This document shows, one piece after another, positions 1 through 64,000 of a DNA stretch of 64,000 nucleotides; within the stretch, counting starts at the first letter, position 1; each line of letters begins with the position of its first letter. Source of the stretch: a bacterium. Lineage in GTDB: Bacteria > Myxococcota_A > Bradymonadia > UBA7976 > UBA1532. Made by a program: the position numbers and the translations under genes. The notes under the pieces were generated by a model. It did not search any database and was not told the origin of the DNA. It worked only from the letters and a program-made list of their open reading frames with translations. The stretch covers positions 124,001-188,000 of the forward strand of contig JAUHYW010000004.1 of the NCBI GenBank assembly GCA_030426085.1, read 5' to 3'.

Positions 1-1
1 G

Positions 2-283
2 CTGGCCGCGCTGCACCGGGAGGTCGCCGAAGAGACCGGCCTGCGGGTCGCGGGGGTGGCTCCGCTGCTGACCCACACCAACCTGACTCAGCTACCCGAG
101 CGGCAGACGGTGCAGATCGTGTATCGCTGTCACCCGGGGGATGACTCCGATGGCATCGTGCGCCTCGACCCGGCCGAGCACGATGCCTTCGAATGGCTGC
201 CGCTGGGCGCCTCGGGAGACGGCCTGGGTGAGATGATGCCTTATCTGGCGGCGGTCTTCGCCCGGGGTGTCATCCCCCGCTGA
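2..283 (+). CDS. Nudix hydrolase, 3' portion
   Basis: The gene enters from the left edge, so its true start is outside the window. The first visible residues hold the second half of a Nudix box (REVAEETGL, matching REUXEEXGU), whose glutamates bind the metal that cleaves a nucleoside diphosphate linked to another group. About 93 residues are visible and end with an unremarkable Nudix C-terminus (EWLPLG near the end is typical of the family). The substrate cannot be told. The last 14 bases overlap the 3' end of the convergent jetD-like gene. Confidence 0.8.
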   Translation: MAALHREVAEETGLRVAGVAPLLTHTNLTQLPERQTVQIVYRCHPGDDSDGIVRLDPAEHDAFEWLPLGASGDGLGEMMPYLAAVFARGVIPR

Positions 284-1331
284 GCAGCAGCGCCTCCTGC
301 TCCAGCTTGCAGCCCCGATCGAGCAGCGCCTCGGCCAGCGCCCGCAGCGGGTTGTCGGGGTCGTCGAGGTATCGCGTCAAGCGCCGGCGGTCGTGCTCGG
401 TCAGCGGCCGGGTCGGGTGGCGGTCGAGCAGCGCCGGCGCCATGCGCCACGGCACCAGCTCGACGTCCGGCGCGGCGGCCCGCAGCAGGTCGCGGAGCTG
501 GCGGTGGATGAGCAGGCCCCCCGCGTCGAGGTCGCCCCAATGCCGCACCCGGGTGATGCCGGGCAGGGCCGCCAGCCCGGCGACCCACCGCCGCTGGGCC
601 CGCCGCAAGAAGCCCGAGGTGAAGACGCCCACCGTGTCGGCGAAGGCCCCGGTCAGCGCGAGGCTCTCGAACGGGGCCAGGTTCTCGACGGTGATGATCT
701 CGGTCGCGGTCGTCCACAGCCCGTCGAGCCCGTCGACCACCGGGCCGGTGACCGCGTACCACGGGGCGCTCATCCGCAGGTCGACGGCGCGGCCCGCGAA
801 CCGGTAGCCGGCCGGCCCGGCGGTGAGCACGGCGCTGGTCCAGTCGCGCACGAGGGTGTCGAGCGGGGCGTCGAACGCGGCCTCGATGGCCGCCCGGTGG
901 TCCTCGACCCGCACAGCCTTGGTCTCGCCGAAGGCCTCGAGCACCAGCACCCGCTTGGGCACCGGCAGCGCGTCGGGGTCGGCGGCGAGGCGCTCGAGCG
1001 CGGCGATGAGGCGGGCGGCGTGATCGGGGGCCTGCCGCTCGGCCTGCCACGTCGCGTTCTGCGCCCGGCCGGCCTCGGTGATGCGCAGCGCCGTCGGGCG
1101 GGTGTCGCCCCGCCGATCGCGCTTCGACCCCCGCTCGATCAGGCCCGCCCGCCAGATCGCGTCGACGCCCCGCTCGACGTCGACGATGTCCGCCCCGGGC
1201 CCGGTGTAGCGCCGCAGGGTGGTCCAGCGCATGCGGCTGACGGCGGCCAGATCGGACAGCAGCGCCTCGGCCAGCGGGCGGTGGTGGGCGGCGAGCGGAG
1301 TCGGGTCGGGGGCCCGGCGCCAGACGGTCAT
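270..1331 (-). CDS. jetD: JetD-like nuclease subunit of a Wadjet system (DUF3322/DUF2220 type)
   Basis: 353 residues. The N-terminal half looks like a winged-helix/arm region and the C-terminal half carries Toprim-like signatures: TVEN with E216, and GDLDAGG with D267 and D269, which in the JetD family form the metal site that cuts DNA. In known Wadjet systems JetD cleaves closed circular DNA, such as plasmids, after the JetABC SMC motor has extruded it. It is the last gene of jetABCD. Its ATG overlaps the jetC stop as ATGA, so translation is probably coupled. The motifs and the position after the SMC gene make the assignment firm; the Wadjet subtype is not determined. Confidence 0.86.
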   Translation of the reverse strand: MTVWRRAPDPTPLAAHHRPLAEALLSDLAAVSRMRWTTLRRYTGPGADIVDVERGVDAIWRAGLIERGSKRDRRGDTRPTALRITEAGRAQNATWQAERQAPDHAARLIAALERLAADPDALPVPKRVLVLEAFGETKAVRVEDHRAAIEAAFDAPLDTLVRDWTSAVLTAGPAGYRFAGRAVDLRMSAPWYAVTGPVVDGLDGLWTTATEIITVENLAPFESLALTGAFADTVGVFTSGFLRRAQRRWVAGLAALPGITRVRHWGDLDAGGLLIHRQLRDLLRAAAPDVELVPWRMAPALLDRHPTRPLTEHDRRRLTRYLDDPDNPLRALAEALLDRGCKLEQEALLLSGG

Positions 1332-4165
1332 CGCGGCGCCCGGTAGCCGAACTTCACCGGCGGGGCCAGCCGCAGCCGGCCCTCTTCGTCGTAGCCCCCG
1401 GCGGTGCGGGTGCAGGTGAGCACGCCGTCGAGCCAGTCCCCGCAGCGGCCGATGTCGAGGCTGGTGGGCATGCTGACGAGGTACTGCGCGCCGGTGCGCC
1501 CGAGGAAGGCCCCCAGCTCCTGGATCTTGTGGGTGTCGCTGGCCGAGAACGGCTCGTCGACCAGGAAGAAGCCGGCCCCGCCCGACGCGCCGAGCGTGCT
1601 CATCGCCATCAGGATCGACAGCGCCGCCTTCTGCCCCCCGGAGAGCGCCCGCGAGCTGTAGGGCACCGGCGGCTTGTCGCCCACCGCCACCTCGAGCGCG
1701 ACCTCGAAGCGGCCGTCGTCCCGCTCGCGCAGGCTGCCCTCGACCCCGAAGTCGAGCCGCTGCGCCTCGGCCTGCACCCGCCCGAAGTAGGCCCGGAACT
1801 GGCGTCGGGTCGCCCGCACGTACTGATCGTGGGCCTGCTCGACGGCGGCCCGGGCGTCCTCGACCTGGGTCCTGATGCGCTCGAACTCGCCGCGCACCGC
1901 CTCGAGCTGGGCCTCGAGCGTGCGCAGGTTGTCGGGCAGCGCCGGGTCGCGGTCGGCGACGGGGAAGCGATCGAGCGCCTTCTGATCTTCGGCGATCAGC
2001 CGCTCGATCATCGCCGGCCCGGTCTCGGCGACGACGCGCTCCACCGCCGCCCGCTCGCGGGCCGGCGCCTCGGCCAGCGCCGCCTCGCTCTCGATCACCG
2101 CCGCCCGCAGCCCGGCCAGCGCCTCGTCGGCCTCGCCCGCTGCGCGGCGGGCCTGCTCGGCGGCCCGCCGCTCGTCCTCGGCCCGGCGCTCGGCGGCCTC
2201 GATCTGCGCGTCGAGGCGGGCGAGCCGGGCGACGAGGGCCTCCCGGTCGGTGTAGAGCGCCTCCCGGGCCTCGGCCAGCCGCTGCTCGGCGGCCTCGGCC
2301 TCGTCCCGCTGCGCCTCGAGCCGGGGGACCTCGGCCCGGGCCTCGGCGTGGGCGGTCGCCTCGCTCAGCCACCGCTGGCGGATCGCCTCTTCGTCCAGCG
2401 CCCGTTGCAGACCGCCGATGCGCCCGTCGAGCGTCGCCCGATCGGTCGCGGCCTGCCGATCGCGGGCCGCCAGCTCGGACAGCTCGGCCTCGACCGCCCG
2501 CCGCCGACGGGCGAGCGCGTCCCGCCCGAGGTAGAAGTCGGCGGTGCCCCGGTGCACGCCGCCGATGCGATCGAGCACGTAGCCGGCGGGGTCGACCCGG
2601 GCCCCCCGGGCGCGGAAGGTGCCGTCGACCGGGCCGTCGAGCCGCTCGACCCGCCGCAGCAGGCGGATGATGAGGCCCTGGTAGCGCGGATCCTTGACCC
2701 GGACCCCGTCGAGCAGCGGGTGATCGCCGTCCCGCGGCGCCCGGGAGCGGATGTCCGGGGCGAGCACGTAGTACGGGAAGGCGTGGGCCCGGGCGAGCGC
2801 CACCGCGTCGACGAAGGCCGCTTCGTCGGTCACCGCCACCGCGAAGCGCAGGTCGCCGAGGTAGCTCTCGATCGCCGTGCGGTCGGGGCCGTCGGGCGCC
2901 ACCGGCTCGATGAGGTCGAAGAGCAGCGCGTGGGGCACCTTGGCCCCCCGCAGGGCGTCGCGCATGCGCTGCACCGCGCCCGGCGGGTCGAGCACGCCCC
3001 GGTCGATGCGGGCCCGCTCGGCCTCGAGGTCGGCCCGGCGGTCGGCGATCTGCGCCCGTCGGTGATCGAGTGCGGCCCGCGTGGTCCGGGCGCCGTCCAG
3101 CTCGACGGTCAACGCGGTGGCGTCCCGGGCAGGCAGGCCCTCGGCGTCGCGCCGCAGCCCGTCGAGGCGGGCGAAGCGGGCCCGGGCTTCGGCGAGGGCG
3201 GTGTCCAGCGCCCGCCGGTCGCTCCGCAGGGCGGCGGCCCGGGTGTCGAGCCCGGCTCTGCGGTCTTCGGTGGCGGCGCGCTGCGCCCGGGCCTGCCGGC
3301 GGTCGGCCCGGCGGCTCTCGGCGGTGCGGTCGTGCTCCCCGGCGGCGCCGCGGGCGGCCTCGGCTCGGGTCAGCGCAGCCTTCCGACTCTCGTCGAGGTC
3401 CCGCTGCCGGGCGAAGGGCAGCGCGAGGCGGCGCCGGCGCAGGCTGATCCGGTAGCGGGCGTAGCTCTCGTGGCGCTCGACCCGCTCGGCGAGGGCCGCC
3501 CGGTCCTGCTCGATGCGCCCCAGCGCGCCGGCCTTCTCCTGGCGCAGCCGCTCGACCTTCTCGAAGTCCCGCCGGAGCTGCTGCCAGTGGTCGAAGACCT
3601 CCTTGCCGCCGATGAAGTCGTAGAGCAGGTCGAACAGCTCGGCCGGTCCCTGGCGACACAGCGAGGCGACCTCGCCCTGGGGGGTGGCGAGCAGGCGGCG
3701 GAAGCTGGCCGAGAGGCCCAGGCGGTCGAGGCGGCTGCGGTAGTCCCGGGCGCGGAACGGGCGGGCCTCGACCCCCGGGGTCAGCGGCGAGCGGTCGCCG
3801 TCGATGATGTGATACTGCCGGTCGTAGCCCTCGTCGCCGGCCCGGAAGACCACCGCCAGGCTCACCCGGTCGGCCTCGTAGCCCCCGCCGAGCGCGTCGA
3901 ACGGCCGCCGGTGGGCCGGGTCGGCCCGGTTGTCGATCACCGCCCGCACCATGGCCACCGCCGGGTCGCGGGCGCGCAGGTAGTCCTCGGGGGTCCGGTC
4001 GCCGCCGATGCGCCGGGCGCCGAGCACGACCTTGATCGCGTCGAGGATGCTGGTCTTGCCCGAGCCGTTCTCCCCGGTGAGCAGGTTCACCCCCGGGCGC
4101 AGCAGCAGGTACTGGTCGGGCTGCATGTCCCAGCCGAGCAGCTCCACGCGCTCGATGCGGATCAC
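1328..4165 (-). CDS. jetC: JetC-like SMC ATPase of a Wadjet system
   Basis: 945 residues. An ABC/SMC head is split between the two ends: Walker A GENGSGKTS at residues 31-39, signature LSGGQKAAL starting near 841, and Walker B FFLVDE near 866-871 followed by a D-loop-like SASD. Between them lies a long Arg/Glu/Ala-rich region with heptad character, the expected coiled-coil arms, with a hinge-like globular stretch around residues 390-530. The family extrudes DNA loops with JetA and JetB. The start is GTG at 4165, chosen because it gives a GTGA overlap with the jetB stop and puts Walker A at the usual distance from the N-terminus. It is somewhat shorter than typical JetC/MksB proteins of about 1,100 residues. 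Confidence 0.88.
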   Translation of the reverse strand: MIRIERVELLGWDMQPDQYLLLRPGVNLLTGENGSGKTSILDAIKVVLGARRIGGDRTPEDYLRARDPAVAMVRAVIDNRADPAHRRPFDALGGGYEADRVSLAVVFRAGDEGYDRQYHIIDGDRSPLTPGVEARPFRARDYRSRLDRLGLSASFRRLLATPQGEVASLCRQGPAELFDLLYDFIGGKEVFDHWQQLRRDFEKVERLRQEKAGALGRIEQDRAALAERVERHESYARYRISLRRRRLALPFARQRDLDESRKAALTRAEAARGAAGEHDRTAESRRADRRQARAQRAATEDRRAGLDTRAAALRSDRRALDTALAEARARFARLDGLRRDAEGLPARDATALTVELDGARTTRAALDHRRAQIADRRADLEAERARIDRGVLDPPGAVQRMRDALRGAKVPHALLFDLIEPVAPDGPDRTAIESYLGDLRFAVAVTDEAAFVDAVALARAHAFPYYVLAPDIRSRAPRDGDHPLLDGVRVKDPRYQGLIIRLLRRVERLDGPVDGTFRARGARVDPAGYVLDRIGGVHRGTADFYLGRDALARRRRAVEAELSELAARDRQAATDRATLDGRIGGLQRALDEEAIRQRWLSEATAHAEARAEVPRLEAQRDEAEAAEQRLAEAREALYTDREALVARLARLDAQIEAAERRAEDERRAAEQARRAAGEADEALAGLRAAVIESEAALAEAPARERAAVERVVAETGPAMIERLIAEDQKALDRFPVADRDPALPDNLRTLEAQLEAVRGEFERIRTQVEDARAAVEQAHDQYVRATRRQFRAYFGRVQAEAQRLDFGVEGSLRERDDGRFEVALEVAVGDKPPVPYSSRALSGGQKAALSILMAMSTLGASGGAGFFLVDEPFSASDTHKIQELGAFLGRTGAQYLVSMPTSLDIGRCGDWLDGVLTCTRTAGGYDEEGRLRLAPPVKFGYRAPR

Positions 4166-4809
4166 GGGGTGCCTCCCGATGGCTCGGATGGCAGAGCCAT
4201 CGTGCCTCGCCGGGCGAGACCCACCACGTACTCCTCCATGCGCAGCGGGTCGACCATCACATACAGCGCCGGCCCGGCGACGATGGGATCGGACCGGCGA
4301 CTCTGCACGATGAACCGCCGCTTGCGCAGCGCGCCGAGGAACTGCTTGATCGCCGCGTCGGAGTAGATCTCACGGAACTCGGCGAAGACCTCGCTCGGCG
4401 CGATCTCGGGCGGCGCGTCGTCGGGCGCCTCGGCGAAGTCGAACAGGCTCTGGGCCCGCCCGGGCAGCGGCTCGGTCGCTTCGTCCCGGGCGGCGGCCTT
4501 GATCTGGCGGTAGACGAGCTGCACCCACAGCCACACCAGCAGCCGGATGTGGCCTGCGTGCAGGCCCAGCGTATTGCCGCCGAGCCCCTCGACCGCGCGC
4601 TCGGGCCGCACCCCGAGGTGGCCGAAGAACTGGTGCAGCGCGTAGCCCACCCCCGCCAGCCGCTCGGCGACCCGGTCGTAGAGCGGGCCGTTGCCCATCA
4701 GCTCTTCGTACAGCGCCCGGTCGCCGTCGTCGGCCGGGTCGAGGCAGCCGCCGTGCAGCAGGTGGTGGGCGATGGCCGTCGCCCGGCGGTCGGTCGTCGG
4801 ATCGCTCAT
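4162..4809 (-). CDS. jetB: JetB-like subunit of a Wadjet system (DUF4194-like, MksE/KITE role)
   Basis: 215 residues, the size expected of the small winged-helix (KITE/MksE-like) subunit that bridges the kleisin and the SMC head. The predicted fold is helical, with a conserved-looking tryptophan-rich helix (LLVWLWVQLVYRQI) and a C-terminal part that reads as a wHTH followed by YVMVDPLRMEEYV. The identity rests mainly on position: it lies between the kleisin-like gene and the SMC gene and is linked to both by 4-nt overlaps (ATGA upstream, GTGA downstream). The start at 4809 is fixed by the overlap; in-frame extension further upstream would run deep into jetA. Confidence 0.74.
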   Translation of the reverse strand: MSDPTTDRRATAIAHHLLHGGCLDPADDGDRALYEELMGNGPLYDRVAERLAGVGYALHQFFGHLGVRPERAVEGLGGNTLGLHAGHIRLLVWLWVQLVYRQIKAAARDEATEPLPGRAQSLFDFAEAPDDAPPEIAPSEVFAEFREIYSDAAIKQFLGALRKRRFIVQSRRSDPIVAGPALYVMVDPLRMEEYVVGLARRGTMALPSEPSGGTP

Positions 4810-6185
4810 CGGTCGTCGCTCAGCCGGGTGAGGGTGATGCGGGCGTGCCACCCGCGGGGGCCGAGGTCGTCGAGCACGCCCGCGTGTTCGAGGGCCCGCA
4901 GCGCGGCGTCGCCGTCGAGGTCGCGGACGAGATCGGCGAGGTGGGATGGCATGTCGATCCGCAGCGGCATGCCTTCGAGCCGGATGACATCGGCCCGCCC
5001 CTGGCCGTGCAGTCGGGCGAGCAGAGCGACATGCAGCGCGGCGTCGGCGAAGCCATCGGTGAGTGACGGGGCGATGGTACCCCACCGCAGAGACTCACCC
5101 GGCTCGATGGCTCGAATGGCATCGGCGATGGCTTGCCTCAGCCGGCTCATCGGGTCGTCGGCGATGACATCGATGGGCGCGGCCGTCGGCTCGGGCGGCG
5201 GGGCGTAGACGAAGGGCGCCCGGGCGGCGGCTCGGGCCCGGCGCTCGGTGGTGTGGCGGTCGAGGATCTGGTCGGTGCTGACCCGGGCGGCGATGCGCGG
5301 CCAGTGCACCGCCCGGGCCCGGCCGGTCTCCAGCTCGTCGTCGGTGGCGCTCATCACCGCGTCGCACAGCGCCGAGAGGCTGTAGCCGGCGTCGGTGGTC
5401 TCCAGCCGGCGCAGGCTCCACTCGGCCAGCCGCCGGTGCAGCCCCTCGTGGGCCCGCAGGATGGTCTGCATCGCCCGGTGCAGCCGCACGATGCGCTCGA
5501 AGTGGGTCGAGGCGGTGTCCAGCCGCTGCTCGAGCAGCGCGAGCACCTCGGTGACCCGGTCGAGCTGGGCCCGCACCTCGCGCCGGCTGAACCGCAGGAG
5601 CTGGCGCGGCCGGCCGCTGGCGATGACCTCCCGGGCCCGCTCGGCCTGGGTCTCGAGCTCGGCGAGCAGCATGCCCAGCAGCCGCCCGGTGGTGCGCCCG
5701 TCCCCGTCGACCCGCGCGCCGAAGTGCAGCGCCTCGGCGGCCCGCACCAGCAGGTTGGCCGGGGTCTGGGAGGCGAAGTTGGCCGCCCGCAGCGTCGCCA
5801 GCAGAAACAGCCCCAGCGGGTTGAGCCGGTAGGTGTTGTCCCGGGCCCGCAGCTCGAGCCAGCGGCCGTCGTACAGCGAGCGCACCAGGGCGTCGAGGCG
5901 GTCGGGCTCGATGGCCCGCACCAGCGCCCGGATGCGCTCCTTGGTGAAGCGGCCGTCGGTCTGGGCCAGGGTGAACAGCACCACCAGCTTGAGCAGGGTG
6001 TCGCCGGGGTCGGCCGAAGAGAAGAGGCTGCGCATCAGCGGCGCGATGGGCAGGATGGCCCGGGCCTCGTCCCACTCCTCGATGTGCTCGGGGCGCACGC
6101 CGGGGGCCAGCCCGGCGGGGGCCGATCCGGCCGGGCTCGGATCGGCGAGGTGGGGGTCGGCGGCGGTGGGCCCCGGGGTCGTCAT
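4806..6185 (-). CDS. jetA: JetA-like subunit of a Wadjet system (kleisin role)
   Basis: 459 residues and first of the four-gene set. The first 35 residues are Pro/Ala-rich and probably disordered. Residues of about 60-190 look like winged-helix domains (TLAQTDGRFTKERIRALV, then LGLFLLATLRAANF), the middle is a helical coiled region (about 200-290), and the C-terminus again resembles a wHTH. This is the layout of MksF/JetA kleisins, which close the ring on the JetC ATPase. The stop overlaps the jetB ATG (ATGA). A candidate promoter lies about 50 bases upstream. The function is inferred from layout and neighbours, because the primary sequence of JetA proteins is poorly conserved. Confidence 0.74.
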   Translation of the reverse strand: MTTPGPTAADPHLADPSPAGSAPAGLAPGVRPEHIEEWDEARAILPIAPLMRSLFSSADPGDTLLKLVVLFTLAQTDGRFTKERIRALVRAIEPDRLDALVRSLYDGRWLELRARDNTYRLNPLGLFLLATLRAANFASQTPANLLVRAAEALHFGARVDGDGRTTGRLLGMLLAELETQAERAREVIASGRPRQLLRFSRREVRAQLDRVTEVLALLEQRLDTASTHFERIVRLHRAMQTILRAHEGLHRRLAEWSLRRLETTDAGYSLSALCDAVMSATDDELETGRARAVHWPRIAARVSTDQILDRHTTERRARAAARAPFVYAPPPEPTAAPIDVIADDPMSRLRQAIADAIRAIEPGESLRWGTIAPSLTDGFADAALHVALLARLHGQGRADVIRLEGMPLRIDMPSHLADLVRDLDGDAALRALEHAGVLDDLGPRGWHARITLTRLSDDR

Positions 6186-6239
6186 CGGGGCACTGATCGC
6201 ACGAAATCGGGCGCAGGGCGAGTTCGTATCCCGCCGTCT

Positions 6240-6269
6240 TCTATACGGTTTTTCGTGTTCGGGTGTCGC
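6240..6269 (-). promoter_or_regulatory. Candidate sigma-70-type promoter for jetABCD
   Basis: Read on the minus strand, GCGACA (4 of 6 to the -35 consensus) and TATAGA (4 of 6 to the -10 consensus) are 18 bases apart, in a short AT-richer patch between the sigma factor gene and jetA. The implied start would give a leader of about 45-50 bases. This would allow jetABCD to be transcribed separately from the upstream merR and sigma genes, although read-through is equally possible. Confidence 0.35.
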
Positions 6270-6285
6270 CGCCCGGGCGGGGCGC

Positions 6286-6876
6286 TCAGGCGGCCAGCGC
6301 GCCCCAGCGGGCCTTGTCGCTCTCGGCCTTGAGCCGCAGGCGGGCCCGGTGGAAGCGGCTCTTGAGCGCGGGCAGCGACAGGCCGGTCTCGTCGGAGATG
6401 CTCTGCAGCGACAGCCCGTCGACGAAGCGCCGCACGAACAGCTCCCGGTCCCCGTCGCGCAGGCCCTCGAGGAAGCGGTCGGTGAGCTGGAGCAGCTCGC
6501 GGTCGCTGGCGAGCTTCTCCGGCGGGGGCTCCTTGGCGGCGGCGAGCGGGCTGAAGATCTCGGGGGTCGGGATGAGCCGCTTCTCGCGGCGGTGCTTGAG
6601 CAGCGCGGTGTTGACCACGATGCGGCACAGCCACGAGCCGAAGCGGGCCTCGGAGCGGAACTGGTCGATGCGCCGCAGGACCTGCACGCAGGCCTCCTGG
6701 GTCACGTCCTGGGCCTTGACCGGATCGCGGGTGACCTTCAGCGCGAGGTGATACATCTGTTGGTAGTGCGCGCCGAGCAGGCGGTCGAGCGCGCGCACCT
6801 GACCCGACTGGGCCCGGGCGACGAGGGCCTGCTCCTCTTCGAGGGTCAGCAGCGGCTGGTTGGGCGTGATCATCAT
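6286..6876 (-). CDS. ECF-type RNA polymerase sigma factor
   Basis: 196 residues with only sigma regions 2 and 4. Region 2 (about residues 30-100) shows the helix DPVKAQDVTQEACVQVL and FGSWLCRIVVNTAL. Region 4 (about 135-185) shows a helix-turn-helix around LSLQSISDETGLSLPALKSR. Such factors direct RNA polymerase to a small regulon. Two adjacent ATGs exist; the first, at 6876, has GAGGTG 5 bases upstream. The gene lies 36 bases after the merR gene and 100 bases before jetA on the same strand. No anti-sigma gene is next to it, so how it is held inactive is not visible. Confidence 0.88.
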   Translation of the reverse strand: MMITPNQPLLTLEEEQALVARAQSGQVRALDRLLGAHYQQMYHLALKVTRDPVKAQDVTQEACVQVLRRIDQFRSEARFGSWLCRIVVNTALLKHRREKRLIPTPEIFSPLAAAKEPPPEKLASDRELLQLTDRFLEGLRDGDRELFVRRFVDGLSLQSISDETGLSLPALKSRFHRARLRLKAESDKARWGALAA

Positions 6877-6912
6877 CGGTTCACCTCGTTTTGCCGGGCC
6901 GTCGATCCGGGT

Positions 6913-7425
6913 TCATGGGTCGTCGCCGTCGCCGGCGATGCGCCGGCAGGGGTCGTCCTGCCCGATCGGCGGCTGGGCGGTCAGCCCGGCCACCATGTCG
7001 GGGAAGTCGTCCCCCACCTCTTCGATGCAGCCCTTGCAGCACCGGGGCAGCGGGCTGCGGGGGCAGCCGTGGCACCGCTCCATGTAGCGCAGGCCGGCGT
7101 TGAGGGCCTCGCGCAGCGCCTCGAGCCGCCGCATCTGGGCGTCGATCTCGACCAGCCGGGTGCGATATTCGGAGCGCAGCACCGACATGGCCTTGTCGCC
7201 GTTCTCGGCGGCGCCGATCTCGGCGAGCATGCTCTGGATGTCGTCGAGCGAGAGGCCGATCTCGGAGAGCTTGAGGATCCACCGCAGCCGGACGAGCGCC
7301 GAGGCGCCGTAGAGCCGGAAGCCGCCGGCGCTGCGCGCCTCGGGTACGAGCAGGTCCTTCTCTTCGTAGAGCCGCAGCGCCCGCGCGGACTTGCCGACCA
7401 CGCGGGCGAGCTGCCCGATGGTCAT
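6913..7425 (-). CDS. MerR-family transcriptional regulator with a C-terminal cysteine cluster
   Basis: 170 residues. The N-terminal winged helix is classic MerR: TIGQLARVVGKSARALRLYE, then the FRLY element, followed by a dimerisation helix. The C-terminus holds a cluster of cysteines (118, 121, 129, 130, 133 and 160; CHGC and CCKGC), suggesting a metal or redox-sensing site such as an iron-sulphur cluster. I start it at 7425 (MTIGQ), where MerR proteins normally begin; an in-frame start at 7467 would add 14 residues unlike the family. A palindromic operator sits about 50 bases upstream, so autoregulation is likely. The effector is unknown. Confidence 0.87.
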   Translation of the reverse strand: MTIGQLARVVGKSARALRLYEEKDLLVPEARSAGGFRLYGASALVRLRWILKLSEIGLSLDDIQSMLAEIGAAENGDKAMSVLRSEYRTRLVEIDAQMRRLEALREALNAGLRYMERCHGCPRSPLPRCCKGCIEEVGDDFPDMVAGLTAQPPIGQDDPCRRIAGDGDDP

Positions 7426-7472
7426 CTGACCGTCATCGCTGGCTTTCGTCCGGCTCAATCGCCTCAACCCTT

Positions 7473-7494
7473 ACCTTGACGTCAACGTCAGGGT
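7473..7494. promoter_or_regulatory. MerR-type palindromic operator
   Basis: A 22-base inverted repeat: ACCTTGACGT, two central bases, then ACGTCAGGGT. The arms match at 9 of 10 positions. It lies in the gap directly upstream of the merR start. MerR proteins bind such sites within the -35/-10 spacer of their target promoters. On the minus strand a GGTCAC-like -35 and a TAAGGG-like -10 can be placed on either side, as expected for autoregulation, but neither box is strong. Confidence 0.6.
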
Positions 7495-7643
7495 GACCCT
7501 AGTCGGGGCCCCCCGCAAAGTCAACGGCTCCGTGCGGCAACGGACCGTTGCCGTGTCGCGCCCCTGACGGCGCCGGGGGGGCCGATCTCCGGGCGTGGCG
7601 GGCGGCCGCCGCATGGGGCACGATGGGGGTCGGAGGTGTCCCG

Positions 7644-8960
7644 ATGCGCAGCCGGGTCTGGCTCATCCCGCTCATCGACGCCGCCCGGGGCGCGGCGGGC
7701 CCACCGGCGCCGGCGGGGGGCTTCGAGGGCTGGCTCGACGGGCAGCTCGAGGCCCGGGGCTACGGTCTGGGGTTGCTGGCGGACGGGCTGGCGGGGTCGG
7801 ACGACCCGGCGTTGGCCGACGCGCCGTTCGCCGAGTACGGGCTGCTCAACCACACCGCCCACCGGCTTCAGCTCGGGCTGGCGGCCCGGGGCGGGCCCCG
7901 GGGGCCGGTGGTCGATCACGGGGGGCTGTTCGAGGCGCTGGCCCACGCGCTCGGCTGGCCGAAGGGCGCCGAGCGGGCCCGGGCGCTGGCGGCGGGGCCC
8001 GACGACCGGGGCTTCGTCAAGGCGAGCAACGGGCTGGCGGCCGCGCTGGGCGGTCGGCTGGTGGCCGAGGCGCTGCCCGCCGACCACCCGCTCTACGGCC
8101 ACCCGTTCCATCAGCTCCTGCGGTGGGTCGAGGCCCGGCGCTTCGCCCGGATCGCCCGGGCGCTGGCCGACGGCCCGGCCGAGCCGGCGGCGCTGCACCG
8201 CATCGACGGGCTGGCGGCGACGACCCGCCATCAGGCCATCTCGGCGGCGATCGCGCTCGCGGTGGCCGACGGGGTGATCGACCCGCCCGAGCGGGCGATG
8301 ATCGCCGCGCTGATGAAGGCCGCCCGGCTCGACGCGGCCGAGGTCGCGATGCACCGGGCCGAGTTCGACGACCCGCCGACCCCCGAGGCCGTCGCCGCGC
8401 GGCTGGCCGACCCCACCGCGCGGCGGTTCGTCCTGCAGCTCTTGTTTCTGGCAGCCCACGTCAACGGGCGCTACCACGCCCGCGAGCGGGCGTTCATCGA
8501 GCGGCTGGCGGCGGCGAGCGGGGCCGACGCGGCGGCGCTCGACGCCTACGAGGCGGCGGCGGTGGCGGCCTACGCCCGCCGGCCCGATCTGGTCGAGCAG
8601 CTCTCGCTGGGCAAGGCGGTCTCCCGGCTACGGCGCGATCTGGCCGGGCGGCTCGAGCGGGCGGTGCGGCTCAACAGCCGCCGGCTGTGGTCCGAGATCC
8701 AGGAGACCGGCGAGCTGATGCAGCTCCTCGCGGCGGCCGCCCATCGCCCGCTGACCCCCGAGGAGGAGGCGGCGGTCAAGGCTCAGCTCGTCGACGTGTG
8801 CAAGGCGATCCCCGCGCTGGCGCTGTTCGCGGTGCCCGGCGGCTCGCTGCTGCTGCCGCTGATCATCCGCCACCTGCCCATCGACCTGCGGCCGTCGAAC
8901 TTCACCGACGAGGCCCGCCCGGGGGCCGGCGAGGGGGGCGCGGCGCCGGGCGACACCTGA
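7644..8960 (+). CDS. TerB-like and LETM1-like domain protein
   Basis: 438 residues, apparently soluble. Residues of about 197-295 show two TerB-like segments (AIALAVADGVIDPPERAMI and LFLAAHVNGRYHARERAFI), a helical fold first seen in tellurite-resistance proteins. Residues 353-420 resemble the LETM1 ribosome-binding-like domain (LTPEEEAAVKAQLVDVCKAI, then FAVPGGSLLLPLIIRHLP). The N-terminal 190 residues match nothing I recognise. The start at 7644 is chosen for the GGAGGT ribosome site 6 bases upstream; an in-frame start at 7548 has none. It heads a probable four-gene operon. The function is unknown; membrane-associated stress roles are known for relatives of each domain. Confidence 0.75.
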   Translation: MRSRVWLIPLIDAARGAAGPPAPAGGFEGWLDGQLEARGYGLGLLADGLAGSDDPALADAPFAEYGLLNHTAHRLQLGLAARGGPRGPVVDHGGLFEALAHALGWPKGAERARALAAGPDDRGFVKASNGLAAALGGRLVAEALPADHPLYGHPFHQLLRWVEARRFARIARALADGPAEPAALHRIDGLAATTRHQAISAAIALAVADGVIDPPERAMIAALMKAARLDAAEVAMHRAEFDDPPTPEAVAARLADPTARRFVLQLLFLAAHVNGRYHARERAFIERLAAASGADAAALDAYEAAAVAAYARRPDLVEQLSLGKAVSRLRRDLAGRLERAVRLNSRRLWSEIQETGELMQLLAAAAHRPLTPEEEAAVKAQLVDVCKAIPALALFAVPGGSLLLPLIIRHLPIDLRPSNFTDEARPGAGEGGAAPGDT

Positions 8961-8972
8961 AGGGCGTGCACC

Positions 8973-9000
8973 TTGTGGCGAAGACCGAGTGGGGTACACA
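8973..9000 (+). promoter_or_regulatory. Possible promoter inside the TerB-LETM1 cassette
   Basis: TTGTGG and TACACA are separated by 16 bases in the only sizeable gap of the cassette (8961-9030). This could give the three downstream genes their own transcript. The boxes are weak and the call is tentative. Confidence 0.25.
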
Positions 9001-9030
9001 ATCGCTCCGAACCCCCGCCGGAGTCGCCCG

Positions 9031-9636
9031 ATGTCCGACGAGAATCACCGCCCCGACGCCGATCAGACGCTCGCCAGCCGCCCCGCCGCCAAGGCCTCCG
9101 CCGAAGCCGGGGACACCGTGCGGGTGGCCGTGCCCGAGGACGACGCGGAGGGGATCGAGGAGACGCCCGCCGCTGGGACCCGGGTGCCGGCGGCCCGCCC
9201 CGCGCGCTCGGCGCAGCGCCGACCGGCCGAGCCGGCGAAGTCCCGGGGCTGGTTCTCGGACGACGAGAAGAAGACGAAGCGCGCGGCCGCCGCCGACGAG
9301 GCCGACGAGCCGGGCTGGCTCGACCGCCTCTCGCAGACGCTGACCGATCTGGCGGCCGACATCAGCAGCATCACCGTGCGCACCTACGCCGCCGAGGACG
9401 TCGGCGCGGCGGTCGAGAACCACCGCGAGATCGGCGAGGTGGGCGAGCTGCGGGCCTGGACCCGCATCGCCATCGACGGCGACACCGACGTCTGCGTGCC
9501 GCTGCGCAAGGGCAAGGTCGACCAGGCGCTGTGGAGCCTGCACCAGTCGGTCGTCGAGCAGGCCCAGACCCACCGCTCCGAGATGATCAAGGCGCTCATC
9601 GACTCGGTCTCGGGGCTGTGGACCACCAAGAAGTGA
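9031..9636 (+). CDS. Hypothetical protein, paralogous to the product at 10292-10621
   Basis: 201 residues. The first 95 are acidic, Ala/Pro/Arg-rich and probably disordered. Residues of about 97-190 form a compact domain sharing a clear pattern with the last gene of the cassette: LS..L.DL...SS.T, then an I..DGDT.V..P segment at 147-157, then HQ..VEQA at 171-178. I do not recognise this family. The start at 9031 has GGAG 7 bases upstream; an in-frame start at 8989 would add 14 residues. It ends in a GTGA overlap with the next gene, so the two are probably translated together. Confidence 0.7.
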   Translation: MSDENHRPDADQTLASRPAAKASAEAGDTVRVAVPEDDAEGIEETPAAGTRVPAARPARSAQRRPAEPAKSRGWFSDDEKKTKRAAAADEADEPGWLDRLSQTLTDLAADISSITVRTYAAEDVGAAVENHREIGEVGELRAWTRIAIDGDTDVCVPLRKGKVDQALWSLHQSVVEQAQTHRSEMIKALIDSVSGLWTTKK

Positions 9637-10295
9637 GCCCCGACGCCGACCCGCTCGATCGGGTGCTCGGGCCGCTCGACCGCCCGCCCACCGATGGCGA
9701 GCTGCTGGCCCTCGAGCGGCGGGCCGCCGAGGTCGACGCCCGGCTGGCCGAGGCCGCGGCCCGCATCGACGACGCGATCACCGCCGCGCTGCGCCCGGCC
9801 AGCCGGGGCGGCGCGCCGCATCGCGACCCGGCCGACGCGATGCTGGTGGCCGATCTGCGCCGGGTGCGGGTCGGCTCGCGGGGCGTCGACGCCCAGGCGC
9901 AGCGGCTCGTCGAGCAGATCCAGGCGCGGCTTCAGGGCATGCTCGACGCGGTGCGCTACGCGGCCCGCATCGAGACCGCCGCCGGCGGCCGGGTGTGGGC
10001 GGCGACGGCCATCGGCTGGGGCGGCGACAGCGCCAGCGTCGTCGACCCGGCCCTCGACCCCGAGACGCTGGCCGTGCACCGGCGGCGGGTCGCGGTGAGC
10101 ATCGCCCAGCGACGGGGCCGGGTGCGCTTCGTCGCCCTGGTGCTCGGCGGCGCGGCCCGCATCGCCGCGGCCTTCGCCGGCGGGGGCCTCGGCGCCCTGC
10201 CGGCCCTCTATCGCTACGTCGAGCAGGTGCTCGACGCGTTCGACACCCTGGCGGACGCCGAGGCGGCCGCCCTGCCCGCTGGAGCAGACCCATGA
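9633..10295 (+). CDS. Hypothetical protein with a hydrophobic C-terminal helix
   Basis: 220 residues from a GTG start that overlaps the preceding stop (GTGA). Residues 1-150 are predicted helical and rich in Arg/Ala/Asp (VDARLAEAAARIDDAITAAL). Near residues 165-195 there is a Gly/Ala-rich hydrophobic stretch (FVALVLGGAARIAAAFAGGG) that could be a membrane or membrane-associating helix. No family is recognised. Its position between two paralogous small proteins, overlapped by 4 nt at both ends, suggests the three act together, perhaps with the TerB/LETM1 protein. Confidence 0.66.
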   Translation: MSPDADPLDRVLGPLDRPPTDGELLALERRAAEVDARLAEAAARIDDAITAALRPASRGGAPHRDPADAMLVADLRRVRVGSRGVDAQAQRLVEQIQARLQGMLDAVRYAARIETAAGGRVWAATAIGWGGDSASVVDPALDPETLAVHRRRVAVSIAQRRGRVRFVALVLGGAARIAAAFAGGGLGALPALYRYVEQVLDAFDTLADAEAAALPAGADP

Positions 10296-10621
10296 GCAGC
10301 GCCCGCGAGTTCGCCCAGAAAGCCTATGACACCCTCTCCGCGGCCCTGGCCGATCTGAGCAGCCTCACCATCGAGACCCACACCATCGACCCCGGCGGCA
10401 CGTCGATGCTGCGGGCCCGGACCGAGATCTCGATGGACGGCGACACCAAGGTGCACCTGCCGGTCGACAGCGAGGATCGCATCAACGAGGCGCTGCTCAA
10501 GCAGCACCAGCGGGCCATCGAGCAGGCCCGCGGCGAGCGGCAGGTGCTGTGGGATCAGGTGATGACGGTCGTGCGGGGCGCCATCGAGGTCGAGAAGGCC
10601 GAGGTCGAGCAGGAGCCGTGA
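10292..10621 (+). CDS. Small hypothetical protein, paralogue of 9031-9636 core domain
   Basis: 109 residues, all of which correspond to the C-terminal domain of the 9031-9636 product. Shared features are LS.AL.DLSS.T near residues 15-26, I.MDGDTKV..P at 47-57 and HQRAIEQA at 72-79. The ATG overlaps the previous stop (ATGA). The family is unrecognised. The conserved DGDT turn and the amphipathic C-terminal helix suggest a small alpha/beta fold that may dimerise with its longer paralogue (inference). Confidence 0.68.
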   Translation: MSSAREFAQKAYDTLSAALADLSSLTIETHTIDPGGTSMLRARTEISMDGDTKVHLPVDSEDRINEALLKQHQRAIEQARGERQVLWDQVMTVVRGAIEVEKAEVEQEP

Positions 10622-10628
10622 CCCCGCG

Positions 10629-10643
10629 GGGGTTCAGAACCCC
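10629..10643. terminator. Possible bidirectional hairpin between convergent genes
   Basis: A perfect odd-centred inverted repeat (GGGGTTC, A, GAACCCC) spans the 12-base gap between two convergent stop codons. It would fold into a tight GC-rich hairpin on either transcript. There is no T-tract, so intrinsic termination is only a possibility. Confidence 0.3.
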
Positions 10644-11146
10644 TCGAGGTGACGCACCAGCGCCCAGATCTGCTCTCGGGCGAGCACGGCACCCCACGGC
10701 GGCATGTTGGGGGCGACGCCCTGCTCGATCTTGCGGAAGAGCCCGGCCCGCATCTTGTCCCCGCCCATCATGAAGCCCATGCGCGCCGCGCCGCCCCACG
10801 ACCGGGGCGGGTTCTGCTCACTCGCCTCGTACTGGGCCTCGATCTCGGGCGGCGGCTCGCCCTTCGCCCCGTGGCACGCCGCGCAGCGGGTCATCCACAA
10901 GACAGCGGCCTCGCGGGCGGTGTGCGTATCGAGCGCGTCCTCCGGCGGCGGCCCGTCGGCCCCGGGCAGGGCGGCGTCCCGGGCGCGGGCTTCGGCGGGG
11001 GTGATGCCCAACGTCTCGGCCCGGAAGTCGAACCACGCGTCGCCCAGCTTGGGCTCGGCGCCGGGCGGGGCGGTGGCCTGGGGCGGGCCGCCGCAGCCGA
11101 GGGCGAGCAGGCATCCGAACAGCGGGTTCAGGGTGTGGCGCAGCAT
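10634..11146 (-). CDS. Cytochrome c-type lipoprotein
   Basis: 170 residues. An N-terminal signal ends in a lipobox-like LALGC (C18), so the protein is probably lipid-anchored on the periplasmic side. A single haem-binding CAACH motif is at residues 88-92, and a candidate methionine haem ligand (APNMPPWG, M148) lies near the C-terminus, as in class I cytochromes c. It probably shuttles electrons in respiration; no oxidase or reductase gene is adjacent. A TATGCT element on its strand lies just upstream (11153-11158), very close to the start. It is convergent with the small-protein cassette and divergent from the sigma-54 operon. Confidence 0.82.
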   Translation of the reverse strand: MLRHTLNPLFGCLLALGCGGPPQATAPPGAEPKLGDAWFDFRAETLGITPAEARARDAALPGADGPPPEDALDTHTAREAAVLWMTRCAACHGAKGEPPPEIEAQYEASEQNPPRSWGGAARMGFMMGGDKMRAGLFRKIEQGVAPNMPPWGAVLAREQIWALVRHLEGF

Positions 11147-11196
11147 GCCGGGAGCATACCCGAGGGCCGGGCGGGGCGCGAGGCGCCGGTGGGCGA

Positions 11197-11214
11197 ATAC
11201 AACCGTGGTTGTAT
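11197..11214. promoter_or_regulatory. Palindromic upstream activator site 1
   Basis: ATACAACCGTGGTTGTAT is an inverted repeat with perfect 8-base arms around GT. It lies 85-102 bases upstream of the sigma-54 -24 element, the usual distance for binding of an enhancer-binding protein. A weaker copy starts exactly 21 bases downstream. Confidence 0.6.
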
Positions 11215-11219
11215 CGGGC

Positions 11220-11233
11220 ACAACCCCAGTTGA
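11220..11233. promoter_or_regulatory. Palindromic upstream activator site 2 (weaker)
   Basis: ACAACCCCAGTTGA matches the core of site 1 (ACAACCGTGGTTGT) at 10 of 14 positions. The 21-base offset is two helical turns, so two bound dimers would lie on the same face of the DNA. Confidence 0.45.
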
Positions 11234-11298
11234 TCGGGTGGGCGTCGAATCGGCGTCGGGATCGGCTGGAAGCCGCATGAGACCGTCACCTGGGCCGC

Positions 11299-11314
11299 TG
11301 GCACATCGGTTGCT
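11299..11314 (+). promoter_or_regulatory. Sigma-54 (-24/-12) promoter
   Basis: TGGCACATCGGTTGCT matches the consensus TGGCAC-N5-TTGCW exactly, with the required 10 bases between GG and GC. Transcription would begin about 12 bases downstream, giving a leader of roughly 28 bases before the ATG at 11354. Sigma-54 promoters always need an ATP-dependent activator, and the gene for one closes this gene cluster at 23390. Confidence 0.78.
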
Positions 11315-11353
11315 CATCCAGGAGGCCGACCACAACGGCCCCGGTGAGGACCC

Positions 11354-12997
11354 ATGCGCGCCCCCCGTCTGCCCCTGCTCGCGGCGCTGCTGCTCGCGGC
11401 CGCGCCGGCGACCGCCGAGCCGCTGATCTACGAAGGCGAGCTCGCCGGCCTGCCCGACGGCGCCGACGCCGTCGACCTGCGCTTCGCGATCCACGCCGCC
11501 GAGGCCGGCGGCGCCCCGGTGTGGACCAGCGATGATCTGACGCTCGCCGTGAGCCCCACCGGCCGCTTCGTCGCCGAGCTGGAGCGCGGCGCGGATGGCC
11601 GGCAACTCCAGCCGTATCACTTCGCCGGCAGCCGCTGGCTCGAGGTGACGGTGCTGCCGCCGGGCCGCGCGCCGGTGACGCTCGCGCCGCGGCAGCGGAT
11701 CGGTTGGACGCCGACCGCCTACGACCCCACGATCAAAGGCCGGGCGGACGACGGGGTGTTCCTCATCTCGGTGCACTGCGGCGGCGGGGCGCACGCCGAG
11801 GGCGCGATGGAGCGGTTCGACGATCTGCACGCGGCGGTCCGCTGGTTGGATGACAAGCGCATCGCTGAAGGCACGACGGTGCGGATCGCGGTGCGATCGG
11901 ATTGCACGCTCCGCGAAGAGCTGCGCATCGAGCATCCGCAGGGACAGCGGATCGAGTTGGTGGGCGAGCCGGACGGCTTGGAGCCTCCGATCCTGCGCTT
12001 CGAGCAGTCGCCCCCCGACGACGACGGTGATGGCGAACTCGACTGGAGCTCCTTTCGCAACGGCATCGTCGTGGGCTTCGGGCACCGGCTCGGCCTCGTG
12101 CGGAGCTTCCGCATCCATCGCGAGCCCGAGGGACCCGACGGGCCGGCGAGTTGGGGCGTCAGGGCCGAGAATGGGGGAGTGATCTTCGCCGATGACCTGA
12201 CCGTGCGCGGGTTCTTCTACGGAGTCGTCGCCGAACTCGGTGGCGCCATCATCGACCCCGAAGACGACACCGGGCCCCTGTTCACGCAGGCCAACGGAAC
12301 TGGATTCCGTGCTTCCTGGGGCGGTCTGATCCGCGCGCACCGTGCCGAAGCCCACGGCAATCACGGTCCGGGCATGACCGCGAGCGGCAATGGCACACTG
12401 GACACCGCATACGCATTGGCTCAGGCGAACGAGGAGTCGGGCTTCGCAGCCACCCAGGGCGGCGTGATGCGGCTCGTACACTCCGAGGCCGAGGAGAACG
12501 CCCATCATGGCTTTCTGGCGAGTCGGAATGGACATCTGTACGCAGACTACACCCTCTCGCGAGGCAACGCCCAACAGGGCTACATGTCGAGTGTAGGTGG
12601 CTCCGTTGACGCTTCGATCTCGGTCGCCGAGGGTAATGATGTGGGATATTTCGCAGTCAACACCGGCGTCATCTCCGCCTCACGCAGCTACAGCCAGGAG
12701 AGCGCCACCAGCGCGCTCCAGGCCGATCGCCAGGGCTTGATCTATTTTCGCTGCGGGGAATGGGATGAGAGACAGGGCGAGCTCAATCCGGGTGGACCCC
12801 GGGCGGGTCCGTACATCAGCCTGTCCGAGCCTGGGGCGGATGGCGTGCGGGCGGCCATCTATGCCCACGACGAGGGGGTCATCGACGCTCTCGGCTGTCC
12901 CGGCGACGCGCAAGGCGTAGAGGTCGATGGCCGGCGCCTCACCAACGGACACATCGCCCACCCCGAAGCGGCCGCAGCCTGCTGCGAGGCGCCCTGA
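11354..12997 (+). CDS. Secreted beta-helix-like protein (first gene of the sigma-54 operon)
   Basis: 547 residues. A signal peptide (about residues 1-21) is followed by a beta-rich N-domain of about 110 residues that starts EPLIYEGELAG and resembles, in diverged form, the N-domains of the products at 15233 and 16486. The rest contains repeated short Gly/Asn-rich strands (NGTGFRASWGGLIRAHRAEA, SGNGTLDTAYALAQAN, SRNGHLYADYTLSRGN), typical of right-handed parallel beta-helices. No catalytic site is evident, so an adhesive or sugar-binding surface role is likely. GAGGA lies before the ATG. The second half uses fewer GC-ending codons than nearby genes. Confidence 0.72.
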   Translation: MRAPRLPLLAALLLAAAPATAEPLIYEGELAGLPDGADAVDLRFAIHAAEAGGAPVWTSDDLTLAVSPTGRFVAELERGADGRQLQPYHFAGSRWLEVTVLPPGRAPVTLAPRQRIGWTPTAYDPTIKGRADDGVFLISVHCGGGAHAEGAMERFDDLHAAVRWLDDKRIAEGTTVRIAVRSDCTLREELRIEHPQGQRIELVGEPDGLEPPILRFEQSPPDDDGDGELDWSSFRNGIVVGFGHRLGLVRSFRIHREPEGPDGPASWGVRAENGGVIFADDLTVRGFFYGVVAELGGAIIDPEDDTGPLFTQANGTGFRASWGGLIRAHRAEAHGNHGPGMTASGNGTLDTAYALAQANEESGFAATQGGVMRLVHSEAEENAHHGFLASRNGHLYADYTLSRGNAQQGYMSSVGGSVDASISVAEGNDVGYFAVNTGVISASRSYSQESATSALQADRQGLIYFRCGEWDERQGELNPGGPRAGPYISLSEPGADGVRAAIYAHDEGVIDALGCPGDAQGVEVDGRRLTNGHIAHPEAAAACCEAP

Positions 12998-13838
12998 TGA
13001 GACATCGAATCCTGCTCTTCGCATCCCTCATGGCATCCCCCGCTCTCGCCGGGCCCCCGTGCCCCTCGGCCGACGCCTGCGCCGAGGCCGGCTCGCGGGC
13101 CTTCGCCGCTGGCGAGCTCGAGGCCGCCCTGCGCCACTTCCAGCAGGGCCAGACCTACGCCCCCTCGGCGGACTTCGAGTGGAACATCGCCCACCTGCTC
13201 GGCACGCTCAGCCGGGACGACGAGGCCATCCCGGCCTACGAGAAGTTCCTCGCCCGCCGCCCCGACGACCCTCGCCGCCCGCTCGCCGCCCGCATGTTGA
13301 GCCTCGTGCGCGCCCGGCGGGCCGAGCCGGTCCGCCTGCGGGTCGACGCCCACGCCGACGGCACCCCGGTCGTCATCCGCGACGTGAAGCAGAGCCGCAA
13401 CGGCGTCAGCCCGATGACCGCCGAGGTCGAGCCCCGGGGCACGCTCCGGGTCATGCTCGGCCCGCCCCCGTTGCTCGGCGAAGAACGCCCGGTGCCCGAC
13501 TACGCCCCCTACAGCTACATCGCGCTCGGTGCCGGCGGCGCGCTGGCGGCCACCGCGCTCACGCTCGCCGTGCTCGCCGACGGCCACCGGGACGAGGCCG
13601 ACGCGCTCACCGCCCGCGCTCGCGAAGAGGGCCCCGAGGCCACCGCCGTCCGGGTCGCCGACGTGCAGGCCGAGCGCGACGCCGCCGCCGCCCAGGAGAC
13701 CGCCGCACTCGTCACCGGCGGTCTGGGCCTCGTCGGCCTCACCGCTGGCGCGCTGCTGATCGTCATCGACGCCGAACTGCCCGCCGAGGGCACCATCCGC
13801 GTGGGCCCCGCCGGGGCCGCCGCCGCCTGGAGCTTCTG

Positions 13839-13839
<1 letters not shown>
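12997..13839 (+). CDS. TPR-containing membrane protein
   Basis: 280 residues. A signal peptide (about 1-19) is followed by TPR-like helices at residues 25-110 (AEAGSRAFAAGELEAALRHF, then DDEAIPAYEKFLARRPDDP). A small beta region at about 110-150 follows, and then two hydrophobic helices (about 172-190 and 228-248) that should span the membrane. Proteins of this plan are common in Myxococcota as envelope scaffolds. The ATG shares one base with the previous stop, and the stop shares one base with the next ATG. Its opening bases, ATGAGACAT, recur at the starts of the genes at 13839 and 16486. Confidence 0.7.
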
Positions 13840-15230
<1,391 letters not shown>

Positions 15231-15232
15231 CG

Positions 15233-16456
15233 ATGGTTCGGCTCGATGGCATACGATGGCTCGCCGCCTGCGCGGCGCTGATGACCTGGGCCCCGGCGAT
15301 GGCAGGCCCGCCGCTGATCTACGAGGGCCGCCTGACGACCGGCGGCCAGCCGCCCGACCCCTGGCCCGGCCTGCGCTTCGCGGTGGTCGACGCCGAGGGC
15401 GAGGTCTGGTGGTCGACGCTGGTCGAGCCCGGCGGACCACACGTCGAGGTGGGGCCGGACGGGCGCTTCGTCGCGTACATCGAGGACTCGCCCGAGAACC
15501 CGTGGGCGGTCGCCGGCTTCGACCAGGGGCGGTGGCTGCGGGTCGAGGTGTGCCCCGGCGCATGGCCGGCGAACCCGGCGGATGACTGCGGGTGGGTCAG
15601 GCTGGAGCAGACCCAGCGGCTGGGCGCCGTGCCGGTGGCGCTCGGTCTGAGTGCTTCTGGAACGCGGACGCCGACCTACCAAGAAGAAGACCTGATCGTC
15701 TCCACCCGGCCACGGCCGGGAGAGTTCGCGTCGATTCATGCCGCCTTGGCAGCGCTCGATCGCACAGTGCTGCCACCGGACCGGGATATCCGAATACGGG
15801 TTCAACCAGGAATCTACCAGCACGACAGCCCCGTCGAGATCTGGCGCAGTGACAGCACTCGGCTGCATATCGTCGGCCAGGGCGAAGAGCCAGGGGACGT
15901 GCAGCTCTTCTTCGACCGATCCGATGGGTTGCGCGTGCATCCTGGTGCGCGGCTCGGCCTCGTCGATGGGATGACCTTCGTGGGCGACCGCTTCCGCCTG
16001 CCGGATGGCCCCGACCAGAGCGGGATAGTCGTCGCCCTCGGCGCGACGTTGAGCCTTGGGGAACGGCTGGTCGTACGGGAGTTCACCGACAATTGCATCA
16101 TGACGTCCGGTGGGGTCATCCACGCTGCTGGCGTACGAGCCGAGTTGTGCGGCGGGGATGGGATACTCGCCTTCTGGAACGGCTTCATCGCGGCCAGAGA
16201 TGCCTCTGCCATCTCGAACGGAGACACAGGCATCGAAGCATACATCGGGGGTGGTGTCGCGACGACAGGCGCGACAACCAGAGGCAACAACCGCGGGCTC
16301 GAAGCCAGCCATGCCGGCCACGTGTTCTTCCGAGAGTCGACGGTCGAAGATAACGCTGTCAACTATCGCGTCGAAGGCAATGCCTACATCTACGGCTGGC
16401 GCTCGAATGAGAGGCCTCCGGCGGTCGGTGCGGATGCCTCGTACATCTATCGGTGA
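15233..16456 (+). CDS. Secreted beta-helix-like protein with duplicated N-domain
   Basis: 407 residues. A signal peptide (about 1-23) precedes an N-domain starting GPPLIYEG that is almost identical to that of the next gene and includes cysteines in VCPGAW and DDCGW. From about residue 145 the sequence becomes a beta-helix-like tail (STRPRPGEFASIHAALAALD is typical of pectate-lyase-like folds, followed by many short strands). No lyase residues are obvious. The start at 15233 lies 2 bases after the previous stop, so it is probably translationally coupled. The tail is clearly less GC-rich than the N-domain. Confidence 0.72.
   Translation: MVRLDGIRWLAACAALMTWAPAMAGPPLIYEGRLTTGGQPPDPWPGLRFAVVDAEGEVWWSTLVEPGGPHVEVGPDGRFVAYIEDSPENPWAVAGFDQGRWLRVEVCPGAWPANPADDCGWVRLEQTQRLGAVPVALGLSASGTRTPTYQEEDLIVSTRPRPGEFASIHAALAALDRTVLPPDRDIRIRVQPGIYQHDSPVEIWRSDSTRLHIVGQGEEPGDVQLFFDRSDGLRVHPGARLGLVDGMTFVGDRFRLPDGPDQSGIVVALGATLSLGERLVVREFTDNCIMTSGGVIHAAGVRAELCGGDGILAFWNGFIAARDASAISNGDTGIEAYIGGGVATTGATTRGNNRGLEASHAGHVFFRESTVEDNAVNYRVEGNAYIYGWRSNERPPAVGADASYIYR
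15314..15639 (+). repeat. Duplicated N-domain module, copy 1
   Basis: 326 bases align without gaps to 16561-16886, with about 23 mismatches by eye (roughly 93% identity). The duplication covers only the N-terminal module; the sequences diverge abruptly after the LGxVPVA residues. Confidence 0.85.
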
Positions 16457-16485
16457 CCCTCACGAATACATCGGAGCGATCTGAG

Positions 16486-17775
16486 ATGAGACATCTTCTG
16501 ACCATTCTCTTGGTGGGCGCACCGTGCCTCCTCGTGTCGCACGGCTTGGCGGCCCCGCCCCTGATCTACGAAGGCGAGCTGACGACCGGCGACCAGCCGC
16601 CCGACCCCTGGCCCGGCCTGCGCTTCGCGGTGGTCGACGCCGAGGGTGAGGTCTGGTGGTCGACCCTGGTCGAGCCCGGCGGGCCACACATCGAGGTGGG
16701 ACCGGACGGGCGCTTCGTCGCGTACCTGGAGGACTCGCCCGAGAACCCGTGGGCGGTCGCCGGCTTCGACCAGGGGCGGTGGCTGCGGGTCGATGTCTGC
16801 CCCGGCGCGTGGCCGGCCAACCCGGCGGATGATTGCGAGTGGGTCAGGCTGGAGCAGAGTCAGCGGCTGGGCACGGTGCCAGTGGCCGAGACGGTCAGCG
16901 AGGCCGAGCGGGCCCGCATCGCGGCGGTGGCACTGGAGGAGGCACAGCGCGATATCTGGGTGCAGCCCGATGAGCCTGGGGGTGTCATCGCGACTTTGCG
17001 CGTGAATCGATCCAGGGAGCCTGGAACTTTCGAGACCGTGACCGAAGCGCTCGCGTCCATCGACCGCAAGTTCATCCCGCCGGGCATAACGGTCGAGATC
17101 CGCATCGATTGGGATCCGGTGCCATATGAACATGCAGAGTCGGTCCGCATCGAGCGCCCCGATGGAAACCGATTGCAAATCATCGGCGAGCCCGCTCCCG
17201 ATGATGGGCTTCGGCCTGTAGTATTGTCCTTTCCGGAGTCGCATGGGATCGGGGTGGCCGCTGGCAGCCAACTCCAGTGGCTGGAAGGGGTCGTACTGGA
17301 GGGACGCCGGGATAACGAGCAGCGCCAGCATGGCGTCATCGTCAGCGTCGGGTCCTACGCTGCGTTGGCATCAGATGTCGAGATCAGGGATTTCAGCGGC
17401 CACTGCCTGTCCGTGTACGGCGGATGGGTCCAGGCGGACGGCATCGTGGCTTCCGGGTGCGGGCTGCGAGGCATATTCGCAACGGGTCATGCTCTCGTCG
17501 ATGTCGAGGACTCGACCAGCCTCGGCAACGCCTCCGGAAACTTCCAGGCGAGATATGGCAGTGTGATCATCGCCAACGGCTCCTTCTCTGCCCAGGGGAG
17601 CGGCTATGAGTACGATGCCTCTTCCCAGGCATACATCGAGGCAGCGCGCTCTTGTCGGGGCGAGGGTGCCGAATGCGACTATCGGGCAGGCAACAACTGC
17701 GCGGTCTACGCGGGCGGCGCGAACGTGAGGAATACGGAAGCCGACCCGGCTATCGGCGCGGTCCTGATCCGCTAG
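16486..17775 (+). CDS. Secreted beta-helix-like protein, tandem paralogue of 15233-16456
   Basis: 429 residues. The signal peptide starts MRHLLTILLVG. The N-domain repeats that of the preceding gene, and the tail (from about residue 150) is a different beta-helix-like sequence (REPGTFETVTEALASIDRKF, then repeated Gly-rich strands). There is no catalytic motif. The start at 16486 is preferred over a GTG at 16453 that would overlap the previous stop but put 11 polar residues before the signal peptide. The 29-base gap before it is the longest within the operon. The tail DNA is comparatively AT-rich. Confidence 0.72.
   Translation: MRHLLTILLVGAPCLLVSHGLAAPPLIYEGELTTGDQPPDPWPGLRFAVVDAEGEVWWSTLVEPGGPHIEVGPDGRFVAYLEDSPENPWAVAGFDQGRWLRVDVCPGAWPANPADDCEWVRLEQSQRLGTVPVAETVSEAERARIAAVALEEAQRDIWVQPDEPGGVIATLRVNRSREPGTFETVTEALASIDRKFIPPGITVEIRIDWDPVPYEHAESVRIERPDGNRLQIIGEPAPDDGLRPVVLSFPESHGIGVAAGSQLQWLEGVVLEGRRDNEQRQHGVIVSVGSYAALASDVEIRDFSGHCLSVYGGWVQADGIVASGCGLRGIFATGHALVDVEDSTSLGNASGNFQARYGSVIIANGSFSAQGSGYEYDASSQAYIEAARSCRGEGAECDYRAGNNCAVYAGGANVRNTEADPAIGAVLIR
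16561..16886 (+). repeat. Duplicated N-domain module, copy 2
   Basis: This is the partner of 15314-15639. Conservation of the module beside unrelated tails suggests domain shuffling or gene conversion of the N-terminal part. Confidence 0.85.
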
Positions 17776-17787
17776 ACGGCGAGGTTG

Positions 17788-19332
17788 ATGCCCACCCCAC
17801 CCCCCACCACCCTCACCGACCCCCTCCTCGGCACGACCGTCGGCGGGCGCTTCCGCGTCGCCGCGCGCATCGGCGTCGGCGGCTTCGGCGTCGTCTACCG
17901 GGCCGACCAGCTCTCCGTCGACCGCCCCGTCGCCATCAAGGTGCTCGGCCTGCGGGCGACCGGGCCCGACGCGCGCAAGCGGTTCCGCCGCGAGGCGCAG
18001 GTGCTCAGCCGGCTGACGAGCCCCCACACCGTGCGGCTCATCGACTTCGGGGTGCTCGACGACGGTCGCTTCTACTATGTGATGGAGCACCTCGAAGGCC
18101 AGACCCTCGAGGATCTCATCGCGCGGGGTGCCATCCCGGTGGACGTCGCGCTGCGGATCGCCGAGCAGATCTGTCATGCGTTGCAGGAGGCGCACGGGCA
18201 GCAGGTCGTGCACCGCGACCTCAAGCCGGCGAACGTGTGGCTGCAGCAGGTCTCCGGCGATCGGGTGGTCAAGCTGCTCGACTTCGGCACCGCACGGCTG
18301 CTCGACAACGACAAGGTCACCCGCTCCGAGGTGCTCATCGGCACGCCGGCCTACCTCGCCCCCGAGCAGTGCCGCTCGGGTACCGTGGACGGGCGGGCCG
18401 ACCTGTATGCCCTCGGGCTGCTGATGTTCGAGATGATGGCCGGCCGCCACCCGTTCGGCGAGGGCGTGCTGGCCGAGATGGTCTACCGCCACGTGCACGC
18501 GCCGCCGCCGAAGCTGGTCGAGGCGGCCGAGGGCGTGCCGCCGATGCTGTCCGATCTGGTGCGGCGGCTGATGGCCAAGGCGCCCGCCGATCGCCCGGAG
18601 TCGGCCTGGGCCGTGCGGCTCGAACTGGAGCGGCTGCTGTCCGGCCGCGGATCGGGACGGGTCATGGGATTGGCGCCGACGGCGCTGTACGACGCGCTCG
18701 ACGACGCCCCGTCGGCCCCGCCGTCGGGCGACCCGCCGACCCGCGCCGAGCGCTCGACCCGGGTGCTCGACGCGGCGGCGGTGCGGGCGATGGCCGACGG
18801 GTCGCCGGCCGACGCGACGGTGCCTTCGCTGAGCCCCGACTTCCGGGCCGAGGTGGCGGCGGCCGTGCACGCCGACCCGATCGATCGACTGCCGGCCACC
18901 CCCGGTCCGGGCACGGAGCGGCCGATGGCCCGGGGGTGGCTGGTGGTCCTCCTGCTCATCACCGTGGGCGTGGGCCTGGGAGCCGTGATCAACGCGCTGA
19001 GCGATGCCCCGCCGCCGACGGAGGCGGCTGACAGCACGGTGCTGACGCTGAACGCGGCGCCGGTCGACGCCGCCCCGGTCGACGCGGCGCCGGTCGACGC
19101 GGCGCCGGTCGACGCGGCGCCGGTCGACGCCGAGCGGGACATGCTGTCCGCCGACGCGGCGCCGGATGTCGCGGTCGACGCGGCGCCTCCCCCCCGGTCG
19201 CCGAGGCGCCGCGCGCGGAAGAAGGCTGCCCCGCGACCACGCGCCGAGGCAACGCCGAGAGCCGCGCCGTCCGGGCCCAAGCGCCCGGTGAACGTGTTCG
19301 ACCTCGAGATCAAGCCCACCGAGAAGAAGTGA
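17788..19332 (+). CDS. Hanks-type Ser/Thr protein kinase with transmembrane helix
   Basis: 514 residues. The kinase domain (about 20-290) has all key elements: Gly-loop GVGGFG at 29-34, K51 in VAIK, catalytic HRDLKPAN with D144, DFG at 165-167, and an activation segment ending in APEQ. A linker is followed by one transmembrane helix (about 381-405). Outside it lies an Asp/Ala/Pro repeat (VDAAP units) and a very basic C-terminus. The kinase therefore faces the cytoplasm with a short exported tail. The ATG at 17788 follows CGAGG closely. A kinase inside an envelope-protein operon may relay a surface signal; its targets are unknown. Confidence 0.92.
   Translation: MPTPPPTTLTDPLLGTTVGGRFRVAARIGVGGFGVVYRADQLSVDRPVAIKVLGLRATGPDARKRFRREAQVLSRLTSPHTVRLIDFGVLDDGRFYYVMEHLEGQTLEDLIARGAIPVDVALRIAEQICHALQEAHGQQVVHRDLKPANVWLQQVSGDRVVKLLDFGTARLLDNDKVTRSEVLIGTPAYLAPEQCRSGTVDGRADLYALGLLMFEMMAGRHPFGEGVLAEMVYRHVHAPPPKLVEAAEGVPPMLSDLVRRLMAKAPADRPESAWAVRLELERLLSGRGSGRVMGLAPTALYDALDDAPSAPPSGDPPTRAERSTRVLDAAAVRAMADGSPADATVPSLSPDFRAEVAAAVHADPIDRLPATPGPGTERPMARGWLVVLLLITVGVGLGAVINALSDAPPPTEAADSTVLTLNAAPVDAAPVDAAPVDAAPVDAAPVDAERDMLSADAAPDVAVDAAPPPRSPRRRARKKAAPRPRAEATPRAAPSGPKRPVNVFDLEIKPTEKK
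19063..19122 (+). repeat. Tandem 15-bp units in the kinase tail
   Basis: Four consecutive units based on GTCGACGCGGCGCCG, three of them identical, encode VDAAP repeats; partial units flank them on both sides. This is another in-frame repeat expansion in an exported Asp/Ala/Pro linker. Confidence 0.8.
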
Positions 19333-19339
19333 GGCCCCG

Positions 19340-22300
19340 ATGAGAATGCTCCGTCTCTTCGTCTTCGCGCCGTGTATCGCGCTGTGGGGCTGCCCCACCG
19401 AGCCCACGCCCGAATGCACCGTGACCCGTGACTGCCCCGAAGGCATGCAGTGCGTGGAGCTGGCCTGCTCTCCGGTGCCCGACGCCGGCTGCCTGCCCAC
19501 CGGCGAGGATGATACGTGTGATGGCGTGGACGATGACTGCGATGGCATAGCGGACGAGGGCTGGCGGGGCGAAGAGGCGTGCGGGGTGGGGGCGTGTCAC
19601 GCGTCGTCGACGGCGGCGGCGTGCGTCGACGGCGCGGTGACCGAGTGCGCGCCGGGCGCGCCGGCCGCCGCCGATGATGCCTGCGATGGCGTCGACGATG
19701 ACTGCGATGGCGTCGCGGACGAGGGCTGGGTCGGCGAGGCGTCGTGTGGGATCGGTCCGTGCGCGGCGGCCTCGACCCCCGCGTCGTGCGCGGGCGGGGT
19801 GATGACGCCGTGCGAGCCGGGCCCGCCCGGGGTCGAGGCCTGCAACGGCGAGGACGACGACTGCGATGGCGCCGTCGACGAGACGTTCGACCTGAGCCAG
19901 GACGTCGCCCACTGCGGCGCGTGCGGCGCGGCGTGCGCGTTCGCTGGCGGCGTGCCGTTCTGCCGCGGAGGCGGGTGCCGGATGGCGCGGTGCGCGGCGG
20001 GGTTCTCGGACTGCAACGCCGACGACGCGGACGGCTGCGAGACCGAGGGTGGTTGCCCACCAGACAGCGTCTGCGACGGCGTAGACGAGGACGGCGACGG
20101 CGCCGTCGACGAGGGCTACGTGCCGGTGATCTGCGGCGTCGGGCTGTGTGGCCTGCGGTCGACGCCGTCGGCCTGTGTCGACGGCGCGCCTCGGGCGTGC
20201 GCAGCCGGCGCGCCGGGGCTCGACGACACCTGCAACGGCCTCGACGAAGACTGCGATGGCGTCGCCGACGAGGGCTATGTGCCCGAGGGCTGTGGTGTCG
20301 GGGCGTGTGCGGAAGGCGCGACGCCGTCCCGCTGCGAGGGCGGGGCGCCGGTCGCGTGCGTCGCTGGCGCCCCGGGGGTCGAGGTCTGCGACGGGCGGGT
20401 CGACGAGGACTGCGATGGCGCGGTGGACGAGGGCTTCGACCTGAGCGGTGATCCCCGGCACTGCGGCCGCTGCGGGCGGGTGTGCGCCCGGCCCGGCGCC
20501 GAGGGGCTGTGCGTCGGCGGCGACTGCGTGCCGGGGCCGTGCGCGGCGGGGTTCGCCGACTGCAACGGCGACCCGGGCGACGGCTGCGAGGTCGAGGGCG
20601 CCTGCCCGCCCGACGCGGCCTGCGATGGGATCGACGACGACGGCGACGGGCGGGTGGACGAGGGCTTCGCGCCGGGGCGCGGGTGCGGGGTGGGCGCGTG
20701 CGCGGCGGGGGTGACGCCGGGGAGCTGCGTCGATGGCGAGCTGTTCCCCTGCCGGCCGGGGCCACCGAGCGAAGAGATCGATGGCATCTGCGATGGGGTC
20801 GACGGCGACTGCGACGGGCGGGTGGACGAGGGCTATCTGCCCGATGCGTCGTGTGGGGTCGGCGCGTGCGCGGCGGGCGTGGTGCCGTCGGGCTGCGAGG
20901 CGGGTGACGAGCGGCCGTGCGCGGTCGAGGTCGCGCCGGGTGAGGAGTCGTGCGATGGCGTGGACGAGGACTGCGACGGCGCGGTGGACGAGGGCTTCGC
21001 GGTCGGCGCGGCGTGCGCGGTGGGCGTCGGGCTCTGCGCGCGGGCGGGGCGGCTGGTGTGTGCCGACGGGTCGGCGGTGTGCGACGCGGCGCCGGGGGCG
21101 CCGGTGGACGACGTGCGATGCGATGGGCTGGACGCGGACTGCGACGGGGTGGCCGACGAGGGCTTCGCGCCGTACGCGACCGCCGAGTGCGCAGGGGTGG
21201 GCGCGTGCGCCGCGCCCGAGGCGCCGGTGCGGTGCGTGGACGGGGCCGAGGTCGATTGCGTGGCGCGGGCGCCGGTCGACGAGGTGTGCAATGCCATCGA
21301 CGATGACTGCGATGGCTTGCTCGACGAGCAGGCGTTCGATGGGTTCGAGCCGGTCTACGTGCCGTTCGCCGTCGAGCCGGTCAACGGGCGTCGACGCAGT
21401 CGGGACGCCACGTTGGCGTGGAGCGGCGAGACGCTCGGCGTCTCGTGGTGGGAGCAGTCGACGGACGACGCCGATCCGGCGTCCTGGCGGGCGGCGTTCA
21501 CGCTGCTCGACCGGGATGGGGCGGTGCGGCTCGCGTCGTCCCGGGTGGTGGAGGACGGCGTGGCCGGGCGCCGCCCCCGGCTGGCCTGGGGCAGCGGCGC
21601 CTTCACTCTGGTCTGGCACCGGACGGAGGGCGACGATGGGTTGTATGCCACCCGCCTGGACCCGGCGGGCGACCGGATTGGCGCTGTCGTGGAGGTGGCG
21701 GCCGGAGACTCCTTTCCCTCGCAACAGGCGTTGATCCACGGCCCGGCCGGGCCACTCGTGGGATGGCACCTGACCCGGGGCGCCGTCGACACCCGCGAGG
21801 TCCGGGTCGATCGGGTAGGGCTCGACGGGATCGAGGCCTCGACCCAGATCACGTCCAACGACGTGCCCGATCGGGGGCCGGCGCTCGTGGCGCTCGGGGA
21901 GACGGTCGGCGCCGCGTGGCGCCGCTGGACCGAGCCCGAGGGCGACGCAGGCAGCTCGACCGTCTGGTTCCGGCTCGTCGACGCGGACGGGCGGCCGGTC
22001 ACCGAGGCGGTCGAAGTCGGCCCCCTCGGCGGCGCCGGCGAGCTACCCGATCCCGATATCGTCAACGACGAGCGGGTGAGCGTAGCCGCGTTCGCGCGTG
22101 GCTTCGACGTGATCTGGATCGCCGAGGACGACGGCCGGCTGGTCATCCGCAGCCGGCGCCTCTCGCCGGGCGGTCAGCTCGACGGCGCGCTCAGGCAGTA
22201 TGTCCGCGACGGGCGCCTGCGCAGCCGCACCGCGCCAGCGATGTGGATCCCTCGGCTCGAGAGTGTCGTCGTCGCGTGGTCCGAGGAGCTTGAGGGGCGG

Positions 22301-23299
22301 GCCCGGATCTTCATCGGTCTGTTGGATCCCGTCACCGGCGCATTGGCCCGCGCGCAGCCGCTGCCGGCGTCCGAGGGCGAGCAGGTCAGACCGACCGCGC
22401 TCGCGTGGCTCGGCGATCGGCTGGCGGTGGCCTACGAGGAGACCCGGGGGCCCGATGACTGGCGCCTGGCGGTCGCGATCGGAACGCCCGGATGCGGGCG
22501 GGAGCGATGCGTGGGAGGCGCCTCCGGGGCAGGGGATGGCACATGCGACGGGCTCGACGACGACTGTGATGGACGAACGGACGAGGGGCACGCGCCGCGC
22601 GTGCGGTGCGGCGTCGGGACGTGCGCGTCTCGGGCGGTGCCCGAGTCGGATTGTATAGACGGCCGGAGCGTTGCCTGCCGCCCGGGCGAGCCGGCGGATG
22701 AGGTGTGCAACGGTCTGGACGACGACTGCGATGGCGTCGTCGACGAACCGCGGGTGGTCGCGGGCTCGTACTTCGAGGAGGACGCCGGCTCGTGGATCAT
22801 CGAGGAGACCGACTCCAACAGGCCCCATATCATCCATCCCGACACGTTCGAGCCCGACTGGCTGCCGTCCGGCGGCGCATCTGGGGGATACATCAGCGAG
22901 TTCGACCCGAACAATCGCCACTTCGCCTTCAGCATGCCGAACAGTCTCCTGGGAGACCGGTCGGCAGCCCGGGGCGGCTGGCTTCGCTTCTGGCTGCGAG
23001 TCACTCACAACAACAACGAAGAGTCACAGCAGGTGATCCTCTACGGGATGGACGATGACACATGGCTCTCTCATAGATACCCTCACGCCGCGCTTCGGAT
23101 CGGTCGATGGCTCCGGATGGAGGTCGTCCTCGAGCCCCAGAGCTTCGTGGATCGGAGCGGCGAGCATCCGACGGACGCAGCGTTCGACGAGCTTCTGGGT
23201 GGCTTGGGCCGGGTGCTCATCACCGGCGATACGGGTTCGGGGCTGATCGAGACCACCGACCTCGACTCGGTCGAGTGGGTCGAGCCGACCTGTCCATAA
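19340..23299 (+). CDS. Giant MopE-repeat lipoprotein with propeller-like and laminin-B-like domains
   Basis: 1,319 residues, last gene of the sigma-54 operon. The lipobox is LWGC (C18). Residues of about 50-660 hold eleven MopE-type repeats (CDGVDDDCDGIADEG pattern). In two of them the second cysteine is glycine (DEDGDG and DDDGDG). Residues of about 670-1050 are beta-rich with recurring LAW and W/V strands, like a propeller. Two more MopE repeats follow, and the last 180 residues resemble a laminin-B domain (FWLRVTHNNN, RWLRMEVVLE, LDSVEW). It is probably a large outer-surface, metal-binding adhesive lipoprotein. The 3' end is less GC-rich than the repeats. Confidence 0.8.
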   Translation: MRMLRLFVFAPCIALWGCPTEPTPECTVTRDCPEGMQCVELACSPVPDAGCLPTGEDDTCDGVDDDCDGIADEGWRGEEACGVGACHASSTAAACVDGAVTECAPGAPAAADDACDGVDDDCDGVADEGWVGEASCGIGPCAAASTPASCAGGVMTPCEPGPPGVEACNGEDDDCDGAVDETFDLSQDVAHCGACGAACAFAGGVPFCRGGGCRMARCAAGFSDCNADDADGCETEGGCPPDSVCDGVDEDGDGAVDEGYVPVICGVGLCGLRSTPSACVDGAPRACAAGAPGLDDTCNGLDEDCDGVADEGYVPEGCGVGACAEGATPSRCEGGAPVACVAGAPGVEVCDGRVDEDCDGAVDEGFDLSGDPRHCGRCGRVCARPGAEGLCVGGDCVPGPCAAGFADCNGDPGDGCEVEGACPPDAACDGIDDDGDGRVDEGFAPGRGCGVGACAAGVTPGSCVDGELFPCRPGPPSEEIDGICDGVDGDCDGRVDEGYLPDASCGVGACAAGVVPSGCEAGDERPCAVEVAPGEESCDGVDEDCDGAVDEGFAVGAACAVGVGLCARAGRLVCADGSAVCDAAPGAPVDDVRCDGLDADCDGVADEGFAPYATAECAGVGACAAPEAPVRCVDGAEVDCVARAPVDEVCNAIDDDCDGLLDEQAFDGFEPVYVPFAVEPVNGRRRSRDATLAWSGETLGVSWWEQSTDDADPASWRAAFTLLDRDGAVRLASSRVVEDGVAGRRPRLAWGSGAFTLVWHRTEGDDGLYATRLDPAGDRIGAVVEVAAGDSFPSQQALIHGPAGPLVGWHLTRGAVDTREVRVDRVGLDGIEASTQITSNDVPDRGPALVALGETVGAAWRRWTEPEGDAGSSTVWFRLVDADGRPVTEAVEVGPLGGAGELPDPDIVNDERVSVAAFARGFDVIWIAEDDGRLVIRSRRLSPGGQLDGALRQYVRDGRLRSRTAPAMWIPRLESVVVAWSEELEGRARIFIGLLDPVTGALARAQPLPASEGEQVRPTALAWLGDRLAVAYEETRGPDDWRLAVAIGTPGCGRERCVGGASGAGDGTCDGLDDDCDGRTDEGHAPRVRCGVGTCASRAVPESDCIDGRSVACRPGEPADEVCNGLDDDCDGVVDEPRVVAGSYFEEDAGSWIIEETDSNRPHIIHPDTFEPDWLPSGGASGGYISEFDPNNRHFAFSMPNSLLGDRSAARGGWLRFWLRVTHNNNEESQQVILYGMDDDTWLSHRYPHAALRIGRWLRMEVVLEPQSFVDRSGEHPTDAAFDELLGGLGRVLITGDTGSGLIETTDLDSVEWVEPTCP

Positions 23300-23389
23300 C
23301 ACGCTATTACTTCAACTTCACACATATGGCACAATTCATTAGCGTCTTCGTCACGCCGGGAGCGGCGGGGGAGCCGACAAGGGGGTCAT

Positions 23390-24886
23390 ATGGAGCGGCC
23401 GTTGACCGGGGACGCGGCGTGGCGCTCGGCGCGGGCGCGGCTGGGGGCCCATCGGGTTCAGCTCGAGCGGGCGCGGGCGTTCATCGAGCACCTCGACGGC
23501 GCGGTGGGGTCGGCGGCGCCGGCGGCGTTCCTCGGGCCGTGGGCGGTGGAGGCCAGCGGGGCCGCGGCGGGGGGGTTCGTCGGGCCCGCGGGCGCGCCGG
23601 ATGGGGGCGTGTTCGAGCGGGGCGGGGGCTGGGTCGAGCCGGAGGCGATCGGGTACGCGCGGGGCCGGGCGGCGCCGCCCGAGGGGAGGCTGTCGGTCGA
23701 TGGGCGCACGTTCGCGGTGTCGGCGGGCGCGGGGTGGGCGCTGGTGCTGCGCGATCGGCCGGGGGCGTTCGCCGAGGGCGTGCGGGCGCTGGCGGTGGTG
23801 ATGGCGGCGCTATCGGCGCCGTGCGTCGAGGCCGCAGAGCGCATGCCGTCGGCGGTCCGGCGGCGGACGGCGCGGGACGAGCGGTTGCTGCACGGCCTGC
23901 GAGATGCGTTGCCGCCGGGCACGGTGGCCGAGTCGCCGGCCTATCGCGGCGCCCTGGCCCGGGTGGTGCGTCTGGCGCGGCTCGAGCTGCCGGCGCTGCT
24001 CGTGGGTGAGACCGGGGTGGGCAAGGAGATCCTGGCCCGGGCGTATCACGCGTTGGGGCCGCGGCGAGGTGGCCCGTTCGTGGCGGTCAACTGCGCCGCG
24101 CTGCCCGAGGGGCTGGCCGAGAGCCTGCTCTTCGGGCACGCGCCGGGGGCGTTCACCGGGGCGACGGCGGGCGGCCACGACGGCTACCTGGAGGCCGCTC
24201 GGGACGGGGTGCTCTTCCTCGACGAGATCGGCGAGCTGCCTCGGCCGCTGCAAGCCAAGCTGCTGCGCGCGCTCGACGGCTGGACCCGGCGGGTCGGGGA
24301 CGCGGGGCCCGAGCGGTCGATCCGGCCGGCTGTCATCGCGGCCACCCATCGCGAGCCGGACGATCCGGCGGTGCTGCGGGCCGATCTGCGGCAGCGGCTG
24401 GGGACCCGGATCGGGGTCGCGCCGCTGCGCGCGCGCCCGGCGGATGTCATCGCCCTGGCTCGGGGGTGGGTCCGGGCGTATGGCTGCCGGATGGGGTTCG
24501 ACACCCGTCGGCTGACGCCGGACGCCGTCGATGTGATCTGCGCGATGCCATTGCGGGGCAACGCCCGCGAGCTGCGCCGGCTGGTGGCCGAGGCGTTCGC
24601 GTTCGAACTGAGTCCGGACGACGAGTGCCTGCGCGCCGCGCATCTGCCGCGTCGGGTGACTTCCACCGCGGCCGGTGTCGCCTCGCTGGCCGATCGGCTG
24701 TCGGCCTTCGAGGCGCGCACGGTGGTCGATCTGCTCGGCCGCGCCGAGAGCGTCGCGGCGGCGGCTCGGGTGGCGGGTGATCGGGATCAGACCTTCCGCA
24801 AGCGCATCGCCCGCCTGACCCGGGACGGCTACCTGGAGGCGGCGGGTGGTTCGTGGCGGGTAGCGGGCGGTGCCGCGGCCGGGTGA
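23390..24886 (+). CDS. Sigma-54-dependent transcriptional activator (enhancer-binding protein)
   Basis: 498 residues. Residues 1-170 form an N-terminal domain of unknown type; it is not a receiver and no FHA motif is visible. The AAA+ domain (about 180-410) has Walker A GETGVGKE (206-213), the sigma-54 contact loop GAFTGA (253-258) and Walker B GVLFLDE (273-279). A Fis-like helix-turn-helix ends the protein (about 440-480). It hydrolyses ATP to open sigma-54 promoters. The only good sigma-54 promoter I see in the window is at 11299, upstream of the operon that ends 90 bases before this gene, so it is the likely target. A strong AGGGGGT ribosome site precedes the ATG. Confidence 0.92.
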   Translation: MERPLTGDAAWRSARARLGAHRVQLERARAFIEHLDGAVGSAAPAAFLGPWAVEASGAAAGGFVGPAGAPDGGVFERGGGWVEPEAIGYARGRAAPPEGRLSVDGRTFAVSAGAGWALVLRDRPGAFAEGVRALAVVMAALSAPCVEAAERMPSAVRRRTARDERLLHGLRDALPPGTVAESPAYRGALARVVRLARLELPALLVGETGVGKEILARAYHALGPRRGGPFVAVNCAALPEGLAESLLFGHAPGAFTGATAGGHDGYLEAARDGVLFLDEIGELPRPLQAKLLRALDGWTRRVGDAGPERSIRPAVIAATHREPDDPAVLRADLRQRLGTRIGVAPLRARPADVIALARGWVRAYGCRMGFDTRRLTPDAVDVICAMPLRGNARELRRLVAEAFAFELSPDDECLRAAHLPRRVTSTAAGVASLADRLSAFEARTVVDLLGRAESVAAAARVAGDRDQTFRKRIARLTRDGYLEAAGGSWRVAGGAAAG

Positions 24887-24935
24887 GCGGTCGAGGGCGG
24901 CTGGCCGAGGGCCGGGCGGGGCGCGACCGGGCGGA

Positions 24936-25472
24936 TCAGGACGCGGGCGGGGCGGTGGTCGTATCGCGCAGGGCGCGCGAGAGGCCGATGTCGAGGCCGA
25001 CGGCGGCGATGGGGCACTCGGCGACGAGGGCGTCGACCTCGTCCCGGGGCAGGAACAGCGCGACGCCGGCCCGGCTGGCGTAGATCGAGTCGATCCAGAC
25101 GCCGCGGTCGAGGCCCTCCCGGGGGCCGAAGACGGACATCGGGCCCCCGCTGCGGCCGGCGGGGCGGGCGACGAGCTGGCCGTGGTGCACGATCCACAGG
25201 CCCGTCGCCGGATCGCCGGCCCGGGTGAGGCGGGCGCCGGCGGTCAGGAGCTGGGGCGTCAGCGCGCCGCCGGCGGCGAGCAGGGCTCGCAGCTCGGCCC
25301 ACGAGGGCGCGTGGCCCAGCGCGGCGCAAGCGGCGGCGAAGTGGGGCAGGGCGGCGGTGGGCGCGCCGATGGATCCGTGCAGCGCGGACAGCCGCAGCGC
25401 GCCGGCGAGCGGCAGCCCGGCGGCGCGGAAGTCGGCGAGCGCGCCGGCGATGGGCCGGAATCCGGTGTACAA
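24936..25472 (-). CDS. Cyclic-nucleotide-binding-fold protein, small
   Basis: 178 residues from a TTG start preceded by GGGGGGAT. The first 90 residues are helical and Ala-rich with no recognised family. Residues of about 90-150 have the outline of a cNMP-binding domain (LTRAGDPATGLWIVHHGQL, then Arg/Gly-rich strands and a final helix), but the phosphate-binding cassette is not canonical. There is no HTH, so it is not a complete CRP-type regulator. It lies downstream of htrA on the same strand after an 89-base gap, and is convergent with the sigma-54 activator. It may be a regulatory or vestigial sensor domain. Confidence 0.55.
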   Translation of the reverse strand: MYTGFRPIAGALADFRAAGLPLAGALRLSALHGSIGAPTAALPHFAAACAALGHAPSWAELRALLAAGGALTPQLLTAGARLTRAGDPATGLWIVHHGQLVARPAGRSGGPMSVFGPREGLDRGVWIDSIYASRAGVALFLPRDEVDALVAECPIAAVGLDIGLSRALRDTTTAPPAS

Positions 25473-25561
25473 CGATCCCCCCAGGACGTGGAGCCCATAG
25501 AAGCGATCAAAGCGTGTGAGATCAAGTGCTCATTCGAGCTATTTGATGTACCGCCGCTCGA

Positions 25562-26665
25562 TCAGCGGGCCGCCTCGGGCGGATCGAGGGTGATCCGGGC
25601 CACCATCAGCCGGCCGCCGCGGCGGACGGTCAGCTCGACCTCGTCCCCCGGGTCGTGCTTCTCGAGCGCGAAGAGCAGGTCGTCGCTCTTCTGCAGCGGG
25701 TGGGCCTCGAGCGCCACCAGCACGTCGCCGAGCACCATGCGCCCCTGCCCGTCGCGGCCGGTGCCGATGATGCCCGCCCGGGCGGCGGCGCCGGCGGGGT
25801 CGACGGTGAGCACCAGCAGGCCGGTGACGCCCAGCCGGCGGGCCATCGCGTCGTGCGCGATGCGCAGCCCGATGCGGGGCCGCACCATGCGGCCGTACTC
25901 GATGAGCTGAGGCACGACCCGGTTGACGGTGTCGACCGGCACCGCGAAGCCGATGCCGGCGCTGGTGCCCGAGGGGCTCTTGATGGCGGTGTTGACCCCC
26001 ACCAGCCGCCCGCCGCTGTCGAGCAGGGGCCCGCCGGAGTTGCCGGGGTTGATCGAGGCGTCGGTCTGGATCACGCCGGGGATCTCGCGCCCGGTGAGGC
26101 TGCGGATGGTCCGGTCGAGCGCGCTGACGACGCCGACGGTGAGCGAGTGGTCCAGCCCGAACGGGTTGCCGATGGCCAGCACCCGCTGCCCCACCTGGAG
26201 GTCGTGGCTGTGGCCGACGTCGATGGGCACCAGCGCCCCCCGCCCGGCCTCGATGCGCAGCACGGCGAGGTCGACCTCGGGGGCCAGCCCGATCAGCGCC
26301 GCGGCCCAGGTGGACTGGTCTTCGAGCGTCACCCGCACGTCCCGGGCCCCGGCGATGACGTGGTGGTTGGTGACGACGTGGCCGGCGCGATCCCAGACGA
26401 AGCCGCTGCCGGTGCCCCGGGGCAGCGCGCCGCGGTCGAAGGCGGCGTAGCTCTGGCGGCCGCTGAGGGTGGTGATCGAGACGACCGAGGACGAGGCCCG
26501 GCGGAACAGCTCGATGGTGGCCTGCTCGTCGGCGCTCAGCGGGCCCCGGGGGGTGACGCGACGGGGGCCGCCGCCGAGGTCGTCGAGGTGCGCGCCGAGC
26601 ACGACCCCCAGCGCCAGCAGCGCCGCCCCGCCCACGGCGAGCGCGATCGGGCGTCGCCGGGCCAC
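25562..26665 (-). CDS. HtrA/DegP-like serine protease with PDZ domain
   Basis: 367 residues. An N-terminal transmembrane anchor (about 7-25) places the enzyme in the periplasm. The trypsin-like domain has the full triad: H102 in TNHHVI, D132 in EVDLAVL and S210 in GNSGGP. One PDZ domain follows (about 275-360). DegS-like single-PDZ proteases cut misfolded or signalling proteins. The start is GTG at 26665, only 3 bases after the stop of the permease gene, so the two form an operon. The length is normal for a single-PDZ HtrA. Confidence 0.92.
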   Translation of the reverse strand: MARRRPIALAVGGAALLALGVVLGAHLDDLGGGPRRVTPRGPLSADEQATIELFRRASSSVVSITTLSGRQSYAAFDRGALPRGTGSGFVWDRAGHVVTNHHVIAGARDVRVTLEDQSTWAAALIGLAPEVDLAVLRIEAGRGALVPIDVGHSHDLQVGQRVLAIGNPFGLDHSLTVGVVSALDRTIRSLTGREIPGVIQTDASINPGNSGGPLLDSGGRLVGVNTAIKSPSGTSAGIGFAVPVDTVNRVVPQLIEYGRMVRPRIGLRIAHDAMARRLGVTGLLVLTVDPAGAAARAGIIGTGRDGQGRMVLGDVLVALEAHPLQKSDDLLFALEKHDPGDEVELTVRRGGRLMVARITLDPPEAAR

Positions 26666-26668
26666 CGC

Positions 26669-27787
26669 TCAGCCCTTCATGAGCGTGGCGATGGGCTCGA
26701 GCGCCGGGATCCGGGCGCAGATGACCTTGATCGACACCATGATCGGCACGGCCAGGATCATGCCCACCGGGCCCCACAGGGCGCCCCACACCAGCATCGA
26801 CAAGAAGACGACCAGCGGCGAGACCTTGACCGCCTGCCCCACGTAGCGCGGGTCGAGCCAGGCCCCGATGACGCCGTTGATGGCCATCAGCCCGATGATG
26901 ACGAAGGCCGCCATCCAGCCGCTCATCGCCGGGTCGACGAGGGCGACGAGCACCGGGGGCAGCGAGGCGACGATGGCCCCGACGGTGGGCACGAAGTTGA
27001 GCGGGAAGGCCAGCAGGCCCCAGAAGGCGGCGAAGTCGACCCCGCAGACCCACAAGAAGAGCCATACGCACAGGCCGGTGAGCGCGCTGATGAACGACTT
27101 GGCGACGAGGTAGACCCGCACGTCGCGTCCGATGCCGACGAGGGCCCCGAGCAGGGCGTGGTCCTTGCCGTAGGCTTCGGTGAACTTCTCCCTGAAGCGG
27201 GCGGCTTCGGCGAGGATGAACCCGGTGAGCAGCAGGGTCAGCGCGAACGAGCCGAGGGCCGCGGTGGCGGTGCCCAGGGTGCGCTGGGCCATGCGGGCGC
27301 TCTCGTTGAGGATGCGGGGCAGCAGGTCCTGGGTGAGCTCCTGGCGGAGTTGCTCCCGGGCGGGGCCGTCGCCGACCCGCTCCATGGCCCAGTCGATGAG
27401 TGCGTTGGCCTCGAAGACGAGCCGGGTCTGGTACTTGGGCAGCTCCTGGCTGAGCGGGCCGGCGGTGCTGATGAAGAAGAGGATGAGCCCCAGCAGCGGC
27501 AGCATCGCCACGCCCTCGGAGACCACGATCGCCAGCCCGGTGGGCCAGCCCCGCTTCACCAGCGCCCGCACCACCGGCAGCAGCAGGAACGCCAGCAGCA
27601 GCGCGAGCACCAGCGGCACCAGGATCGGCTGGAAGTAGACCAGCACGAAGCCGCCGAGCACGAGCGTGATCAGGCGGTGGGCCACGCTGCTCGCCCGCAG
27701 CGCGGGGCGCACGGCGGCGAGCGGGCGGGTCTCGCGGTGGGCCGGGTCGAGGCCCGGCTCGGGGGCCGGATCGGCGGGCGTCTCCAT
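26669..27787 (-). CDS. AI-2E family transporter (PerM/UPF0118)
   Basis: 372 residues from the ATG at 27787. A soluble N-terminus of about 30 residues precedes a polytopic membrane protein with two N-terminal helices, a central soluble helical segment (about 105-190) and five to six further helices, the layout of the AI-2E/PerM family. The family tail is present (DPRYVGQAVKVSPLVVFLSM, then GALWGPVGMILAVPI). Reported family substrates vary (autoinducer-2 export, Na+/H+ exchange), so the cargo is unknown. An in-frame start at 27865 would add 26 residues rich in Arg and Pro and would approach the divergent gene. Confidence 0.86.
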   Translation of the reverse strand: METPADPAPEPGLDPAHRETRPLAAVRPALRASSVAHRLITLVLGGFVLVYFQPILVPLVLALLLAFLLLPVVRALVKRGWPTGLAIVVSEGVAMLPLLGLILFFISTAGPLSQELPKYQTRLVFEANALIDWAMERVGDGPAREQLRQELTQDLLPRILNESARMAQRTLGTATAALGSFALTLLLTGFILAEAARFREKFTEAYGKDHALLGALVGIGRDVRVYLVAKSFISALTGLCVWLFLWVCGVDFAAFWGLLAFPLNFVPTVGAIVASLPPVLVALVDPAMSGWMAAFVIIGLMAINGVIGAWLDPRYVGQAVKVSPLVVFLSMLVWGALWGPVGMILAVPIMVSIKVICARIPALEPIATLMKG

Positions 27788-27917
27788 CGCTGTCGGAGTA
27801 CCATGCTCCGGCGCGGGCCGTCCAACGCGCACGCGCGCATGTAGCGCCGAGGCCGGCGGCCGCATCGAACCCGTGTCGCGTCACCTTTTCTGCACCGTCT
27901 TCGACTCGGAGGAACCC

Positions 27918-28460
27918 ATGACCCGCACCGCCTTCGCCGCCCTCGCCCTCGGTCTGGCCCTCGCCGCGCCGGCCGCGGCGTCCGACTTCCAGGTCGCCAT
28001 CGACCTCGACTACACCGTGCCCACCAACGACGGCCTCGACTCGGCTGGCCACGGGCCGCACTTCGGCGCCCGGGTGGGCTACGCGCTGGGCCTGCCGGTG
28101 GTCGACCTGGTGCTCGAAGCCCGGGGCACGACGCTCAACTTCCCCTCGAACCTCGAAGAGGAGAAGGACGGCTGGGCCGGCTGGGGGGTGCAGGGCGGGG
28201 CCCGGGTCGGGGTCGGGCTCGGCGTCTTCCGCCCGGCGCTGTTCGCCCACGTGGGCTACGGCGAGACCGAGGTCAGCGGCTTGGACTACGTAAGCCACCA
28301 CGGGGGCTACCTGATCGATGGCGGGCTGGCGGCGACGTTCACCCTGCTGCCGGTCGTCGGCTTCGGGGCCCAGGTGGCCTACAACACGCTGCTCGACATG
28401 GAGAAGGACAGCACCGCCGAGTGGGTCTCGTTCGGGGCCCACGTCGAGTTCCGCCTCTGA
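27918..28460 (+). CDS. Outer-membrane beta-barrel-like protein
   Basis: 180 residues. A clear signal peptide (about 1-21, ending AAAS) is followed by alternating amphipathic strands (FGARVGYALGLPVVDLVLEA, GVQGGARVGVGLGVFRPALF, GAHVEFRL) with a C-terminal phenylalanine-x-leucine end, all typical of small 8-strand OmpA/OprF-like barrels. GGAGGAA precedes the ATG by 4 bases. It is divergent from the AI-2E-family permease across a 130-base gap. A structural or porin-like role is likely; no specific ligand is evident. Confidence 0.72.
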   Translation: MTRTAFAALALGLALAAPAAASDFQVAIDLDYTVPTNDGLDSAGHGPHFGARVGYALGLPVVDLVLEARGTTLNFPSNLEEEKDGWAGWGVQGGARVGVGLGVFRPALFAHVGYGETEVSGLDYVSHHGGYLIDGGLAATFTLLPVVGFGAQVAYNTLLDMEKDSTAEWVSFGAHVEFRL

Positions 28461-28535
28461 GACTGCCGCCGACGCGCGTCGATCTCCTGCCATCCTGCGG
28501 TATGCTCCGGACATCACCGCCTGTGGAGGGCAGCC

Positions 28536-30068
28536 ATGAGACCGCGTGACGACGGGCGCCGAGCCGGACCGCTCGCGTTGATCCTGACAAGCCTGGGGCT
28601 CTTCGCCTGCACCGATCCGGTCGAGGCGCCGGTGGGTGAGCGGGCGCTGCCGCTGGCCGCCATCTGCGCCGTCGACGTGGAGGGCGTCGGCCGGCTCGAC
28701 GTGGAGGAGGACTACATCCCCCACGTCGTGCAGTGCGAGAACGGGGCCGCCGACTTCCAGGCGCTCAAGGCCCAGGCGGTCGCCGCGCGCAGCTACATGT
28801 ACTACCGGATGCAGACCGGCGGCTCGATCGGGGACGGGCAGCACGATCAGGTCTACAGCTGCGGGCGGGAGCCCACCGCCGAGCAGCGGCGGGCGGCCCG
28901 GGAGACGGCGGGGCAGGTGGTGAGCTATCGGGACACGGTCGTCGCGGCGTTCTACGTGGCGGGGGCCATCCCCGGCGCGCCGGATTGCGTGGCGACGCCC
29001 CAGGACCGCGACCCGACCAACACCGAGCGCTACGTGACCTACAACCAGGGGCGCTCGGGGGACGACCTGATCCAGACGCCGCTGGGCTGGGTGAACCCGG
29101 GCAACCTGCGCAACCGGGGCTGCAAGTCGCAGAACGGGGCCAACTGCCTGTCGCGCCAGGGCTGGGACTACACCGACATCCTGCGCTTCTACTACGGCGC
29201 GGACATCACCCTCGAGCAGAGCGTCGGGGCCTGCGTGCCGCTGGTCGAGCCCGACATGGGGCCCCCGCCGGTGGATTTGGGGCCCCCGCCGGTCGACATG
29301 GGCCCGCCGGTCGACATCGGCCCCTCGCCGGTCGACATGGGGCCCCCGCCGCCCGACGCGGGCCCCGCGCCGGACGCCGCCCCGCCCGGCGAGTGCCCCG
29401 CGGCCGGGGACTCGCCGGCGATCGTCGACGACAGCGACCGCTGCTTCACCTTCGGCTGCGCGACCGGCGAGTGGGGCGTCGGCCTGGAGCGGGGCTTCAA
29501 CGGCGGCATGCTGCTCGCGCCGACCATCGACGCCGACGCGTCCGACTGCCGGGGCACCTGGCGGGGCATGGTGCGCCGACGGGGCGAGTACGATCTGGCG
29601 GTGTATGTCGAGCAGGGCCCGCGCGCGCTGACCCGGGCCGCCCGGTATCACGTCCGCCACGCCGACGGCGAAGACACCGTCACCCTCGATCAGCGGATCA
29701 TCGACGGCTGGGCCCCGCTGGGCCGGTTCACCTTCGACCCGAGCGCGCCGGTCGAGGTCTGGCTGGGCGATGCGAGCGGCGAGCCGTTCAGCCCCGAGGG
29801 GCCCCGGGTGGCCTACGACGCGCTGCGCATCTCGCCGCCGGGCGCGCCGATGGGCGACGCCGGCCCCGACCCCGAGCCGGAGCCCGACGTCGGGCTGGGG
29901 CCCCACCCCGACGGGAGCGTCGATCTGCCCATCGACGCCATCGCGGCCGACGACGCGGACGCCTGCGCGGCGGCCCCCGGCGGGGGCGGCTCGGGGGCCG
30001 GGTGGCTGCTCTTGGTGGGGCTGCTGGCGGGCCTGCGCCGGGCCCGGTCGGGGCGATTGGCCGGATAA
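28536..30068 (+). CDS. SpoIID-domain lipoprotein with golvesin-like domain and MYXO-CTERM-like tail
   Basis: 510 residues. A lipobox LFAC (C25) is followed by a SpoIID/LytB domain (about 45-235; signature FQALKAQAVAARSYMYYRM), a family that binds or cleaves peptidoglycan glycan strands. A Pro/Asp-rich linker (about 238-285) leads to a beta-rich golvesin-C-like domain (about 290-440). The end has Cys, a Gly-rich stretch, a hydrophobic helix and an Arg cluster, which is the MYXO-CTERM sorting pattern. It is probably a cell-surface wall-remodelling protein. A TATGCT -10-like box (28501) and GGAGGG lie upstream. Confidence 0.8.
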   Translation: MRPRDDGRRAGPLALILTSLGLFACTDPVEAPVGERALPLAAICAVDVEGVGRLDVEEDYIPHVVQCENGAADFQALKAQAVAARSYMYYRMQTGGSIGDGQHDQVYSCGREPTAEQRRAARETAGQVVSYRDTVVAAFYVAGAIPGAPDCVATPQDRDPTNTERYVTYNQGRSGDDLIQTPLGWVNPGNLRNRGCKSQNGANCLSRQGWDYTDILRFYYGADITLEQSVGACVPLVEPDMGPPPVDLGPPPVDMGPPVDIGPSPVDMGPPPPDAGPAPDAAPPGECPAAGDSPAIVDDSDRCFTFGCATGEWGVGLERGFNGGMLLAPTIDADASDCRGTWRGMVRRRGEYDLAVYVEQGPRALTRAARYHVRHADGEDTVTLDQRIIDGWAPLGRFTFDPSAPVEVWLGDASGEPFSPEGPRVAYDALRISPPGAPMGDAGPDPEPEPDVGLGPHPDGSVDLPIDAIAADDADACAAAPGGGGSGAGWLLLVGLLAGLRRARSGRLAG

Positions 30069-30133
30069 CCACCGGATCCGGGCGCCGGGTCTCGCTATCA
30101 TGAACGGTCTTCCGTCCGCAGGAGCCGTCGCCC

Positions 30134-31393
30134 ATGCCCGCCCTCCCTCCGCTCGGCGGGGCCGTCTTCATCGGCCCCCAGCCCCGCGCCACCGGCGCCG
30201 AGGTCGCCCCGATCGCGGCGGCCGACGGGGTGCAGGCGGCGCCGGGCGACGCGGTGCGGGCCATCGAGCCGGGCGGCGAGGCCCGCGGGGGGCAGATCGA
30301 TCGCCGGGCCGAGGACAACCGTCGGGCGCGCACCGCATTCGAAGAGCTCCGGCGCACGCTCGCCGGGCAGGACGACCCGGTGGCGCTGTCGGATGAGGGC
30401 CGCCGCCGGGCGCAGGAGACGCCGGCCGAGGTCTTCGAGCGGGCGTTCGCCCGGGGCGACGGCGAGGCGCCCGAGCGGGCCGAGCGAGCCGAGCGGACAC
30501 CCCGGCGCTTCGAGGATCTCTTCGCCCGGCCCGGCCGACGGCCGCCCGCCGGAGAGACGCCGGCTCCGATCGCAGCGGACGCCGAGGCCCCCGCGGTCGA
30601 AGAGGCCGACGCGGGCGCCGGGGCCGAGGCCGCGGAGGGCGCTGAGGCCGAAGCCGTGGAAGGCGACGAGGCCGAGGCCGCCGACGGCACCAACCGCCGG
30701 GGCGCCGGGGGCGACGAGCTGACCGCCGAGGAGCTGGAGCAGGTGCAGCGGCTCGAGGCCCGCGACGCCGAGGTCCGGGCCCACGAGCAGGCCCACAAGT
30801 CGGTGGGCGGGCGCTACGCCGGCGCGATCAGCTACGACTTCCAGACCGGCCCCGACGGCAAGCGCTACGCGGTGGGCGGCGAGGTGTCGATCGACATCTC
30901 CGAGGTGCCCGGCGACCCCCGGGCGACCATCCAGAAGATGGAGATCGTGCGCCGGGCGGCGCTGGCCCCGGCCCAGCCGTCGGGCGCCGATCGCTCGGTG
31001 GCGGCGACGGCGGGCCAGAAGGCGTCCCAGGCCCGGGTCGAGCTGACCGAGCAGCAGGCCGAAGAGGCCGCCGAAGCTCGGGAGGCGGCGGCCGAGGCCG
31101 GCGAGGAGGCCGCCGAGGCGGGGGAGGGGGCCGAGTCCACCGAAGGCGCGCCGCCTCCACCGCCCGGCGCGCCTCCGCCCGCGCCTCTGCCCACAGCGCC
31201 GACGGACGCCGCGCGAGCGGCCCCCGGCCCCGAAGAGGCGCCGGCCGTCGACGGCCCGGCCCTGCGCCGGGTGGAGCCGGGACGTGGCGCCGGCATCTTC
31301 GTCGACCGCCCGGCGCCCGCCGACCGGGTCGGCGCGCCTCAGCCCCGTGCGTCCGGCCCCCGCGTCGCCGCGCTGCGCGCCGTCGGCGGCTGA
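30134..31393 (+). CDS. SprA-related putative metalloprotease
   Basis: 419 residues with no signal peptide. The N-terminal 195 and C-terminal 120 residues are low-complexity (Ala/Glu and Pro/Ala). The conserved core (about 200-300) has the SprA-family signature: RDAEVRAHEQAHKSVGG, then SYDFQTGPDGKRYAVGGEV and GDPRATIQKMEIVRRAALAP. The HEQAH motif resembles a zinc-binding HExxH, so protease activity has been proposed for the family, but no substrate is known to me. A TATCAT -10-like box (30096) and AGGAG precede the ATG. Confidence 0.8.
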   Translation: MPALPPLGGAVFIGPQPRATGAEVAPIAAADGVQAAPGDAVRAIEPGGEARGGQIDRRAEDNRRARTAFEELRRTLAGQDDPVALSDEGRRRAQETPAEVFERAFARGDGEAPERAERAERTPRRFEDLFARPGRRPPAGETPAPIAADAEAPAVEEADAGAGAEAAEGAEAEAVEGDEAEAADGTNRRGAGGDELTAEELEQVQRLEARDAEVRAHEQAHKSVGGRYAGAISYDFQTGPDGKRYAVGGEVSIDISEVPGDPRATIQKMEIVRRAALAPAQPSGADRSVAATAGQKASQARVELTEQQAEEAAEAREAAAEAGEEAAEAGEGAESTEGAPPPPPGAPPPAPLPTAPTDAARAAPGPEEAPAVDGPALRRVEPGRGAGIFVDRPAPADRVGAPQPRASGPRVAALRAVGG

Positions 31394-31405
31394 CCCGCCT
31401 CTGCG

Positions 31406-31432
31406 GGACACCCGCCGGACATGTCCCGGACA
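31406..31432. repeat. Three GGACA boxes spaced 11 bases apart
   Basis: GGACA begins at 31406, 31417 and 31428, exactly one helical turn apart, in the gap before the gene at 31547. The middle box is also half of a perfect palindrome, GGACATGTCC (31417-31426). The arrangement looks like a cooperative protein-binding site; the binder is unknown. Confidence 0.4.
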
Positions 31433-31546
31433 GATCGCCCGCCGCCGACGGCGCCATGCGGCTCACAGTCGCTCCGCGACCGGTACGCCCGTTGCTCTGG
31501 AGCGGTGGCGCGGCACGCCGCCGCCCACGACGCCCGGAGCCACTCG

Positions 31547-32512
31547 ATGCACCCAGCCCTCCGCCTGACCGCCCTCCTCGCCACGCTGGCCCTGCCGGCC
31601 ACCGCCTCGGCCTTCGACATCTGGGTCCCGCTCGGCGGCCCGGCGGCCGACCTCGAGATCGACCTGAACGGCACGACCCTCACGGTCACCAGCCTCACCA
31701 CCGCGCCGCTGGCCCACAACGCCGGGGCCAACTGCGCCGGGAGCAGCGCCGTGGTCGTCTGCAACTTCGTCGGGCCCTTCACCGTCGTGGGCAGCCACAG
31801 CGACGACGACTTCCTGATCAAGATGAACGGCTCCAGCGCCTTCGTGCTCGACGTCGTCGGTCGACAGGGGGCCGATCGATTCGACGTCGTGCAAGCCGAC
31901 GGGGGCATGCTGCGGATGACGGGCGACGCCGACGAGGACACCTACGACGTCGGCGCCAGCGGCAGCCCCCTGTTCATCGACCCCGCCGCCTGGATCAAGG
32001 TGCTGCCCGGGGCCGCGCTGGGCACCCGGGACATCATCAACTTCTACGCCGACGTGGAGGGCTACCTCGGCGCGGTGGGCACCCCCCAGGGCGACCTGGT
32101 CACCGTCGAAGGGACCGTGCTGCGGACCGCCTCGGTCGGCGGGCTGCTCGACCTGGAGACCGCCGCCGGGGGCGACACCGTGAACGTCGCCGTGAGCCAG
32201 GTCGAGACGACCTACCCGATCAGCAGCGCGGTCGAGCGGGCGACCTTCGTCCTGAAGACCGGAGCCGGCAACGACACGGTGCTCATGAGCGGCAGCGTGG
32301 ACACGATCGGCGGGATCTACGAGATCCACGGGCAGGCGGGCATCGATGAGCTCGACATGGGTGGCGGCGGCACCGCTCTCTTCACGGCAGACTGGGACGG
32401 CACCTGGATCTCGGACGTGCTCTTCCTCGGCGGCCCCGACCCCGACTTCCGGTTCAACACCATCGGCTCGCTGGTGCTCAACGGCTCGAGCTATACCGTC
32501 GTCTGGCCCTGA
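31547..32512 (+). CDS. Secreted hypothetical protein, beta-rich
   Basis: 321 residues. A signal peptide (about 1-20, ending ASAF) is followed by a beta-rich sequence with many Asp/Gly turns (GDADEDTYDVGAS, KTGAGNDTVLMSGSVDTIGG) that loosely resemble RTX-like or beta-solenoid turns but lack the strict GGxGxD repeat. Two cysteines (about C61 and C69) could form a disulphide. I do not recognise the family. The start at 31547 has GGAG 8 bases upstream; in-frame starts further up lack both a ribosome site and a signal peptide at their N-terminus. Confidence 0.65.
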   Translation: MHPALRLTALLATLALPATASAFDIWVPLGGPAADLEIDLNGTTLTVTSLTTAPLAHNAGANCAGSSAVVVCNFVGPFTVVGSHSDDDFLIKMNGSSAFVLDVVGRQGADRFDVVQADGGMLRMTGDADEDTYDVGASGSPLFIDPAAWIKVLPGAALGTRDIINFYADVEGYLGAVGTPQGDLVTVEGTVLRTASVGGLLDLETAAGGDTVNVAVSQVETTYPISSAVERATFVLKTGAGNDTVLMSGSVDTIGGIYEIHGQAGIDELDMGGGGTALFTADWDGTWISDVLFLGGPDPDFRFNTIGSLVLNGSSYTVVWP

Positions 32513-32518
32513 CCCCGC

Positions 32519-33835
32519 TCACCCGCCCCCGCGGGCGCAGGGCTGGTTGAGCCGCCCGGCCGGCGCGGGGCAGGCGCCGGTCCAGCGGTACTGCACCGCG
32601 CAGCTCCACGGCCCGTCGGCGTCGGTGTGCACCACCTGCTCGGCCACCAGCCGCCCGGCGGCGTCCCAGGTCAGCGACTCGCGGAAGTCGGGGCCCGGGT
32701 CGCGCTCGATCACCCGCTCGACCAGCCGCCCGTCGTCGTCGACCTCGACCGCCTCGACCGTGGTGCCCTCGGCGGCCTCGACCGTGGTCGTCGTGCGCCG
32801 GCCCATCACCACCACCCGCTCGGTCCGCACCACCGCCCCCCGCTCGGTGGTGACCGTCTCCCGCCCGCCGGCGTCGTCGTAGGCCGTCTCGACGACCGTC
32901 GTGATGCCGTCCCCGTCCCCCCGCTCGACGCGCACCACCCGCCCGCCGACCCGCGTCGTCACCTCCACGAAGTCGATCCGGCCGTCGTCCCCGTTGTCGA
33001 CCCGGTGGGTCGTGCGGGCCGGCGCCTCCTCGTAGGTCCACGTCTGCCGCTCGGCGCCCCCGATCGCGTCGCAGTCGCGGCACTCGAGCAGCACCTCGAC
33101 CCGCCGGCCCTGCCCGTCGAAGCGGGTCGTCTCCCGCCGGTCGACCGCGCCGTCGCCGCCCTCGTCGACCGTCTCCTCGATGACCCGCCCGGCGTCGTCG
33201 TAGGCCCAGGTCTCCACCGCGTCCACCGCCCCGTCGCTGCGATAGCCCGTGCAGCGCGCCGGCCCGCTCGGCCCCGGCTCGCAGACCTCGGCCACCCGCC
33301 GCCCGGCGCAGTCGCAGCCCTCGTCCACCGTCAGCCGGACCCGCTGCCCGTCGGCCACGTCCTCGATCTCGCAGCGGGCCCCGCCCGGCGTCCGGGTCGC
33401 GGTCGTCACCTGCCCGGCGTCGAATCGGGTCTCCACCGCCCGGGTCACGCAGCCGTCGGCGAGCGTCTCCCGCAGCGTGCGCCGCCCCTCGCCGTCGAAC
33501 GCCTGCACGAAGCCGCCCCGGTCGCCGTCGACGAGCGAGGTCTGCCGCCCGGCGCCGTCGAGCGTGATCCGGAACCGCCGGTCGCCGTCGATCTCGAGCA
33601 CGCAGGCGTCGTCGGGCCGGCTCGGCATCGCGCAGTCGGCGAGCGGATCGAAAGTGAGGTCGCACGGAGCCGGCTCGGGGTCGGGCGCCGGCTCGGGCTC
33701 CGGATCGGGCCCCGACTCGGGCTCGGGGTCGGGCGCGAACGGGCCGCCGTCCACCCCGGCCTCGGGGGTGGGGCTGCTCTGGTCGCAGGCGGCGAGCGTG
33801 AGGGCGAGGGCGATGAGGGCGAAGCGGTGGGTCAT
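32519..33835 (-). CDS. Lipoprotein with YD/RHS-like beta strands
   Basis: 438 residues. The lipobox LAAC (C17) is followed by a Pro/Glu/Asp linker (about 22-55). The remainder is a series of beta-strand repeats with RHS-like phrases (AYDDAGGRETVTTE, YDDAGRVIEETVDE, WDAAGRLVAEQV), but without a toxin tip or a full RHS core. Paired cysteines (CDC and CRDC) suggest disulphides. It is probably an outer-membrane or periplasmic surface lipoprotein of unknown binding partner. It is convergent with the secreted protein before it (6-base gap), and the RND pump gene lies upstream on the same strand. Confidence 0.7.
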   Translation of the reverse strand: MTHRFALIALALTLAACDQSSPTPEAGVDGGPFAPDPEPESGPDPEPEPAPDPEPAPCDLTFDPLADCAMPSRPDDACVLEIDGDRRFRITLDGAGRQTSLVDGDRGGFVQAFDGEGRRTLRETLADGCVTRAVETRFDAGQVTTATRTPGGARCEIEDVADGQRVRLTVDEGCDCAGRRVAEVCEPGPSGPARCTGYRSDGAVDAVETWAYDDAGRVIEETVDEGGDGAVDRRETTRFDGQGRRVEVLLECRDCDAIGGAERQTWTYEEAPARTTHRVDNGDDGRIDFVEVTTRVGGRVVRVERGDGDGITTVVETAYDDAGGRETVTTERGAVVRTERVVVMGRRTTTTVEAAEGTTVEAVEVDDDGRLVERVIERDPGPDFRESLTWDAAGRLVAEQVVHTDADGPWSCAVQYRWTGACPAPAGRLNQPCARGGG

Positions 33836-33888
33836 GGGGCCTCCGGCGCCAGGGTACCCGCGCCGGGCGATCCGCCGACAGCGCGGTG

Positions 33889-36800
33889 TCACCCGGCCGG
33901 CTCGGGCTCGCCTTCGCCCGCGGGCGGGTCGGGGTGCATCAGCGTGTAGACCACCGGCACCACCACCAGCGTGATCGCGGTCGAGGCGAACAGCCCCCCG
34001 ATCACCGCCCGGGCCAGCGGGGCCTGGGCGTCGGCGCCCTCACCGATGCCCAGGGCGAGCGGCAGCAGGCCCAGGAGCGTCGTGGCGGTGGTCATCAGGA
34101 TCGGGCGCAGGCGGCGGCGGCCGGCCTCGGCGATGGCCTCGCGGGTCGGCAGGCCGTCGACCGTGCGCAGCCGGCCGGCCTGATCGACGAGCAGGATCGC
34201 GTTGTTGACCACGATGCCGCCCAGCATGATGCAGCCGATGTAGCTCTGCACGTTGAGCGTGGTGTCGGTCACGAAGAGCGTCACCAGCACGCCGATGGCG
34301 GCGAGGGGCACCGCCAGCATCACGATGACCGGGTCGCGCAGGCTCTCGTACTGGCAGGCGAGCACCATGTAGACCAGCAGCAGGGCCATCAGCAGCGAGA
34401 CGATCAGCTCCTCGAAGGCCGCCTGCTGCTCTTCGAAGGCGCCGGCGATGGCGAAGGCGTAGCCGCTCGGGCGGGGGATGCGGTCCAGCTCGGCGCGCAC
34501 GTCGGCGGCGACCGAGCCCAGGTCGCGGCCGGCGATGTTGGCCTGCACCGTGACCAGCCGCTGCTGGTCCTTGCGGTCGATGAGCAGCGGGCCCCGGCCG
34601 TCTTCGATCTCGATGACGTTGCGCAGCGCGATCGGGGTGCCGTCGTCGGCCTCGACCGTCAGGTCCAGGATCTGCTCGATGGAGAGCTGCTCGGCGTCGG
34701 CGAGCTGAACCAGTATGCGGTAGCTGTTGCCCTGGGTCCGGTAGTCCCCCGCCTCCCGCCCGCCGACGGCGATGCCCAGCGCGCGGGCGATGCGCTCGAT
34801 GCTCAGGCCGAGCGTGGCGGCCTTGTCCCGGTCGATGCGCAGCTCGGCCTGGGGTACGCCCGCCTTGCGGGTCTGGTCGACGTCGGTGATGCCCGGCACC
34901 TCGGCGATGACCTGGGCGACCTCGGCGGCCAGCGCGTCGAGCGTGTCCAGCTCGAAGCCGCGCACCTCGACCGTCAGGCCCTCGTCGGTGGCCAGGATGC
35001 GCTCGAGCACGAACTGCCCCTGCGGCGCCCGGGTGCGGATGACCGCGCCCGGGATCCGCCCCGCGAGGCGGCGGCGCAGGTCGGCGGCGATCTCGGTGTT
35101 CGAGCGCGCCCGCTCGGCGGCAGAGCTCAGCGTCAGCCGGATCTCGGTGCGGGTGGCCTGGTCCGGCCGGCGGCCGCTGGCCCCGACGCTGGCGACCCAC
35201 GCCTCGGCCTCGGGCACCGCCGGCACGACGATCTGCTCCATGATCTGGGAGGTCTGGTCGATGAGCCCCAGCCGGGTCCCGATCTCGAGCTCGCCGCTGA
35301 CCCGGACCTCGCCCTCGTCGCTCGGCGGCAGGAACTCGGTGCCGATGAGCGGGGCCAGCGGCAGGCTGGCGGCCAGCGCGCCCCCGGCCACGAGCAGCAC
35401 CGCCAGCCGGTGGCGCAGGGCGGCCCGCAGGGTGTCGCGGTAGGCGTCCTCGACCCGGCGGAATACCCGCTCGGCGGCGGCGGCGAGGCGGGCGAGCGGG
35501 CCGTCGCCGCCGACGTCGGCCTTCATCAGCCGGGCCGAGAGCATGGGCACCACCGACAGCGCCACCAGCAGCGAGGCGGCCAGCGAGAAGACGATGACGT
35601 AGGCCAGCTCCTGGAAGAGGATGCCCGAGACCCCGCGCACGAAGACCAGCGGCAGGAAGATCACCAGCGTCGTGATGGTCGAGGCGATGATCGCCCCGGC
35701 GACCTCGGTCGCCCCGTCGACGGCGGCTTCGGGTGGGCTCAGGCCGTCTTCGTTGCGCCGTCGGTAGATGTTCTCCAGCACGACGATCGCGTTGTCGACC
35801 ATCAGCCCCACCCCCAGCGCGAGGCCGCCGAGGGTCATCAGGTTGAGGGTGAATCCGCCGAAGTAGAGCAGGGCGAAGGTGGCCACGATCGAGATGGGGA
35901 TGGCCAGCGCGATGACGACCGTGCTGCGCACGCTGCGCAGGAAGAAGAACAGCACCAGCACCGCGAGCAGGCCGCCGTAGAGCACCGAGCGGGCGACGTT
36001 GGCGATGCTGCGCTCGATGAAGTTGCCCTGGTCGACCACCGCGGCGACGTGGATCTGGGGGAAGTCGGCGTTGACCGCTTCGATCTCGCGGCGGATGGCC
36101 TCGGTGACCTCGACGGTGTTGGCGTCGGCCTGCTTGCGCACCCCGATGCGCAGGCCGAGGTCGCCGTCGACCCGCACGATGCGGGTCAGCTTGCGGTAGG
36201 TGTCCTTCACCTCGCCGATCTGCTCGAGGCGGATCGAGGCCCCGTCGCGCACCGCGACGACGGTCTGCCGGAGCTGGTCGAGGTCGGCGAACTCGGCCGG
36301 CGCCCGCAGGGTGATGTCGAAGCGCCCCCGCTCGATCTGGCCCGCGGGGCGGTCGACGTTGGCCGCCTCGATCGCGGCGATGATCTGGTCGAGCGGCAGG
36401 TCGAGCGCCTGGACCGCCCGGGGGTCGAGCGCCACCCGGATCTCGCGTTCGAACCCGCCCCACAGGTCGGCCTGGGCCACCCCCGGCACCCGGGCGAAGC
36501 GGTAGCGCACCTGCTTGTCGATGAGGTCGGTCAGCTCGACCGGGTCGAGCGTGCTCGAGATGCCCAGGATCACGACCGGGAAGCTGGCGATGTCGAACTT
36601 CCGGATCTGGGGCCGCAGGATGTCCTCGGGCAGCTCGCTGATCTCGTCTTCGAGCCGGCTGCGCACGTCGGCGACGGCCGCGTCGAGGTCGGTGCCCCAC
36701 ACGAAGCGCACTTCGACGTTGCTCTGGCCCTCGCTCGACACCGAGGTCATCTCCTCGACCCCGGGCACGGTGGCCAGGATCTCCTCGACGATCTGGGTGA

Positions 36801-36987
36801 CGAGGCGCTCGACGACCTCGGGGCTGGCGTTCTCGTACTCGGTCGAGACGGTCAGCGTGGGCAGCTCGACGGTGGGCAGCAGGTCGATGCGCAGCCGGCT
36901 GAGCGCGAACAATCCGAGCACCAGCACGATGAGGGTCACCATCGTGGTGAAGATCGGGCGCAGGGTGCTGAACCGGGACAGGTTCAT
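33889..36987 (-). CDS. RND efflux pump, inner-membrane transporter (AcrB/HAE1 type)
   Basis: 1,032 residues, normal for the family. It has an N-terminal helix (about 13-30), a large periplasmic loop, the proton-relay helix with [11 protein letters not shown] near residue 405, and the second half starting around 525. It uses the proton gradient to push drugs or other small molecules out through an outer-membrane channel. The ATG overlaps the adaptor gene's stop (ATGA). No TolC-type gene is adjacent; the channel may be the one encoded at 53689 or elsewhere. The substrate cannot be told from sequence. Confidence 0.93.
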
Positions 36988-38198
36988 GGGGTCGCCGCCG
37001 CCTTCGAGCGCACCTCGGGCACCTCGGGCACGACCACCGGGGCCCCGTCGTCGATGAGCTGCTGCCCCAGGGTGACGACCCGCCCGGCGACGCCCTCGCC
37101 GATGACCTGCACCCGGTCTTCGGCTTTGATCCCGACCCGCACCGGGCGCCAGCGGGCGGTGAGCGGGTCGCCGTCGACGACGAAGACGCCGTCATCGCCG
37201 TCGCGCACCGTCAGCGCCTCGACCGGCACGATCACCGCGTCATCGACCCGGCGCAGCGCGACCCGCACCCGGGCGAACATGCCCGGCCGCAGCGCGCCGT
37301 CGGGGTTGGGCACCGCGATCTCGACCCGCGCCTGGCGGGAGCCCTCGTCGAACGCGGGGGCGATGCGGCGGACGTGGCCCTCGAAGCGGCGATCGGGCCA
37401 GGCGTCGGTGGTCAGCTCGACCGGCTGCTCGACGCGCAGCCGGCCGTAATCCCGCTCGGTGGCATGGACCACGGCGACGAGCGGGTCGAGGTCGACGATC
37501 GACAGCAGCGCGGCGCCGGCGCCGACGGTCTCTCCGGCGTCGACCATGCGCCGGGCGACCGTGCGCACGTCCTCGGGGTCTCCGGCCCGCTCTTCGTCCT
37601 CGCCGGGGCCGATGCCCGGCCAGCGGGCGACGATGCGGGTGTAGCCCAGGCGGATGCGGGCCGCCTCGAGCGCCGCCTGCGCCTGGCGGGCCTGGGCCCG
37701 GGCGACCTCGACCCCGGCGGCGGCGGCGAGCTGCTCGGCGCTGGCCTGATCGAACTGGGTCTCGGAGGCGACCCCCCGCTTGCGCAGGGTGGTCAGGCGC
37801 TCCAGCGAGCGGTCGGCGATGGTGCCCGCGCTGCGGGCTTCGCGCAGCCGGGCGTCGGCGACGGCCTTCTCGGCCTGCGCGGCGGCGACGGCCTGCTCGA
37901 ACTCGGCGTCGTCCAGCTCGACGAGGGTCTGGCCGGGGCGCACCTCGTCGCCGAGGTCGACCGCCAGCCGCTCGATCCGCCCGGCGACCTTGGGCGAGAC
38001 GACGAACCGGGCCCCGGCCTCGAGGCTGCCGTTGTACTGCCGCCGCTCGACGATCGGGCCGGTCTCGACCGCGGCGACCGAGACCGCCGCCGGGCCCCGC
38101 TCGGGGCGCGCGCGCTCGGAGGCGCCGAGGCGATCGTAGATCAGCCAGCCGATGCCGGCGGCCGCCGCGAGGCCGACGACGGCGAGTATCCAGCGCAT
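36984..38198 (-). CDS. RND efflux adaptor (membrane fusion protein, HlyD/AcrA family)
   Basis: 404 residues. The N-terminus has a single membrane anchor (about 1-20) and no lipobox, so it is a membrane-spanning adaptor. The order is standard: barrel-sandwich (lipoyl) halves around 60-95 and 205-250 with a long helical hairpin between them ([20 protein letters not shown]), then beta-barrel and membrane-proximal domains. It links the pump at 33889 to an outer-membrane channel. GGAGAG lies 4 bases before the ATG at 38198. It is the first gene of the pair. Confidence 0.9.
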
Positions 38199-38422
38199 GC
38201 GCTCTCCGGTCCGTTTTGGGGCGTCGCTCTGGATTGAGAGTCGCGAGGGGGCCCGGGCGTTGCCAGTGGATCTGCCGGGCCCCGGCGCGGAGGGCCGGCG
38301 TCCGGCCGCGCAGTTCGCGCGCAAACCCCGAAGATTTCAGTTTTTTTGCGGGCGCCCGCCAGGCCGGCCGCATGCGTTGGTCGAGACAGGGCGGACGCCC
38401 ACCAACCCGAAAGGAGTTCGAG
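38199..38422. other. Divergent intergenic region between RND adaptor and collagen-like gene
   Basis: The longest gene-free stretch in the window. It holds a run of seven T followed by the palindrome GCGGGCGCCCGC (38341-38359) and, nearer the collagen-like gene, an inverted repeat GTTGGT/ACCAAC (38376-38406) that could form a leader hairpin just before the AAGGAG ribosome site. I see no convincing -35/-10 pair in either direction. Confidence 0.4.
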
Positions 38423-39688
38423 ATGAAGTTCCAGTTCAAGGTGCTGTGCGCGGTCGGTGCGATGAACCTCATGGCGGCCCAGGCCCAGGCCCAGAGCGGC
38501 CCCGGGCCGGTGCGGGCGCTGGTCGTGCAGACGGCGGAGGCGGCCGGCGGCAACTGCGCCGCCGGCGGGGTGAAGATCGACAGCGGGCTGGATCTGGACC
38601 GCGACGGCGTGCTGGACCCGGTCGAGATCCAGGACAGCGAGTACGTGTGCCACGGTGAAGAGGGCGCGCAGGGCGAGCAGGGGCCGCAGGGCGAGCAGGG
38701 CGAGCAGGGGCCGCAGGGCGAGCAGGGGCCGCAGGGCGAGCAGGGGCCGCAGGGCGAGCAGGGGCCGCAGGGCGAGCAGGGGATCCAGGGCGAGCAGGGC
38801 CCGCAGGGTGAGCAGGGGATCCAGGGCGAGCAGGGCCCGCAGGGCGACCAGGGGCCGCAGGGCGAGCAGGGGCCGCAGGGCGACCAGGGCCCGGTCGGAG
38901 CTGACGGGGCCGATGGGGCGGACGGGTCCGACGGGGCCGATGGGATCTCGGTCGTAGCGCAATCGCTCGACATCGGCGACGCCAACTGCCCGGCCGGCGG
39001 CGCGATGTTCGTCGACGGCTCGGGCGCGGTGGCCTACGCCTGCAACGGCCTCGACGGCGCGGACGGCGCCGATGGCCAGGACGGCGCCAACGGCCAGGAC
39101 GGCGCGGACGGCCAGGACGGCGCGGACGGTCAGGACGGCGCCGACTGCGATACCAGCGAGATGGAGGCGATGCAGGACCGCATCTCGGCCCTGGAGTGCG
39201 TGATCAACCCCCGGCGGGTGTTCGTGACCTCCGAGAAGGTCACCGGTGACTTCGGCGGGGTCGACGTGGCCGACGACATCTGCCAGGCGGCCGCCGAGGC
39301 GGCGGGGCTGAGCGGCACCTACATGGCCTGGCTCTCGGACTCGACCAGCGCCCCGATCGACCGCTTCTCGGACGGCACCTGCTGGAAGCGCATGGACGAC
39401 CAGGTGGTGGCCGACGACCTCGCCGACCTGACCGACGGGGCCCTCGACGCGCTCATCAACCTCGACGAGTACGGCCAGACGGTGTCGACCTACGTGTGGA
39501 CCGGCACCAGCAGCGACGGCAGCGGCCTGTCGTCCGCCTACACCTGCTCCGACTGGAGCTCGACCGCCAACAACGCCAAGGTCGGCGCCAGCAACGACGA
39601 CAACGACGGCGCCAACCCGGTCTGGTGGACCACCCGGGGCAACACCGGCTGCAGCGGCAGCCGCCCCTTCTACTGCTTCGAGCAGTGA
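38423..39688 (+). CDS. Secreted collagen-like protein with C-terminal DUF1554 domain
   Basis: 421 residues. A signal peptide (about 1-22, ending AQAQ) precedes a small domain and then a collagen-like stretch of Gly-x-y triplets (EQGPQG units, about residues 80-157, then a second GADGQD block at about 212-240). The C-terminal 170 residues match the DUF1554 lectin-like pattern ([42 protein letters not shown], ending [10 protein letters not shown]). Trimerisation through the collagen segment with a ligand-binding head is likely. AAGGAG lies 7 bases before the ATG. Confidence 0.83.
38661..38890 (+). repeat. Collagen-like tandem repeat block 1 (18-bp unit)
   Basis: About a dozen copies of an 18-base unit encode Glu-Gln-Gly-Pro-Gln-Gly, with occasional Ile or Asp replacements. 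The near-identity of adjacent units suggests recent expansion. Confidence 0.85.
39055..39143 (+). repeat. Collagen-like tandem repeat block 2 (18-bp unit)
   Basis: About five copies of an 18-base unit encode Gly-Ala-Asp-Gly-Gln-Asp. This block lies between the middle domain and the DUF1554 head of the same protein. Confidence 0.8.
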
Positions 39689-39703
39689 GCCCCGCGCCGC
39701 CGC

Positions 39704-40705
39704 TCAGAACCAGGGCGGCGGCGGCAGCTTCACCTCTCCCGGGTCGAGCGTCTTCAGGTCGAAGGCGTCGACCAGCGCGCCGAGGTCGGCGGTGTCGGGC
39801 AGGCCCGAGATGCGGGCCAGCAGCCGGATGACCGCCGACGGCGCCACCCCCCCTTCCCTCAGCTCGGTCAGCGCGATGTCTCCGTCGCGCTTCGCCAGCC
39901 GCCGTCCGGCGTGGTCGACCACCAGCCCGACGTGGGCGTAGGTCGGCTCGGGCAGCTCCAGCGCGCGCAGGATCAGGAGCTGGCGGGCGGTGCTGGCGAT
40001 CAGGTCGGCCCCCCGCACGACCCGGGTGCAGCCCATGGCGACGTCGTCCCAGCTACACGCGATCTGGTAGGCGGCGATGCCGTCGACCCGGCGCACGACG
40101 AAGTCGCCCATCCGGGTGATCATGTCGAACCGCTGGGGCCCGGCGAGCCGGTCGGCGTAGGTCAGGGCGTCGAGGCCCAGCCGGGCGAAGGCGCTGGCCA
40201 CGTCGAAGCGCAGCGCCGGGTCGCGGCCGCGCTTCTGCGGCAGCCGGTCGAGGTCGCCGAGCGGCGCTGCCCGGGCCGGCTTGCAGGTGCCGGCGTAGAC
40301 CGGGCCCTCGTCGCTGGCGTGCGGCGCGCGGGCCGCCTTGCGCACCTCGCGCCGGCTGCACCAGCAGGGGTAGAGCAGCCCCAGCCCGTCGAGCGCCCGC
40401 AGGACGGCGGCGTACTGGTCGGAGCGCTCGGACTGGCGGTAGGGGCCGACCGGGCCGCCGACGTTCGGGCCCTCGTCGTAGGTCAGCCCCAGCCAGTCGA
40501 GGTCGGCGTATTGCCCCTCGAGGATGCCGTCGGGGATCGCCCGGGGGTCGAGGTCTTCGACCCGCAGCACGGTGCGCAGGCCGGCCGATCGGGCGGCGAG
40601 CCAGTCGAGCAGCGCGGTGCGGGCGTTGCCCAGGTGCAGCCGGCCGGTGGGGGTGGGGGCGAAGCGGCCGGCGCCGCGGGCGGGCACGTCGGGTGCGGTG
40701 AGCAT
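39704..40705 (-). CDS. gluQ: Glutamyl-Q tRNA(Asp) synthetase
   Basis: 333 residues, the size of GluQ/YadB and too short for a full glutamyl-tRNA synthetase because the anticodon-binding domain is missing. The class I HIGH motif appears as HLGN (24-27) after FAPTPTGR. A zinc-binding set (CWCSRREV, then YAGTC) sits in the insert, and the KMSKS equivalent is LAKRDGD. The enzyme attaches glutamate to queuosine at the wobble position of tRNA(Asp). It is the last gene of a likely DUF47-PiT-gluQ unit, 47 bases after the PiT stop, and is convergent with the collagen-like gene. Confidence 0.9.
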   Translation of the reverse strand: MLTAPDVPARGAGRFAPTPTGRLHLGNARTALLDWLAARSAGLRTVLRVEDLDPRAIPDGILEGQYADLDWLGLTYDEGPNVGGPVGPYRQSERSDQYAAVLRALDGLGLLYPCWCSRREVRKAARAPHASDEGPVYAGTCKPARAAPLGDLDRLPQKRGRDPALRFDVASAFARLGLDALTYADRLAGPQRFDMITRMGDFVVRRVDGIAAYQIACSWDDVAMGCTRVVRGADLIASTARQLLILRALELPEPTYAHVGLVVDHAGRRLAKRDGDIALTELREGGVAPSAVIRLLARISGLPDTADLGALVDAFDLKTLDPGEVKLPPPPWF

Positions 40706-40752
40706 GGCCGCAGGATGGGCCGCCGCCGCCCGGGAGTCCAGGGGCCGGGCGC

Positions 40753-42003
40753 TCAGCCGGTCAGCGTCGCCCGGGCGAGCGCCACGAGGCCCGCGGTGAT
40801 GGCGGCGGTGATCGGCACGGTCACGATCCAGCTCGCCAGGATGGCCCGCAGCACCCGGATGTTGATCGCGGCGATGCCCCGGCCGAAGCCGACCCCGATC
40901 ACCGCCCCGACCATGATGTGGGTGGTGGAGACCGGCAGCCCCAGCTTGCTGCCCACCAGGATGATCGCCGCCGCGCTGAAGGCCGCCGCGCAGCCGCTGG
41001 ACGCGGTCAGCTCGGTGATGTCCCGGCCGACGGTGGCCATGACCTTGTAGCCGTAGCTCGCCAGCCCGATGACCAGCCCCACGACCCCGACCATCAGCAC
41101 CGCCGGGGGCACCGCGACCTGCTCGGTGATGCCCACCCGCAGCCCGTGGAAGACCACCGCCACCGGGCCGACGGCGTTGGCGATGTCGTTGCTGCCGTGG
41201 GCGAAGGCCAGGGTGCACGCGGCGAGCACCTGCAAGCCGTGGAAGATGCGCTCGGTGCGCTGGAGCCGGGCGGGGTGGGCCTCGGGGGCCTCGGCGGCGG
41301 CCCGACGGAAGAGCGGGCGGGCGACGGCGGTGGCCAGCGCGCCGAGCACCAGCGCGAGGCCGCCGGCGGCGTACAGCGGCAGGTCGAAGCGCAGCGGGCC
41401 CTCGCCCCGGAACAGCACCGCCAGCGCCAGGAACGCGGTGATGCCCCCGGCCAGCGCCGGGCCCAGGCGCTGGATGCGGGCCAGGGGGTCGGCGGCCCCC
41501 AGGATGCGGCGGCGGATGAAGGCGAAGCTCTGGTAGCCGAGCCACACCGCGAACAGCGGCGAGAGCACCCAGGCGATGCCGACCTCGGTCAGCCGGGCAG
41601 TGTCGAGGGCGTCCCAGCCGCCGACCGCGGCCCCGGCCCCGACGACCGCGCCGACGATGCAGTGGGTGGTCGAGACCGGCCAGCCCATGTAGCTGGCGAA
41701 GTTGAGCCACAGCGCGGACGCGATGAGGCAGGCGGTCATGCTCGCCGAGAGGAGCAACGCGTCGCCGCCGAAGGCGTCGAGCCCGACGAGCCCCTGGCTG
41801 ATGGTCGCGGTGACCCGCCCCCCGGCCAGGAAGGCCCCGGCCGCCTCGAAGACCATCGCCAGCACCAGCGCCCGCCGCAGCGAGAGCGCGCCCGAGCCCA
41901 CCGAGGTGCCCATGGCGTTGGCGACGTCGTTGGCCCCGATGTTCCAGGCGAGGTAGAGCCCGGACAGCACCGCGAGGGCCATGATCAGCGAAGTGGCGTC
42001 CAT
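40753..42003 (-). CDS. PiT-family inorganic phosphate permease
   Basis: 416 residues with about ten membrane helices. Both inverted PiT signature repeats are visible: GANDVANAMGTSVGSG (about 23-38) and, in the second half, GSNDIANAVGPVA (about 245-257). The family takes up phosphate, often as a metal-phosphate complex, driven by protons or sodium. It is preceded 80 bases upstream by a DUF47 gene, the usual partner, which supports the assignment. Confidence 0.93.
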   Translation of the reverse strand: MDATSLIMALAVLSGLYLAWNIGANDVANAMGTSVGSGALSLRRALVLAMVFEAAGAFLAGGRVTATISQGLVGLDAFGGDALLLSASMTACLIASALWLNFASYMGWPVSTTHCIVGAVVGAGAAVGGWDALDTARLTEVGIAWVLSPLFAVWLGYQSFAFIRRRILGAADPLARIQRLGPALAGGITAFLALAVLFRGEGPLRFDLPLYAAGGLALVLGALATAVARPLFRRAAAEAPEAHPARLQRTERIFHGLQVLAACTLAFAHGSNDIANAVGPVAVVFHGLRVGITEQVAVPPAVLMVGVVGLVIGLASYGYKVMATVGRDITELTASSGCAAAFSAAAIILVGSKLGLPVSTTHIMVGAVIGVGFGRGIAAINIRVLRAILASWIVTVPITAAITAGLVALARATLTG

Positions 42004-42083
42004 GCCGCCTTATGCGTCTCCGGTCGGCCGCCGGGCGCTCCACCCGCCGGCCGACGTCCGGTGCCCGAGCGTCGGGCGAGCCC

Positions 42084-42758
42084 TCATCGGGCGAGGAACA
42101 GCCGCACCCGGTCGCCGACGTTCTCGGCGTGGTTGGCCATGTCACCCAGCTTGTTGAGCACCTTGGTCCACATGAAGATGGCGACCGGCGGCAGCTCGTC
42201 CTCCAGCGAGAACAGGACCTTGGCGCTCTGATCCTGCAGCTTGTCGGCCTCGTGCTCCTGGCGGCCCAGGTCGCGGATGAGGGTCCGGGTGCGGTCGGCC
42301 GAGGTGCCGCCGAACCCGCTCGACAGCAGCCCTTGCACCTCGTCGACCACCTGCCCCGCGATGCGCACGGTCAGCATCACCGCGTCGAGGTAGCGCCGCA
42401 GCAGCTCGGCCATCGGCCGGGGCACGGTCAGCGGGCGCAGGGTCAACAGCACGCCCACGTCCTCGGCGCAGTCGGCGATGGCGTCGAGCTGGCCGACGAG
42501 CTGCAACAGATCGCGGCGGTCGACGGGCAGGAAGAGGCTGCCGGGCAGCTTGTCCCGCAGCTCGGTCTTGGCCGCGTCGGCCTCGGCTTCGAGCCGGCTG
42601 ATGCGCTTGGCGATCACCCGCACCTGCGCTTGATCGTCGGCGATGAGCGCGTCGATGAGCGGGGGCACCTCGTCGGCGCAGGTCTGCACCGCCTGCATGA
42701 GCCCGCCGAGGGCCGGGAAGGGGTTGCGCCCGAAGAGTCGTCCGATGGGGATGCGCAT
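42084..42758 (-). CDS. DUF47/PhoU-like PiT accessory protein
   Basis: 224 residues, all helical, with PhoU-like three-helix bundles and acidic metal-binding patches (EAEADAAKTELRDKLPGSLF, DAIADCAEDV, ENVGDRVRLFLAR). Proteins of this family are encoded beside PiT permeases and are thought to control phosphate uptake. The start at 42758 is supported by GAG a few bases upstream and by the family-typical opening (GRLFGRNPFPALGGLM). A TATACA -10-like box lies on its strand at 42793-42798. Confidence 0.87.
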   Translation of the reverse strand: MRIPIGRLFGRNPFPALGGLMQAVQTCADEVPPLIDALIADDQAQVRVIAKRISRLEAEADAAKTELRDKLPGSLFLPVDRRDLLQLVGQLDAIADCAEDVGVLLTLRPLTVPRPMAELLRRYLDAVMLTVRIAGQVVDEVQGLLSSGFGGTSADRTRTLIRDLGRQEHEADKLQDQSAKVLFSLEDELPPVAIFMWTKVLNKLGDMANHAENVGDRVRLFLAR

Positions 42759-42838
42759 GGGGCTCTCGTCTGCCGGTTCGCGTCGCGATCGCTGTATAGC
42801 CGATCCCGCCGACGCCCCGACAGAGGGTCCGCCCGCCG

Positions 42839-43126
42839 TCAGCCGCCGGCCCCGCCCGCGCCGCCGGCTCCGCCCGCGTCGCCCCCGTCGGCGCTGCCGT
42901 CGCCCGCCTGCCCCAGGTCCTCGCCGGCGTCGACCGCCGGGCCGCCGCCCTGGCCGCCTTCGCCGCCCTGGCCCCCGAGGTCGAAGCCGCTGTCGAAGAA
43001 CCCGCCCTTGGGGTTGCCGATGACCAGATCGTCGGGGCAGCCCCACAGCACCGGGGTGGTGCTCAGCGCGGTCGCGATCAGCAGCCGCCGGGTGCGCCTG
43101 CGGCGGGGACTCCTGCGATAACCCAT
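42839..43126 (-). CDS. Short lipoprotein-like peptide with NPKG motif (paralogue of 44091-44498)
   Basis: 95 residues. A basic N-terminus (seven Arg among the first 14 residues) and the hydrophobic stretch LLIATALSTTPVLWGC end in a lipobox-like LWGC (C30). Just after it comes GNPKGGFFDSGFD (about 37-49), then a low-complexity Gly/Ala/Asp tail. The N-terminal 25 residues and the NPKG core are shared with the peptide at 44091, although the two genes lie on opposite sides of the diiron gene. The conserved core beside a diiron enzyme suggests a modified peptide or leader-core substrate (inference). Confidence 0.6.
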   Translation of the reverse strand: MGYRRSPRRRRTRRLLIATALSTTPVLWGCPDDLVIGNPKGGFFDSGFDLGGQGGEGGQGGGPAVDAGEDLGQAGDGSADGGDAGGAGGAGGAGG

Positions 43127-43220
43127 GCTCTCCCCCTCGCTCCGATCCGCGGTGTGCGGGTGAGATCGTCGCCCGCTCGGAGTATCGTATCGGCGAACCG
43201 GCCCTCGGGGGAACGCTCAG

Positions 43221-44075
43221 TTGAAGCAGCTCTTCGAACCGACCTGGCTCGAGGGCCCGATGGCCCACCACTACCGCCGCCTTCGACCGGGCGTCGAGGA
43301 GATGCCCTGGGGCAGCCTCGACCCCGCCGGGCTGCCGCCGAAGCTCGTCGAGCGGGCCCGCCTCTCGTGGACCGAGGCGGCCTACAACGAGTACTGCACC
43401 GCCGCCGCCTTCGCCGAGCTGATGGCGCTGCTGCTGGCGGTCAACGCCCCGATCAACCTCGTCGCGCTGTGCGGCGACTTCATGGCCGACGAGATGCTGC
43501 ACGTCGAGCTGACCAGCCGGCTGGCGACGCTGCTCGGCGGCGGGGCGACCTATCGGGTCGACTTCGAGCGGCTGACGCCCCCCTCCGATCCGACGCTGTC
43601 GACGCTGGCCCGGTGCAACGAGGCGGTGGTGCGGCTGTGCTGCGTCGGCGAGAGCTTCAGCCTGCCGATGCTGGCCGGCTGCCTGCGCTCGTCGACCCAC
43701 CCGCTGGTGCAGGCGGTGCTGTCCCGCATCGTCAAGGACGAGGCGCTGCACGGCCGGCTGGGCTTCGAGTACCTCGAGTGGGTCGACCCGCTGCTCGACG
43801 ACGCCGAGCGGGACCGGTTGGCGGGCGTCGCCGTCGACACCCTCGAGACGCTCGCCCCGCTGTGGCAGCGGCTGCGCAGCGAGGTGCAGGACGGCTTCAC
43901 CTCCGAGGGCTACGCCATCGCCGACGTGCGCCGGCTCGGCTGGATGCTGTCCCACGAGTACCGCGCCGCGGCCCACGCGGCGGTGCGGGAGGACGTCGTC
44001 GCGCCGCTGGCCGAGTTCGGCATCCACATCCCCGACGCCGCGGTCGAGCGCCTCGCGCCGGCCGCCCACCGCTGA
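43221..44075 (+). CDS. Ferritin-like diiron protein, possible peptide oxygenase
   Basis: 284 residues, helical. The four-helix diiron pattern is complete: a first-helix glutamate (E57 or E66), E91-x-x-H94 (DEMLHVE), E144 (VGESF) and E174-x-x-H177 (DEALHGR). Such centres activate oxygen for hydroxylation, desaturation or N-oxidation. The exact family is not clear to me. The TTG start at 43221 has GGGGGAA 8 bases upstream; an ATG at 43260 is the alternative. The stop is 15 bases before the NPKG peptide gene at 44091, and the other NPKG gene is divergent across 94 bases that contain a TATCGT box (43183). The peptides are its likely substrates (inference). Confidence 0.72.
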   Translation: MKQLFEPTWLEGPMAHHYRRLRPGVEEMPWGSLDPAGLPPKLVERARLSWTEAAYNEYCTAAAFAELMALLLAVNAPINLVALCGDFMADEMLHVELTSRLATLLGGGATYRVDFERLTPPSDPTLSTLARCNEAVVRLCCVGESFSLPMLAGCLRSSTHPLVQAVLSRIVKDEALHGRLGFEYLEWVDPLLDDAERDRLAGVAVDTLETLAPLWQRLRSEVQDGFTSEGYAIADVRRLGWMLSHEYRAAAHAAVREDVVAPLAEFGIHIPDAAVERLAPAAHR

Positions 44076-44090
44076 GACGAGGAGGGCCCC

Positions 44091-44498
44091 ATGGCCTATC
44101 GCCGCGACCGTAGAGGGCGCCGGACGACCCGGCTGCTGATCGCGACCGCCTTGAGCATCACCCCGGTCATCCACGGCTGCGCCGCCGAAGAGCCGGACGA
44201 CGACCGCAGCGCCGAGATCGACGGGGGCAACCCCAAGGGCAGCTTCTACGACGAGGGGCTCGTCGACGCCGAGCCGGACATGCCCGTCGTCATCAGCAAC
44301 CCCAAAGGCAGCCTGTACGACGAGGGGCTGATCGACCCCGACGCCGATCCGGCGGACGGGGCCGGCGGCAGCGACGGCGCGCCGACCGACGGGGGCGCCG
44401 ATGGGGACGTGGACGGCGGGGATGGCGGCCCGGACGCGGGCCCCGACGACGGGACCGGCGCCGGCGGGGCGGGGGGCGCGGGCGGCGGTGGCGGTTGA
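44091..44498 (+). CDS. Short lipoprotein-like peptide with two NPKG motifs
   Basis: 135 residues. The N-terminus matches the peptide at 42839 (YRR, then RLLIATALS.TPV) and ends in IHGC (C30). Two copies of the core follow: GNPKGSFYDEGLVD (about 46-59) and SNPKGSLYDEGLID (about 69-82). The rest is an Asp/Gly/Ala low-complexity tail. GAGGAGGG lies 5 bases upstream, and the gene is 15 bases after the diiron gene, so they form an operon. The duplicated core is what one expects of a multi-core modified peptide, but no other maturation or export gene is adjacent. Confidence 0.62.
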   Translation: MAYRRDRRGRRTTRLLIATALSITPVIHGCAAEEPDDDRSAEIDGGNPKGSFYDEGLVDAEPDMPVVISNPKGSLYDEGLIDPDADPADGAGGSDGAPTDGGADGDVDGGDGGPDAGPDDGTGAGGAGGAGGGGG

Positions 44499-44504
44499 CG
44501 GCGC

Positions 44505-45524
44505 TCAGCCGAGCCGCTCGACCCCCGCGGCGACGGTGAGCCGGAACACCGGGTGCCCCGCCGCCTCGAGCGCCTTCGCCGCGGCGGCCTCGGCGGCCGG
44601 CTCGGCGGCGTAGATCCAGGCCAGATCACCGCCCCCGGCGCCGGTGGGCTTGACCCCCGCCCCGTGGCGCGCCGCCGCCCGGTGCAGCCCCCGGTGCAGC
44701 GCGGTGCACAGCTCGACCTTCGCGTCCCGCCCCAGCCCGACGATCGCCCGCCGGCCGGCCTCGGCCGCCGCCGCCAGCCCCGCCCGGTCGTCGGCCTGCC
44801 AGGCGTCGATGCCCGCCCGGGCCGCGAAGCCCAGCTCGGCGATGCGTCGGCGGTGCCCGGCCGGGTCGCGGCGGGCCCACTCGGCGACCTGCCCCACCAG
44901 CGCCACCGTGCTCGCCGAGTCGCCGCTCCACACCGCCCACAGCGGCGTATCGGGCGCGCGCAGCGGGGTGGCGTGCCCCGCGCCGTCGCCGGCGGACAGG
45001 GCGTCGAGCGGCGCCTTGGCCGGGTCGTCGAGCCAGCGGTAGGCCAGCGCGCCACCGAAGCTCGACGCGGCGACGTCGGCCCCGCTGCCCGTGCCCTGGA
45101 CCGCCCGATGCACCTCCTGCGCCAGCCGATAGATCGCGGCCGGGTCGGGCTGCGCTTCGGCCCGCAGCGCCGCCGCCAGGGCCACGGTCGTCGCGGCGCT
45201 GCTGCCCAGGCCCAGCTTGCGCCGGCCGTCGGCGGTGTCGGCGTAGAGCGCGTCGCTGTCGAGGCGATAGCGGCCGGGCGGGGGGTCGGCGAGGCGGGCA
45301 AGCAGCGCGCGGACCAGGGGCAGGGGGGTCGCGCCGCGGTCGACGGGCCAGTCGACCGCGCCGTGCTGGCCGGCGTCGACCCGCAGCCCGGCGTCGGGGG
45401 TGACCGCGCAGCGCACGTCCCGGTCGACGGCGACCACCAGGGCCGGCGCGCCGTCGAGCACGGCGTACTCTCCGAGCAGGATGAGCTTGCCCGGCGCCCG
45501 CCACACCGTCGGCTGCGCGCTCAC
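44505..45524 (-). CDS. Phosphomevalonate kinase (GHMP family)
   Basis: 339 residues. GHMP-kinase motifs are in order: APGKLILLGEYAVLDG near the N-terminus, the ATP-binding KLGLGSSAATT around residue 100, and GVKPTGAGGGDLAW near 290. GEYAVLDG fits phosphomevalonate kinase better than mevalonate kinase (GEHAVVYG type). It adds a second phosphate to mevalonate 5-phosphate on the way to isoprenoids. It begins with GTG and overlaps the mvaD-like stop (GTGA), which supports the pathway assignment. Mevalonate kinase is still a possible alternative. Confidence 0.8.
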   Translation of the reverse strand: MSAQPTVWRAPGKLILLGEYAVLDGAPALVVAVDRDVRCAVTPDAGLRVDAGQHGAVDWPVDRGATPLPLVRALLARLADPPPGRYRLDSDALYADTADGRRKLGLGSSAATTVALAAALRAEAQPDPAAIYRLAQEVHRAVQGTGSGADVAASSFGGALAYRWLDDPAKAPLDALSAGDGAGHATPLRAPDTPLWAVWSGDSASTVALVGQVAEWARRDPAGHRRRIAELGFAARAGIDAWQADDRAGLAAAAEAGRRAIVGLGRDAKVELCTALHRGLHRAAARHGAGVKPTGAGGGDLAWIYAAEPAAEAAAAKALEAAGHPVFRLTVAAGVERLG

Positions 45525-46495
45525 GGGCCTTCGCCGACGATCCGGGCCCCGGGCCCCGGGCGGCCCTCGAGGATGTCGTCGGGCGGCACCAGCGCGCTCA
45601 GCGTCTCCCGCACCTGGGGCGCGTCGGCGGCGGCGCACAGCACCTTGACGTGGGGCCCGGCGTCCATCGTGTACCACGCGCCGACCCCCTGGGCCCGCAG
45701 GTCCTCGATGGCGTCGGCCACGTCCAGCGTACGCCCCCGCCAGTAGCGCAGCGGCGGGTCGGCGGCCAGCATGCAGGCGTGCATCCGGCAGGTGGAGCGC
45801 TCCATCACCGCCCCCAGCAGCGGCAGGTCACGGGCCGCGATCGCCGCCCGGGCCGCCTCCAGATCGGCGGGGTGCTCAGCGACCCACGGGGCGTAGTAGG
45901 GGCTGGTGGCCTTGGTGTGGGCCATGCCCTGCCGGCTGAGCGTCTTCTTGGGGCCCTTCGTCAGCCGGGCGACCAGCATCGCCAGATCCCAGCCGCCCTC
46001 GGGGCAGAGCTGATGGACCCGGCCCCGCTCCTTGTCCAGCTCGACGAGGCCGCCGAGCAGCGAGCGGGGGGCCGAGCCCGAGCCTTTGCGCACCAGATCG
46101 AGGAAGCGGGGGTCGTCGACCGCGGCGGCCGGATCGAGCCCGGCGGCGGCCCACGCGGCGGTGGCCAGCGCGGCGGTGCCGCTGGCCGAGCTGGCCAGCC
46201 CCGAGGCGGTGGGCACCCCGTTGCGGCTGCTCACCGCGGCCCGGTGCAGCACCCCGGCGATGGCCCGGACGCCGTCGAGCACCTCGACCACCCGGGCGTC
46301 GTCCCGGGGCAGCCCGTCGAGCACGAAGCGGTCCCGCTCCAGGGCCGGGTCGAAGCGCACCGTCGTGCGGGTGACCAGATCGGACAGCGTCAGCGAGATG
46401 CTGCCCACGTCGGGCAGGTTGGCGGCCGGGTCGCGCTTGCCCCAGTACTTGACCAGCGCGATGTTGATGCCCGCCTCGGCGGTGGCCCGGCGCAT
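45521..46495 (-). CDS. mvaD: Diphosphomevalonate decarboxylase
   Basis: 324 residues. The family hallmarks are present: NIALVKYWGKR near residues 11-21, NGVPTASGLASSASG in the ATP-binding region, and KGSGSAPRSLLGGLVE downstream. The enzyme uses ATP to convert mevalonate diphosphate to isopentenyl diphosphate. Its ATG shares one base with the stop of the aminopeptidase gene, and its stop overlaps the next kinase gene, so three genes are translated as a unit. An HMG-CoA reductase, HMG-CoA synthase or idi gene is not visible in the window. Confidence 0.91.
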   Translation of the reverse strand: MRRATAEAGINIALVKYWGKRDPAANLPDVGSISLTLSDLVTRTTVRFDPALERDRFVLDGLPRDDARVVEVLDGVRAIAGVLHRAAVSSRNGVPTASGLASSASGTAALATAAWAAAGLDPAAAVDDPRFLDLVRKGSGSAPRSLLGGLVELDKERGRVHQLCPEGGWDLAMLVARLTKGPKKTLSRQGMAHTKATSPYYAPWVAEHPADLEAARAAIAARDLPLLGAVMERSTCRMHACMLAADPPLRYWRGRTLDVADAIEDLRAQGVGAWYTMDAGPHVKVLCAAADAPQVRETLSALVPPDDILEGRPGPGARIVGEGP

Positions 46496-47811
46496 CAGAC
46501 CTCGAGCGGCGCGCTGCCGACGAGGGCTTCGATCTCGTCGATCTCCTTGGGGATCCCGGCGGTCAGCACCTCGGGATCGCCGGCGGTCACCCGCACGTCG
46601 TCCTCGATGCGGATGCCGATGCCCCGCCACTCGGGGCCGACGGTCTCGTCGTCGGGGGCGATGTAGATGCCCGGCTCGACGGTCAGCACCATGTCCGGCT
46701 CGAGCATGCGCGAGGTGCCCCGCAGGTAGTACGGGCCGACGTCGTGCACGTCCATGCCCAGCCAGTGGCTGGTGCGGTGCATGTAGAACCGCTTGAAGGT
46801 CTCGTTCTCGATGATCGCGGTCACGTCGCCCTCGAGCAGCCCCAGCTCGACGAGCCCCTCGACGAGCAGCTTGACCGTCAGGTCGTGCACCGACTCGAAG
46901 GTGCGCCCCGGCCGGCAGTGGTCGATGGCCGCCTTCTGCACCTCGAGCACCAGGGCGTAGATCGCCCGCTGCTCTTTGGAGAACGTGCCGTTGACCGGCC
47001 AGGTGCGGGTGACGTCGGCGGCGTGGTAGTCGGCCTCGCAGCCGGCGTCGATCAACACCAGCTCGCCGTCCTGCATCTCCCGCTCGCCGGCCCGGTAGTG
47101 CAGCACGCAGGCGTTGGGCCCGCTGCCGACGATGCTGGGGTAGGCGTGGCGCGGCGAGCCGCGCACGAGCCACTCGTACTCCATCGCCGCCTTGAGCTGA
47201 AACTCGTGCAGCCCGGGGCGGGTGGCGGCCATCGCCCGGCGGTGCCCCTGCGCGGTGAGCGCCGCCGCCTTGCGCATCGCGGTCAGGGCGGCCTCGTCCT
47301 TGATCAGCCGCTGCTCGTCGAGCAGCGGCTCGTGGTCGAGGATGTCCCCGGGGGTGTCGATGCCCTTCTTGCGGATGCGCCGGGCCTCGCGCAGCGCGGT
47401 GAGCACCGCCCGGTCGTCCGCCTCGCGCCCCTGACGGCCGAGGCCGTGATACAGCCGGGTCGCGCCGTGCAGGTAGCCCGGCAGCCGCTCGGCCAGCTCG
47501 TCGATGGGGAACGCCTTGTCGACGCCGAGCGCCTCGGGCGCCTCGTCGACGCCGAGCCGGTGGCCGTCCCAGATCTCGCGCTCGGGGTCGCGGACCCGCA
47601 GGAACAGCACGACCCGATCACCCGGATCGCGGTGCGGCGCGATGACCAGGGCCGCCTCGGGCTCCTCGAAGCCGGTCAGGTAATAGAAGTCGGAGTCCTG
47701 ACGGTAGTCGTTGAGCACGTCGTTGTTGCGGAGCGTCTCGGGGGCGGCGAAGAACACCGCGACGGCGTCCCGCATCCGCTTCATGAGTCGCTGACGGCGC
47801 TCGGCATGCAT
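46495..47811 (-). CDS. Xaa-Pro aminopeptidase (M24B, PepP-like)
   Basis: 438 residues, normal length. An N-terminal AMP_N domain (about 1-165) precedes the pita-bread metallopeptidase domain, with the metal ligands in DAGCEADYHAADVTRTW (two Asp), SHWLGMDVHDVG (His), TVEPGIY (Glu) and IRIEDDV (Glu). It removes the first residue of peptides with proline second. It heads the operon with the two mevalonate genes, an arrangement without an obvious metabolic link. GGAGAG lies about 9 bases before the ATG at 47811. Confidence 0.92.
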   Translation of the reverse strand: MHAERRQRLMKRMRDAVAVFFAAPETLRNNDVLNDYRQDSDFYYLTGFEEPEAALVIAPHRDPGDRVVLFLRVRDPEREIWDGHRLGVDEAPEALGVDKAFPIDELAERLPGYLHGATRLYHGLGRQGREADDRAVLTALREARRIRKKGIDTPGDILDHEPLLDEQRLIKDEAALTAMRKAAALTAQGHRRAMAATRPGLHEFQLKAAMEYEWLVRGSPRHAYPSIVGSGPNACVLHYRAGEREMQDGELVLIDAGCEADYHAADVTRTWPVNGTFSKEQRAIYALVLEVQKAAIDHCRPGRTFESVHDLTVKLLVEGLVELGLLEGDVTAIIENETFKRFYMHRTSHWLGMDVHDVGPYYLRGTSRMLEPDMVLTVEPGIYIAPDDETVGPEWRGIGIRIEDDVRVTAGDPEVLTAGIPKEIDEIEALVGSAPLEV

Positions 47812-47920
47812 GGTGGGTCTCTCCGAAGTCCGGGCGGTGGGCGCGCGACCGCTGACATAACAGGGATGCGTGCCGGTTCGAAGAGGTATCGCCCGGGTCG
47901 CGGGCGTCGGCGGGCGCCGC

Positions 47921-48511
47921 TCAGCGGGTGGCGGAGGCCGGGCGCAGCCGCCCGCCGGCCGGGGCGATGGCCTCGACGTCGGGGGTGGGGGCCGCCTCGT
48001 CCGGCCCTTCGACCATGGCGCCCTCGGCGACGAGGCGGGCCATCGACGGCACCGGCTCGGCCAGGATCCGGCGCAGGCCGTCGACCGCGTCCGAGATCGC
48101 CGCCCCGCCCCGCTCGCCGACGACGACCATCAGGTACGACTGGCCGTCGGCTTCGAAGCGCTGGGCGACCCGGGCCCCGGTCGGCACGCCGGGGGCCTGG
48201 GGCGCCCGCCGCCGCAGGCCGCGGACCCGCTCGGTCATGCGATCGATCCACCGCCGGCGGGCGGGCGCCTGCTCGCGGCGGAAGTCCTCGATGGCGACTC
48301 GGGCGATCGCCCGGCTGGTGCGCTCGGAGGCCCGGCCGGCGATGAAGCCGCCCTCCATGAACGGCTTGCCCTCGACCCCGGCGACGACCTCGCCGTGCAT
48401 GTCGGTCAGCACCACCGCCCGCGGTCGGTGCCGCCGGGTCACGTTGAGCAGATAGTAACGGGTGGCCAGATCGGGCCGACGGCTACGATTCGACCTGCGC
48501 TCGACGAACAT
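47921..48511 (-). CDS. Hypothetical protein, soluble, Arg-rich
   Basis: 196 residues. No signal peptide. The N-terminal 60 residues contain beta strands (ATRYYLLNVTRRHRPRAVVL, then TDMHGEVVAGVEG) resembling the start of a roadblock/GAF-type sensory fold, followed by Arg-rich helices and a Pro/Ala tail. I do not recognise the family. It has its own convincing promoter with an embedded palindrome, which implies separate regulation from the RND operon upstream. No partner is evident. Confidence 0.6.
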   Translation of the reverse strand: MFVERRSNRSRRPDLATRYYLLNVTRRHRPRAVVLTDMHGEVVAGVEGKPFMEGGFIAGRASERTSRAIARVAIEDFRREQAPARRRWIDRMTERVRGLRRRAPQAPGVPTGARVAQRFEADGQSYLMVVVGERGGAAISDAVDGLRRILAEPVPSMARLVAEGAMVEGPDEAAPTPDVEAIAPAGGRLRPASATR

Positions 48512-48555
48512 GGGAGACCCCCTCGGTCAGGGCCGCTTCCATCAGCGGGTGCCCC

Positions 48556-48584
48556 ACCGTATTCGGTATCCTACATGTAGTCAA
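48556..48584 (-). promoter_or_regulatory. Sigma-70-type promoter for 47921-48511
   Basis: On the minus strand, TTGACT and TACGGT are separated by exactly 17 bases. The -35 is 5 of 6 to consensus and the -10 only 3 of 6. The predicted start lies about 40 bases before the ATG at 48511. The spacer begins with part of a palindrome (48571-48580). Confidence 0.55.
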
Positions 48585-48597
48585 GAAGAATACATGT
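48571..48597. promoter_or_regulatory. Possible operator: two TACATGT boxes
   Basis: The perfect palindrome CTACATGTAG (48571-48580) overlaps the -35 edge and spacer of the promoter above. A second TACATGT begins 19 bases away at 48591. A repressor bound here would block RNA polymerase. The binding protein is unknown. Confidence 0.4.
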
Positions 48598-48611
48598 GAG
48601 ATATCGAGCCC

Positions 48612-51600
48612 TCAGCCGGGGGACTTCTCGAGGCCGATCTCGATGTCGGCCGCGCCGAGGTGGGGGCTGTCGCCGCCGACGCCGAAGGCGGCCTTGACCT
48701 TGACCGCCGTCGAGTCGACCAGGGAGTACATCACCGGCACGATGACCAGCGTCAGGAAGGTCGCGAAGGTCAGCCCGGCGATGATCGTGGTGCCCATCGG
48801 GCCCCAGAACTGGGTGTTCTCCGAGCCGATGCGGAAGTCGGGGGACAGGTCGGTCAAGAGCCCCATGAAGTCGATGTTGATGCCGAAGGTGAGCGGGATG
48901 AGCCCCAGCACGGTGGTCATCGCGGTGAGCATCACCGGCCGCAGGCGGGTCGCGCCGCCCTCGATGACCGCGTCCTGCTTGTCCATGCCCCGCCCGCGGA
49001 GCTGCTGGATGTAGTCGATCAGCACGATGTTGTTGTTGACCACGATGCCGGCGAGGCTGATCACCCCGATGAAGGTGAACAAGCTGAACGGGGTGCGGGT
49101 GATGATGAGCCCCAGCAGCACCCCGATCATCGACAGCCCCACCGCGATCATGATGATGAAGGGCAGCACGACCGAGTTGAACTGGGCGATGAGGATCATC
49201 AGGATGAGCATCGAGCCCACCGCCAGCGCGGTCGACAGGAAGCCGAACGCCTCCTGCTGGTCCTCGCTCTCGCCGGTGTACTTGACGGTGTAGCCCGGCG
49301 GCAGCCCGGCCACGTAGTCCTTCAGCTCGGCCTGCACCGCCTGCAGCAGCGCCTGGGTGTTGACCCCGGTCGCCGCGTTGCCCTGCACCGTCACCACCCG
49401 CTGCAAGTCCTGCCGGGTCACCGAGCCGAGCCCGCCGCCGAGTTCGAATTCGGCGATTGAGACGAGGGGCACCTGTATTCCGTCCTTGAGGACCGTCAGC
49501 TCCTTGACCTTGTCCAGGCTGTCCCGGTCCCGCTCGGCGAGGCGCACGGTGATGTCGTACTCGTCCTTGCCGGTGCGGTAGGTGCTGGCTTTGGTGCCGT
49601 TGATCGCCGAGCGGATGGTGCCGGCGATCAGCTGGGTGGTCAGGCCGAAGCGTCCGGCCCGCTCGCGGTCGATCTCGATGCGCATCTCGGGGCGGCCGGT
49701 GTTGAGGTTGTCCCGCAGGTCGACGAGGCCGGCGAGCGCGCTCTCCTCCCCCGGCTTCTGGTTCTCGGGCAGCCGGGCCCGCTCGACCGCCGCAGCCAGC
49801 CGCGACTTGACCTCTTCGGAGATGCGCACGATCTCCTCGAACCGGGGGCCCGAGATCTCGATGTTCACCGGGGGCCCGGTGGGCGGCCCGGCCTGGTCCC
49901 GCTTGAATTCGATGTCGGCCCCGGGGATGCCCTGGAGGCTGTCGCGCAGCGTCTCGAGGGTGGTGCGGCTGGGCTCGGCCCGGTCCTTGAACTCGACGAG
50001 GTTGAGGCTGACGATCGAGCGCTCGGGGCTCGCCGCGCCCCCGCCGAACATCGCGTCGCCGCCGATGCCCACGTTGATCAGCACGTTCTCGACGTTGGCC
50101 TGGCTCGCCGCCTTCCCGGCCAGAAGCCCGTCGAGCTTGTCGCTCGCCTGCTTCGCCAGGGCGTTGCTCGCCTCGATGTTGGTGCCCAGCGCGCCCTCGA
50201 CGACCACCTGCACCTGATTGGGGTCGGTCTCGGGGAAGAACGCCACCCCGGTGGGCGCGACGAAGAACATGCCCACGATCGAGAACAGGCCGCCGAGGGT
50301 GCAGTTGAGCAGCCGGGCCCGGTTGTCGGTGAGGATGAACCATCGGGGCTTGACGACCAGCCGCACCACCACCCCCAGCGCGCCGCAGCCGACGATGATC
50401 GCCGGCAGCAGCATCAGCTCGACGATGGTGGTCATGTCGACCGGCCGGGCGAGCGAGATGAGGAAGACCACCCCGAACATCACCCCGCCGAAGACCAGCC
50501 CGTAGAGCACCGCCCGCCCGCCGCCGAGCACCAGCGACTCGAGGGTGTGCACCACGATGCCGAGGATGCCCACCAGCCCCAGCACCGCCGCCGGCGCCAG
50601 CAGGATCATCGCCGCGTCCTTGCCGAACAGGCCGAAGACGACGCCCCCCCCGACCGCCAGGGTCACCCCGGCGGTGAACGAGACCAGCGCGGTGCAGTTG
50701 CGCCAGTAGGCGCCGCGCACGGTGTAGTCCCGGTCGAGCATCCAGGTCAGGAAGCGACGATAGCCCTCGACGACCGCCGGCAGGCCGCGGTCCATGAAGT
50801 ACCGCCCCAGGCGGCGGAACAGCAGGAAGTGCAGCGCCACGAGCACCACCGCGCTGCCGGCGAGCACGCCCAGGGTCAGCGGGTTGGCCACGAACAGGAT
50901 GAGGCCGACGACCACGAGGCTGAGCACCGTGGTGACCAGCCGGGTCTTGTTGCGCGGCTTCGGCGCCGCGTTCGGGTCGGCGGCCGCGTCGGCGAAGTAG
51001 CCGGTCAGCACCGGGTTGATGACGATGGCCACGAAGAGCGAGCTGGTCAGGGTGATGATCAGCGTCAGCGGCAGGAAGCCCATGAACTCGCCGATGATGC
51101 CCGGCCAGAACATCATCGGCACGAAGGCGGCCACCGTGGTGGCGGTCGAGGCGACCACCGCCATGCCCACCTCGTCGGTGCCCTCCTGCGCCGCCTCGAA
51201 GTGCCCGTGGCCCATCTCGAGGAACCGGTAGATGTTCTCGACGATGACCACCGCGTTGTCGACCATCATGCCCAGGGCGATGATCAGCGAGAACAGGATG
51301 ATGAAGTTCAGGGTCTGGCCCATGGCCATGAAGACGATGAACGTGACCATCATCGAGAGCGGGATGGCGACCCCCACCAGCAGCGACGTGCGCACCCCGA
51401 GGAAGAACAGCAGCACCGCGACGACGAAGATCAGGCCGCTGATGATGTTGTTCTCGAGGTCTTTGACCAGGTTCTCGACCTGCACGCTCTGGTCGCCGGT
51501 GATCAGCGTCTGGGTGCCCGGCGGGAGTTGGAACCGGGCCAGCAGCGCCTCGGCCGCCTCGGCGGTCTCGAGGATGTTCTCGCCCGAGCGCTTCTTGACG

Positions 51601-52496
51601 TTGAGCGTGATCACCTGGGCGTAGTCGGTCTGGCCGACCTGGATGTAACCCCCGTGGTCGTCCTTCTCCTTGAGGACCCGCAGGCGGGAGTAGCTCTCCC
51701 GCTCCTTGAAGCCGAAGCGCACCTCGGCCACGTCCCGCACGTAGACCGGCACCGCGCCCTTGGCCTTGACGACCAGATCCTCGATCTGGCGGGGATCTTC
51801 GAACTCGCCGTCGACCCGCACGAGGTAGTTCGAGCGGTCGACGTCGATCGAGCCGCCGGGCAGGTTGGTGTTCTCGAAGCCGACCGTGTTGACGACGTCG
51901 TTGAACGAGAGGTTGTAGCTCTTGAGCCGGGTCAGATCGACGTCGACCTGCACCTCGCGCTCCCGGCCCCCGATCAGGTCGACCTCGAGCACGCTGGGGA
52001 TGGCCTCGAGCTCGTCCTGCAGCGCCTCACCGACCTGCTTGAGCCGGCTGAGCGGGTAGTCCGCCGCGAGGTTGATGCTCATGATGGGGAACTCCGAGAG
52101 GTCGATCTCGGAGACGATCGGGTCTTCGGCTTCGGTCGGCAGCTCGGCCTTGGCCAGATCGACCTTGTCCCGCACCTTCTGGGTCGCCTCGTCGATCGGC
52201 ACGTCGGGCGTGAACTCGATGACGACCGTCGAGACCCCCTCGGTCGACGTCGAGCGGATGACGTCGATGCCGTTGATGCCCTGCACCTCCTGCTCGATCG
52301 GCTGGGTGATGAGGCTCTCGACGTCCTTGGGGCTCGCCCCGGGGTAGATCGTCGTGATGACGATGTTGGGGATCTCGATGGAGGGGTTCGACTCCTTGGG
52401 CAGGCTGACGTAGGCGTAGATGCCGCCCAGGCAGACCAGCACGGTCATCACGACCACGCTGACCCGCAGCTTGATCGCGGTGTCGATGATCTTCAT
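48612..52496 (-). CDS. RND-family transporter with extra membrane segments
   Basis: 1,294 residues, about 250 longer than usual RND pumps. The standard parts are present: N-terminal helix, periplasmic loop (YPGASPKDVESLITQPIEQE), the proton-relay helix VDNAVVIVENIY near residue 415, and a complete second half ending in FATFLTLVIVPVMYSLV. Between the sixth and seventh family helices (about 505-730) lies an insertion with six or more extra hydrophobic helices and basic connecting loops. It forms one operon with an adaptor (ATGA overlap) and a TolC-like channel, so it is a full export system. The substrate is unknown. Confidence 0.9.
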   Translation of the reverse strand: MKIIDTAIKLRVSVVVMTVLVCLGGIYAYVSLPKESNPSIEIPNIVITTIYPGASPKDVESLITQPIEQEVQGINGIDVIRSTSTEGVSTVVIEFTPDVPIDEATQKVRDKVDLAKAELPTEAEDPIVSEIDLSEFPIMSINLAADYPLSRLKQVGEALQDELEAIPSVLEVDLIGGREREVQVDVDLTRLKSYNLSFNDVVNTVGFENTNLPGGSIDVDRSNYLVRVDGEFEDPRQIEDLVVKAKGAVPVYVRDVAEVRFGFKERESYSRLRVLKEKDDHGGYIQVGQTDYAQVITLNVKKRSGENILETAEAAEALLARFQLPPGTQTLITGDQSVQVENLVKDLENNIISGLIFVVAVLLFFLGVRTSLLVGVAIPLSMMVTFIVFMAMGQTLNFIILFSLIIALGMMVDNAVVIVENIYRFLEMGHGHFEAAQEGTDEVGMAVVASTATTVAAFVPMMFWPGIIGEFMGFLPLTLIITLTSSLFVAIVINPVLTGYFADAAADPNAAPKPRNKTRLVTTVLSLVVVGLILFVANPLTLGVLAGSAVVLVALHFLLFRRLGRYFMDRGLPAVVEGYRRFLTWMLDRDYTVRGAYWRNCTALVSFTAGVTLAVGGGVVFGLFGKDAAMILLAPAAVLGLVGILGIVVHTLESLVLGGGRAVLYGLVFGGVMFGVVFLISLARPVDMTTIVELMLLPAIIVGCGALGVVVRLVVKPRWFILTDNRARLLNCTLGGLFSIVGMFFVAPTGVAFFPETDPNQVQVVVEGALGTNIEASNALAKQASDKLDGLLAGKAASQANVENVLINVGIGGDAMFGGGAASPERSIVSLNLVEFKDRAEPSRTTLETLRDSLQGIPGADIEFKRDQAGPPTGPPVNIEISGPRFEEIVRISEEVKSRLAAAVERARLPENQKPGEESALAGLVDLRDNLNTGRPEMRIEIDRERAGRFGLTTQLIAGTIRSAINGTKASTYRTGKDEYDITVRLAERDRDSLDKVKELTVLKDGIQVPLVSIAEFELGGGLGSVTRQDLQRVVTVQGNAATGVNTQALLQAVQAELKDYVAGLPPGYTVKYTGESEDQQEAFGFLSTALAVGSMLILMILIAQFNSVVLPFIIMIAVGLSMIGVLLGLIITRTPFSLFTFIGVISLAGIVVNNNIVLIDYIQQLRGRGMDKQDAVIEGGATRLRPVMLTAMTTVLGLIPLTFGINIDFMGLLTDLSPDFRIGSENTQFWGPMGTTIIAGLTFATFLTLVIVPVMYSLVDSTAVKVKAAFGVGGDSPHLGAADIEIGLEKSPG

Positions 52497-53692
52497 CGGG
52501 CGGCGTCACCCTCCACCGGCCCCCCGACGACCTCGACGAGGTCGCCCTGGGTCAGGTTCGATTGGCCCACCGTGACCACCCGATCACCGGGCTGGAGCCC
52601 TTCGGCGACCTCGACCCGCTCGCCGGAGCGGGCGCCGAGCTTGACCGTGCGCCGCTGGGCCATCGGCCCCGCCTCGCCCTCGACCACCACGAAGACCCCG
52701 TCTCCGGTCTCGTCCCGCACCACCGCGCCGAGGGGCACGACGAGCGCGTCGGGGTGGCGGGCCCGCACGACCTTCAGCCGGGCGACCATCTGGGGCTTGA
52801 GGGTGCGCTCGGTGTTGTCGAGCACCGCCTCGATCTCGAAGGTGCGGCTCTGGGGGTCGATGGCGCTGCCGACGAACGAGACCTCGGTCGCGCGGGGGGC
52901 GACCCCGTAGGCCGAGAACTGCACGTCCACCGGCGCCCCGACCTCGATGTCGGTGGCGTAGCGCTCGGGGATGCCGGCGACCGCCTTGACCCGGGCGACG
53001 TCGACCACCCGCAGCATCGGCGAGCCGGGGTTGGCCTGCCCCCCGGGCTCGACGAAGCGCTGCTCGACCCGGCCGTCGAACGGGGCGACGACCCGGGTGT
53101 ATTCGAACTGGGCCCACGCCTGGGTCCGGGCCGCCTTGGCCTGCTGGAGCTGCGCCCGGGCCTGGGCCACCTGGGCTTGCAGGTTCTCGTACTCGATGGG
53201 GCTGACGATCTGCTTCTCGAAGAGCGGCCGCTGCCGCTCGAGGGTGTCGCGGGCGAGCTTGTAGGTCGTCTCGGCCGCCGCGACCCCGGCGTTGGCCTGG
53301 GCCACCGCGGCCCGGGTCAGCGTCTGGTCGAGGGTGGCCACGATCTGGCCCTTCTCCACCCGGTCGCCCCGCTCGGCGATGCCGTGCACCGTGCCCGCGG
53401 CCCGGGCGGCGAGGGTGACGTCCTCGATGGCCGCGATCGCGGCGGTGGACTCGATCTGCTCGTCGAAGTCCCGGGGGCGCACCTCGACGACCTCGACCCG
53501 CCGGGCGATGCGCTCGGCCTTCGCCGGGCTCGCGCCCTTCTGGCCGGGCGCGCTCGGCCCGCCGGCGGGCTTCGCTGCGGTCGAGCCTTCGGTGGCCGGC
53601 GGCGTCTCGCCTTTCTCCCCGGGCGGGGTGCACCCGAGGGCGAGCGCGAGGGCGAAGCCCGCCGCGCCCAACAGGAATCGATCGCCGTTCAT
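52493..53692 (-). CDS. RND adaptor lipoprotein (membrane fusion protein)
   Basis: 399 residues. The lipobox ALGC (C21) predicts a lipid-anchored adaptor, unlike the membrane-spanning one at 36984. A Pro/Gly/Lys linker (about 22-60) leads to the usual lipoyl half, helical hairpin (AAAETTYKLARDTLERQRPL), second lipoyl half (VVAPFDGRVEQRFVEPGGQA) and beta-barrel. It connects the pump at 48612 to the channel at 53689. Both ends overlap neighbouring genes by 4 nt (ATGA). Confidence 0.91.
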   Translation of the reverse strand: MNGDRFLLGAAGFALALALGCTPPGEKGETPPATEGSTAAKPAGGPSAPGQKGASPAKAERIARRVEVVEVRPRDFDEQIESTAAIAAIEDVTLAARAAGTVHGIAERGDRVEKGQIVATLDQTLTRAAVAQANAGVAAAETTYKLARDTLERQRPLFEKQIVSPIEYENLQAQVAQARAQLQQAKAARTQAWAQFEYTRVVAPFDGRVEQRFVEPGGQANPGSPMLRVVDVARVKAVAGIPERYATDIEVGAPVDVQFSAYGVAPRATEVSFVGSAIDPQSRTFEIEAVLDNTERTLKPQMVARLKVVRARHPDALVVPLGAVVRDETGDGVFVVVEGEAGPMAQRRTVKLGARSGERVEVAEGLQPGDRVVTVGQSNLTQGDLVEVVGGPVEGDAAR

Positions 53693-55359
53693 GGCGCCTC
53701 CTTGGGGCTCATCCGCACCGCCCGCAGGTCGGCGGGCGCGGTGCCGATGGCCACTTCGTAGTCGATCCACGCCACGAGCAGGTCGTGGATCGCCTGCAGC
53801 CGGTTGAGCCGGCTCTCGTCGAGCTGCTGCGAGGCCTCGCGCAGCTCGATGGGGGACGAGACCCCCTGCTGGACCCGAGCCTCGGCGTGCTCGAAGTTCA
53901 GCTCGGCCCGCTCGACCGTGCGGGTCTGGGCGTCGAGCCGCCGCTTCGCCGAGTCCACCGCCCGCAGCACGCGGGCGAGCTCCAGCCGGACACCGGCCCG
54001 GGTCTGCTCGACCTGGACCTCGAGCTTGCGCAGCTCGGCCTCCTGCTGCGCCACCTGGGCGTTCGTCGAGAACCCGCCGAACAGGTTCCACGACAGGTTG
54101 ATCCCGGCGTTGATCGAGGGCCCCCAGTAGTCGCCGTTGAAGGGCCCGCCGTCGGAGTCGGCCGGGATGTTGGCCACCGCCCCGATGTTGGCGAATGCAC
54201 TGACGATGGGCAGATAGTCGGCCCGCGTCAAATCCACTTGCGTCGCCAGCAACTTGCGGGTCGTCTCGAGCTGCGCCAGATCGGCCCGCTGCCGCTCGGC
54301 GACGACCATCGCCTCGTCCAGCGAGGCGACCGACACCGGCTCGCCGGGCAGGCTGAGCGGCGTCGACAGCCGGGTCTCCTGCTCGGGGGGCAGCCCGATG
54401 GTCAGCTCGAGCGCGTCGATCGCGTCGGCCGCCTGAGCCTCGGCCTGCACCAGCCGGCTCTCGAGGTTGGCCACCTCGACCTCGGTCGAGAGCTGCTGGA
54501 ACGGCGGCAGCACACCCTGCTCGACCCGGCTGGTCATCTCGGCCAGCGTCTGCCGCAGCCGCTCGACGCTCTTGCGGGTCACCGTCACCTGCTGCTGGGC
54601 CAGCCGGGCCCGGTAGTAGGCCCGGGCCACGTCGCCCACCACGGTGATGCTCTGCTGGCGGATGTTCTCGAGCTGCTGGGCCTCGAACACCTCGGCGGCC
54701 TGGATCGCGGTGAAGGCCCGGCCGCTGTAGAGGACCTGGGTGATGGCGAGGGTGGCGTTGATCTGGTCGGGGATGAGGAACAGGTTGTCGTCCGACTCCC
54801 CGGTGCTGCCGGTGTCGGCGGCCTGGATCTGGTCGACCGCGTCGCACTCGGCCGGGGCCATCTCGGCGCCACACAGCGCCAGGAACTCGCCGAAGCCGAC
54901 CGCGGCCTGATCGCCCTGGGTCTGCCGCTGGCGCTCGTTGTAGGCCAGCCAGGCGTTCGCCGGCACCTGCCCCGCGGTCGCGCCGAGCAGGGTGCCCAGC
55001 CCGCCGAAGGGATCCTCCCCGCTGGGGAACGGGCTCGGGCTCTCGAAGGTGTGGGTGTAGCGGGCGCTGGCGTCGACCTTGGGGTAGACCGAGCCCCACG
55101 CCTCGTCGATCCGACCCCGGGCGATCGCCAGATCCTCCCGGGCGACCCGCACCGCGAAGCTCTTGACGAGGGCCAGCTCGATCGCCTCGCCCAGCGTCAG
55201 CGCCGCGCCGCCCGCCTCGGGCGTGGCCGGCGGCGTATCGTCGGGTGCGGCGATCGGATCGGGGGCGTCGACCGCCTGCGCTGCGGCGGGGCCGGCGGCC
55301 GGCCCGGCGAGCAGCAAGGCGAAGAAGGGCAGGGCGACGCTCGCCCGCGGTCGCTTCAT
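53689..55359 (-). CDS. TolC-like outer-membrane efflux channel
   Basis: 556 residues. A signal peptide (about 1-27, ending AAAQ) is followed by two OEP repeats with the long tunnel helices (LTLGEAIELALVKSFAVRVA, RLVQAEAQAADAIDALELTI, AQQEAELRKLEVQVEQTRAG). TolC-family trimers form the exit duct of tripartite pumps. It is the first gene of the tripartite operon. Its stop overlaps the adaptor ATG. A GTATGA -10-like box lies just upstream on its strand. It could also serve the pump at 33889, which lacks its own channel gene. Confidence 0.9.
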   Translation of the reverse strand: MKRPRASVALPFFALLLAGPAAGPAAAQAVDAPDPIAAPDDTPPATPEAGGAALTLGEAIELALVKSFAVRVAREDLAIARGRIDEAWGSVYPKVDASARYTHTFESPSPFPSGEDPFGGLGTLLGATAGQVPANAWLAYNERQRQTQGDQAAVGFGEFLALCGAEMAPAECDAVDQIQAADTGSTGESDDNLFLIPDQINATLAITQVLYSGRAFTAIQAAEVFEAQQLENIRQQSITVVGDVARAYYRARLAQQQVTVTRKSVERLRQTLAEMTSRVEQGVLPPFQQLSTEVEVANLESRLVQAEAQAADAIDALELTIGLPPEQETRLSTPLSLPGEPVSVASLDEAMVVAERQRADLAQLETTRKLLATQVDLTRADYLPIVSAFANIGAVANIPADSDGGPFNGDYWGPSINAGINLSWNLFGGFSTNAQVAQQEAELRKLEVQVEQTRAGVRLELARVLRAVDSAKRRLDAQTRTVERAELNFEHAEARVQQGVSSPIELREASQQLDESRLNRLQAIHDLLVAWIDYEVAIGTAPADLRAVRMSPKEAP

Positions 55360-55523
55360 CGGTCTTCCTCTGTGCGTACGAGCCCGTGGTGAACGGGCGC
55401 CGCATCATACTCGGGGCGTCGGGATCGCGCGAATTCACGCTCCGATCCGAAACGCAGCGGGGGGCAGGATGCCCCACGGGACACGAAGGATGCGTCCGGC
55501 CGCCCGGCGACATATTCTGTAAC

Positions 55524-57137
55524 ATGGCCGCAACCGAGGAGCCGCCCGTGTTCGAGACCGCCGATCGCCCGCAAACCGTCGACGACGCGCTGTACGAGGC
55601 GCAGGAGCCGCTGCTGCGCCACGCGCTGCTCGAGGCCCAGCAGCGCCTGCGCCAGGCCGGGCGGGCCGCGCTGCTGCTGTTCGCCGGGGTGGAGAAGGCC
55701 GGCACCGGCGACACGGTCAACCTGCTCAACGCCTGGATGGACCCCCGCTGGCTCGACACCCTGGCCTACGGCCCGCCCACCGCCGACGAGCGGGCCCGCC
55801 CCCGCTTCTGGCGCTACTGGCGCGATCTGCCGCCCCACGGCCGCATCGGGCTGCGGCTGGGCGCGTGGTACACCGGCCCGGTCTCGGCCCGGGTCGCCGG
55901 CCGCCTCGACGCCGCCGGCTTCGACCGGGCGCTGGAGCAGATCGCCGACCTCGAGGCGCTGCTCGCCGACGACGGGTTGATCATCCTCAAGTTCTGGATG
56001 CACCTCGGCCGCGAGGCCCAGCGCGCGCGGCTCGAGGCGCTGTCGGGCGATCCGCTTCACGCCTGGCGGGTGACCGAGCTGGACTGGGCGCAGTGGCGGG
56101 CCCACGGTGACCTGCTCGCCGCCGGGGAGCGCATGATCCTGCGCACGAGCACCGGCGACGCCCCGTGGCACATCGTCGAGGGCAGCGACCCCAACTATCG
56201 CGGGCTGCGGGTGGGCAACATCCTGCTCGAAGCGCTCGAGGCGCGGCTGAGCCCGCCCACCGACCCCCCGTCGCAGGCCCCCGCCCCCGAGGACGCCGTC
56301 GAGGCTGATGACCGGGCCGATGACGGGGCCGAGGCCCACCCGATCCCGATCCGCCCCCGCAGCATCCTGCGCGACGTCGAGATGGGCGACAAGCCGCCCC
56401 GCAGCCACTACGAGCGCGAGCTGGTGCGCCTCCAGGGCCGGCTGAACCTCTTGCAGCGGCGGGCGCACGCGGCGGGGGTCTCGCTGGTGGCCGCCTTCGA
56501 GGGCTGGGACGCGGCGGGCAAGGGCGGCGCCATCCGGCGGGTGACCGCGGCGCTCGACGCCCGCCGCTATCGGGTCATCCCGATCGCCGCGCCCACCGAC
56601 GAAGAGCAGGCCCGGCACTACCTGTGGCGCTTCTGGCGCCACCTGGGCCCCGCCGGCAGCGTGACCTTCTTCGACCGGAGCTGGTACGGGCGGGTGCTCG
56701 TCGAGCGGGTCGAGGGCTTCGCCACCGACGCCGAGTGGCGCCGGGCCTACGCCGAGATCAACCACTTCGAGCGCCAGCTCTGCGACAACGGCACCGTGCT
56801 GTGCAAGTTCTGGCTGCACATCACCCGCGACGAGCAGGCCGAGCGGTTCGAAGCCCGCCAGAAGACGCCCTACAAGCAGTGGAAGATCACCCCCGAGGAC
56901 TGGCGCAACCGGGCCCGGTGGGACGACTACGAGGTGGCGGTGCACGACATGATCGAGCGCACGAGCACCGCCGGCGCGCCGTGGACCATCGTGCCGGGCA
57001 ACCACAAGCGCCGGGCCCGGCTGGTGGTGCTCGAGACCCTGTGCGACCGGCTCGAGGCCGCGCTGCCGCCCGCCGAGCCGACCCCCCGCCCGGCGGACGG
57101 GGCCGACGAGCCCCCGGCGGCCGACCCCGAAGTTTGA
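55524..57137 (+). CDS. Two-domain polyphosphate kinase 2 (polyphosphate:AMP phosphotransferase type)
   Basis: 537 residues with two fused PPK2 domains (about 20-250 and 285-515). The first has a degenerate Walker A, GVEKAGTGD (55-63), with the lysine replaced by threonine. The second has an intact GWDAAGKGG (K333), Walker B FDRSWYGR and the lid EEQARHYLWRFWR. Fused class II PPK2 proteins transfer phosphate from polyphosphate to AMP. The ATG at 55524 is preceded by no ribosome site; a TATTCT box 5 bases upstream of it could produce a leaderless mRNA. Its last codon and stop overlap the -35 box of the next gene's promoter. Confidence 0.92.
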   Translation: MAATEEPPVFETADRPQTVDDALYEAQEPLLRHALLEAQQRLRQAGRAALLLFAGVEKAGTGDTVNLLNAWMDPRWLDTLAYGPPTADERARPRFWRYWRDLPPHGRIGLRLGAWYTGPVSARVAGRLDAAGFDRALEQIADLEALLADDGLIILKFWMHLGREAQRARLEALSGDPLHAWRVTELDWAQWRAHGDLLAAGERMILRTSTGDAPWHIVEGSDPNYRGLRVGNILLEALEARLSPPTDPPSQAPAPEDAVEADDRADDGAEAHPIPIRPRSILRDVEMGDKPPRSHYERELVRLQGRLNLLQRRAHAAGVSLVAAFEGWDAAGKGGAIRRVTAALDARRYRVIPIAAPTDEEQARHYLWRFWRHLGPAGSVTFFDRSWYGRVLVERVEGFATDAEWRRAYAEINHFERQLCDNGTVLCKFWLHITRDEQAERFEARQKTPYKQWKITPEDWRNRARWDDYEVAVHDMIERTSTAGAPWTIVPGNHKRRARLVVLETLCDRLEAALPPAEPTPRPADGADEPPAADPEV

Positions 57138-57162
57138 CACCCACATTGTCCTACATTATGAC
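57134..57162 (+). promoter_or_regulatory. Near-consensus sigma-70 promoter for the PilZ gene
   Basis: TTGACA (6 of 6) and TATGAC (3 of 6) are separated by 17 bases. The -35 overlaps the stop codon of the PPK2 gene. It is the best -35 box in the window and lies in a short AT-rich patch, giving a leader of about 40 bases to the ATG at 57208. Confidence 0.65.
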
Positions 57163-57207
57163 ACCTCTATCCGGCGGCGCCGCCCGCCGCAGCCGAAGGG
57201 GGTCATC

Positions 57208-57594
57208 ATGCCGCACACCGCCGAACGCCGCCGCCACCTGCGCCGCCCGTGCCGCCTGCCGGTCCGGGGGCTCGACGGCGCCGCCCGCACCACCGACGTC
57301 AGCGAGGGCGGGGCTCGGGTCCAGCGCCTCGACGACCGGCCGCTCGTGATCGGCGACCGGCTCGACCTCGAGCTGAGCCTGCCCGACGGCCCGCTGCGCA
57401 CCACCGCCGAGGTCGTCGGCCTCGACGGCACCGGCCCCACCCGGACCGGCGCCGTGCGCTTCGCCGCGCTCGCCCCGGACAACGTGCGCCGGCTGCGGGC
57501 CCTGACGCAGACCCGGGCCGCCGCCCGGGCCGCCCTGCGCCCCGGCGCCCGGCCGCTGGCCCGCATCGCCCTGATCCGCCGCCCGCTCGCCTGA
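57208..57594 (+). CDS. PilZ-domain protein
   Basis: 128 residues. The cyclic-di-GMP contact motifs are present: an Arg-rich RRRHLRR near residues 7-13 and DVSEGGARV (about 30-38, the DxSxGG motif), followed by the beta-barrel strands of the fold. It probably responds to cyclic di-GMP to control motility or surface behaviour; the target is unknown. The C-terminal 30 residues are Arg/Ala-rich. It is monocistronic, with its own strong promoter. Confidence 0.85.
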   Translation: MPHTAERRRHLRRPCRLPVRGLDGAARTTDVSEGGARVQRLDDRPLVIGDRLDLELSLPDGPLRTTAEVVGLDGTGPTRTGAVRFAALAPDNVRRLRALTQTRAAARAALRPGARPLARIALIRRPLA

Positions 57595-57708
57595 CCGCCG
57601 GCCTCGATCGACCGCCCGTCGCACTCTGCTGACGGAGGGCTGGCAGGAGGGGTCGGCTATCGTGGTGACGGACGATGGGGCCCGCGCCCCGCGGCAGGAG
57701 TCACCACC

Positions 57709-58257
57709 ATGGAGTCGTATTTCCACCGCGCCGGCCGGCGGGTGCCGGTGCTCGTCTCGGCCTGCGCCTTCGTCGTGCCCCGCGCGCCCGACGCGCTCGA
57801 TCCGCCGCCCCGGTGGCGGGTCGTCGACCTCGCTCGGCGCCATACGCTGCTGGTCAGCCGGGCCCTCGTCGAGCGGACGGGGGTCGCCGATCGGGGCGCG
57901 ATCCTGCGCTCGATCCGGGCTCAGGCCCGCGAGCCGGACCCCGGCGATCACCCCGTCGAGCGGCCCGCGGTCGACGCGGCCCCGGTCCTGATCCGCGGAT
58001 CGCTGCTGCTGTGCCCCACCGGCGCGGTCGTCGCGCAGTTCCCCGAGGGGGTGTCGGCGGACGGCGCGGCCCACACCCTGCGTCCGATGGGCTGGGCCAT
58101 CGAGCGGCCGATCCGGTTCCTCGATCGGGGCTTCGTGCTGCGGGCGACCCCCCGCGATCCGCTCGACCCGCTGAGCGTGGCCAACCGGCTCGTCGAGGCG
58201 CACCGGTGCCGCTTCGCGCACCCGGTCATGCTGGAAGAGGCGGTGGGCGCGGCCTGA
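57709..58257 (+). CDS. Orphan protein resembling the propeptide region of S8 (subtilisin-like) proteases
   Basis: 182 residues, no signal peptide. The second half (about 95-180) has the strand-helix-strand pattern seen before subtilisin-like catalytic domains in myxobacterial S8 proteases (GFVLRATPRDPLDPLSVANR, then CRFAHPVMLEE). The catalytic domain is absent and the reading frame ends cleanly at 58257, with no downstream remnant. It may be a stand-alone inhibitor-like protein or an unrelated family of similar fold. AGGAG precedes the ATG, and TATCGT lies at 57658. Confidence 0.55.
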   Translation: MESYFHRAGRRVPVLVSACAFVVPRAPDALDPPPRWRVVDLARRHTLLVSRALVERTGVADRGAILRSIRAQAREPDPGDHPVERPAVDAAPVLIRGSLLLCPTGAVVAQFPEGVSADGAAHTLRPMGWAIERPIRFLDRGFVLRATPRDPLDPLSVANRLVEAHRCRFAHPVMLEEAVGAA

Positions 58258-58266
58258 GCCGCGCGG

Positions 58267-58282
58267 GGCGCCGGGCGGCGCC
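58267..58282. terminator. Possible hairpin between convergent genes
   Basis: GGCGCC, GGGC, GGCGCC gives a 6-bp stem with a 4-base loop between the convergent stops at 58257 and 58291. No T-tract follows on either strand, so function as a terminator is uncertain. Confidence 0.25.
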
Positions 58283-58290
58283 GGGCGGGT

Positions 58291-59505
58291 TCAGTCGACC
58301 GGCAGGCCGGCCTCCTGCAGGAAGTCGACGAGGGACTCCGGCTGCCCCGAGCGGTCGGAGTAGCTGTAGGTGACCTCGCCCGTCTCGCCGGTCAGCAGCG
58401 CGTTCCACGGCAGCCCGAAGGCCCCGTTGGCGTCGGTGTAGACGTTGAGGTGGCCGAACATCGTGCCGAAGGACGCGAAGCCGTCGTGGTCGATGTAGAA
58501 CAGGCTGGCGTCGTCGAGGCCGTAGTGGCTGGCGTAGCGCCGGCAGTAGCGCAGGTCGGGCTCGCCGTAGGCCCCGTTCTCGCCGAGCACCACGATCAGC
58601 CGGGCCTGCTCGTGGGGCACCTCGGCCATCAGGTCGAAGACCCCCGGCAGGTAGGCCCGGCAGGCGGTGCACCAGCCGGCGCTGCCCACGATCCACAAGA
58701 GCGGGGTCGAGGCGGTCATCTCGTGGGCCGAGACGAACTCCTCGGTCTCGCAGTTCTGGAGCTGGAAGTCGTGCACCGTCTCGCCGACCACCGCCGGGCG
58801 GGGGCGGACGGTCTGCTCGATGCGCACCTCGGCCGCGCACAGGCCGACCCCGCCCTCCACCTGCGTGACGTCCACCCGGTCGCCGAAGCCCGTCGGCGTG
58901 ATCTCGACCTGCTCGAAGGTGACCCCCCGCAGCTCGGCGACGAAGGTCTCGCCGATCGCGCCGACCTCCAGGATCTCCAGCGTGCCCCCCGTGGGCAGCA
59001 GCGTGCCGATGCGGTCGCCGGACTGGAGGTTCAGCCCCTCGATCGCGAAGAGGCACGCCTCGCAGGTGTTGAGGTCGAACTCGGCGAGGTCGTAGACCCC
59101 GGGGGTCGGCACGCCCCGGTCGCGGGGGAACTCGAGGATGAGGGCCCGGGTGGGCGAGTCGAGGCTGGAGAACGACAGGTAGCGCACCGCGTCGTCCTCT
59201 TCCCGCAGCCGCTCGTAGGCCGGCGCGGTGAAGTGGTTCTCCACCGCGCAGTCCCGGGCCGGCTCTTCGGGCTCCTCCGGCTCTTCGGGCTCCTCCGGCT
59301 CTTCGGGCTCCTCCGGCTGCTCGGGCTCCTCCGGCTCTTCGGGCGCCTCCGGCTCCTCCGGCTGCTCGGCCGGAGGCTCGATCACCACCGGCACGATGAT
59401 CGGATCGGCGCCCTCGTCCTCGGGGGTGCAGGCGGGGGCGAAGAGGGCGAGCGCCAGGGCGGCGAGCGCCAGGGTGGACGTCTGTCCGGCGGGACGGTGC
59501 GTCAT
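58291..59505 (-). CDS. Thioredoxin-fold lipoprotein with Glu/Pro repeat linker
   Basis: 404 residues. The signal ends at APAC (C26), a weak lipobox. A linker of repeated Glu-Glu-Pro units (about 44-82) is followed by a beta-rich middle domain and a C-terminal TlpA/AhpC-like thioredoxin fold (about 250-400) with the active-site pair GWCTAC (C279 and C282). It probably reduces disulphides or handles peroxide or thiol stress at the cell surface. The start at 59505 has GAGGA 7 bases upstream. Confidence 0.75.
   Translation of the reverse strand: MTHRPAGQTSTLALAALALALFAPACTPEDEGADPIIVPVVIEPPAEQPEEPEAPEEPEEPEQPEEPEEPEEPEEPEEPEEPARDCAVENHFTAPAYERLREEDDAVRYLSFSSLDSPTRALILEFPRDRGVPTPGVYDLAEFDLNTCEACLFAIEGLNLQSGDRIGTLLPTGGTLEILEVGAIGETFVAELRGVTFEQVEITPTGFGDRVDVTQVEGGVGLCAAEVRIEQTVRPRPAVVGETVHDFQLQNCETEEFVSAHEMTASTPLLWIVGSAGWCTACRAYLPGVFDLMAEVPHEQARLIVVLGENGAYGEPDLRYCRRYASHYGLDDASLFYIDHDGFASFGTMFGHLNVYTDANGAFGLPWNALLTGETGEVTYSYSDRSGQPESLVDFLQEAGLPVD
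59261..59369 (-). repeat. Glu/Pro-coding tandem repeats
   Basis: Alternating 9-base units (CTCTTCGGG and CTCCTCCGG on the plus strand) encode Glu-Glu-Pro runs in the lipoprotein linker, about a dozen units with small substitutions. Confidence 0.75.
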
Positions 59506-59719
59506 GGAGGTGTCCTCGATCGGCGGGTCGGGGCGCAGATTAGAGCATGCACCGGCGAGGTACGTCGAGCCGCGGCGGGTGTGTCGAAAAAAATCGCCCA
59601 CAGCGATAGATTATCCTGAATATAGCCCGGACGGCGCTGTCGGGCGGCCGCTCCCGGCGACTTCTCCCCAATGGATGCGCTCCGAGGACGAGCGCAGCGA
59701 CGACAGGAAGGACCCCCAG

Positions 59720-60271
59720 ATGAAGACTCTCCACGCGTTGATCGGCGCCTCGCTCGGCGCCCTGCTCTGCTTCGGCTGCGGCGGCGACCAGGTCAAGAGC
59801 GGCGGCAACGTGCCCGACGACGTGCCCAAGTGGGCCATGACCCCGCCCGACGCCTGCGGCGTCGGCATCGCCAAGCACCGGGGCAACCTCGGCATGGCCA
59901 AGACCACCGCCGAAGCCCGCGGCCGCGACGCGCTCGCCCGGGAGCTCGCCACCAAGGTCGAGGGCATGATCAAGGACTACCAGCAGTCCGGCGAGACCGA
60001 CGGCAAGGACTTCACCGAAGAGCTCACCACCCAGGTCAGCCGCCAGATCGTCGATCAGACGCTCGTCGGCACCCGCACCCGCATCGCCCACGTCGGCTCC
60101 AGCGAGCCCAAGCAGTACTACGCGCTCGTCTGCCTCGATCCGGAGTCCTTCGCCGGGGCGTTCGACCGGATGAACGAGCTGAGCAAGAAGCAGCGGGCGG
60201 CGCTCAAGGCCCGGGCCGACGCCGAGTTCAAGGACCTCGACATGCAGCTCGACCGGCTGCAGAACCAGTAG
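59720..60271 (+). CDS. LPP20-family lipoprotein
   Basis: 183 residues. The lipobox is CFGC (C20). The mature part fits the LPP20 fold: GVGIAKHRGNLGMAKTTAEA, then ARELATKVEGMIKDYQ, and ending YYALVCLDPESF. The family is widespread in outer membranes and its biochemical role is not settled. AGGAAGGA precedes the ATG. It heads an operon of four exported proteins. The 214-base gap upstream is AT-richer than average and holds AATATA, with TATATT on the opposite strand, so both divergent genes may have promoters there. Confidence 0.8.
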   Translation: MKTLHALIGASLGALLCFGCGGDQVKSGGNVPDDVPKWAMTPPDACGVGIAKHRGNLGMAKTTAEARGRDALARELATKVEGMIKDYQQSGETDGKDFTEELTTQVSRQIVDQTLVGTRTRIAHVGSSEPKQYYALVCLDPESFAGAFDRMNELSKKQRAALKARADAEFKDLDMQLDRLQNQ

Positions 60272-60281
60272 CCCCCGCCCG

Positions 60282-61202
60282 ATGCCCCGCCTCGCCCTCG
60301 CACCGCTCGCCGCGGCGCTCACCCTCGCGGCGTGCGGCGGGGCGCCGGCCCTCGCGCCGGACGATGTCTCCCCGACGCCGGCCCCCGCGGCCTCGAGCCT
60401 CGCAGCTCCGACGAGCGGGCTGCCGGTCGAGGCGCTCGGCATCCCCCCGCCATCAACCGCGCTGCGGCGCCTCGCCGGTCGGCGCGATCCGCTGCGGCCC
60501 ATCGACGACCCCGACGACCCCCGCCTGTACGAAGTGCTCGTCTCGCTGAGCGGCCCCCGGGCCTTCCTGCTCGCGGCCGACGCCCGCCCGGCGCACGACC
60601 CTCGCCGCCTCGATCGGCCGGACAGCGGCCCCGCGCCGGCCTGTCCGTCCGACCTGTGCGGGCGGGGCAGCCTGCCGGTCGGCGCGCCGGCCGAGGCGGC
60701 GCTGCTGCTCGCGATCGCCGATCTGCACTGGCGGGGGCCGGGGGTCAACCGGGGCATGGTGCGCACCGCCGCCGACGGCGGGGCGGCCGACACCGTGGGC
60801 AGCACCCGCCAGATCATCCGCTTCTCCGCCGGGCCCGACGTGCGGTGCGCCGCCCAGCAGAAGATCTACAGCGCCGAGGGGGCGCCGACGGCCGACGCGG
60901 CCGATCCGGTCGTCGCCGCCCATCAGAAGGCGGTGGGCATCGACCCCGGGCGGCTGCCGGTGGCCGGATCGCAGGCCGGCGGGGGCCAGCTCCTGCTGCG
61001 CCAGCGCGCGGCGCCCGAGGGCTATGTGCTCGAGCTGCACGTCGCGTTCGACCACGGGCGGCTGCGGGAGGCCGAGGTGCTCGACGCGGTGATCGTCTGC
61101 CGCAGCCCGCGCCCGATCGACCCCGCCGCGCTGCCAGGGCACGCCCACCGCCTCGCCCGCGACCCGGCCGGCCACTGGGCCGCCGTCGCGTTCCCCCGGT
61201 GA
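60282..61202 (+). CDS. Lipoprotein of unknown function
   Basis: 306 residues, lipobox LAAC (C18), then a Pro/Ala linker (about 20-50). The remaining sequence is mixed alpha/beta with two cysteines in CPSDLC (about 124-129) and others that may form disulphides. No family is recognised. It follows the LPP20 gene by 10 bases and its stop overlaps the next GTG (GTGA), so it is part of the same operon and probably of the same envelope complex. Confidence 0.66.
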   Translation: MPRLALAPLAAALTLAACGGAPALAPDDVSPTPAPAASSLAAPTSGLPVEALGIPPPSTALRRLAGRRDPLRPIDDPDDPRLYEVLVSLSGPRAFLLAADARPAHDPRRLDRPDSGPAPACPSDLCGRGSLPVGAPAEAALLLAIADLHWRGPGVNRGMVRTAADGGAADTVGSTRQIIRFSAGPDVRCAAQQKIYSAEGAPTADAADPVVAAHQKAVGIDPGRLPVAGSQAGGGQLLLRQRAAPEGYVLELHVAFDHGRLREAEVLDAVIVCRSPRPIDPAALPGHAHRLARDPAGHWAAVAFPR

Positions 61203-62233
61203 GGCCGCTCGCCGCCCTGCTCCTGGCCGTGGCCTGCGCCGGCTGCGGCGCCGAACCGCCGCCCCCGCCCGACCCGCTCGCGCAGTACTCCGAGCGGCGG
61301 TTCATCGTCGCCGAGGGCCGGGGCGCGACGACCCTCGCCGCGTCCGACGACGCCCGGGTGCGCCTGTCGGCCGGCATCCGGGCCCGGCTGACCGCCCGGC
61401 TGACCGTCGAATCGCGTCAGACCGCCGACGGCGCGGTCGAGCGGGTCGAGCAGCAGATCGTGACCGAGACCGCCTTCGACCGGGCCGAGCTGATCCGCCT
61501 GCCCCGCGCGCTCCAGCGGTGCCCGACCCCCGGGGCGCCCGACGGCTGCGTGGCGGTGGCGGTGCTCGATCGGGCCGAGGCCGCCGGAGCCCTGCGGGAC
61601 GCCGCCGCCGACCCGGCCAGCCGCTTCCGGGCCGCCGCCGATCGGGCGCTGGCCGCCGCCCCCGACGACTGGATCGGCTTCACGACGGGCCTGCGGGGGG
61701 CCGAGGTGGCCTACGCCGATCGGGCCCGCGCCGGCTGGCAGGAGGCGGTCATCGTCGGCGGCATCCCCGACGACTTCGCCGCCGATCGGGCGCGGTTCGC
61801 CGCGTTGCAGACCGAGCGGGCCCGGCGCCTGAGCGGGCTGCGCATCGACCTCGAGCCGGCGGTGGGCCTCGACGGCCCGTGGACCGCTCGGGTCGAAGAC
61901 GCCCTCATCGACGCTTTCGGCCGCCTGGGGCCCACCGCGCGCCGGGCCGGGGGCTGCGCCGACCTCGCCGCCCGCCCCGCCGGCCGGATGACCTGCGAGC
62001 GCAGCCCGCTGGGTCCCGCCTGCCGCGTCGCGCTGCGCATCGAGCTGGTCCGCTGCGACGGCGCGCCGCTGGTGACGGTCGAGCCGCCGCCCCAGGGCGC
62101 GGTCGACCCCCGGCTCGAAGACCGCGCCCGCCGCCGACTCGCCGAGCGCATCACCGGGGCCCGGCTCGCGCCGCTGCTCGCCCGCGCGCTGGCCGGGGTC
62201 CTGCCCATCGCCCGCCCCGAGCCGGCCGAATGA
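61199..62233 (+). CDS. Lipoprotein with an LPP20-like N-terminal domain
   Basis: 344 residues from a GTG that overlaps the previous stop. The lipobox is CAGC (C16). Residues of about 28-140 follow the LPP20 outline (FIVAEGRGATTLAASDDARV, RLTARLTVESRQTADGAVER). A second domain (about 180-335) is similarly alpha/beta with one probable disulphide pair. It is therefore a diverged two-domain relative of the first gene of this operon. The stop overlaps the TlpA-like ATG (ATGA). Confidence 0.68.
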   Translation: MRPLAALLLAVACAGCGAEPPPPPDPLAQYSERRFIVAEGRGATTLAASDDARVRLSAGIRARLTARLTVESRQTADGAVERVEQQIVTETAFDRAELIRLPRALQRCPTPGAPDGCVAVAVLDRAEAAGALRDAAADPASRFRAAADRALAAAPDDWIGFTTGLRGAEVAYADRARAGWQEAVIVGGIPDDFAADRARFAALQTERARRLSGLRIDLEPAVGLDGPWTARVEDALIDAFGRLGPTARRAGGCADLAARPAGRMTCERSPLGPACRVALRIELVRCDGAPLVTVEPPPQGAVDPRLEDRARRRLAERITGARLAPLLARALAGVLPIARPEPAE

Positions 62234-62751
62234 TCCCGCTCCTGCTCGCCCTCACGCTCGCCGCGCCGGCGGTGGGCCAGTCGCTGCCGTGGTTCGCCGG
62301 CTGGAGCGCCGACGATCGGGTCATCAACCGCGACGCGGTGCTCGCCGCGCCGGCCGAGGGGCGGGTGATCGTGCTGTTCGCGACGTGGTGCGCGCCGTGC
62401 GAGGCCGGCTTGAAGGCGCTGGCGGCGGCCCGGGAGGAGGGCGCGCTGCCCGGGGTCGAGCTGACGCTGATCGCGTGCGGCGAGCCGCCGGCCACCGTGA
62501 AGCCGTGGCTGGCCGCCCGAGGTCTGGACGGCGTCCGGGTGATCTACGACCGCTTCGGGGCCATCGCCCGCGACCTCGGGGTCGAGCGGTCCACCGGCAC
62601 CGCTCGCCGCCTCGCCCTGCCCCGGGTCGTCGTCGCCGATCGGGCCGGCGTCGTGCGGGCGGTCTTCGACGGGGCCGAGGCCCACGATCCGGCGCGCGTC
62701 GCCGCCGCGCTGAAGACGCCGACCCCGCTCAGAGCACCCGCAGCGCCGTGA
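62230..62751 (+). CDS. TlpA-like periplasmic thioredoxin
   Basis: 173 residues with a cleavable signal peptide (about 1-17). The thioredoxin active site is ATWCAPC (C54 and C57), in the correct place after the first strand, followed by the cis-Pro loop LALPRVVVAD. Such proteins reduce periplasmic disulphides, for example for cytochrome c maturation. As the last gene of the operon, it could keep the cysteines of the lipoproteins before it in order. Its 3' end overlaps the convergent HupE-like gene by 23 bases. Confidence 0.82.
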   Translation: MIPLLLALTLAAPAVGQSLPWFAGWSADDRVINRDAVLAAPAEGRVIVLFATWCAPCEAGLKALAAAREEGALPGVELTLIACGEPPATVKPWLAARGLDGVRVIYDRFGAIARDLGVERSTGTARRLALPRVVVADRAGVVRAVFDGAEAHDPARVAAALKTPTPLRAPAAP

Positions 62752-63841
62752 CCGCCAGCCCCAGCCCGATCAGCCCCACCAGGAGCGCGGCGAAGGTCGG
62801 CCGGGCCCACCGGCTGCGCCCCACCACGACCAGCAGCGGGAACGCCAGCGCCACCAGCGCCACCTGACCCAGCTCGACCCCCAGGTTGAAGCCCAGCAGG
62901 GGCCACAGGCGGTCGGCGCCGGCCGGCAGCCGCTCGGCGAGCAGGCCGGCGAAGCCGAAGCCGTGCACCAGCCCGAAGCCGAAGCAGATCGCGAGCGGCG
63001 CCGCCAGCCCGGTCTGCGAGCTCATGCCCGAGCCGGGGTGATCGAGCGTGCCCCGCCGCAGCCGGTACAGCGCCAGCCCGGCGGCCACCGCGATCGAGAG
63101 CGCGATCACCGGCTCCACCAGCGCCGGGTGCAGCTCGACGAGGCCGGTGGCCCCCAGCCCGAGGGTCACGCTGTGGGCCACGGTGAAGCCGGTGACGACC
63201 GCCAGCAGCCGCCGCAGCCGCCCGCAGCCGAGCACCAGCGCGAGCAGAAACGCGAGGTGGTCCCAGCCGACCGCGATGTGCTCGGCGCCCAGCAGGCCGA
63301 AGACCCACAGCGTCTCGGCCACCGGCGGCGGCTCGCCGACCCGCACGGTCACCCGCTCCAGGCCCCGGTCGAGCACCAGCGGCACCGGGCTGTCCTGCCC
63401 GTCGACGACCACCAGCGCCGCCCAGCGCAGGCTCGGGTGGCGCCCGGCGGGCCACAGCAGGGTCAGGTCGCGGGGTGGAGCCGGGCAGCGGGCCCGCAGC
63501 TCGAGGCGCAGGGCCAGCGCGTCGAGGCGGCCCCACTCGGCCAGCGTCAGCGGGCACTCCTCCCCGTCGGCCTGCACCGCGAGCCAGCCGGGCAGCGCCC
63601 CGGGCAGCGCCTCGTCGAACACCCGGGGCGGGATGGGCACGTTCTCCGGCAGGCCGAGGAGCTGCACCAGATCGGCGATGCGCCCGTCGAGCTGCAGCGC
63701 GACGGACGCCGATCCGTCGACGTGGACCCCGATCCGGGCCAGCCCCGCGTCGTGGGCCGCCGCCGGCCGGGCGACGAAGAGCGCGGCCAGCAGGAGGCCG
63801 ATCCACCCCCACCGGGGCGGCCGGCCGACCCGGTGCGCCAC
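62729..63841 (-). CDS. HupE/UreJ-like membrane protein
   Basis: 370 residues from a GTG at 63841; longer readings would run into the divergent stress-protein gene. A signal (ending ARPAAAH) is followed by a periplasmic domain of about 180 residues and then about seven membrane helices with the family phrases GWDHLAFLLALVLG, FTVAHSVTLGL and GFGLVHGFGFAG. HupE/UreJ relatives transport nickel or cobalt, but this large-periplasmic-domain group has no proven substrate. No hydrogenase or urease gene is nearby. The histidines in the helices could be metal ligands. Confidence 0.8.
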   Translation of the reverse strand: MAHRVGRPPRWGWIGLLLAALFVARPAAAHDAGLARIGVHVDGSASVALQLDGRIADLVQLLGLPENVPIPPRVFDEALPGALPGWLAVQADGEECPLTLAEWGRLDALALRLELRARCPAPPRDLTLLWPAGRHPSLRWAALVVVDGQDSPVPLVLDRGLERVTVRVGEPPPVAETLWVFGLLGAEHIAVGWDHLAFLLALVLGCGRLRRLLAVVTGFTVAHSVTLGLGATGLVELHPALVEPVIALSIAVAAGLALYRLRRGTLDHPGSGMSSQTGLAAPLAICFGFGLVHGFGFAGLLAERLPAGADRLWPLLGFNLGVELGQVALVALAFPLLVVVGRSRWARPTFAALLVGLIGLGLAVTALRVL

Positions 63842-63920
63842 CCGATGGACTTCGCCGCGGGGCCCGGCTATACCGGGCCGTCGCCCCGGGCCGGGCCCGG
63901 GGACATCGAGGGAGGATGCG

Positions 63921-64000
63921 ATGAAGACCATTTCGAAGATCCTGGTGCCGGTCGACTTCTCCGACTGCTCGCGGGCCGCGGTGCAGGCGGCGCTCGACCT
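63921..64000 (+). CDS. Universal stress protein, 5' portion
   Basis: Only the first 26 codons are inside the window. They begin MKTISKILVPVDFSDCS, then AAVQAALDL, the typical first strand and helix of UspA-family proteins. GGGAGGA precedes the ATG by 5 bases, and a TATACC box lies at 63869. The family binds ATP or AMP-like ligands and acts in stress survival. Confidence 0.85.
   Translation, partial: MKTISKILVPVDFSDCSRAAVQAALD

Follow-up and report, generated by a model that had tools for sequence, protein, structure and literature searches.

Three adjacent genes in the 64,000-nucleotide stretch of bacterial DNA analysed here (the window) probably belong to a RiPP-like, more precisely DAG-RiPP-like, family: a diiron oxygenase would oxidise short peptide cores in the cytoplasm, and the precursors would then be exported and mostly lipidated. 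This reading rests on the pairing of the genes, the conservation of the cores on unrelated scaffolds, the co-variation of core and enzyme, the invariant metal ligands and the predicted oxygenase fold. The features of the locus are as follows.

42839..43126, minus strand: peptide 1, an ORF of 95 aa with a basic leader containing RRLLIATALS, a lipobox-like ...VLWGC, one NPKG core and a Gly/Asp-rich tail; leader and core are common to peptide 2 and to NPKG peptides elsewhere.
42987..43015, minus strand: core of peptide 1, NPKGGFFDSG, from the pattern match and the consensus of 20 core copies.
43127..43220, no strand: 94-nt gap between the divergent peptide 1 and diiron genes, from the gene positions.
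43221..44075, plus strand: ferritin-like diiron oxygenase-type protein of 284 aa with a TTG start and no apparent signal peptide, assigned from its ligands, AF2 model, fold matches and a sub-threshold AurF match.
44091..44498, plus strand: peptide 2, an ORF of 135 aa with a basic leader containing TRLLIATALS, a lipobox-like ...VIHGC, two NPKG cores and a Gly/Asp-rich tail; relatives lie beside homologous enzymes.
44229..44257, plus strand: core 1 of peptide 2, NPKGSFYDEG, from the pattern match.
44298..44326, plus strand: core 2 of peptide 2, NPKGSLYDEG, from the pattern match.

A preliminary description of this DNA had reported two short proteins with a common basic leader, a lipobox-like Cys and one versus two NPKG cores on either side of a diiron gene, and both ORFs are present as claimed. 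Peptide 1 reads MGYRRSPRRRRTRRLLIATALSTTPVLWGC...GNPKGGFFDSG and peptide 2 MAYRRDRRGRRTTRLLIATALSITPVIHGC...GNPKGSFYDEG...SNPKGSLYDEG. Their aligned N-terminal parts are 61% identical and have RLLIATALS and the lipobox-like Cys in common, with unusual residues (His, Trp) at position -2 of the lipoboxes. The ORF positions also agree with the flanking arrangement: peptide 1 is divergent across the 94-nt gap, in which the gene positions make a shared promoter probable, and peptide 2 starts 15 nt past the diiron stop, preceded by GAGGAGG. When the window's own 10.1 Mb genome was searched with peptide 1, only peptides 1 and 2 reached a meaningful score. The genes on either side (40753-42759, minus strand, and 44505-46500, minus strand) were assigned by eye to a PitA/DUF47-like phosphate transport pair and to the mevalonate pathway, and have no obvious link to the peptide system.

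The complete E, ExxH, E, ExxH ligand set noted earlier for the diiron protein is indeed present, and its residues (E57, E91xxH94, E144, E174xxH177) are invariant in 45/45 aligned homologues, as are W30, W50, P77, D90, G106, G107 and G181. A single AlphaFold (AF2) model of the window protein, built on a three-sequence alignment, is helical and ferritin-like (pLDDT 80.1, pTM 0.80). Its fold matches are aldehyde-deformylating oxygenase (ADO, Z 19.8), MMO hydroxylase (MMOH, 19.1), the R2-like ligand-binding oxidase R2lox (18.7) and VlmB (18.1). The four-helix bundle with E, ExxH, E, ExxH that marks the ferritin-like diiron oxygenase/oxidase superfamily is thus found in ligands, model and fold matches alike, and the predicted fold places the protein among O2-activating diiron enzymes rather than iron-storage proteins. 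ADO, MMOH and R2lox, the best structural matches (Z 18-20), have the six-ligand diiron site in common with it but differ in sequence (12-16% identity), act on other substrates and are without peptide partners. A PDB sequence search gave nothing significant. The N-oxygenases AurF, CmlI and VlmB resemble it in predicted fold, ExxH ligand pairs and a weak Pfam match, whereas the substrates of their known members are small molecules. AurF has an additional His ligand (HxxxExxH, a seventh ligand four residues before the last ExxH). Membership of the AurF family (PF11583) was rejected because the window enzyme scores 21.4 bits against a Pfam gathering cut-off of 29.6, and because the column of the extra His holds Ile (36), Leu (7), Met (1) or Val (1) in the 45 homologues. 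The homologue at locus L093 scores 21.9 bits, and PF11583 did not match that of L112. Diiron enzymes that hydroxylate a residue inside a macromolecule do exist, namely MiaE (tRNA) and deoxyhypusine hydroxylase (eIF5A), but neither is paired with exported precursors and the latter is of another fold.

We then asked how far the NPKG core recurs. A 29-base degenerate DNA pattern for NPKG-x-[FL]-[FY]-D-x-G matched in 2/379 genomes of a phylum sample, namely the window genome (3 matches) and G279 (2), and 5/5 matches adjoin this diiron gene family; a reversed control pattern matched in none of the listed genomes of that sample. In 84,980 species genomes the same pattern hit 29 stretches, about the number expected from base composition. 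Of these loci, 27 look like chance matches in unrelated proteins or frames and were discarded; the two with double matches are L093, from a Deltaproteobacteria MAG, and L112, from a Myxococcales MAG and on the same contig as G279. Both carry several short NPKG-core peptides directly upstream of a diiron homologue (59% and 54% identity, respectively). Across 569 kb of collected loci, NPKG..[YF] occurs 16 times in six frames, 15 times within about 1.1 kb of a diiron gene and once in an acyl-activating-enzyme-like motif, TSGTTGNPKG. The check named beforehand, co-occurrence of motif and diiron family in other genomes, accordingly came out in favour of the proposal: NPKG peptides lie beside close diiron homologues in eight further loci (L093, L122, L154-L157 and, from a second sample, L204 and L207). 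A peptide homology search within the class (57 genomes) returned only the window peptides at a meaningful score, which indicates that the core alone is conserved and the scaffold is not. The one core is indeed found on three scaffolds. Besides lipoproteins, these are proteins with a C-terminal membrane helix and no lipobox in the Sorangium-like genomes (about 13 Mb) of L156 and L157, a form repeated in L204, and a kinase-like protein directly upstream of the diiron gene in L207 (281-1480, plus strand), where two NPKG cores lie between a Pfam Pkinase (Ser/Thr kinase) domain and a C-terminal membrane helix.

The enzyme family reaches further than the motif. Searching the phylum sample with the L112/L122 enzyme gave 55 matches at E<1e-20 in 41/379 genomes. 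NPKG peptides adjoin all six of the strongest, the window's included, and the neighbours of more distant enzymes (about 40-48% identity) are short exported peptides with other, clade-specific and often repeated cores. In 38/43 loci the peptide is on the same strand and ends at most about 50 nt before the enzyme start or overlaps it, so the divergent and downstream layout of the window is unusual. Under a fixed lipobox rule, a lipoprotein of 50-200 aa lies directly upstream of 24/42 diiron genes, compared with 2/89 other genes of the same loci (p 7e-13); this rule replaced a laxer one for upstream exported ORFs that had given 28/89 false positives among control genes. Genes in the fetched loci were called with a simple script. 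A second sample of 108 genomes from the family of G279 added 21 loci (L201-L221), of which L201, where the enzyme match began only at residue 111, and L213, at a contig end, were left out as uninformative; by inspection, a short exported peptide lies next to the enzyme in 18 of the 19 usable loci. The enzyme is present with no recognisable peptide in L203 and L043. Beside the L043 homologue lie three near-identical tandem transposase-like genes (6425-9810, plus strand; Rpn-type by eye), and the peptide may possibly have been lost there through insertion. No dedicated reductase, protease or exporter was found conserved beside the pair in 45 loci. Taken together, pairing and core comparison reveal a ribosomal precursor gene with a conserved core beside the gene of a putative modifying enzyme, the gene arrangement expected of a RiPP, whose core would also have to be modified after translation.

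Several neighbourhoods of related proteins were recorded in passing. Distant ferritin-like paralogues are fused to or lie beside Cys-rich lipoproteins at L047 (5168-6646, minus strand), L049 (4965-6542, minus), L050 (5427-6464, minus), L053 (4807-5361, minus) and L054 (5801-6337, plus); these lipoproteins have a segment GRP(L/M/F)xV...RxDW(T/A/G) in common and are possibly part of a second enzyme-substrate family. In L044 a diiron homologue is followed after 40 nt by a lipoprotein (6086-7231, plus strand) that matches the MopE-type copper-binding motif (PF11617) five times, and in L193 a distant diiron homologue has a lipoprotein with repeated VNPxWD-type units downstream of it (5290-5676, plus strand). 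A lipoprotein of 74 aa that ends in KCAWF (L057, 5607-5828, minus strand) was noted in the genome of the window, just downstream of a lipoprotein gene at a ferritin-like match.

Comparison of the cores speaks to the residue that might be attacked. In 20 NPKG cores the linkers vary and N, P, K and G are invariant (20/20), as these residues define the set. Position -1 is G, A or S, +4 mostly Ser, +6 aromatic in 19/20 (Tyr 17, Phe 2), +7 mostly Asp and +9 mostly Gly. The remaining classes, sorted by eye, include GNL(M/L/V/I)xPP or a close variant (16 loci), CGN(V/I) or VGN(V/L) (ten loci), NTK (two) and others, among them VG(D/K)(V/I)A (VGxVA) in L159 and L206. A further repeated class, with CGG(G/H)xCG(T/V/I)(V/I)xMPxD-like units, was seen beside diiron homologues in L208, L209, L210 and L217. 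Mapped on the enzyme tree, core type changes 13 times compared with 27.1 in shuffled labels, and 0/200 shuffles were as low; since near-copies favour this statistic, it is supportive rather than proof. No residue is found in the cores of every clade. The commonest feature across clades is a step from a small residue to Asn, and even this gives way in the VGxVA class, which has Asp, Lys, Arg or Thr in place of the Asn, so the attacked residue cannot be read from conservation. Most sister-clade cores are without an aromatic at the place of NPKG +6, without Asn-Pro and without Lys, which makes Tyr, Phe or Pro unlikely as the general target. Neither a universal Tyr/Phe target nor a universal Asn target fits all core classes, and both were rejected. 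The cross-clade data make Tyr/Phe weaker as a universal target and favour the (G/A/S)-Asn step; in our own ranking the Asn of this step or its backbone comes before the aromatic residue, and this before the Lys in the NPKG clade. The original proposal that the diiron enzyme acts on the NPKG core of an exported lipopeptide is supported in part: the genes are consistently paired, the cores stay constant on unrelated scaffolds, and core and enzyme vary together. The oxidation of Tyr, Phe or Pro that it suggested is hypothetical and unlikely to be general.

A leader motif, (R/K/T)(P)(x)LL, occurs near the N-terminus of 42/53 peptides and of 9/37 control lipoproteins, a small control. At L181 and L185 it comes after the signal peptide, and the L156/L157 peptides have it but no signal peptide at all, which suggests that (R/K/T)xLL may be a recognition element separable from export, even if it resembles signal peptides in composition. 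L207 has no clear copy, so the motif may not be essential. Visual inspection places a lipobox in the window peptides and in most of their relatives, the strict rule in 24/42, and L156, L157, L181 and L185 have none. Judged by these sequences, the system reaches far beyond NPKG, and a lipobox is frequent without being universal.

We propose that the three genes of the window make up a small unit for peptide modification, and that it belongs to a family found across the phylum. The diiron protein, which is without an apparent signal peptide, would meet the unprocessed precursors in the cytoplasm and probably bind the basic-LL leader element ((R/K/T)-x-L-L) together with the core. Its diiron site would use O2 to oxidise each short core, NPKG-S-x-Y-D in the window and other cores in sister clades. 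Export of the modified precursors would follow, with lipid anchoring via the Lgt/Lsp route for those that have a lipobox, and the cell envelope would thus display one to several modified cores on low-complexity stalks. Physical interaction, catalysis, the order of events, lipidation, surface display and a biological role are all what we infer from the comparisons above.

The short lipoproteins might instead be unmodified partners whose core is a docking or scaffold motif, the enzyme oxidising another substrate, whether a lipid, some small molecule or a group that an HTTM membrane protein handles. Binding alone could explain the co-variation of enzyme and core, substrates in the fold family are mostly small molecules, and an HTTM protein is present in some loci. 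We nevertheless consider this unlikely, because the peptides carry export signals and the enzyme has none apparent, so that a lasting partnership would be split between compartments; repeated portable cores, unrelated scaffolds and low-complexity linkers also suit substrates better. A larger part for the HTTM (vitamin K carboxylase-like) protein, acting jointly with the diiron protein and doing the main chemistry on the core, is improbable. HTTM-like neighbours occur in 9/45 loci, all of the GNL clade, and an HTTM protein (PF05090, E 3e-12) adjoins the NPKG locus L122, and in these cases it may add a second step; most loci, the window and L093 included, have no HTTM neighbour that we found, and the only constant partners are diiron protein and peptide.

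Least probable is an ordinary ferritin-like or peroxidase-type iron protein beside unrelated low-complexity lipoproteins that owe their common motif to recent duplication. Such lipoproteins are common in these genomes and the two window peptides are similar in their N-terminal parts, as duplication would leave them. This explanation is already contradicted by the neighbours found in the enzyme search, the NPKG counts and the upstream-lipoprotein control: in distant genomes the same enzyme still has the motif next to it although the remainder of the peptide is not conserved, the pairing is far above control, and the fold matches are oxygenases, not storage ferritins. Modification of the cores by the diiron enzyme thus remains the reading we prefer.

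The nearest precedent in logic are the DAG-RiPPs, RiPP-lipoprotein hybrids (DybA/DybH, NedA/NedBC) in which a short precursor carries an SPII lipoprotein signal; while still in the cytoplasm it is recognised through a short conserved motif and modified by an iron-dependent oxidative enzyme, and lipidation follows (PMC12636315). The motif is portable between proteins and may occur in several copies, as in NedA (PMC12636315). Modification of a short conserved motif before lipidation is also what we propose for the window system. The two differ in enzyme and core: in all characterised DAG-RiPPs the enzyme is an MNIO (TIM barrel, DUF692) and the cores contain Cys (CPxCGxG, EGKCG) (PMC12636315), whereas the window has a ferritin-like diiron protein and neither NPKG nor GNLMPP needs a Cys. 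MNIO/DUF692 gave no Pfam match in the window diiron protein, whose model is helical and ferritin-like, not a TIM barrel. Given these differences in enzyme fold and core chemistry, the window system works like a DAG-RiPP without being a member. In Pfam and NCBIfam the peptides match no family, apart from one GNL peptide with a PEGA-like domain, and we found no description of the diiron-lipopeptide family in the open-access literature, although absence there is not proof; the earlier view that peptides with an NPKG core are an undescribed class is in line with this. To our knowledge the ferritin-like diiron oxygenase fold is not established as a RiPP-modifying enzyme, and the open-access literature yielded no such case. 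Whether the family deserves to be called a new RiPP-like class is, in our estimate, evenly balanced.

If the proposal is true, a new fold would join the enzymes that install oxidations in ribosomal peptides, and the short portable tags that they recognise (NPKG-S-x-Y-D, GNLMPPP) would be useful for genome mining and protein tagging. It would likewise account for a set of uncharacterised lipoproteins from myxobacteria and their relatives, organisms whose outer-membrane lipoproteins have a part in kin discrimination and in exchange between cells. In the phylum that includes the myxobacteria, a system for modifying surface lipopeptides looks widespread and undescribed. We see about an even chance that it represents a phylum-wide class of ribosomal lipopeptides whose clade-specific repeated cores, carried by diverse exported scaffolds with a kinase-like protein among them, are oxidised by ferritin-like diiron oxygenases to give modular decorated envelope proteins.
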